DNA of 35,656 nucleotides from Clostridia bacterium (lineage in GTDB: Bacteria; Bacillota; Clostridia; Oscillospirales; Acutalibacteraceae): contig JAFZOL010000063.1 of assembly GCA_017550625.1 (NCBI GenBank), forward strand, positions 1 to 35,656, read 5' to 3'. The translations under genes were made by a program, and so were the position numbers. Positions within the stretch are counted from its first letter, which is position 1. Each line of letters opens with the position of its first letter. Below are positions 1 through 35,656 of the stretch, in pieces. Below the pieces are notes generated by a model, which ran no database searches, was not told the DNA's origin, and was given only the letters and a program-made list of their open reading frames with translations.

Positions 1-255
1 GTGGCCGGGGCAGTCGACGTGCGCATATTGACGAGTCACGGTCTCATACACCACGTGCGCGGTGTTGATCTTGATACCACGGGCTCTCTCTTCGGGGGCC
101 TTGTCGATGCTCGCGTAATCGACGAACGCGGCGCCGCCCTTCATAGCGAGGGTCTTGGTGATGGCAGCGGTCAGAGTGGTCTTGCCATGGTCAACGTGAC
201 CGATGGTGCCGATGTTGACGTGGGGTTTGGTTCTTTCGAATTTCGCTTTTGCCAT
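1..255 (-). CDS. tuf: Translation elongation factor EF-Tu (5' part only)
   Basis: EF-Tu is the GTPase that brings aminoacyl-tRNA to the ribosomal A site. Only the first 85 codons are in the window, because the gene runs off the left edge. The protein opens [19 protein letters not shown] and continues with the P-loop GHVDHGKT, the switch region RARGIKIN and the start of the DCPGH motif, where the window stops. The ATG at 255 is preceded by an AAGGAGG ribosome site and is the only sensible start. The gene lies 118 bp downstream of fusA in the usual str-cluster order and has its own promoter. Family identity is certain from these motifs. Confidence 0.98.
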
Positions 256-312
256 GAGAATTTTTTCCTCCTTATGGTCTCTTCTTAATTTAGTTTTACA
301 TAAACCGAAGCC

Positions 313-341
313 ATTATAACAAATAACTTCGTGCATTTCAA
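313..341 (-). promoter_or_regulatory. tuf promoter
   Basis: On the minus strand TTGAAA (336-341) is separated by 17 bp from TATAAT (313-318). A TG dinucleotide one base upstream gives an extended -10. It lies in the gap after the fusA stop, so tuf can be transcribed separately from the upstream str genes. Confidence 0.75.
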
Positions 342-373
342 GTATAAATTACGAAAATATACCCGAAATTCTT

Positions 374-2437
374 TTACTTCTTACCGATGGAATCCGCGAT
401 GTTTCTGGGCACCTGCGCGTAGTGGCTGGGCTCCATGACGTACTGCCCGCGGCCCTGGGTCTTGCTTCTCAGATCCGTGGCGTAGCCGAACATCGAGGCA
501 AGCGGCACGTGGGCGTTCACCTGCGTGGCGCCGTTGCGGTTCTCCTGATCGCGGATCATGCCGCGGCGCGCGTTGATGTCGCCGATCACGGTGCCGAGAT
601 AATCGTCGGGCACGGTGACGGCGATCTTCATGATGGGCTCCATGAGCACGGGCGCGGCCTTCGCCATGGCGTCCTTGAACGCCATGCTGCCGGCCAGCTT
701 GAACGCGAGCTCGGAGGAGTCGACCTCGTGATACGAGCCGTCGTAAAGCGTGCATTTGACGTCCACCACGGGATAGCCCGCGAGCACGCCGGTCTGCATG
801 GCGCCTCTGACGCCGGCCTCGACCGCCGGGATGAACTCCTTGGGGATCGCGCCGCCGACGACTTCGTTGACGAACTCGAAGCCCTTTTCGGGGTTCGGCT
901 CGATGCGCATCTTGACGTGACCGTACTGACCGTGGCCGCCGGACTGACGGGCGTATTTGGTGTCCGTTTCGGCGGGCTTCGTGATGGTCTCGCGGTAGGC
1001 GACCTGCGGGGCGCCGACGTTCGCTTCGACCCTGTATTCGCGCAGCATTCTGTCCACGATGATCTCGAGGTGCAGCTCGCCCATGCCGGCGATGATGGTC
1101 TGCCCGGTCTCTTCATCGGTGTAGTATTTGAACGTGGGATCTTCCTCACTGAGCTTCATCAGCGCGATGCCCATCTTCTCCTGACCGGCTTTGGTCTTGG
1201 GTTCGATGGCCACGCGGATGACGGGCTCGGGGAATTCCATCTGTTCGAGGATGATGGGGTGGCGCTCATCGCACAGCGTATCGCCCGTGGTGGTGTTCTT
1301 GACGCCCACGACGGCGCAGATATCGCCGCAGTAGCACTGCTCCAGATCCTGTCTGTGGTTGGCGTGCATCTGCAGGATGCGCCCCAGCCGCTCGTTTTTG
1401 TCCTTGGTGGAGTTATAGACCGTGGAGCCCGCAGCCGCGATACCGGAGTAGACGCGGGTGAAGCAGAGCTTGCCGACGTAGGGGTCGGCGGCGATCTTAA
1501 ACGCCAGCGCGGCCAAAGGCGCGTTGTCGGAAACTTCGCGCTCGATCTCGTTGCCGGTCTTGGGGTCGATGCCCTTGACCGCCCCGATGTCAAGGGGCGA
1601 GGGCATATAGTCCACCACGGCGTCGAGCAGCTTCTGCACGCCTTTGTTGCGGTATGAGGTGCCGCAGGTGACGGGGACCATCTCGTTCGCGATGGTCGCC
1701 TTGCGGATGCAGGACTTGATCTCGTCGATCGTGAGCTCTTCGCCTTCGAAGTATTTCTCCATCAGCGCTTCATCCTGCTCCGCGACATGCTCGATAAGCT
1801 CGGCGCGGTACTGCTCCGCGAGCTCGCGCATGTCTTCGGGGATCTCCACGACCTCGGTCTTGAGACCTTCTTTGTCGTCGTAGAGGGTGGCGTTCATTTC
1901 GACGAGGTCGATGATGCCTTTGAAATCGCTTTCGGCGCCGATGGGGAGCTGAATGGGCACGGCGTTGCACTTGAGCCTGTCCTTCATCATCTCCACCACG
2001 CGATAGAAATCCGCGCCCATGATATCCATCTTGTTGATGTATACCATACGCGGGACGTGGTATTTGTCCGCCTGACGCCACACCGTTTCACTCTGGGGCT
2101 CAACGCCGCCCTTCGCGCACAGCACGGTCACGCTGCCGTCGAGCACGCGGAGCGAGCGCTCCACCTCCACGGTGAAATCCACGTGCCCGGGCGTGTCGAT
2201 GATGTTGATGCGGTGGTCCTTCCAGAAGCAGGTGGTGGCGGCGGAGGTAATGGTGATACCCCGCTCCTGTTCCTGCGCCATCCAGTCCATCGTCGCGTCG
2301 CCGTCGTGCGTTTCGCCGAGCTTGTGGTTGATGCCCGTGTAAAAGAGGATGCGTTCGGTCGTGGTGGTCTTACCGGCGTCGATATGCGCCATAATACCGA
2401 TATTTCTGGTGTATTCGAGCGATACCTTCCTAGGCAT
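374..2437 (-). CDS. fusA: Translation elongation factor G (EF-G)
   Basis: EF-G is the ribosomal translocase GTPase and also acts with RRF in ribosome recycling. The 687-residue product matches the usual length. The P-loop AHIDAGKT lies at about residues 17-24, followed by the switch I motif [13 protein letters not shown] near residue 82 and NKMD near residue 136. The later domains include [10 protein letters not shown] and the C-terminal segment around [11 protein letters not shown]. The ATG at 2437 has a GGGAGGG ribosome site about 7 nt upstream. It follows rpsG after 45 bp and is almost certainly cotranscribed with rpsL and rpsG. No insertion or frameshift was seen. Confidence 0.99.
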
Positions 2438-2482
2438 AATATCCCTCCCAAAAACGAACTGATTGTTTCGATTGGAAGTCTT

Positions 2483-3031
<549 letters not shown>

Positions 3032-3096
3032 TTATATATACTATAAATCTCACATTGGATATTGGGATGCAAGAAGAATTTGTCTCAATCGATAGT

Positions 3097-3137
3097 CGAC
3101 CTGACGGTCGGATTTTTTGTAATTCCAGAAGAATTAC
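3097..3137 (-). promoter_or_regulatory. Two inverted repeats at the rpsL stop / rpsL-rpsG gap
   Basis: GTAATTC (3119-3125), a 5-nt loop and GAATTAC (3131-3137) form a perfect 7-bp inverted repeat that includes the rpsL stop codon. Next to it, CGACC (3097-3101), TGAC and GGTCG (3106-3110) form a second hairpin. In the plus direction this second hairpin is followed by six T, as if it were a terminator, although no plus-strand gene precedes it. In the mRNA sense both lie between S12 and S7, the location of the S7 repression site in E. coli. The role is inferred from position only. Confidence 0.4.
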
Positions 3138-3556
3138 TTTTTCTTGGCTTTCGCCTTCTTGGCGCCGTATTTCGAACGGGCCTGCATTCTGCCGTTGACG
3201 CCCTGCGCGTCGAGGGTCCCTCTGATGATGTGGTAACGCACACCGGGAAGGTCCTTTACACGGCCGCCTCTGATCAGAACCACGGAGTGCTCCTGCAGGT
3301 TGTGACCGACGCCGGGGATGTAAGCGGAGACCTCGATCCCGTTGGTCAGCCTGACTCTGGCGAGCTTTCTCAGGGCGGAGTTCGGCTTCTTCGGCGTGTC
3401 GGTCTTCACGACGGTGCAAACGCCCCGCTTCTGCGGAGAATTGTGGTTCGTGACCACGTTCTTCTTGGAGTTGAGACCCTTGCCGAGCGCGGGAGCCTTG
3501 GACTTCTTTTCCAGAGACTTTCTCGAGTTGTGAACGAGCTGGTTAAAGGTTGGCAA
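3134..3556 (-). CDS. rpsL: 30S ribosomal protein S12 (TTG start)
   Basis: S12 sits at the decoding centre and controls tRNA selection accuracy. The start must be the TTG at 3556: the protein then begins (M)[12 protein letters not shown] like other Firmicutes S12 proteins, is 140 residues long, and has GGAGGT about 8 nt upstream. It carries the low-GC Firmicutes-type insertion (the [16 protein letters not shown] segment) before PQKRGVC. The streptomycin-site motif [11 protein letters not shown] is wild type, with Lys57 equivalent to E. coli Lys42/43. The [23 protein letters not shown] block is intact. It is the first gene of the str operon and has its own promoter upstream. Confidence 0.98.
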
Positions 3557-3595
3557 ATCATAGCACCTCCTTGCATATAGTATATGTATCATAAA

Positions 3596-3645
3596 AGGGA
3601 GCGCTGTGCAAACGCTCCCTCAATGACCTTGGAAAACTTTGCACA
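3596..3645 (-). promoter_or_regulatory. rpsL leader hairpin with loop complementary to the mRNA 5' end
   Basis: In the transcript, AGGGAGCG and CGCTCCCT (arms 3613-3620 and 3596-3603) form an 8-bp stem closed by a 9-nt loop and followed by UUUU. The loop contains UUUGCACA (3605-3612), which is perfectly complementary to UGUGCAAA (3638-3645). The latter sits at the predicted 5' end of the transcript made from the promoter at 3653-3682. The hairpin may be the rpoBC terminator, an attenuator of the str operon, or half of an H-type pseudoknot. Confidence 0.5.
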
Positions 3646-3652
3646 CTTGATT

Positions 3653-3682
3653 ATTTTATCATTTCCGCCGGCGTTTTGTCAA
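3653..3682 (-). promoter_or_regulatory. str operon (rpsL) promoter
   Basis: Minus-strand TTGACA (3677-3682), an 18-bp spacer and TAAAAT (3653-3658) lie directly after the rpoC stop. The predicted transcription start is near 3646, giving a leader of about 90 nt before the rpsL TTG. Confidence 0.7.
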
Positions 3683-3710
3683 CACCTTTTGGAAAAACTT
3701 TCGTACGATT

Positions 3711-7355
<3,645 letters not shown>

Positions 7356-7398
7356 TCGGCAGGCTCTCCTTCCATTATATATAAATGTAATGTGTACG

Positions 7399-11175
<3,777 letters not shown>

Positions 11176-11270
11176 AAAAACATTTCACTCCGATCTTTCT
11201 TTATCCGCTGACCACGCCCCGCCGCAAACGGGACCGCGGTGGAATACATGATTTTTCACGAAAATCCCTC

Positions 11271-11298
11271 TTGACAAAGCTCTTATTTTTGCTATAAT
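11271..11298 (+). promoter_or_regulatory. Plus-facing promoter inside the rpoB leader
   Basis: TTGACA (11271-11276), a 16-bp spacer and TATAAT (11293-11298) match the consensus at both boxes. The promoter points into the rpoB promoters rather than directly at a gene. Its transcript would start near 11305 and meet a terminator about 70 nt later. Confidence 0.65.
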
Positions 11299-11335
11299 GT
11301 TAATAAAGAAGCTGTTCTGAGGGGTATTCGATTCC

Positions 11336-11382
11336 ATTATAATGCAGTATAGTATATTATCAAAGAATTTTGGGCTTGTCAA
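11336..11382 (-). promoter_or_regulatory. Tandem rpoB promoters
   Basis: P1 is TTGACA (11377-11382), 17 bp, TAATAT (11354-11359). P2 is TTGATA (11358-11363), 16 bp, TATAAT (11336-11341), so the -35 of P2 overlaps the -10 of P1. Both lie about 170 nt upstream of the rpoB ATG. The P1 -35 box is part of the opposite-strand terminator palindrome GGCTTGTCAAGCC. Confidence 0.7.
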
Positions 11383-11391
11383 GCCTTTTTT
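11373..11391 (+). terminator. Terminator overlapping the rpoB -35 box
   Basis: GGCTT, loop GTC and AAGCC are followed by TTTTTT and further T-rich sequence. It would stop transcripts from the plus-facing promoter at 11271. Confidence 0.55.
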
Positions 11392-11441
11392 CTTTGATTT
11401 TTTCTTTTTTATATGGTTTTTTATAAAAAACATGCGAAATA

Positions 11442-11465
11442 TACGCCCGGGCGCGCCCGGGCGTA
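11442..11465. repeat. 24-bp perfect GC palindrome
   Basis: The sequence from TACGCCCGGGCG to its exact complement reads identically on both strands over 24 bp and is followed on the plus strand by ACTTTTCTC. It lies 10 bp upstream of the tcdA -35 box. It could be a bidirectional terminator or a dyad operator. Confidence 0.7.
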
Positions 11466-11474
11466 ACTTTTCTC

Positions 11475-11502
11475 TTGCAAATCGGCGTGAATCTGCTATA
11501 CT
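11475..11502 (+). promoter_or_regulatory. tcdA promoter
   Basis: TTGCAA (11475-11480), 16 bp and TATACT (11497-11502) place a start near 11509, about 30 nt before the tcdA GTG. Confidence 0.6.
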
Positions 11503-11539
11503 GGAATCAGAAACAGTGCAGCCGGAAGGGGGCTTTGCC

Positions 11540-12274
11540 GTGGCGCACGCGCGATCGAGGTTCGAGATGCTGGTGGGGGCCGAAGCCCTTGCCAAACTCC
11601 GGCGTGCGCGGGTGGCGGTGTTCGGCCTCGGGGGCGTCGGGTGCGCCCTTGCCGAGGCGCTGGCGCGCGCGGGCGTGGGCCACGTGGACCTCGTGGACGA
11701 CGACGCTTACAGCCTCACGAACCTGAACCGGCAGCTCTTCGCCACGACGAAGACGCTGGGCGAGGACAAGGTGACCGCCGCCGCGGCGCGGCTGAGAGAG
11801 ATCGACCCCGCGTGCGAGGTGACGGAGCACAGGCTCTTTTATCTGCCGGAGACCGCCGGAGAGATCGACCTTTCGGTTTTCGATTACATCGGCGACGCGA
11901 TCGACACGGTGGCAGCGAAGCTGGAGCTCATCACGCGCGCGAAGGCGGCGGACGTGCCGATCGTTTCGTGCATGGGCACGGGCAACCGGATGGACCCGCT
12001 GGGCCTGACGGTTAAGGATATATATGAAACGCAGGGCGACCCGCTGGCGCGGATCATGCGGCAGGAGCTGAGAAAACGCGGGGTGGGCAGCCTCACGGTG
12101 GTGTGCTCCGACGAGCCGCCGCTCGGCCCGGCGGCCGACCTCAGCGAGCCGCCGGAGACCAAGGGTGCCACGCACAGGCCGGCGCCCGGCAGTTCCCCCT
12201 TCGTGCCGCCCGCCGCGGGCTTCGCGATGGCGTCGCTCATCGTGCGGGCGCTCATCAGCCGCGCGGCAGAATGA
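11540..12274 (+). CDS. tcdA: tRNA threonylcarbamoyladenosine dehydratase (TcdA/CsdL), ThiF/E1-like
   Basis: TcdA uses ATP to cyclise t6A37 of ANN-decoding tRNAs to ct6A, which strengthens anticodon pairing. The 244-residue product has the E1-like nucleotide site GLGGVG (residues 29-34), the NLNRQ motif (61-65), the conserved CMGTGNRMDP block (Cys144) and the C-terminal SPFVPPAAG that distinguishes TcdA from ThiF and MoeB. No CxxC zinc pair is seen, unlike MoeB/ThiF. The GTG at 11540 is preferred because it has a GGAAGGGGG site upstream and gives the family start (AHARSRFEMLVGAEAL). Longer in-frame starts would add an unrelated, T-rich-encoded Phe-rich stretch. The C11 protease gene begins 41 bp downstream. 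Confidence 0.9.
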   Translation: MAHARSRFEMLVGAEALAKLRRARVAVFGLGGVGCALAEALARAGVGHVDLVDDDAYSLTNLNRQLFATTKTLGEDKVTAAAARLREIDPACEVTEHRLFYLPETAGEIDLSVFDYIGDAIDTVAAKLELITRAKAADVPIVSCMGTGNRMDPLGLTVKDIYETQGDPLARIMRQELRKRGVGSLTVVCSDEPPLGPAADLSEPPETKGATHRPAPGSSPFVPPAAGFAMASLIVRALISRAAE

Positions 12275-12315
12275 CATCGGATTTCGCTTGACAAGCGCAA
12301 GGAGGTATATACACT

Positions 12316-14763
12316 ATGGAAAACAGACCTACCGGAAGAAAACGCATCGACGGCGGTCAGGGCAAGACCGTGGGCACCCAGGGCCCCGGCCTCGGCACCG
12401 GGCCCGTCGGCAAAAAGGACGGCTATCAGAGCAGACCCGGCCCCGGCGGCGCGCAGCGCGAGGGGTATAACGAGGGCGGCGCGGCAGGCGGCGGTGACCG
12501 CGGCATCGGCACGTCGCTGCTCAGCGGCCTTCTCGGGGGCGGCGGCAAGGGCAAGATCGTGATCATCCTGATTCTGATCGTGCTCGCCGTGATCATTCTG
12601 CCGAAGCTCTTCGGCGGCTCGGGCAGCGAAGGCGGGGCGAACCTGATCGACTCCGGCGCGGGCTTCACCGGCAACAACGGCTCTTACACGGGCTGGGCGG
12701 ACACGAGCGCCGCGAGCACCGCGAGCACCGGCACCGCCGTGACCGAGACCTCGAACGAGGCGCGCGCGAAGTATACCGTGCTCAAGGGCAACGGGCAGGA
12801 CACCGTGACGCTGATGGTGTATATGTGCGGCACCGACCTTGAGTCGAAGAACGGCATGGCCACCGCCGACCTCTTCGAGATGAAGAACGCCACGATCGCC
12901 GACAACGTGAACCTGATCGTGATGACCGGCGGGTGCAAGGCGTGGAAGACCAACGGCATCTCGAACACGCAGAACCAGATCTATAAGATCGGGAAGGACA
13001 GTCAGAGCGGACAGACGCAGATCATCCGCCTTGAGAACAACGCCGGCAACAAGGCGATGACCGACCCGAACAACCTGTCGGATTTCATCAAATACTGCAG
13101 AAGGGACTTCCCTGCCGACCGCTATATGCTGATCCTGTGGGACCACGGCGGCGGCACGATCTCGGGCTACGGCTACGATGAGAAGAACGTTTCGTCCGGC
13201 TCGATGACCCTGCCCAAGATCGCGAGCGCCCTGAAGGCCGGCGGCGTGCAGTTCGACTTCATCGGCTTCGACGCGTGCCTGATGGCCACGCTCGAGACCG
13301 CCCTGACCCTTGACCCCTATACCGACTATATGATCGCGAGCGAGGAGACCGAGCCCGGCGTGGGCTGGTATTACACCAACTGGCTCACGGACCTGAGCAA
13401 AAACACCTCGACCGACACCGTGACCCTCGGCACGAAGATCGTGGACGACTTCGTGACCGTGTGCGCGCAGAAATGCCGCGGCCAGAAGACCACGCTTTCG
13501 GTGATCGACGTTTCGGAGCTGTCGCAGACCGTGGGCGCGGACCTCTCGGCGTTTTCGGATTCGACCGCCGCGATGATCTCGGGCAGCGGCTACAAGACCG
13601 TGTCGAACGCCCGCGCGAACACGCGCGAGTTCGGCGTGTCGAGCAAGATCGACCAGGTGGACCTCGTGCACCTCGCCCTGAACATCAACACGGCCGAGAG
13701 CAAGGCGCTGGCCCAGACGCTGCGCCACGCGGTGAAATATAACCGCACGTCGTCCAACGTGACCGACGCCTACGGCATTTCGGCTTATTTCCCCTACCGC
13801 AACGCTTCGAAGGTGAACGCCGCGGTGTCGCAGCTCAACGCCCTTGACATGGACGACGAATATATCGCGTGCGTGCGCAAATTCGCGAGCCTTGAGGTCA
13901 CCGGCCAGGCGGTGCAGGGCGGCACGGCGTCGCCCTTCGGGTCGCTGTTCGGCTCGTCCTCGTCGTCGTCTTCGTCTTCTGCTTCGTCCGCGACCGACAT
14001 CATCGGCGCCCTGCTCGGCGGCGGCACGTCGTCGTCGGCATCCGGAGGCCTTGCGGACTTCGCGAGCATGCTCGGCGGCTTCGGCTTCTTTGACAAGAGC
14101 ATCGACCAGAAGGAGCTCACGACCCTCGTGGCCGGCAACACCCTGCCCGCGCTCGAATGGGAGAAAGAAGGCCGCAAGCAGGTGCTGCGCCTCACCGAAG
14201 CCGAATGGGGCCTCGTGAACAACCTGCTGCTCAACGTCTTCCTTGACGACGGAAAAGGCTATATCGATCTCGGCCTTGACAACATCTTCGACTTCACGGA
14301 CGACGGCGCGCTGATCGGCGAATACGACGGCAAGTGGGTGGCGATCGACAAGCAGCCCGTGGCGTATTATTTCGAGAGCTCGCTGACCGAGAACGGCAAG
14401 TTCGTGTCGCAGGGCTACGTGCCGGTGCTGCTCAACGGCGAGCGCGCCGAGCTGCTGATCGCCTTCGACGATGAAAGCGCCTCCATCTCGGGCGCGCGCT
14501 ACGTTTACAAGAACGGCGAGACCGAGACCGTGGCGAAGGCCGTGGGAACGCTGACCGAAGGCGACGTGATCCAGCCCATCTGCGACCGCTATTCTTACGA
14601 CGGAACGTATGAAGACAGCTATAAGCTCGGCGACCCGATCACCTATCACGAAGGCATCGAGGTCTCGGACGTGACGCTGACGGCGGAATCCGGCACGGCG
14701 GTCGCTTCGTACGTGCTGTTCGACATCTACAACATCGAGCACTGGACCCCCGCGATCGGCTGA
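12316..14763 (+). CDS. Membrane-anchored clostripain-family (C11) cysteine peptidase
   Basis: The 815-residue protein starts with a Gly/Pro-rich, basic segment of about 79 residues and one transmembrane helix (about 81-98), so the rest should face outside. The C11 domain starts near residue 160 (VTLMVYMCGTDLES) and holds the catalytic pair: His277 in WDHGGG and Cys321 in GFDACLMA. A Ser-rich low-complexity stretch (about 545-580) leads to a C-terminal module of about 200 residues that I do not recognise. Clostripain relatives cleave after Arg or Lys; the substrate here is unknown. The ATG has AGGAGG 10 nt upstream. No separate promoter is obvious, so it may be cotranscribed with tcdA. A strong terminator follows. 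Confidence 0.88.
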   Translation: MENRPTGRKRIDGGQGKTVGTQGPGLGTGPVGKKDGYQSRPGPGGAQREGYNEGGAAGGGDRGIGTSLLSGLLGGGGKGKIVIILILIVLAVIILPKLFGGSGSEGGANLIDSGAGFTGNNGSYTGWADTSAASTASTGTAVTETSNEARAKYTVLKGNGQDTVTLMVYMCGTDLESKNGMATADLFEMKNATIADNVNLIVMTGGCKAWKTNGISNTQNQIYKIGKDSQSGQTQIIRLENNAGNKAMTDPNNLSDFIKYCRRDFPADRYMLILWDHGGGTISGYGYDEKNVSSGSMTLPKIASALKAGGVQFDFIGFDACLMATLETALTLDPYTDYMIASEETEPGVGWYYTNWLTDLSKNTSTDTVTLGTKIVDDFVTVCAQKCRGQKTTLSVIDVSELSQTVGADLSAFSDSTAAMISGSGYKTVSNARANTREFGVSSKIDQVDLVHLALNINTAESKALAQTLRHAVKYNRTSSNVTDAYGISAYFPYRNASKVNAAVSQLNALDMDDEYIACVRKFASLEVTGQAVQGGTASPFGSLFGSSSSSSSSSASSATDIIGALLGGGTSSSASGGLADFASMLGGFGFFDKSIDQKELTTLVAGNTLPALEWEKEGRKQVLRLTEAEWGLVNNLLLNVFLDDGKGYIDLGLDNIFDFTDDGALIGEYDGKWVAIDKQPVAYYFESSLTENGKFVSQGYVPVLLNGERAELLIAFDDESASISGARYVYKNGETETVAKAVGTLTEGDVIQPICDRYSYDGTYEDSYKLGDPITYHEGIEVSDVTLTAESGTAVASYVLFDIYNIEHWTPAIG

Positions 14764-14789
14764 TCGACGAAACATCTTTTATAAAAGGG

Positions 14790-14817
14790 CCGGAAGCCGC
14801 GAGGCTTCCGGTTTTTT
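14790..14817 (+). terminator. Terminator after the C11 peptidase gene
   Basis: CCGGAAGCC, loop GCGA and GGCTTCCGG form a perfect 9-bp stem followed by TTTTTT. Confidence 0.9.
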
Positions 14818-14902
14818 GTCGGATGGTTTCTTAATAAAAGATAATTTAGTTTATTGATTAAAGAATCGAATATAAGATGCCCAAAGACAGAAAAAGATAA
14901 AA

Positions 14903-14931
14903 TTGACGAAACGGGATAGGCGTGCTATAAT
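14903..14931 (+). promoter_or_regulatory. Promoter of the NAGPA-phosphatase gene
   Basis: TTGACG (14903-14908), 17 bp and TATAAT (14926-14931). The start would be near 14938, giving a leader of about 58 nt before the ATG at 14996. Confidence 0.75.
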
Positions 14932-14995
14932 ATTTTTATGCAAATGTACGAAAAACCCTGTTTGCACAGATCCCATATACGAAAGGATGACGTGA

Positions 14996-17900
14996 ATGAA
15001 ACACAGTTTGCTCAAGAAAGCGCTGTCCGTCGTGCTTACGGCGGTCATGCTGCTGACGACCGTCTCCCTCATCGCGTTTGCCGACTACGGCTACGTGGCG
15101 CTGGAAGACACCTATCTCATTTCCGACACCGAGCGGCGCATCGCCCCCGGCGTGAAGGAAAACCGTATCGTGACCAACAACTCCACCGGCATGCAGCAGG
15201 AGATGATCTACGCCGTGTCCGTCGATCCGACCGCGCAGGTCGGCCTGATGGCCGGTTACGCCGACTATAACGGCTCGACCTGGAAGATGCAGACCGTGCG
15301 CGAGCAGGCCGCGAAGGCCTCGCAGGCGACCGGGCGCAACATCGTGGCCGCCGTGAACGCCGACATCTTCAACATGCAGACCGGCGAGCCCGCGGGCGTG
15401 CTGGTCATGAACGGCAACGTTTACAAGGCCGGCCTCGGCAGACCCTATTTCGGCGTGACGACCGACGGGCGGATCGTGATCGGCGAATCCCTGACGAGCG
15501 AAGTGCTTGCCACGCTCAAAGAGGCGATCTCGGGCTTCTATATGATCGTCAAGGACGGGCAGCGTACCGGCCCCGGCACGAATCCCGATTCGAACGTCGC
15601 CCCGAAGACCTGCGTCGGCCTCAAGGCGGACGGCACCGTGGTCATCGTGACCATTGACGGCCGGAACTTCCCGGTGTCCAATTCGCTGGGCGACTACGAT
15701 CTTGCCACCATCATGCTCGGCCTCGGATGCGTGGACGTGCTGAACCTCGACGGCGGCGGCTCTTCGACCTATCTCGCGAAATACGAGGGCAAGAATTATC
15801 TCGAGCTCGCGAACAACCCCTCCGACGCGGTCGAGCGCAAGGTCTCTTCTTCGCTCTTCGTCTATTCCACCGCGCGTCCCAGCGGCGAGTTCGACCACGC
15901 CGCCCTTGAGCCCAACAACAGGCTCTATACGCCCGGCTCGACCGTGACCTTCACGGCGACCGGCGTCGACTCCGCCGGCGGCTCGGCCACGCTGCCCGCG
16001 GGCGTGTTCGCCCTTGCGGCCGACAGCGCCGCCCTCGGCACGATCACGGACGACGGCGTGTTCACCGCGGGCGCTACCGAAGGCAGAGTGACCGTGAATT
16101 ATGTCTCCGGCGGCGAGGTCGTCGGCACGACCTTCATCGAGATCGCCACGCCCGACGAGCTGTATATCCCCAGCGACGAGTATTCGCTCGATTATGATGA
16201 AACGACGGACTTCGGCCTCGTGGCGAAGAACGCCGGCAGGGAGATCCTGCTCAAGGCCGGCGACATCGTATGGTCGGCAACGGCAGACGGCGCGGACGTG
16301 ACGGCCGGGATCGGCACGTTCGACGGCCTGACCCTGACGACGCGGAGCGAAGGCAGCATGGAGGCGGACGTGACCGCGGCCTCCGCGTACGACCAGTCCG
16401 TGACGGCCGCCACAAGGGTCGTCATCGGCGCAGAACCCGTGATGCTGTACGACTTCGAATACACCACCGATCAGGAGGAGGCCGCGGCCAGCGAAGGCAG
16501 GCTGCAGTGGATCCCCTCCTACGATCTTCCCGTTTACGACAACAAAAACAAGCCCGACGGCAAAACGCACACGCAGAAGGCCGCCGAATGGTATGAGGAG
16601 GGCTATCCGCTTTACGGCTGGCCGAACGCCTCGCTCGACGTGACCGCGATGCACGCCACGGTCGTGGACGCCGCCGACGGCGAGCCCGTCCGCTTCGGCG
16701 ACCACGCCCTGCGCATGGACGTCGACTTCTCGTCCTACAACAAGACCGGCAACTCCAACAACTACATCCGCGTGACGAGCCCCGATTACCGGTTCGAGGG
16801 CTCGCCCAAGAAGATGTCCGCGTGGGTCTACTGCCCCGAGGGCATGGCGAACTTCGCCCTGTATCTGAACCTCTGCAATAAGGACGGCAGCATCACCTAT
16901 GCGCCGGTCTCGACCATGAACGGCTCGGTGGCCGAAAACTGGGTCGGCTGGAAATACGTGGAGATCGACCTCACGACGCCCGTTACCGGCAGCACCAACA
17001 TCTCGCCCACCAGCTATCCCTACGGCTTCTATCAGGGCTGCGGCATCTTCTGGGTGTCCTTCCAGCCCGGCATCCCGAACGGCACGCGCTCCGCGAGCAC
17101 GGTGTATATCGACAACATCCAGCTCATTTACAGCTCGAATACGGACGATACCAAGAACCCCGAGATCACCTCGATCACCTACGATACGCTCGGCGCGCCC
17201 GAGGAATTCGTTAACTACGAGACCGTTCTCTCCGATCCCACGGTCACCATCCGCGCCTCGTTCAGAGACGCCGAAGACAAATACATGACCGGCATCGATG
17301 ACACCAAGGTGTCGATGAGCATCGACGGTGTGGACGTGACCGACAAGTGCTACGTGAACGCCGGCGACGGCCAGATCTATTTCTACGACGCCGAGCTCAA
17401 CAACGGCACGCACAGCGTGAGCGTGACGGTTTACGACAACTTCGGCAACAAGACCACCGAGACGAGATTCTTCACGGTGGACGCCGATTCCCCGGCCGCC
17501 GCCGAGCTTGTCGCCGAACAGGAAAGCCCCGTGCTCGGCCTGCCGTATACGCTTGACGTGAAGGCCGCCGATCCCGCAGATATCGTCGGCGCGGACATCG
17601 CGGTGCACACCTTCGCCGCGTTCACCTATTTCTATGACGACGTCCACGTCGAGCCCGCCGAGGGCTTCGCGCTCGCGGGCGAGCCCAAATACGACGCGAC
17701 GAACGCCATCATCAGCTTCAAGCTCGAACGGGACGGCAGGACGGTCCCCGCGGACGGCGTCATCGCGAGGATCGTGTATAACGTTCCGTCCATTGTCCGT
17801 TCCGACAGCATCGACGTATCCTTCCGTGTGGATAAGGGCGGCCTGACGTTCGCGACCACTCACGGAGAGAAGTATCTCGGCTCCTTCGGCGGAACGGTGA

Positions 17901-20326
17901 GCGCCTCGTGCATCGCCCCGCTGACCCTGACCTCCGACACCTTCCTTGTCGGCCGCGGCGGTTACTTCTACGTCACCGACCTCGCGGGCGAGCCCGTGGA
18001 GGGCGCGGTGCTGAAGAACGAGGACGGCACGCCCGTGGGCGAAGGCGCGACCGACGCCGAAGGCAAGTATTACACCGAGGCGTACAAGGACGCGATCACC
18101 GCGTTCAAGGTCCGCGCCGAAAAGGACGATCTCATCTCCTTCTATTACGAGGGCCAGAGCTTCACTGCCGGCGGCGACGAAACGGGTCTGCCGATGGACG
18201 TGACGCTCAACGGCGCGAAGAACGGCGGCACGATGCTCAACGTCTCGTGGTTCGCCTCCCCCACGGCCGCCGCGCAGAACGCGGTGGTGAAATACGCCGA
18301 GAAGGCCGCTTATGAAGCCGAAGGCGAAGAAGCGTTCACAACGTTTACGGGCGTGAGCAGGCTCGAAGAGCTCGATTCCACGAGCAACCTCGAAACCAAC
18401 TTCGCCCTGCTCTTCAACAAGGCTTGCGTCACCGGCCTCAAAGAGAACACCGAATACGTTTACGTCGTCGGCGACGGCGAAAAGATGAGCGAGCTCAGAA
18501 CGTTCAAAACCGGCAGGAACAACGCCGACACGAGCTTCTTCATCATCGGCGATATGCAGAGCGAGGATTCCGCCAACATCAACGCGATCCTCGACGCGCT
18601 GGCGGGCGACGGCACGGACTACCGTTTCGGCGTACAGACCGGCGACGCCGTTGACAACGGCGGCCAGTACCGCTGGTGGCAGAACGTGGGCGAGACCTTC
18701 TCGAACGGCTATCTCGGCTCGCTGCCCATCCTGCACGTGCTCGGCAATCACGAATACTACGGCGACTTCTCAGGTGAGAATTCGGCGGACTATTTCGGCA
18801 TGGAAACGCTCGCGGACGGCTCCGCCCCGCTTGCCTACAGCTCCGTGAACGGCAACGTGTACACCGCCGTGATCAACTACGCCGACGCTTCGGAAGAGAA
18901 TTACGTCAGGGCGCTCGAATGGGTCCGTGAGGACGCCGCCGCGTCGAACGCGCTGTGGAAGGTGCTCGCCATCCATCAGCCCGCCTACTACACCAATCCC
19001 GGCGGCAGCAACGACGTGGTCAACCGCCTCATCCCGGCGTTCGTTGACGAAAACGGCTTCTCGTTCGTCTTCTCCGGCCACGACCACTCTTACATGCGCA
19101 CCTATCCCGTTACGAACGGCGTGCGCGACGACGAGAACGGCGCGGTGTATTACATCTGCGGCTCCACCGGCGAAAAGTCGTATCAGGTCATCGAGAACCC
19201 CGACTTCCCCTACGCCATGGTGCGCGGCTCCGGCGCCGTTGACGGCGAATACGAGGCCGTGTATCTGACCGCCACCGCCACCGACACGGCCTTCACCGTG
19301 GACACGCACGAAGTTACCGTGACAGGCGACGGCACGTATAACGACGTGATCATCGACACCTATACGATGACCAGAGCCGTGACCTGCACCGAAAGCGGCA
19401 AGCACGATTTCGCCTATGCCGACGGCGCGCTGACCTGCAAGGTGTGCGGCTACACCAAGCCCGTCGACGGCTACACCGGCTTTGCCGAGGACGCCGCGAC
19501 CGGCGGCACGCGCTATTTCCTGAACGGCGTTTCGCAGACCGGCTGGCTCAACTATGAAGAGGACTGCTATTACTTCGACGCCGACGGCATCGCCGTGACC
19601 GGCAACCAGACGATCGACGGCATCAGCTATCGCTTCGACAACGAGGGCCGCCAGATCGGCGCGACCTTCGTGAAGGGCGCCGACGGCTATACCCGCGCCT
19701 ACCGCGGCGGCCACTATCTTGTGGGCTGGAACGAGATCGAGGGCAAGCTCTACTTCTTCAGCTCCAACGCCCAGCAGGAGGGCCGCATGTACACCGGCAC
19801 CGCCACGATCAGGATCTATACCGGCCAGCAGATCACCTTCAAGTTCGCGAGCGACGGCCACCTGCTTGAGGGCGCGTTCGTGACCGAAGAGAACGGCACC
19901 TGCTATTTCTGGGGCCAGGACAGACTGCTCGGCTGGCAGGAGATCAAGGGCACGACCTATTACTTCGATCCCGCGACGGGCTACATGGCAACGGGCATGA
20001 CCACGATCGACGGCACGGCGTATATGTTCTCCGATAAGGGCGCCTTCCTGCACGAGGGCGACCACGAGTTCACGTTCGACCACCATCAGGACGCCTCGTG
20101 CGTGGACGAGGAGCAGAACGTTTATAAGTGCACCAAGTGCGGCGAGACCGCCGTGGAGGTGCTCGGCCCCGCCACGGGCCACGTGGATGCCGACGGCGAC
20201 GATCTGTGCGACGTCTGCGGCAAATACACGAAGACAAACAACAACCTCTGGGAGATCATCATGCGGTTCTTCATCCGGATCCGCAACTGGTTCCGCACGA
20301 TCTTCTCGAGGCTCAGCATCCGCTGA
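14996..20326 (+). CDS. Secreted NAGPA phosphodiester glycosidase / metallophosphoesterase fusion with cell-wall-binding repeats
   Basis: This 1776-residue protein has a signal peptide cut after about Ala29 (AFA/DYG). Residues ~50-295 are a NAGPA (DUF2233) domain, with Asn121 in VNADIF and the signature LDGGGSST (252-258); this family hydrolyses sugar-1-phosphodiesters. Then come Ig-like sequence (~300-475), a jelly-roll-like, CBM-type region (~483-710), another Ig-like domain (~722-830), a possible cohesin-like fold (~831-972) and an FN3-like stretch (~1080-1172). Residues ~1178-1430 are a purple-acid-phosphatase-like domain with Asp1186, GDAVD (1216-1220), GNHE (1250-1253), His1327 and GHDH (1361-1364). 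Cell-wall-binding-type aromatic/Gly repeats follow (~1495-1690), flanked by CxxC motifs, then a basic-aromatic tail. No LPXTG motif is present. NAGPA and phosphatase calls are firm; the Ig, jelly-roll and cohesin calls are tentative. Confidence 0.85.
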   Translation: MKHSLLKKALSVVLTAVMLLTTVSLIAFADYGYVALEDTYLISDTERRIAPGVKENRIVTNNSTGMQQEMIYAVSVDPTAQVGLMAGYADYNGSTWKMQTVREQAAKASQATGRNIVAAVNADIFNMQTGEPAGVLVMNGNVYKAGLGRPYFGVTTDGRIVIGESLTSEVLATLKEAISGFYMIVKDGQRTGPGTNPDSNVAPKTCVGLKADGTVVIVTIDGRNFPVSNSLGDYDLATIMLGLGCVDVLNLDGGGSSTYLAKYEGKNYLELANNPSDAVERKVSSSLFVYSTARPSGEFDHAALEPNNRLYTPGSTVTFTATGVDSAGGSATLPAGVFALAADSAALGTITDDGVFTAGATEGRVTVNYVSGGEVVGTTFIEIATPDELYIPSDEYSLDYDETTDFGLVAKNAGREILLKAGDIVWSATADGADVTAGIGTFDGLTLTTRSEGSMEADVTAASAYDQSVTAATRVVIGAEPVMLYDFEYTTDQEEAAASEGRLQWIPSYDLPVYDNKNKPDGKTHTQKAAEWYEEGYPLYGWPNASLDVTAMHATVVDAADGEPVRFGDHALRMDVDFSSYNKTGNSNNYIRVTSPDYRFEGSPKKMSAWVYCPEGMANFALYLNLCNKDGSITYAPVSTMNGSVAENWVGWKYVEIDLTTPVTGSTNISPTSYPYGFYQGCGIFWVSFQPGIPNGTRSASTVYIDNIQLIYSSNTDDTKNPEITSITYDTLGAPEEFVNYETVLSDPTVTIRASFRDAEDKYMTGIDDTKVSMSIDGVDVTDKCYVNAGDGQIYFYDAELNNGTHSVSVTVYDNFGNKTTETRFFTVDADSPAAAELVAEQESPVLGLPYTLDVKAADPADIVGADIAVHTFAAFTYFYDDVHVEPAEGFALAGEPKYDATNAIISFKLERDGRTVPADGVIARIVYNVPSIVRSDSIDVSFRVDKGGLTFATTHGEKYLGSFGGTVSASCIAPLTLTSDTFLVGRGGYFYVTDLAGEPVEGAVLKNEDGTPVGEGATDAEGKYYTEAYKDAITAFKVRAEKDDLISFYYEGQSFTAGGDETGLPMDVTLNGAKNGGTMLNVSWFASPTAAAQNAVVKYAEKAAYEAEGEEAFTTFTGVSRLEELDSTSNLETNFALLFNKACVTGLKENTEYVYVVGDGEKMSELRTFKTGRNNADTSFFIIGDMQSEDSANINAILDALAGDGTDYRFGVQTGDAVDNGGQYRWWQNVGETFSNGYLGSLPILHVLGNHEYYGDFSGENSADYFGMETLADGSAPLAYSSVNGNVYTAVINYADASEENYVRALEWVREDAAASNALWKVLAIHQPAYYTNPGGSNDVVNRLIPAFVDENGFSFVFSGHDHSYMRTYPVTNGVRDDENGAVYYICGSTGEKSYQVIENPDFPYAMVRGSGAVDGEYEAVYLTATATDTAFTVDTHEVTVTGDGTYNDVIIDTYTMTRAVTCTESGKHDFAYADGALTCKVCGYTKPVDGYTGFAEDAATGGTRYFLNGVSQTGWLNYEEDCYYFDADGIAVTGNQTIDGISYRFDNEGRQIGATFVKGADGYTRAYRGGHYLVGWNEIEGKLYFFSSNAQQEGRMYTGTATIRIYTGQQITFKFASDGHLLEGAFVTEENGTCYFWGQDRLLGWQEIKGTTYYFDPATGYMATGMTTIDGTAYMFSDKGAFLHEGDHEFTFDHHQDASCVDEEQNVYKCTKCGETAVEVLGPATGHVDADGDDLCDVCGKYTKTNNNLWEIIMRFFIRIRNWFRTIFSRLSIR

Positions 20327-20343
20327 ATCCGGAATATGTAAAC

Positions 20344-20376
20344 GGGGGCCGGTTGAAAAACCGGCTCCCCTTCTTT
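20344..20376 (+). terminator. Terminator after the NAGPA-phosphatase gene
   Basis: GGGG-GCCGGTT, a GAAA loop, AACCGGC, one bulged T and CCCC are followed by TTCTTT. Confidence 0.8.
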
Positions 20377-20387
20377 GTAGTTTTTTC

Positions 20388-20431
20388 GCGAATAAAAAGA
20401 AGAATCCCCCGTACCTTGCGGCGCGGGGGAT
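20388..20431 (-). terminator. Terminator after hsp20
   Basis: Read on the minus strand, ATCCCCCG (20424-20431), a 12-nt loop and CGGGGGAT (20404-20411) are followed by TCTTCTTTTTATT. It converges with the plus-strand terminator just to its left. Confidence 0.75.
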
Positions 20432-20447
20432 CCGTTTTGTTGCGGGG

Positions 20448-20888
20448 TTATTCGATCATGATGCGTTTCGGCTCGGGCAGCTTCTTTTCTTTCTTCGGGA
20501 TCGAAAGCTGCAATACGCCGTCTTCGAATTTCGCCTTGACGTCTTCTTCGGTCACGTCCTCGCCGACGTAGAAGCTGCGCTGGCGGCTGCCGACGTAACG
20601 CTCGCGGCAGATCATTCTGCCCTTGTCGTCCTTCTCGTCCTTTTTGAGGCCTTTCTCGGCCGTGACGGTGAGATAACCGTGCTCGAGTTTGAGCTCGACT
20701 TCGTCCTTCTTGAAGCCCGGCAGGTCGATATCGACGATATAGCCGTCGTCCTTCTCCTGCACGTCGGTCTTCATGACTCTGGCGGCGTGCTTGCCGTAGA
20801 GCTTGCGGTCAACGTCTTCCGTTTCTCTGAGCGCCGGAAGCATCCAGTCGTCGAAGAAGCTGTCTCTGAACAATGCGGGTACTAACAT
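20448..20888 (-). CDS. Hsp20/alpha-crystallin small heat-shock protein
   Basis: Small heat-shock proteins are ATP-independent holdases that keep unfolding proteins soluble. The 146-residue product has the usual Firmicutes N terminus (MLVPALFRDSFFDDW) and an alpha-crystallin domain from about residue 38 (VMKTDVQEKDDGYIVDIDLP). The hallmark GVLQLSIPK lies near residue 128, and the Lys-rich tail ends ...PKRIMIE. The ATG at 20888 has AGGAGG upstream, partly inside a small hairpin. Expression is very probably controlled by HrcA through the CIRCE operator at 21026-21052, with a leader of about 115 nt. The gene stands alone between convergent terminators and a divergent promoter region. Confidence 0.96.
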   Translation of the reverse strand: MLVPALFRDSFFDDWMLPALRETEDVDRKLYGKHAARVMKTDVQEKDDGYIVDIDLPGFKKDEVELKLEHGYLTVTAEKGLKKDEKDDKGRMICRERYVGSRQRSFYVGEDVTEEDVKAKFEDGVLQLSIPKKEKKLPEPKRIMIE

Positions 20889-21009
20889 AGGTCAAAACCT
20901 CCTTTACTCTTTAACAACCTGTGTTACCGAGCAAGGGACCGGTGGGTCTGGCCGAAGGCTGCCTTTTCGATCGGGCGCCCCGGCCGGCTCTGTTCCTTTG
21001 TTCGTCTAT

Positions 21010-21038
21010 ATAGTAGCACAAATTTTTAGCACTGTCAA
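21010..21038 (-). promoter_or_regulatory. hsp20 promoter
   Basis: Minus-strand TTGACA (21033-21038), 17 bp and TACTAT (21010-21015). The -35 box falls inside the CIRCE element, so HrcA binding would directly block RNA polymerase. Confidence 0.8.
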
Positions 21039-21052
21039 TAGTTGAGTGCTAA
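21026..21052. promoter_or_regulatory. CIRCE operator (HrcA site)
   Basis: TTAGCACTG, nine bases and GAGTGCTAA match the consensus TTAGCACTC-N9-GAGTGCTAA with one mismatch (G for C at the last base of the left arm). HrcA represses chaperone genes through this element and is released under heat stress. Confidence 0.93.
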
Positions 21053-21169
21053 TTTTTCAAACTTTTTTTCATTTTAATCAACATAAATCTCAGTACTGTT
21101 GCGGAATTTCCGCGCCGGGACGACAGTCCGCGCGGAAAAACAGTCTTTTTCGGCAAACAGAGATTTTCT

Positions 21170-21199
21170 TTGACATCGGGCGGGGCGTTATGCTATACT
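21170..21199 (+). promoter_or_regulatory. Promoter of the TPR-like membrane protein gene
   Basis: TTGACA (21170-21175), 18 bp and TATACT (21194-21199) with an upstream TGC giving an extended -10. The start would be near 21206. Confidence 0.75.
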
Positions 21200-21231
21200 G
21201 GTAACAGGAATACCGAAAGGAGCGAACACAG

Positions 21232-22803
21232 ATGGACCCCACGAACATGAACGGCACACCGTATCCCGGCGAGGGCGCGCAGCCGAACGCGGCCTATCCG
21301 CCCTATCAGCCTTATCAGCAGGCCCCCGCTTACGGGCAGCAGACTTATCCGCCCTACCAGCAGCCCGCGCCCCCGGCGCAGCCCGCCGCCCCCGCGTATG
21401 ACACGGACTACGCACCGCCGCGGCAGGAAGCCCCGGCGTATCCGGAGTATCCCGCGTACCCGCAGCAGCCGCAGTATCAGACCGAGGCGCCGGTGTACGG
21501 GCAGCAGCCGCAGTATCAGGCCGAGGCGCCGGCATACCCGCAGCAGCCGCAGTATCAGGCCGAGACGCCCGCGTACCCGCAGCAGCAGTATCAGGCAGCG
21601 GAACCGGCGTACGGCCAGCAGGGCTATCAGGGCGCCGCGTATCAGCCGCAGCAGACGGCCTATCCGAACACCTATCAGCCGCAGGGCTACGTGCCCGCCG
21701 ACGCGCAGGCGGCCCGGCCTGCCCCCGAAGCGCCAAAGAAAAAGAAAAAGACGGGGCTGATCGTCGGGCTGATCGCAGGCCTCGTTGCCGTCGGCGCGGC
21801 AGTCGCCGTGGTGCTGCTCGTCGTCATGCCGCAGCAAAAATACAACAAGGCAAAAGACCTGCTCAACGCCGGCGACTATGACGCGGCGTACGACGCGTTC
21901 GAGGCCCTCGGCGACTATAAGGACAGCGCCGACATGCTGGACGAAGTGCGCTACCGTCAGGCGAAGGACTATCTCAGGGCGAAGCAGTACGACAAGGCCT
22001 ACGACGCGTTCGACGCCCTCGGGAGCTACGCCGACAGCAGAAAGATGCTCAAAGAGGTGACCTACCTCAAGGCGTGCGGGGCGCTGGACGACGAAAACTA
22101 CGCGACGGCGTATCAGCTCTTCAAAAAGCTGCCGGGCTATGCCGGGGCGGACGAAAAGCTCGAAGAAACGCTGGAGGCGTGGACCGAAGCCGTGCTCGCA
22201 TCCGGCGCCGACGCGGAGCTCTATGAAGAGTACGTGGAGCTGGACGACGAGCAGATCGAAACCGTTTACACGCTGGTGACGGACTATATCGACGACAACA
22301 GCGACCTGACGATGGACCAGTGGCGCTATTATCTCGCCGCCAACGCCCTCGCCGTGGTCAACAAGCTGCCGGAGGACTACGGCAAAACGGAATACGTGCG
22401 CGACATTCTGACGTGGATGACCGGCGGCGGGGCGAACGCGACCTTCTATGAAAACAACACCGACGCCGTATCCGCCCTCTGGAACACGGATTGGATCAAG
22501 GGCCTGTTCAGCGACGGCTGGGCCCTGCTCGGTTTTCTGACGGGCAACTGGAGCACCTACAGCGGCGACTATTATTTCAACATGGTATGCAACGGCGGCG
22601 ATTCGTTCACGTCGTCGTATAACGTGCCGTGGGTGGAAAAGCCCGAGGGCACCAAGTTTTTCTGCGTCGACGATTACGTCTACTATCACGACAACGAGAA
22701 CAACGAGCACCTCGCCGAGGTGTTCCGCTTCACGCTCGTGAAAGAGGACCGGATCGAGATCTATTCTTACAAAAACAGCACGACCTATACGCTGTACCGC
22801 TGA
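21232..22803 (+). CDS. Membrane protein with Pro/Gln/Tyr-rich repeat tail and TPR-like repeats
   Basis: I do not recognise a named family for this 523-residue protein. The first ~168 residues are low complexity, rich in Pro, Gln, Tyr and Ala, with three 13-residue repeats of the type QQPQYQ-x-E-x-P-x-Y-x. A KKKKK stop-transfer segment and one transmembrane helix (about 175-199) follow, so the tail should be cytoplasmic. Outside there are TPR-like repeats (about 205-300) of the form AYDAFEALGDYKDSADML, common in clostridial membrane proteins. The last ~130 residues look beta-rich and end in a short Tyr-rich strand. The ATG has GAAAGGAG about 9 nt upstream. It has its own promoter and a perfect terminator, so it is probably monocistronic. 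Confidence 0.8.
   Translation: MDPTNMNGTPYPGEGAQPNAAYPPYQPYQQAPAYGQQTYPPYQQPAPPAQPAAPAYDTDYAPPRQEAPAYPEYPAYPQQPQYQTEAPVYGQQPQYQAEAPAYPQQPQYQAETPAYPQQQYQAAEPAYGQQGYQGAAYQPQQTAYPNTYQPQGYVPADAQAARPAPEAPKKKKKTGLIVGLIAGLVAVGAAVAVVLLVVMPQQKYNKAKDLLNAGDYDAAYDAFEALGDYKDSADMLDEVRYRQAKDYLRAKQYDKAYDAFDALGSYADSRKMLKEVTYLKACGALDDENYATAYQLFKKLPGYAGADEKLEETLEAWTEAVLASGADAELYEEYVELDDEQIETVYTLVTDYIDDNSDLTMDQWRYYLAANALAVVNKLPEDYGKTEYVRDILTWMTGGGANATFYENNTDAVSALWNTDWIKGLFSDGWALLGFLTGNWSTYSGDYYFNMVCNGGDSFTSSYNVPWVEKPEGTKFFCVDDYVYYHDNENNEHLAEVFRFTLVKEDRIEIYSYKNSTTYTLYR
21463..21579 (+). repeat. Three in-frame 39-bp coding repeats
   Basis: Copies begin at 21463, 21502 and 21541, each encoding QQPQYQ followed by T/A-E-A/T-P-x-Y-x. 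A shortened fourth copy follows from 21580. The unit is a multiple of three, so copy-number change would keep the reading frame. Confidence 0.85.
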
Positions 22804-22821
22804 GCCGAAACAATAAAAATT

Positions 22822-22852
22822 GGGGAGCCCTCGCGAGGGCTCCCCTTTTTTT
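22822..22852 (+). terminator. Terminator between the TPR-like gene and telA
   Basis: A perfect 24-bp palindrome (GGGGAGCCCTCG and its complement) is followed by seven T on the plus strand. On the minus strand it is followed by AATTTTTATTG, so it may also end the telA operon. Confidence 0.9.
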
Positions 22853-22868
22853 GTTGCTGAATACGTGA

Positions 22869-23999
22869 TCAGACGCCGTTCTCGAGACGGAGGATGCGCT
22901 TTTCGCCTTCTTCGGCGAGGGCGCGGAAATCTTCGATGTTCTTCTTGAGCCGCGGCAGCGCCTGCTGCTTGTAGGTGCTGATATCCTCGAGCGCCTGCAT
23001 GCAGTCGCTGAACGAGCCCTTGAGGGTCTCGACCGACACGCCGGCCTCTTCGGCCTGCTTGTGGATCTCGGCGCCCTGCTCTTTGAGCATCTTCGAGGTG
23101 GCGGAGATCATGCGGTTGGTCTCCTCGTTCAGGGCGTTGACCTTTTCGAGCACGATCTTCTGGTCGTAGAGGGCGCCCGCGACGGTCACGGCCGTGCGCA
23201 GCGCCGCCACGGTGACGAGCTTCGCGCGGTCGACGGAGCGGATGAGCTCCTTGTTGTTGCGGCGGATGATCTCCATCGCGATGATGCCCTGCTGGTTCAC
23301 GACCTGCAGCTGGCGGAAATCCTGGATCTTTTGGCGCAGCGGATAGAGGACCTCTTCCTGCAAAAAGGTGACCTTGTCCTGCTGGCCGTCCTGCAGCTCG
23401 AGCTCGGCGATGCCGTTTTCGACGTAGGCGTCCATGCGCTCGGCGATCTCGAGGTTTTGGGCGATCTGCACGGTGAGGTCGCGCATGCCGTTCTGCTCGA
23501 GCTCGAGGGTGACGTTGTCGTTCTGCAGGCTCTTTTTGCCGTTGTCGAGGGTCTTGATGATATCGGAGATCTCCTGATCGGCGGTCTTATAGCGCTCGAA
23601 ATAGCGGCGCACGGGATTGAAGAGCTTGCCGACCTTGCCCTTTTTGAGGAAATCGACCTTGGAGGGGTCGAGGTCGCGCATTTTGATCGTGAGGTCCTCA
23701 AGGCCCCTCGACACGTCGCCGGTCTCGCCGCCCGCCTCGCTGAACTGGTACATCCGCTTTTGCAGGATGGCGTTTTTGCTCTCGCTCTTTTTGAGCGTTT
23801 CGACGCCGAACGCGTCGATGGCGGCCACGCAGTCGTGCCGGGACTCGGTGGACATGAGGTCCACGTTCACGATGTTCGCGCCGGTGGACTCCACGAGGGC
23901 GGTGATCTGCGCCTCTTTTTCGTCGGTCGGCTTCGTCTCCTCCGCGACCTTGGCGCGGATCTCTTCTTCGTTGGGCAGTTCCAGAATGAAATCAGACAT
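22869..23999 (-). CDS. telA: TelA-family protein (toxic anion resistance family)
   Basis: The 376-residue product has the architecture of the TelA/YaaN family: a poorly conserved N terminus, then a long helical, probably coiled-coil body. Family-like blocks are the segment DFLKKGKVGKLFNPVRRYFERY (about 115-136), VTFLQEEVLYPLRQKIQDFR, QQGIIAMEIIRRNN and LVTVAALRTAVTVAGALYDQK. Members were named for tellurite resistance, but the molecular function is unsettled and a membrane-stress role is often suggested. The ATG at 23999 has AAGGAG upstream. It is the last gene of a three-gene operon, 23 bp after the VWA gene. In B. subtilis the TelA homologue yaaN similarly follows xpaC. Confidence 0.9.
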   Translation of the reverse strand: MSDFILELPNEEEIRAKVAEETKPTDEKEAQITALVESTGANIVNVDLMSTESRHDCVAAIDAFGVETLKKSESKNAILQKRMYQFSEAGGETGDVSRGLEDLTIKMRDLDPSKVDFLKKGKVGKLFNPVRRYFERYKTADQEISDIIKTLDNGKKSLQNDNVTLELEQNGMRDLTVQIAQNLEIAERMDAYVENGIAELELQDGQQDKVTFLQEEVLYPLRQKIQDFRQLQVVNQQGIIAMEIIRRNNKELIRSVDRAKLVTVAALRTAVTVAGALYDQKIVLEKVNALNEETNRMISATSKMLKEQGAEIHKQAEEAGVSVETLKGSFSDCMQALEDISTYKQQALPRLKKNIEDFRALAEEGEKRILRLENGV

Positions 24000-24022
24000 A
24001 TTGCAAGCTCCTTTCTCTCACC

Positions 24023-25702
24023 TTACATATTTGCGTTGAACAGTTGTCTTAACTGATACGAGATGTCTTCGGTGCCGGCGTTGATGCACACGGCCTCGTT
24101 GATCTCGCTGATCTCTTTGAGGGCGTCGATATCGGCGTTGTAGCCGATGGTGTAGATGGGCATGTTGAGCGCCGACACGACGTCGCGGATGTCGCCGAGG
24201 TCGTTGCCGCGGTTCGTGGCGCCGTCGGACAGCACGAAGATCATGGGCTTGGCGTCGGGGATCTCTTCCATCTTGTCGAGCACCAGCTGCATCGCCACGC
24301 AGATCGCGTCGAAGGTGGCGGTCTGGCCCGCGGCCTGCAGCGACTTGACCGTGCCGATGAAATACGACTGCTGCGTCAGGTCGAACTCGGCGATCGGCAG
24401 CTCGACGCAGACGTTCTGGTTATACGACACGAGGCCGATGTAGTTTTCGGGGTTGATATACTGGATGGAGTTCTCGAGCGAGCTCTGCAGGGCCCTCAGG
24501 GGGCTGCCCTCCATGCTGCCGGACACGTCCGCCACGAACACGGCGATGATGGGCTTCGCGTCCTTGTTCTCTTTATAGAGCTCCTGCGCCGCCACGAGCT
24601 CCGCGCCGGAATAATCGGCGCTGAGGGGCGCGTAGCCGTCGGGCGCGGTGTTGAAGCCGTTGTTCTTCGCGAGGGTCTTGCCGTTCTTCTCGCAGTAGTT
24701 CGCGAAGAGCTTGAGGATCGCCTTTTCGTTTTCGGGGGCGGTCGAGATCGTCGCGAGCGGGTTCTCGTGCGCGAAGCCGAAGGGGATGAACTGATAGTTC
24801 TTCGAAAGCGTGCGGTCGTTGACGAAGGTCTGGTATTCGAGCACGAAGGCGCCGAAGGTGCCCTTTTCGGCAGCCGTGCGCATCTGCTGCGTGGTCATGG
24901 CGACGAACGGGATGTTCTTCTGGAAGGCCGTGAAGCCCTCTTTCGCGCTCTTGGACGTGAGGTTCCCGGGCGAATAGCTGTCGAGCAGGGTGATGAGGAA
25001 GTTGAGGCCCGTGGCGCTGGTGAAGGGGTTCGTGTAGCCCATGATCACCTTGTCGTCCGCCGTGGCCTTCGCGAGCGACTGGACGCTCGCCTCGCCGTAT
25101 TCCTCGACGAGGGTGGAATACACGGCCTTCGACACCACGATGCCGGCGTAGTTCATCACGAGGCTGTCGGCCGCGTATTCGGTGGCGACACCTTTATAGT
25201 TGAGCATTTTCACGGAAAGGCTGCTCGAGGGCGAGATGGCGGAGGGTACGTATTTGCCCGACGCCACGTAGTCCACCTGCTGGCCGGACGCCACGGTGCG
25301 CAGCCGGATCGAGACCTGGCGGCCGTCGATCTCGGCGCCGCTGCGGTTGAAGGCCTCGGCCATCTCGCGCAGGTACCCGTCAGCCCCGCTGCCGGTCTTC
25401 TCGGACGAGGCGAAGATCTCGGCATAGAGCGCGGTGGTCTCGCGCACGACGATGCTGTCGTCCGTTAAATCGGGCAGCTCCTGGAACGTGGTGTCGCCCG
25501 ACACGTAGTTTACCTGCCCCTTCACGGGCGTGCCCTCGGTGGGACGGATATCGCGTACAAGCTTATTGAGCTGCTTGACGGCGCTTTCGCGGTCGATCTC
25601 GCGGGCGGACTTGCCGCAGTTGCGGAACAGGAACAGCCCGCCGAACACGAGCGACACGACGATAATAATGATCACGACAAGGCGTGCGTTGGTATTCTTC
25701 AT
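24023..25702 (-). CDS. Membrane-anchored substrate-binding-like / VWA domain protein
   Basis: The 559-residue protein has an N-terminal transmembrane helix (about 8-27). A region of about 75-345 resembles the periplasmic-binding fold used by substrate-binding proteins (IRLRTVASGQQVDYV, VIMGYTNPFTSATGLNF, PFVAMTTQQM). A C-terminal von Willebrand A domain follows (about 380-559) with a complete MIDAS: DVSGS at 392-396, the Thr in QTATFD and the Asp in LSDGATN. It should therefore bind Mg2+ or Mn2+ and a partner protein outside the membrane or in the wall. The ligand is unknown. The ATG at 25702 has AAAGGAGG upstream. It lies between the XpaC-like and TelA genes on one transcript. Confidence 0.85.
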   Translation of the reverse strand: MKNTNARLVVIIIIVVSLVFGGLFLFRNCGKSAREIDRESAVKQLNKLVRDIRPTEGTPVKGQVNYVSGDTTFQELPDLTDDSIVVRETTALYAEIFASSEKTGSGADGYLREMAEAFNRSGAEIDGRQVSIRLRTVASGQQVDYVASGKYVPSAISPSSSLSVKMLNYKGVATEYAADSLVMNYAGIVVSKAVYSTLVEEYGEASVQSLAKATADDKVIMGYTNPFTSATGLNFLITLLDSYSPGNLTSKSAKEGFTAFQKNIPFVAMTTQQMRTAAEKGTFGAFVLEYQTFVNDRTLSKNYQFIPFGFAHENPLATISTAPENEKAILKLFANYCEKNGKTLAKNNGFNTAPDGYAPLSADYSGAELVAAQELYKENKDAKPIIAVFVADVSGSMEGSPLRALQSSLENSIQYINPENYIGLVSYNQNVCVELPIAEFDLTQQSYFIGTVKSLQAAGQTATFDAICVAMQLVLDKMEEIPDAKPMIFVLSDGATNRGNDLGDIRDVVSALNMPIYTIGYNADIDALKEISEINEAVCINAGTEDISYQLRQLFNANM

Positions 25703-25753
25703 AGTTTCTTCCTCCTTTTCCCCACATGGAGAGAGCGCGCGGAAATCCGGCGC

Positions 25754-26476
25754 TCAGCGGTAGTATTTCAGTTCGTTGGTCAGGGCCGTGATCTCCTCAA
25801 GCAGGGCGTCGGTCTCGCCCGTATCCTTCGCCGCGGAGTCGGACATGTCGAAGGCGAGGGTGTCGAGCTTTAAGATCAGGTTCTCGTTCACGGCGACCGA
25901 GCCGCGGATGAAGCTGAGGCTCTTGTCGTAGAGCGCCAGCTGCTGCTCCTGGATATCGTCGGGGATATCATCGTAGCGGTAGTTGAGCAGCCGCTCGTAT
26001 TCGTCGTCGCTGAACACCGACAGGCGCAGCGCCATGGTCTTCATGTTGTCGAGCATCGCGTTTTCGGCCGCCGCCACGGCGCCGAGATAGCGCGACGCCG
26101 TCATGCTGCCCTTCTGGAACTTGAGGTGGATCGCCGTTTCGGCGCGCGAGGACGAGAGCCTGAGGCGCTGGTACTGGTCGAGCCCCGTGCGCGCGAGCTC
26201 CCCGAAGAAGCGCGAGCCCGTGAAGGACTTCAGTGTGTTTTCGATCTGCGAGGCGCTTTCGAGCTGGACGTTTTTCACCGGCTTCGGGCCGCCGAGGAGC
26301 TTGTAGTTGCCGCCCACGAGCCCGGCGCCGAGCCCGAGCCCGATCAGGATCGAGAGGCCCGCCTTGAGCAGCGACGGGTCGGTGGGCCGCAGACCGAGAA
26401 GCCCCTCGGAATACGTCACGACCGCCGTGACGACGATCCCGAGATTCAGTAATAAGATCTTGATTTTCTGCGACAT
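25754..26476 (-). CDS. XpaC-like two-helix membrane protein (tentative)
   Basis: The start chosen is the ATG at 26476 (MSQKIKILLLNLG), which has GGGGAGGTG about 7 nt upstream. A start 18 bp further up (MRGGAG...) would place that ribosome site inside the gene. The 240-residue protein has two N-terminal transmembrane segments (about 5-23 and 38-57) followed by about 180 residues of charged helix (LRLSSSRAETAIHLKFQKG, DDIPDDIQEQQLALYDKSL). Two helices plus a helical body, directly upstream of a telA homologue, fits the XpaC family as in B. subtilis xpaC-yaaN. Sequence similarity is not strong enough to be sure by eye. It is the first gene of the operon. Confidence 0.6.
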   Translation of the reverse strand: MSQKIKILLLNLGIVVTAVVTYSEGLLGLRPTDPSLLKAGLSILIGLGLGAGLVGGNYKLLGGPKPVKNVQLESASQIENTLKSFTGSRFFGELARTGLDQYQRLRLSSSRAETAIHLKFQKGSMTASRYLGAVAAAENAMLDNMKTMALRLSVFSDDEYERLLNYRYDDIPDDIQEQQLALYDKSLSFIRGSVAVNENLILKLDTLAFDMSDSAAKDTGETDALLEEITALTNELKYYR

Positions 26477-26535
26477 TCCGGCACCTCCCCTCACGGTCGT
26501 TTCAGGAAACCGCGAAGCCTTTGGTCATTATAATA

Positions 26536-26564
26536 AATATAACATACCGCCTTATGCTTGTCAA
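26536..26564 (-). promoter_or_regulatory. Promoter of the XpaC-VWA-TelA operon
   Basis: Minus-strand TTGACA (26559-26564), 17 bp and TATATT (26536-26541). The start would be near 26529, about 53 nt before the first ATG. Confidence 0.75.
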
Positions 26565-26583
26565 TCGTTTCCTTGTCCAATAT

Positions 26584-26639
26584 GATACCACGGAGTTCAC
26601 GTGAACTCAAGTTACGGCTGTGTCATTTCCGGTGGTATC
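26584..26639. repeat. Nested inverted repeats upstream of the XpaC-VWA-TelA promoter
   Basis: GATACCAC (26584-26591) and GTGGTATC (26632-26639) are perfect inverted arms. Between them lies the perfect 16-bp palindrome GAGTTCACGTGAACTC (26593-26608). The unit lies 20 bp beyond the operon's -35 box, between it and the maa terminator. It may be an operator or a relic of a small mobile repeat. Confidence 0.65.
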
Positions 26640-26667
26640 CGCTACCCTGTCAGGCGGTAACGCATAC

Positions 26668-26698
26668 AAAAAAAACCGAGCCCGGAGCGGGTCCGGGC
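26668..26698 (-). terminator. Terminator after the acetyltransferase gene
   Basis: On the minus strand GCCCGGA (arm 26692-26698), a 5-nt loop and TCCGGGC (arm 26680-26686) are followed by TCGG and eight T (26668-26675). Confidence 0.85.
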
Positions 26699-26723
26699 AA
26701 GGTTTGTGAAAGGATGCGGTATG

Positions 26724-27335
26724 TCAGAAGGTTTTGTATCTGAGGCTGTCTTCTTCGGTGATCGGGCGGATCACGCGGCAGGGGTTGCCCGCCGCGAACA
26801 CGCCGGGCGGCACGTCGCGCGTGACGACGCTGCCCGCGCCGATGACGCAGTTGTCGCCGATCGTCACGCCCGAGCAGATCACCGCGTTCGCGCCGAACCA
26901 GCAGCCGTTTCCGATCGTGACGGGCTTGGCCCAGCACAGGCGCCGGGGCGTGCCGTTTTCGTCCGGGTAAGCAACGCGCTCGTCGGCGAGCATCGGGTGC
27001 ACGGGGGTCACGATCGTGACGTTCGGGCCGAAATCGCAGTGGTCGCCGATCGTAACAAGCGCGTCGTCCTGCACCGTGAAGTTGAAGTTGATGAACGTGT
27101 GCGCGCCGATGAAGGTGTGGCAGCCGTAGTGGAACGTGATCGGCCCCTGCAGGAACGAGCCCTCGCCGAGGGCGCCGAGCAGGTCTTTGAGGATCGCATT
27201 TCGCGCCTCAACTTCGTCCTCATGCAGGCGGTTGAAATCGATATTCAGGTTGTGCGCCTTCAGCTTTTTCGCCTTGAGGGCGGGGTCGCCCGGAAAAAAG
27301 AGCTTGCCGGCGAAGATCTTTTCTTCTTCGGTCAT
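26724..27335 (-). CDS. Maltose/galactoside O-acetyltransferase-like (left-handed beta-helix)
   Basis: Members transfer an acetyl group from acetyl-CoA to the 6-hydroxyl of sugars. The 203-residue product has the Mac N-terminal segment (EKIFAGKLFFPGDPAL, about 5-20), and the HNLNIDFNRLHEDE motif. Hexapeptide repeats follow from residue 85 onward (IGAHTFINFNFTVQDDALVTIG), with the catalytic His in TPVHPML near 113, and the terminal block GAGSVVTRDVPPGVFAAGNPCRVIR. The sugar acceptor cannot be read from the sequence. Its ATG overlaps the stop of the upstream M28 peptidase gene (ATGA), with only a weak ribosome site, so translation is probably coupled. A strong terminator ends the operon. Confidence 0.92.
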   Translation of the reverse strand: MTEEEKIFAGKLFFPGDPALKAKKLKAHNLNIDFNRLHEDEVEARNAILKDLLGALGEGSFLQGPITFHYGCHTFIGAHTFINFNFTVQDDALVTIGDHCDFGPNVTIVTPVHPMLADERVAYPDENGTPRRLCWAKPVTIGNGCWFGANAVICSGVTIGDNCVIGAGSVVTRDVPPGVFAAGNPCRVIRPITEEDSLRYKTF

Positions 27336-28600
27336 TTGCCGCCGAGACCTCTCTCGTCGAACAGGAAGGCGGTGTTGAGAGCCACCTCGAGGCCCTTTTC
27401 GATGGTCTTGGGCTCCATGATCTCAGCCACGTCGCCGCGTGTGTGGTAATAGCGCGGCGGGCCGGGGTTCATGGCGGCGAGCAGCGCCGACGGCACCTTG
27501 GCCTGGCTCGCGGCGCAGGCGTCGGACGCGCCGAAGAACACGGCGATGCGCTCGATGTCGATCTCGGCCTCGAGGCCCGCGTCGTGCAGCAGCTCGCACA
27601 CGCGCTTGTCGTGCGGGGCAAGGCCCGTCATGTCGCGCGTGTAGATCGCGAAATCATCGTAATCCTTGAACGTGTCGACCGAGATGAAGGCGGTCTCGAC
27701 GTTCGGGTCCTTCCATTCGGGGTGGAGCTTGACGGCCGCCTTCGCGCCGCGCAGGCCCGATTCCTCACAGCCCGAGAACATGGCGATGACCTCGGTGTTC
27801 TCGAAGCGGATATCGTTGTCGCCCATGAATTTGAGCACGCCGCCCGCGACCATGCAGCCGGTGAGGTTGTCGTTGGCGCCCTCGACGCAGACCTTGTAAT
27901 TCATGAAGAAGAACGCGCACAGATAGCCCGGGATGAAGGCGATGTCGAGCAGGACGAGCAGCGGGATGAACCTGCCGAGCGCCAGCATGATGATGGCGGC
28001 GGCGAAGGTGTAGCCCATGCCGACCAGAGCGTAGATGCAGCCGCCGTAGAGCAGCGGTCTGCCGCCGAGGTGCGTGAGGCGCCATTCCATCGAGGAGTCG
28101 GCATGGCCGGCCAGGATCAGGCGGCGCTTGACCTCGCCCTTGGGCTTGCGTACGCAGTAGAAGTTGTGGGATTCGCGCTTTTTCTGGAACACGTCGATGA
28201 GGGGCTTATAGAAGAAGAACTCCACCACCATCAGGATGAGACCGATGATCGGAATGATGAACATGGGCCAGACCGCGAAGTTTTTGGGCGCGTCTTTCCA
28301 CACGGTATAGTTCAGGATCAGGTTCACGAGCCCGCAGGCGAACGCGAGCAGAAGGATCGCGCCGTCGATGCGGATCCAAGACAGCAGGGCGTGCGGCGCG
28401 CAGCGGAACGTATCGCGCCTCACCTCGTCGGCGGCGTTGCCCACGGCCTCGGCCATCATCTCCTGTGCCCGGAGCTCCGCCTCGGAAGCGGATTCGCGGG
28501 GCCCGATCTCTTTGCAGACTTTCTTGACCGTACGCACCGCAAAATTCGTATACATTCTGAGCGTCGGCTTATAACGCTCCACGCTTTCGCTGGCTTTCAT
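27332..28600 (-). CDS. Membrane-embedded M28-family zinc peptidase
   Basis: M28 enzymes are usually two-zinc aminopeptidases. The start is the ATG at 28600 (MKASESVERYKPTL), which has GAGGAGG upstream; the longer frame lacks one. The 422-residue protein has two transmembrane helices near 80-98 and 110-132. The catalytic motifs are complete: GHADS (His166), ANDNLTG (Asp244), CEES (Glu279/Glu280), SVDTF (Asp309) and YHTRGD (His386). Two further hydrophobic helices (about 182-232) lie between the first and second metal ligands, an unusual place for membrane segments. The substrate is unknown. It has its own promoter and is coupled to the acetyltransferase gene by a 4-bp overlap. Confidence 0.86.
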   Translation of the reverse strand: MKASESVERYKPTLRMYTNFAVRTVKKVCKEIGPRESASEAELRAQEMMAEAVGNAADEVRRDTFRCAPHALLSWIRIDGAILLLAFACGLVNLILNYTVWKDAPKNFAVWPMFIIPIIGLILMVVEFFFYKPLIDVFQKKRESHNFYCVRKPKGEVKRRLILAGHADSSMEWRLTHLGGRPLLYGGCIYALVGMGYTFAAAIIMLALGRFIPLLVLLDIAFIPGYLCAFFFMNYKVCVEGANDNLTGCMVAGGVLKFMGDNDIRFENTEVIAMFSGCEESGLRGAKAAVKLHPEWKDPNVETAFISVDTFKDYDDFAIYTRDMTGLAPHDKRVCELLHDAGLEAEIDIERIAVFFGASDACAASQAKVPSALLAAMNPGPPRYYHTRGDVAEIMEPKTIEKGLEVALNTAFLFDERGLGGK

Positions 28601-28634
28601 GCGAAACGACCTCCTCGAATAAAAATGCGTAACA

Positions 28635-28663
28635 ATTATAACACAATTCGTTTTGCTTGTCGA
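28635..28663 (-). promoter_or_regulatory. Promoter of the M28-acetyltransferase operon
   Basis: Minus-strand TCGACA (28658-28663), 17 bp and TATAAT (28635-28640), with a TG giving an extended -10. The start would be near 28628. Confidence 0.7.
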
Positions 28664-28774
28664 GCGCAAAAATAGATAAAAAGCCGCCTATAAAACTGTG
28701 GAAATCCAACAAGTGTTGAAGAAATTGAAAAAGTTCACAAATTAAGGTTTATTCACACGAGGGTTCGTGCTAAA

Positions 28775-28888
28775 ATGTGAGATGTGGGATGTGAGATGTG
28801 AGATGAAGGACGGGGTTTCACCCCGTACCCCGTTATAATGCCGGCCGCAGGCCCCTTCATCCGACATCCGACATCTCACATCCAACAT
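28775..28888. repeat. Imperfect inverted repeat built of 7-bp units
   Basis: The left arm 28775-28809 and right arm 28854-28888 are complementary at 28 of 35 positions. Each arm consists of about four 7-bp units (ACATCNN or its complement) ending in the CCTTCATC/GATGAAGG block. Between them is a perfect smaller hairpin, ACGGGG-TTTCA-CCCCGT (28810-28826). It resembles a miniature mobile repeat and would form a long RNA hairpin in the PHP gene leader if transcribed. Confidence 0.7.
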
Positions 28889-28895
28889 CATTTTG

Positions 28896-28954
28896 TATTC
28901 TGCATTTTGCATTTTCCCCCTCGGCCCTGTGCGCCATGTGCGCCATGTGCGCCC
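28896..28954 (+). repeat. Short tandem repeats before the PHP gene
   Basis: TATTCTGCATTTTGCATTTT (28896-28915) is a direct repeat of TGCATTT units. It is followed by three 9-bp copies of TGTGCGCCA (28928-28954, last base differing). They fill the space between the inverted repeat and the ribosome site. Confidence 0.75.
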
Positions 28955-28978
28955 TGATCCCTTGAAAGGAGTATCCCC

Positions 28979-30505
28979 ATGAAAAGAACCGTCGCCTTAT
29001 TGCTCGCCGCCGTATTGACGCTTATATGCTGTTCGTCCGCCCTCGCGGCGGCGCCGGACAGATATACGATCACGAACCCCTACGCGGACGTGGACTGGGA
29101 GAGCGCGGGACAATATAAGACCGCCCTGCATACCCACACCAACGCCTCCGACGGCAGCGCGACGCTGAGGCAAAGCATCGAGCGGCACGTGGAGACCGGC
29201 TTCGATATCGTGGCCGTAACCGACCACGGCGTGGTGGACCAGGGCTGGGACGACGGCGCGAAGCAGAACATGATCAAGACCCTGCTCGGGGTGCTGGGCA
29301 GGAGCGAGGGCGACCTCGAATACCTCGGCGACGAGGGCACGTTCGCGGACGGCACGAATTACCGCCTCACGAAGACCCTGAGCGGCGACGACTATTTATA
29401 CGCGGGCGAACGCACGATCCTCCGGCTCCCCTACGGCGTGGAGAACAACGCGGTGTCGGTGAACGCCCACGTCAATTCGTGGTTCGTAAACAGTACCGAC
29501 AACTCCGTGACCACCTACGAGGACGCGGTGCGCCGCATCGAGCGTGAGGGCGGGGTGTCGGTGATCAACCACCCCGGCGAATACACGAAGGCGCGCTATG
29601 AGCTCACAAGCGCCGACGCCTATGACGAGGAGAACGCCGCTTACGCCTATTACATCAATAAATATGCTTATCTGCTGGATAAATATCCGTCGTGCATCGG
29701 GATCGATATTAACTCGAAGGGCGACGACCGCACCCGCTTCGAGCGCGTGCTGTGGGATATTCTGCTGACGCGCTTTTCGGCCAACGGCAGAAACGTGTTC
29801 GCGATCGCGAGCTCCGACGCCCACCAGCTCAACAAGATCGACACGGGCTTTTCGCTGCTGCTGACACCCGCCCTTTCGTCCGCCGCGGCGCGCCGCGCCC
29901 TTGAAAAAGGCGAGTTCTTCGCCGCCTCGCACTGCATCGGCAACCCCGAGGAGCTGGAGGAATATTCCGCCGCGCTGAGGGCTTTTTACGGCGAGGGGAA
30001 CCGAACCCTCATCCGCGTGGACGCAGCGCTCGCCGCGATGCGGGAGCGCATCGACGGGATCGAAGCGGGCAGATACGACCGCGACGACTCGATCGGCGCG
30101 GAGTATACGGTGCTGGACGGAAACGGCTTCACGACAGTGGATTCTTTCCCGTCCGTGAAGGCGATCAGGGTGGACGACAATGAGAACACGATCGGGATCG
30201 AGACCGGGGACGCGCTCATTGTGCGCTTCGTTTCGAACGGCAGAACGGTGGCCGTGCTGCCCGCGGACGACGCCGTGCTCGACCTCGACGACTACGGCGA
30301 TCTCATCGGCGATTACGTGCGCGCCGAGGTGTTCGGCGACGGCGGCATCCTGTATACACAGGCGTTTTTGCTCAACGCCGAAGCGCACGCCGGCAGCGCG
30401 GACGTGGTGAAAGGCGTGCGGGAGCTGGGATTTCTGGACTTTCTGCTGGCCGAAATCAATCGCTGGATGAAGGTCATCGCGCGGTTTTTCCGCTCGGTGA
30501 CGTGA
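28979..30505 (+). CDS. Secreted PHP-domain metal-dependent phosphoesterase
   Basis: PHP proteins are metal-dependent phosphoesterases; some hydrolyse nucleotides or sugar phosphates. The 508-residue product has a signal peptide cut near residue 23-25 (SALA/AAP). The PHP ligands are complete: His51-x-His53 in LHTHTNASDG, Asp82-His83 in VTDHG, His198 in NHPGEY and Asp280-x-His282 in SSDAH. About 185 residues after the PHP core (320-508) look like a beta-rich accessory region and end in an aromatic/basic tail (EINRWMKVIARFFRSVT) resembling that of the NAGPA-phosphatase protein. No LPXTG anchor is present. The ATG has AAAGGAG upstream. The substrate is unknown and is probably an extracellular phosphate ester. 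Confidence 0.87.
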   Translation: MKRTVALLLAAVLTLICCSSALAAAPDRYTITNPYADVDWESAGQYKTALHTHTNASDGSATLRQSIERHVETGFDIVAVTDHGVVDQGWDDGAKQNMIKTLLGVLGRSEGDLEYLGDEGTFADGTNYRLTKTLSGDDYLYAGERTILRLPYGVENNAVSVNAHVNSWFVNSTDNSVTTYEDAVRRIEREGGVSVINHPGEYTKARYELTSADAYDEENAAYAYYINKYAYLLDKYPSCIGIDINSKGDDRTRFERVLWDILLTRFSANGRNVFAIASSDAHQLNKIDTGFSLLLTPALSSAAARRALEKGEFFAASHCIGNPEELEEYSAALRAFYGEGNRTLIRVDAALAAMRERIDGIEAGRYDRDDSIGAEYTVLDGNGFTTVDSFPSVKAIRVDDNENTIGIETGDALIVRFVSNGRTVAVLPADDAVLDLDDYGDLIGDYVRAEVFGDGGILYTQAFLLNAEAHAGSADVVKGVRELGFLDFLLAEINRWMKVIARFFRSVT

Positions 30506-30585
30506 ATATTCCGCCGAAAAATGAATATTCGTTGCTTATTTATGAAATTATTATGAATTTTTACAACGATTAATAGAACAGGCTA

Positions 30586-30614
30586 TTGACAAAGCAATCA
30601 AAAACATATAATAT
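30586..30614 (+). promoter_or_regulatory. Promoter of the sigma factor gene
   Basis: TTGACA (30586-30591), 17 bp and TAATAT (30609-30614) in an AT-rich stretch, about 25 nt before the ribosome site. Confidence 0.7.
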
Positions 30615-30646
30615 ACAATTGTTTTATTCTATCTTCGAGGAAGCGT

Positions 30647-31255
30647 ATGACGACGAAAAACAACGGCAATCCTTTCGACGAGACCGCCGACAAGCTGCTT
30701 CTTCTCGCCGTCAAAGCGGACGAGCCCGGCGCGGCCGACGCCCTGATCCGCCGCTACCAGCCGCAGGTCGGCGCCATCGCCGCCGCCTATTCGGGTTCGG
30801 CCGAGGACGCGAAGGACCTCACGCAGGAGGGGCTTCTGGCGCTGCTCGGCGCGGCGAAGAGCTTCGACCCCGAAAAAAATGTCCCCTTCGGGGCGTTCGT
30901 TTCGGTGTGCGTGGCGAACCGTCTGCGCTCGGTCAAGCGGCGCGAAAAGACCGACCGCTCTTCGGCGAACGGCAACTGCGTGCCGATCGACACCCTTGAG
31001 GTGCCGGGCGGCGTGGAGCCCGAACAGGTGCTGTTGTCGGACGAGGGGCGCGACCGGATCTTTCTGCTGACCGAGACCGTGCTGTCGGGCCTTGAAAAAA
31101 ACGCGTTCTATAAGCGCCTATTGGGCCTTTCGGCGGACGAGACCGCCGAAGCGCTCGGCGTGTCGAAAAAAAGCGCCGAAAACGCCTGCGCCCGCGCCCG
31201 CGCGAAGCTGAAGGCCGCCCTCGCCGCGGAGCCCGACGGCAAACCGGCGGAATAA
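30647..31255 (+). CDS. Sigma-70 family RNA polymerase sigma factor, SigH-like
   Basis: The 202-residue protein has sigma region 2 (about 25-100), including DLTQEGLLALLGAAKSFDP and the -10-recognition segment PFGAFVSVCVANRLRS, then a short linker. Region 4 (about 140-190) holds the helix-turn-helix LSADETAEALGVSKKSAENAC. The layout and the spacing resemble SigH-type sigma factors (early stationary-phase/sporulation sigma of Firmicutes) more than ECF factors, but assignment to SigH itself is not certain. No anti-sigma gene lies next to it. The ATG has a GAGG site upstream. The zinc-ribbon gene lies 82 bp downstream and may be cotranscribed or have its own weak promoter. Confidence 0.82.
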   Translation: MTTKNNGNPFDETADKLLLLAVKADEPGAADALIRRYQPQVGAIAAAYSGSAEDAKDLTQEGLLALLGAAKSFDPEKNVPFGAFVSVCVANRLRSVKRREKTDRSSANGNCVPIDTLEVPGGVEPEQVLLSDEGRDRIFLLTETVLSGLEKNAFYKRLLGLSADETAEALGVSKKSAENACARARAKLKAALAAEPDGKPAE

Positions 31256-31272
31256 AACAAATCCGTTTGATC

Positions 31273-31302
31273 TTAACAGTCGCCCGACTGAAAAGATATA
31301 TC
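31273..31302 (+). promoter_or_regulatory. Possible promoter of the zinc-ribbon gene
   Basis: TTAACA (31273-31278), 18 bp and TATATC (31297-31302). The match is weaker than the other promoters in this window. Confidence 0.4.
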
Positions 31303-31337
31303 CCCCGTAAAACAATAAACAGCGAGGTAAAAAATCC

Positions 31338-31610
31338 ATGTACGAAGACAAAACACTTATTTGCAAGGAATGCGGAAAAGAATTCGTATTCACCGCAGGC
31401 GAGCAGGAGTTCTATGCCGAAAAGGGCTTTGAAAACGAGCCCCAGCGCTGCAAGGAATGCCGCACCGCCCGTAAGCAGGCTGCAAAGGGTGAGAGAGAGT
31501 ACTTTGTGACCGTATGCAGTCAGTGCGGGAAAGAAGCCAGAGTACCCTTCAAGCCGCGTGAGGACCGCGCCGTTCTCTGCAGCGAATGCTTTGCCAAGTC
31601 AAGAGCTTGA
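31338..31610 (+). CDS. Small double zinc-ribbon protein
   Basis: The 90-residue protein has four CxxC pairs, at 9/12, 38/41, 60/63 and 81/84, so it should bind two zinc ions. The first half (CKECGKEFVFTAGEQEFYA then CKECR) matches the small zinc-ribbon proteins widespread in Firmicutes. The second half (CSQCGKEARVPFKPREDRAV then CSECF) matches the CxxC...VPF-P family. Such proteins are presumed to bind nucleic acid or protein, but the role is not established. The ATG at 31338 follows a GAGG site. It lies between the sigma factor gene and a strong terminator. Confidence 0.85.
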   Translation: MYEDKTLICKECGKEFVFTAGEQEFYAEKGFENEPQRCKECRTARKQAAKGEREYFVTVCSQCGKEARVPFKPREDRAVLCSECFAKSRA

Positions 31611-31676
31611 ACCGATCAGCAAATATCCTCAGCAAATCTCCTTTTACGGTAACAATATATTGATTTGACGAGAAAA

Positions 31677-31697
31677 GCCCCCTTTCGGGGGCTTTTT
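31677..31697 (+). terminator. Terminator after the zinc-ribbon gene
   Basis: GCCCCC, loop TTTC and GGGGGC followed by TTTTT; an A-tract precedes it, so it could also act on the minus strand. Confidence 0.9.
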
Positions 31698-31742
31698 CCC
31701 TTTGTGCGGAGCGTGTTATAAACAAAAAATCGTTTTGAGAAA

Positions 31743-31771
31743 TTGACAAACCCGGCTCGCGGGGGTAGAAT
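31743..31771 (+). promoter_or_regulatory. Promoter of the aminopeptidase P gene
   Basis: TTGACA (31743-31748), 17 bp and TAGAAT (31766-31771), about 30 nt before the ATG at 31801. Confidence 0.7.
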
Positions 31772-31800
31772 AAGAAAAAAGCCGAAAGAGGGTTTTACAT

Positions 31801-33573
31801 ATGAAGACAGAGATCACGAGCCTGAGAGAACGCATGCAAGCGGCGGGCGTGGACGTATATATCATCCCCACCGGGGATTTCCACGGGTCGGAATACGTGG
31901 GCGGTTATTTCAAGTGCCGCAGCTACGTTTCTGGCTTCACGGGCTCCGCCGGTACGCTGGCGGTGACCGCCGACGACGCGCGGCTGTGGACCGACGGGCG
32001 CTATTTTCTGCAGGCGGCGGACCAGCTCGCGGGCAGCGGCATCACGCTGATGAAAGCGCGCGAGCCCGGCGTGCCGAGCATTGAAGAATGGCTCGGCGAG
32101 ACGCTCAAAGCCGGGCAGACGCTCGGCTTCGACGGCAGGACGATGACCGCCTTTCTCGGCAAGCGTTACGAAGAAGCCGCGAAAAAGCGGGATGCGAAGG
32201 TGCGCTTCGACATCGACCTCGTGGGCGAGATCTGGGAGGGCCGCCCCGCCCCGTCCGACGCGCCGGTGTGGGCGCTCGGCGGGGAATTGAGCGGGAAAAG
32301 CCGGAAAGAGAAGCTCGGCGACCTCAGAAAAGCGGTGAAGGACGCAGGCGCGGACTGCCATATCTTAGCCTCGCTCGCCGACGTCGCGTGGCTCATGAAC
32401 CTGCGCGGCGACGACGTGAAATGCAGCCCCGTGTTTCTGAGCTTTTTCATGCTCGACGGCGAAAAGAGCGTGCTGTATATCGACGAAAACAAGCTGTCGG
32501 AAGAGATCAAAGCCTCGCTCGCCGCCGACGGCGTGGAGCTGAGGCCCTATCTCTCGGTGTTCGCGGACGCGGCGGCGCTGAGTGAAGACCGAAAAGTGAT
32601 GCTGGACCCCAACTCCGTCAGTTTCGCACTATTGAACTGCGTGAAGGGCGAAAAGATCGAGCGGGACGACCCGACGTTGCTGCCGAAATCCATGAAGAAC
32701 GAAACCGAGCGCAAAAACGCGATCGAAGCACACGTGAAGGACGGCGCCGCGCTCGTGAGATTCATCAAGTGGATCAAGGAGAACGTCGGCAAAGAGCCCA
32801 TCACCGAGATCTCGGGCGCGGAGAAGCTCGAGAGCTTCCGCAAAGCCCGGCCCGGGTATTTGGGGCCGAGCTTTGAGCCGATCTTCGGCTACGGCCCGCA
32901 CGGGGCGATCATCCACTATTCCGCGACCGAAGAGACGAACGCGGATATCCTGCCCGAAGGCCTGTTGCTGTTCGACACCGGCTCGCAGTTTTTGGAGGGC
33001 ACCACCGACGTGACGCGCACGATCGCCGTCGGCCCCGTGACGGACGAAATGAAGCGCGACTTCACGACCGTCCTGCGCGGGCACCTCAGACTTTTGGGCG
33101 TCCGCTTCAAGAAGGGCTGCTCCGGCGTGAGCCTCGACGTGCTGGCGCGCGGCCCGCTGTGGGAGCGCGGCCTCGACTACAACCACGGCACGGGCCACGG
33201 CGTGGGCTCGCTTTTGAACGTCCACGAGGGGCCGCAGAGCATCAACTACTATTCGTTCCGCAAACCCCAGCCGCTTGAGGAGGGCATGATCACCTCCGAC
33301 GAGCCGGGCTTTTACCTCGCGGGGAAATACGGCATCCGCCACGAGAGCCTGCTGCTCTGCGAAAAGGACGAGGAGAACGAATACGGCACGTTTCTGCGCT
33401 TCAGGGCGCTCACGATGTGCCCCTTCGACCTCGACGCCCTGCTGCCCGACGAGATGACCGCGGAAGAGAAAGCGATCCTCAACGCCTATCACGCGACCGT
33501 TTACGAGACGCTCTCTCCCCTGCTGACCGACGACGAGAAAGCATGGCTCAAAGACGCGACGCGCCCGGTCTGA
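31801..33573 (+). CDS. Xaa-Pro aminopeptidase (aminopeptidase P, M24B)
   Basis: Aminopeptidase P removes an N-terminal residue preceding proline and needs two metal ions, usually Mn2+. The 590-residue product is of the long, three-domain type: two creatinase-like N-terminal domains (about 1-310, beginning with YIIPTGDFHGSEYVG and TDGRYFLQA) and the pita-bread catalytic domain. All five metal ligands are present: Asp392 (FDTGSQ), Asp403 (TTDVTRT), His466 (GTGHGVG), Glu501 (DEPGFY) and Glu515 (RHESLLLC). It has no signal peptide, so it acts in the cytoplasm in peptide turnover. The ATG follows a GAGGG site. The gene has its own promoter and terminator. Confidence 0.95.
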   Translation: MKTEITSLRERMQAAGVDVYIIPTGDFHGSEYVGGYFKCRSYVSGFTGSAGTLAVTADDARLWTDGRYFLQAADQLAGSGITLMKAREPGVPSIEEWLGETLKAGQTLGFDGRTMTAFLGKRYEEAAKKRDAKVRFDIDLVGEIWEGRPAPSDAPVWALGGELSGKSRKEKLGDLRKAVKDAGADCHILASLADVAWLMNLRGDDVKCSPVFLSFFMLDGEKSVLYIDENKLSEEIKASLAADGVELRPYLSVFADAAALSEDRKVMLDPNSVSFALLNCVKGEKIERDDPTLLPKSMKNETERKNAIEAHVKDGAALVRFIKWIKENVGKEPITEISGAEKLESFRKARPGYLGPSFEPIFGYGPHGAIIHYSATEETNADILPEGLLLFDTGSQFLEGTTDVTRTIAVGPVTDEMKRDFTTVLRGHLRLLGVRFKKGCSGVSLDVLARGPLWERGLDYNHGTGHGVGSLLNVHEGPQSINYYSFRKPQPLEEGMITSDEPGFYLAGKYGIRHESLLLCEKDEENEYGTFLRFRALTMCPFDLDALLPDEMTAEEKAILNAYHATVYETLSPLLTDDEKAWLKDATRPV

Positions 33574-33588
33574 TGAATATAAAAAGAC

Positions 33589-33623
33589 GCCGGAGATCCG
33601 AACGGGTCTCCGGCTCGTTTTTT
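33589..33623 (+). terminator. Terminator after the aminopeptidase P gene
   Basis: GCCGGAGA and TCTCCGGC form an 8-bp stem (33589-33614) followed by TCG and TTTTTT. Confidence 0.85.
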
Positions 33624-33632
33624 ATGATTCCG

Positions 33633-34550
33633 TCAAACGGGGAGCTTCGTGAGCAGGAACGCCCACGCGGGCAGGGCCGGGACCGACCAGAGCGTGGAGA
33701 ACACCACGATCGAGGTGGCGAAGGCCGGGTCGCGGTCGTATTTCGCGGCGAGCATGCCGGTGGTGGCGCCCGCCGGCATGGCGGTGAGCAGGACCGAGAG
33801 GTCGCGCACCGTTTGGTCGACCGGCAGCAGCAGGCACGCGCCGAGCACGAGGGCGGGGATCAGGATGAGGCGCTCGAGCGTAAAAATGATCACGGTCTTG
33901 TTGAGGCATTTTTTGAGGTCCATGTCGCCGAGGATCATGCCGATCACGAGCATCGACAGCGCCGTGTTGCAGCGCCCGATCACGTTGACGGGGGTCATGA
34001 GCCAGTCGGGCGGGACCCAGCCCGTGAGCAGCAGCACGACGCCGACGGCGCAGGCGATGATGCACGGGTGCGTGACGACCTTAAAGGCCGTGCGCTTGAG
34101 GCTCTTTTCGCCCGAGAACATCGCGAGGCCCTCGCTCCACATCATGATGCGCTGCGGGATGAGATACACGCTTGCGTACATGAGGCCGACGCCGCCGTAG
34201 AGCCCCTCGGCGATGGGGTTGCCGAGAAAGCCGGCGTTCGGGCTCAGAATGCCGAAGCGCAGGCTCGCCGCGCGGTCCTCGGGCGTTTTGAGGGTCCTCA
34301 GTTTCCCGTAAAGGATGCAGAACGCCTGCAGGCCGATCGAGAGAAGAAAGATCTGCAAACAGTCGGCGAGCGAATCCTTCGTCGCGCCGCTCAAAAAGCC
34401 CGTGACGATGTTGCAGGGCATCACGAGGTCAATCACAAGGTCGGTGAGGTTTTTCTGCCCCTCGGCGCCGAAAATTCTCAGGCGCTTAAAAAGGAAGCCC
34501 AGCGCCGTGAGCACGAAGACCGTGAGCTGAAGCTCCAGCAGTTTTTCCAT
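33633..34550 (-). CDS. AEC-family permease (auxin efflux carrier fold)
   Basis: AEC family transporters are 10-helix secondary carriers; bacterial members move small carboxylates such as malate or other organic anions. The 305-residue protein is hydrophobic throughout with about ten predicted helices. Family-like spots are DLVMPCNIVTGFL in the first half, the broken-helix segment FGILSPNAGFLGNPIAEGLYG (about 98-118), and AMPAGATTGMLAAKYDRD in the second half. The substrate cannot be read from the sequence. The ATG at 34550 has AAAGGAGG upstream. It is convergent with aminopeptidase P and divergent from the small membrane pair, so it is probably transcribed alone. Confidence 0.9.
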   Translation of the reverse strand: MEKLLELQLTVFVLTALGFLFKRLRIFGAEGQKNLTDLVIDLVMPCNIVTGFLSGATKDSLADCLQIFLLSIGLQAFCILYGKLRTLKTPEDRAASLRFGILSPNAGFLGNPIAEGLYGGVGLMYASVYLIPQRIMMWSEGLAMFSGEKSLKRTAFKVVTHPCIIACAVGVVLLLTGWVPPDWLMTPVNVIGRCNTALSMLVIGMILGDMDLKKCLNKTVIIFTLERLILIPALVLGACLLLPVDQTVRDLSVLLTAMPAGATTGMLAAKYDRDPAFATSIVVFSTLWSVPALPAWAFLLTKLPV

Positions 34551-34582
34551 CGGCGCGCCTCCTTTTCAGATGCATTCAATTC

Positions 34583-34611
34583 ATATTATCACGCGCCGCC
34601 GAAAAATGCAA
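34583..34611 (-). promoter_or_regulatory. Promoter of the AEC permease gene
   Basis: Minus-strand TTGCAT (34606-34611), 17 bp and TAATAT (34583-34588). Its -35 box is only 6 bp from the -35 box of the opposite-facing promoter at 34618. Confidence 0.6.
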
Positions 34612-34617
34612 GCCCCC

Positions 34618-34646
34618 TTGACAGGCGCACAAGAAGCGTTTATAAT
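34618..34646 (+). promoter_or_regulatory. Perfect consensus promoter of the small membrane pair
   Basis: TTGACA (34618-34623), exactly 17 bp and TATAAT (34641-34646). This is the best sigma-A promoter in the window. The start would be near 34653. Confidence 0.85.
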
Positions 34647-34652
34647 GGGAAT

Positions 34653-34737
34653 GAGAAGGTCCGGGCAAAGCCCGGCCGCGGGCGCCAAGCGTCCGCCGAC
34701 GCCCGAAGGGCGATCCTGATGGAAGGAGGAAGATTCA
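34653..34737 (+). promoter_or_regulatory. GC-rich structured leader
   Basis: The predicted 85-nt leader contains CCGGGC-AAA-GCCCGG (34661-34675), a perfect 6-bp stem, and a second stem CGGGCG/CGCCCG (34679-34684 with 34700-34705) with a 15-nt loop. An AAGGAGG ribosome site follows. No T-tract is present, so it does not look like a simple terminator. No known riboswitch class is recognised. Confidence 0.45.
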
Positions 34738-35148
34738 ATGGCATGTTTCACTGTTCCCGCCGTTGAGGCGATCGCCGTGACCGCCGTGGCTTTCATTCTG
34801 CAGAAGAGAGAGATGGCGCGCGTGCAGGCCGTGAAAACGACCGACGTTTCCGAAGAGACGAAAACGCCGTTCTCGAGAAAGCTCAAGTGGCTCAGAAATC
34901 TGCTGTTCGGCGGCTCGCTGCTGCTGGCGTTCGAGCACGTCTGGCACGGAGAGATCGTACCCTGGTTCCCGTTCCTGACGGCAGTCGAGAACGGAGAAGC
35001 CGCAGATATGCTGCATGAAATGGCGACCGTCGGCGTCACCATGGCGGTGCTCATCACCGCCGTGTGGGTCGGCATGGTCCTCGTAACGAACGCGATCGAA
35101 AAACGCGCAGTCAAGCTGCAGCCCCGTTCCGCCGAAGAGAACGTATAA
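34738..35148 (+). CDS. Small three-helix membrane protein of unknown function
   Basis: I do not recognise this 136-residue protein. It has three hydrophobic stretches: about 5-21, 52-72 (FGGSLLLAFEHVWHG) and 95-117 (VTMAVLITAVWVGMVLV). A charged segment (about 22-50, QKREMARVQ and KTTDVSEETKTPFSRKLK) lies between the first two. The His and Glu residues around LAFEHVWHGEIVPWFPFL are notable as possible metal or cofactor ligands in or near the membrane. The ATG has AAGGAGG 8 nt upstream. It is followed after 13 bp by another small membrane protein gene, and the two probably form a complex. Confidence 0.75.
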   Translation: MACFTVPAVEAIAVTAVAFILQKREMARVQAVKTTDVSEETKTPFSRKLKWLRNLLFGGSLLLAFEHVWHGEIVPWFPFLTAVENGEAADMLHEMATVGVTMAVLITAVWVGMVLVTNAIEKRAVKLQPRSAEENV

Positions 35149-35161
35149 GGAGCTGTAAAAA

Positions 35162-35476
35162 ATGACGCTGCTGATCACCGTATTCGCAGCGGTCATCGCC
35201 ACCGTCGTGTGGTACGTCCGCCCGAACGCGAGCCGGCTGAAGGTCGGTTTGCTCGTGTGGATGTTCTGGGGCGCGGGCCTGATGTGGCTCGTGGACGCGA
35301 TCTTTGAGTATGCGGAGCTGAAGGCCGAATACTTCACGCCCGAACCCGCCGATATGCTCAACGACGCCTTTTTGGGGCTGTCGGTCGTGGCGCTCGCCCT
35401 CATCGTGTGGGTCGTGGTGCTGCTGATCACTGACCCCGACGGCAGGGTGAAAAACGCGCTCAGACGCAAAAAATGA
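35162..35476 (+). CDS. Small three-helix membrane protein, partner of the upstream gene
   Basis: I do not recognise this 104-residue protein. Hydrophobic segments lie at about 2-18 (LLITVFAAVIATVVWYV), 26-48 (VGLLVWMFWGAGLMWLVDA) and 70-91 (FLGLSVVALALIVWVVVLL). The loop between the second and third is acidic (AIFEYAELKAEYFTPEPADML), and the C terminus is basic (KNALRRKK), probably cytoplasmic. It lies 13 bp after the previous gene with its own AAGGAG ribosome site, so the pair is one operon. An IS element starts 39 bp after its stop. Confidence 0.75.
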   Translation: MTLLITVFAAVIATVVWYVRPNASRLKVGLLVWMFWGAGLMWLVDAIFEYAELKAEYFTPEPADMLNDAFLGLSVVALALIVWVVVLLITDPDGRVKNALRRKK

Positions 35477-35495
35477 CCGCTGCACGAAGATAAGC

Positions 35496-35515
35496 AAAAA
35501 AAGCCTCCGGTTTTG
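35496..35515 (+). terminator. Apparent left half of a terminator cut by an IS
   Basis: AAAAAAA followed by GCCTCCGG (35503-35510) looks like the left arm of an intrinsic terminator, but no complementary arm follows before the IS end at 35516. Confidence 0.4.
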
Positions 35516-35656
35516 TGAACTGCCCCAATTTGTACGGACAGCACAAAAAAGGCCCCTATGACACAATATTAAGTTTTCAAGCAACGAACTGGCATCGATA
35601 TTCCATCGGTGTCAGTTTTGTTTTGAGTTGGATGCGCTGGTAGTTGTAGAAGTGGA
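35516..35656 (-). mobile_element. IS3-family insertion sequence, one end only
   Basis: The sequence from TGAACTGCCCCAATTTGTAC at 35516 has the TG-ended, TGAACTG-CCCC-type terminal repeat seen in many IS3-family elements. It lies 61 bp outside a transposase stop codon, as expected for the transposase-3' end of such an element. The rest is beyond the right edge. Confidence 0.75.
35577..35656 (-). CDS. IS3-family transposase (OrfB/DDE), C-terminal end only
   Basis: Read on the minus strand from the right edge, the last 25 codons encode HFYNYQRIQLKTKLTPMEYR followed by CQFVA and a TGA stop at 35577-35579. This matches the C-terminal signature of IS3-family OrfB transposases (YN-x-RIQ-K...LTP-EYR). 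The catalytic DDE core lies outside the window. Whether the element is complete cannot be judged. Confidence 0.88.
   Translation of the reverse strand, partial: HFYNYQRIQLKTKLTPMEYRCQFVA

Follow-up and report, generated by a model that had tools for sequence, protein, structure and literature searches.

A conserved pairing of NAGPA and calcineurin-like phosphoesterase domains on a secreted-looking, repeat-bearing bacterial protein

The window analysed here, a stretch of 35,656 nucleotides taken at its full length, carries on its forward strand a gene for a protein of 1776 amino acids in which two predicted catalytic domains are combined with several putative binding modules. The features of the gene and its flanks are given below; MID, JR, Ig, COH and linker are region names coined in this analysis, and a fused gene is one that encodes both catalytic domains.

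14903 to 14931, forward strand: promoter-like site TTGACG-17-TATAAT with TG ahead of the -10, from a consensus scan (11 of 12 matches), about 65 bp upstream of the ATG
14996 to 20326, forward strand: whole gene, 1776 amino acids, translation without internal stop
14996 to 15082, forward strand: putative signal peptide, residues 1-29, cut after AFA, judged by eye
15107 to 15880, forward strand: NAGPA/DUF2233 phosphodiester glycosidase domain, residues 38-295 (Pfam core 115-290), from Pfam and alignment
15881 to 16459, forward strand: conserved MID region, residues 296-488, following NAGPA in 22 of 23 fused genes when searched with an HMM from 13 of those
16469 to 17149, forward strand: possible carbohydrate-binding beta-sandwich (JR), residues 492-718, identity weak
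17159 to 17485, forward strand: bacterial Ig-like domain, residues 722-830, Big_13 at 26.1 bits, slightly below the cutoff of 27
17501 to 17950, forward strand: possible cohesin-like domain (COH), residues 836-985, from other loci, the window copy having no match
17963 to 18169, forward strand: conserved linker region, residues 990-1058, in 21 of 23 fused genes
18197 to 18511, forward strand: Pur_ac_phosph_N FN3-like domain, residues 1068-1172, Pfam, 34.4 bits against a cutoff of 30
18536 to 19093, forward strand: calcineurin-like metallophosphoesterase (PF00149), residues 1181-1366, Metallophos E 3.1e-13, 51 bits against a cutoff of 21.5
19478 to 20065, forward strand: choline/glucan-binding-type repeats, residues 1495-1690, Choline_bind_3, E 1.5e-14
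20066 to 20323, forward strand: C-terminal tail, residues 1691-1776, with paired CxxC motifs and then a basic amphipathic stretch, by eye
20344 to 20369, forward strand: terminator-like hairpin of 11 pairs with a modest T tail, from a consensus scan, beginning 18 bp after the stop codon

The 1776-residue frame at 14996-20326 is coding. GC at its codon positions 1, 2 and 3 is 0.56, 0.44 and 0.88, the corresponding values for EF-G, a clear gene in the window, being 0.59, 0.38 and 0.86, and a 1271-residue frame that overlaps it on the minus strand has the mirrored pattern. The host genome assembly comprises 2.88 Mb in 80 contigs. Given the promoter-like site upstream and the terminator-like hairpin after the stop codon, the gene is probably transcribed alone; the scanned 6.6 kb contains four promoter-like sites where shuffles lead one to expect 1.7, and 11 terminator-like sites where 5.7 are expected. 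As the gene looks monocistronic its neighbours offer no clue to the substrate, and no operon clue was found among the scanned neighbours in the window, which include clostripain, TelA, VWA, hexapeptide transferase, M28 and M24 genes, or among the ten flanking ORFs scanned at loci L003 and L004. Eight of these ten match other families, one of the eight being a separate metallophosphoesterase at L004, and two match none. The N-terminal stretch (residues 1-29) looks by eye like a signal peptide, in agreement with an earlier description of the polypeptide, made from the DNA alone and here called the sequence-only reading, as a secreted one.

The first catalytic domain is a strong match to the NAGPA family (PF09992) over residues 115-290, with an E value of 3.6e-33 and 115.6 bits against a cutoff of 25, rising to 121 bits in the genome search. 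The signature from which the sequence-only reading had recognised the domain, N121 and D252-GGGSS-257, is found at those positions, and in an alignment N121, T205, G208, D221-G222, D252-GGGS-256 and T258 are common to solved uncovering-enzyme and DUF2233 chains. Among the fused genes described below, G208, D221, D252-GGG, S256 and T258 are kept in 23 of 23, N121 in 22 (the sole exception, L113, has D at this position) and T205 in 20. The chemistry attributed to mammalian NAGPA, removal of GlcNAc from a GlcNAc-phosphate-6-mannose diester to leave a phosphomonoester, is sound, the reaction of the mammalian uncovering enzyme being given in the excerpted text of PMC12024695. That the bacterial domain shares the specificity for GlcNAc is assumed by analogy.

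The second catalytic domain has all five metal-binding motifs of a calcineurin-like metallophosphoesterase (GDMQ, GDAVD, GNHE, H1327 and GHDH), and the ligand set proposed for it, D1186, G1216-DAVD-1220, G1250-NHE, H1327 and G1361-HDH-1364, proved correct residue by residue. D1186, Q1188, D1217, N1251, H1252, H1327 and H1364 are present in all 23 fused genes and H1362 in 22, L105 alone having D at that position. The alignment, which could have revealed loss of active-site residues in either domain, gave no refutation of the two-enzyme assignment, as the motif residues are nearly invariant across the 23 genes.

The phosphoesterase had also been called purple-acid-phosphatase-like, and here the assignment does not stand. 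The family profile reaches the purple acid phosphatase 6gja at E 3e-19, and the FN3-like N-terminal domain of that group is present. In purple acid phosphatases the tyrosine of the GDxxY motif is an Fe(III) ligand. At position 1220, which we take to be the site of this iron-binding tyrosine, the fused genes have D (20 of 23, including D1220 of the window), E (two) or H (one), and GDxG is replaced by GDxQ in all 23. The profile alignment to 6gja has a one-residue gap at the tyrosine position, and the window segment GDAVDNGG supplies no tyrosine in either placement. Without the tyrosine ligand, and with GDxQ for GDxG, a purple iron site is not expected; identity as a purple acid phosphatase was rejected because the iron-binding tyrosine, a defining feature, is missing. 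The domain is better described as a metallophosphoesterase preceded by an N-domain of the purple-acid-phosphatase type.

Between and beyond the two enzymes lie regions of varied assignment. A jelly-roll label given previously to residues ~490-720 was not confirmed, since the JR region of the window copy has no Pfam match up to E 1 and the AF2 model is unusable; one of the 13 sequences scanned, other than the window copy, matches Lyase_N in this region with E 7.3e-4. With the window sequence, L003 and L004 as input, AF2 reached a mean pLDDT of 35.7 for residues 30-722 and 45.5 for residues 722-1460, neither model being usable. Used in a fold search, the second model gave 41 matches at E <=0.001, most of them to Ig-type or other beta proteins and with query TM-scores near 0.1, and the search was given no weight. 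Purple acid phosphatases are among the 41 matches of this poor model, and these too were given no weight.

A cohesin was considered for the COH region and rejected for the window copy, where residues 831-990 have no Pfam match to Cohesin up to E 1. Weak Cohesin matches occur in four of the 13 sequences (best E 8.9e-4); the best solved-structure matches of the region are cohesins, but with E values of 0.2 and 0.43, and an hhalign comparison with four cohesin-like domains of the host genome was negative. The cohesin-like region is kept as a lead because locus L113 scores above the cutoff (30.2 bits against 24.1), with its match lying between Ig and linker in a place comparable to that of COH in the window. 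The wall-binding repeats of the sequence-only reading are indeed present in the window copy, with the Choline_bind_3 match given above; they are of the glucan/choline-binding kind, which makes wall binding by this copy likely. Such repeats are found likewise in clostridial toxins and glucosyltransferases, and matches of the window protein to toxin chains fall only in the repeats and in the stretch immediately preceding them.

A scan of named genomes gave two relatives, the Ruminococcaceae MAGs RUG11826 and RUG13829, whose best segments are 65% and 63% identical. Overlapping samples of 250 genomes of the family, 391 of the class and 398 of the phylum were searched with either the window protein or the phosphatase profile as query, and the 124 loci examined, which were picked by score and not at random, gave 28 ORFs with both domains. 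After removal of five duplicate loci there are at least 23 distinct genes with both domains in at least 21 genomes or records, namely that of the window, RUG11826, RUG13829 and 18 others. The occurrence of DUF2233 and Metallophos on one protein is thereby borne out, the matches of the window protein lying far beyond chance and the pair recurring, with its order unchanged, in another 22 genes. In a viral collection the searches found a few distant relatives (one locus in one search and five in another), with no fusion in the stretches examined.

In 22 of the 23 fused genes, which come from several families, the domains run NAGPA-MID-JR-Ig-phosphatase. Without any change of order, MID, JR and Ig were recognised in 22 genes (all except L047), the linker in 21 genes, COH in 15 genes and wall-type repeats in 11. 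These counts are partly circular, since 13 of the same 23 genes served to build the region HMMs and the 11 positives to build the repeat HMM. Two of the 12 fused genes without recognised repeats, L008 and L050, reach a contig edge. With the repeats in just 11 of 23 genes, wall binding is not family-wide. By Pfam the C-terminal parts vary as well, with wall repeats and a dockerin in L012 and L051, a dockerin without a choline-binding match in L011, FIVAR and Big_2 in L052, and a CotH kinase domain in L105.

The two catalytic domains have diverged in step. Their pairwise distances across the fused genes are correlated with a Spearman coefficient of 0.874, none of 999 permutations being as high in a Mantel test that ignores species relatedness, which shows joint inheritance. 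A single origin of the fusion was considered and is unsupported, as the fused proteins do not form one clade in either of our trees, which suggests that the fusion has been gained or lost repeatedly. With 66 rows in the NAGPA tree and 52 in the phosphatase tree, 23 of them fused in each, the fused label has to change seven times on the former, at least five of these changes being forced by starred branches, and five times on the latter, at least three being forced; both trees were made by a quick method and have long branches and no bootstrap. Left out of them were 22 NAGPA and five phosphatase rows that are duplicates or shorter copies of other loci, one NAGPA and three phosphatase rows on grounds of length, and loci L080-L084, whose phosphatase side is already represented by longer loci.

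Individual loci show the halves apart. L056 encodes a NAGPA-MID-JR protein without the phosphatase and groups with the fused L110, and L111 keeps the part from JR through the phosphatase, with GNH reading GNN and no NAGPA domain found in the 1.3 kb upstream. In genome G242 two fused paralogues are 82% identical in NAGPA and 43% identical in the phosphatase, a contrast that we take as a sign of recombination between copies, so that the halves may be able to recombine.

Taken together, the sequence-only reading is supported in its two catalytic domains, both intact-looking, on a single chain that looks secreted and bears repeats, and their pairing is conserved; its purple-acid-phosphatase label does not hold, yeast phosphomannan receives no significant support, and coupling is not obligatory. 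The reading that we prefer, and to which we would give about an even chance, makes the window protein a phosphoglycan hydrolase of two enzymes, secreted and displayed at the surface. The protein would be exported and held at the Gram-positive surface by its repeats. There the NAGPA domain would hydrolyse a HexNAc-alpha-1-phosphodiester, giving a free sugar and a phosphomonoester on the other partner, and the two-metal calcineurin-like domain would then take off that phosphate or hydrolyse a neighbouring phosphoester of the same polymer. Binding the polymer and keeping both sites over it would fall to the intervening Ig-like and beta-sandwich modules. Coupling of the two steps is plausible on the domain evidence; since relatives carry NAGPA scaffolds without the phosphatase the steps are separable, and the coupling is not an obligatory one.

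As substrate, a phosphoglycan of the bacterial wall or capsule is the most likely candidate, ahead of yeast mannan. For yeast phosphomannan, one of the substrates suggested earlier, co-occurrence with GH92 alpha-mannosidase gives no significant support. GH92 is present in the host genome and in four of ten other fused genomes, and in 12 of 52 genomes without the fusion, so that five of 11 fused genomes compare with 12 of 52 unfused ones (Fisher p 0.15); the 62 genomes other than the host had been chosen by hand, and a genome counted as "unfused" when the search used found no fusion in it. The Stealth capsule phosphotransferase has no match in the host genome nor in any control genome and is therefore uninformative.

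It is possible, though we think it rather unlikely, that the two domains share a surface scaffold without any sequential link, NAGPA trimming sugar phosphodiesters while the calcineurin-like domain acts as a separate phosphodiesterase of the ShfP or PhoD type or as a general phosphatase for phosphate scavenging, the fusion being a product of frequent shuffling of secreted modules. In the tree sets, which were picked by score, 43 of 66 NAGPA rows are without the phosphatase and 29 of 52 phosphatase rows without NAGPA. Related NAGPA scaffolds are partnered with LRR_5 or choline-binding repeats, L105 adds its CotH kinase domain, and the attachment modules outside the core vary among members, all of which suits independent modules; but the constant order of the core in 22 of 23 genes from several families, together with two active sites that are both kept and domains that diverge in step, argues for a link. 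An improbable alternative would make the protein an eraser of murein linkage units, from its own wall or from that of neighbours, in which NAGPA cuts the GlcNAc-alpha1-P-6-MurNAc bond that joins wall teichoic acid or other glycopolymers to peptidoglycan, after which the residual MurNAc-6-phosphate is cleared by the phosphatase, so that phosphate is recycled and plain peptidoglycan restored. The conventional unit is described in the excerpted text of PMC7831098 as beta-ManNAc-(1->4)-alpha-GlcNAc-(1->P, usually on C6 of MurNAc, which is chemically close to the mammalian substrate GlcNAc-P-6-Man, and the window protein has wall-type repeats. The GlcNAc of the linkage unit is, however, not terminal, whereas the mammalian enzyme takes off a terminal GlcNAc, and the wall-type repeats occur in just 11 of the 23 fused genes. 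Two LytR-CpsA-Psr (LCP) domains score above cutoff in the host genome, but LCP is also found in seven of 14 control genomes, and as such proteins are widespread their presence is weak evidence.

Two further explanations seem to us less probable still. In one, very unlikely in our view, the protein scavenges nucleotide sugars and nucleotides, with NAGPA splitting UDP-GlcNAc and the calcineurin-like domain dephosphorylating the nucleotide. UDP-GlcNAc is a second substrate of the mammalian uncovering enzyme according to the text consulted in PMC12024695, and some enzymes of the calcineurin-like superfamily have nucleotides as substrates (PMC11488536). Wall-type repeats and multiple beta-sandwich modules nevertheless suit a polymer better, and the 5'-nucleotidase C-terminal domain is not among the 11 Pfam families listed for the protein up to E 1. 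The other, which we rank last, makes the protein an interbacterial weapon akin to the TelC-NAGPA two-enzyme proteins of spore-forming Bacillota, large NAGPA-based Bacillota proteins being read as possible conflict systems in the excerpt of PMC12419801. Against it, neither TelC nor NlpC/P60 is among the same 11 families (Pfam may have no TelC model), the resemblance to toxin chains goes no further than the repeats and the residues immediately ahead of them, and the gene seems solitary between its promoter-like and terminator-like sites.

Phosphodiester-linked sugars hold many teichoic acids and capsules together and bond wall glycopolymers to peptidoglycan. We know of no bacterial NAGPA-phosphatase fusion with a determined substrate, and no experiment on such a fusion was recognised in the literature searched, mostly by title and the opening of the abstract. 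A conserved two-domain enzyme with intact-looking sites thus offers a concrete protein for testing. Removal of the linkage unit, if true, would explain how glycopolymers are stripped from bacterial walls and phosphate recovered; if it is false, the substrate of the family would still tell which surface polymer these Bacillota process.

Comparison with known systems places each half of the protein, and then the whole. The NAGPA half shares most of the domain, with its N, T, D-G, DGGGS and T residues, with the uncovering enzyme (6pku, 6pkg) and the DUF2233 chain 3ohg; it differs from the uncovering enzyme in having NAD for NGG, and from both in being one module of a 1776-residue chain. Purple acid phosphatases (6git, 6gja, 2qfp, TRAP5) share with the other half the FN3-like N-terminal domain and the metallophosphoesterase core, but have the tyrosine ligand of GDxxY where the fused genes have GDxxD, GDxxE or GDxxH, and GDxG where these have GDxQ. 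The TelC-NAGPA two-enzyme proteins of Bacillota (PMC12419801, excerpt) likewise set NAGPA and a second catalytic domain amid Ig-like and wall-binding modules, their second enzyme being TelC, a lipocone domain, whereas that of the window protein is a calcineurin-like phosphoesterase.

The closest likeness is to the radiation to which ShfP belongs. In the excerpted text of PMC11488536 (2024) a very large radiation of calcineurin-like phosphoesterases, either secreted or anchored in the membrane, is described, with FN3 domains that map to Pur_ac_phosph_N, Ig domains and cell-wall-binding modules, and its members may be fused to the phosphodiester glycosidase NAGPA, so that NAGPA-phosphatase fusions of this type had been reported before. 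ShfP carries an LTD together with seven Ig domains, with no NAGPA described for it in that excerpt. The authors read the radiation as acting on cell-surface phosphopolymers, with PhoD, which cleaves teichoic acid, as the precedent. Likened by description, and with secretion taken from the signal peptide seen by eye, the window protein has the domain content of the NAGPA fusions of this radiation: a secreted chain with a Pur_ac_phosph_N-type FN3 domain, Ig-like and wall-binding modules, and the NAGPA domain that some members carry.

The neighbours of the gene encoding the fused NAGPA-phosphatase protein in the window include two genes on the same strand, and the protein itself ends in a tail:

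12316-14763, forward strand: clostripain-family (C11) peptidase gene, directly upstream of the fusion gene
20066-20323: C-terminal tail, with paired CxxC motifs followed by a basic amphipathic end
28979-30505, forward strand: secreted-looking protein with a PHP domain (26.7 bits against a cutoff of 26.4)

Downstream of the peptidase gene, the sequence shows a hairpin with a T run (about 14790-14817); a terminator-type scan places the hairpin on the minus strand. The PHP-domain gene lies about 8.7 kb downstream of the fusion gene and could encode a further extracellular phosphoesterase. A few further proteins encoded in the same genome contain stretches related to the tail, most of the matches being weak.

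Two relatives deserve mention. The first is a larger fusion:

Relative locus L105, 1305-9302, reverse strand: NAGPA, phosphatase and CotH kinase on a single chain of 2666 aa

Its phosphatase carries GDDH in place of the metal-ligand motif GHDH. In the copy from the Ruminococcaceae genome RUG13829, 43 alignment columns are missing within NAGPA at about position 6457 of locus L004 with the frame kept, reflecting either a true deletion or an assembly fault.

Whole-genome profile searches of the window's own genome gave 55 Dockerin_1 matches, 54 of them over the cutoff, and only three cohesin matches over the cutoff; the genome is thus rich in dockerins with few recognised cohesins. Four of the dockerin matches are mirror copies on contig C59, where phosphatase matches, four dockerin pairs and one tail pair are arranged as mirror images with a constant coordinate sum of 144221. 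This contig therefore appears to be an inverted duplicate that probably arose as an artefact of assembly. On another contig, C40, a single 478-aa ORF contains both dockerin and cohesin. Among the fused NAGPA-phosphatase relatives, those at loci L012, L051 and L011 end in a C-terminal dockerin, and that at L113 has a clear cohesin (residues 947-1055) between NAGPA and phosphatase. These domains suggest a possible tie between the fused proteins and cohesin-dockerin assemblies.
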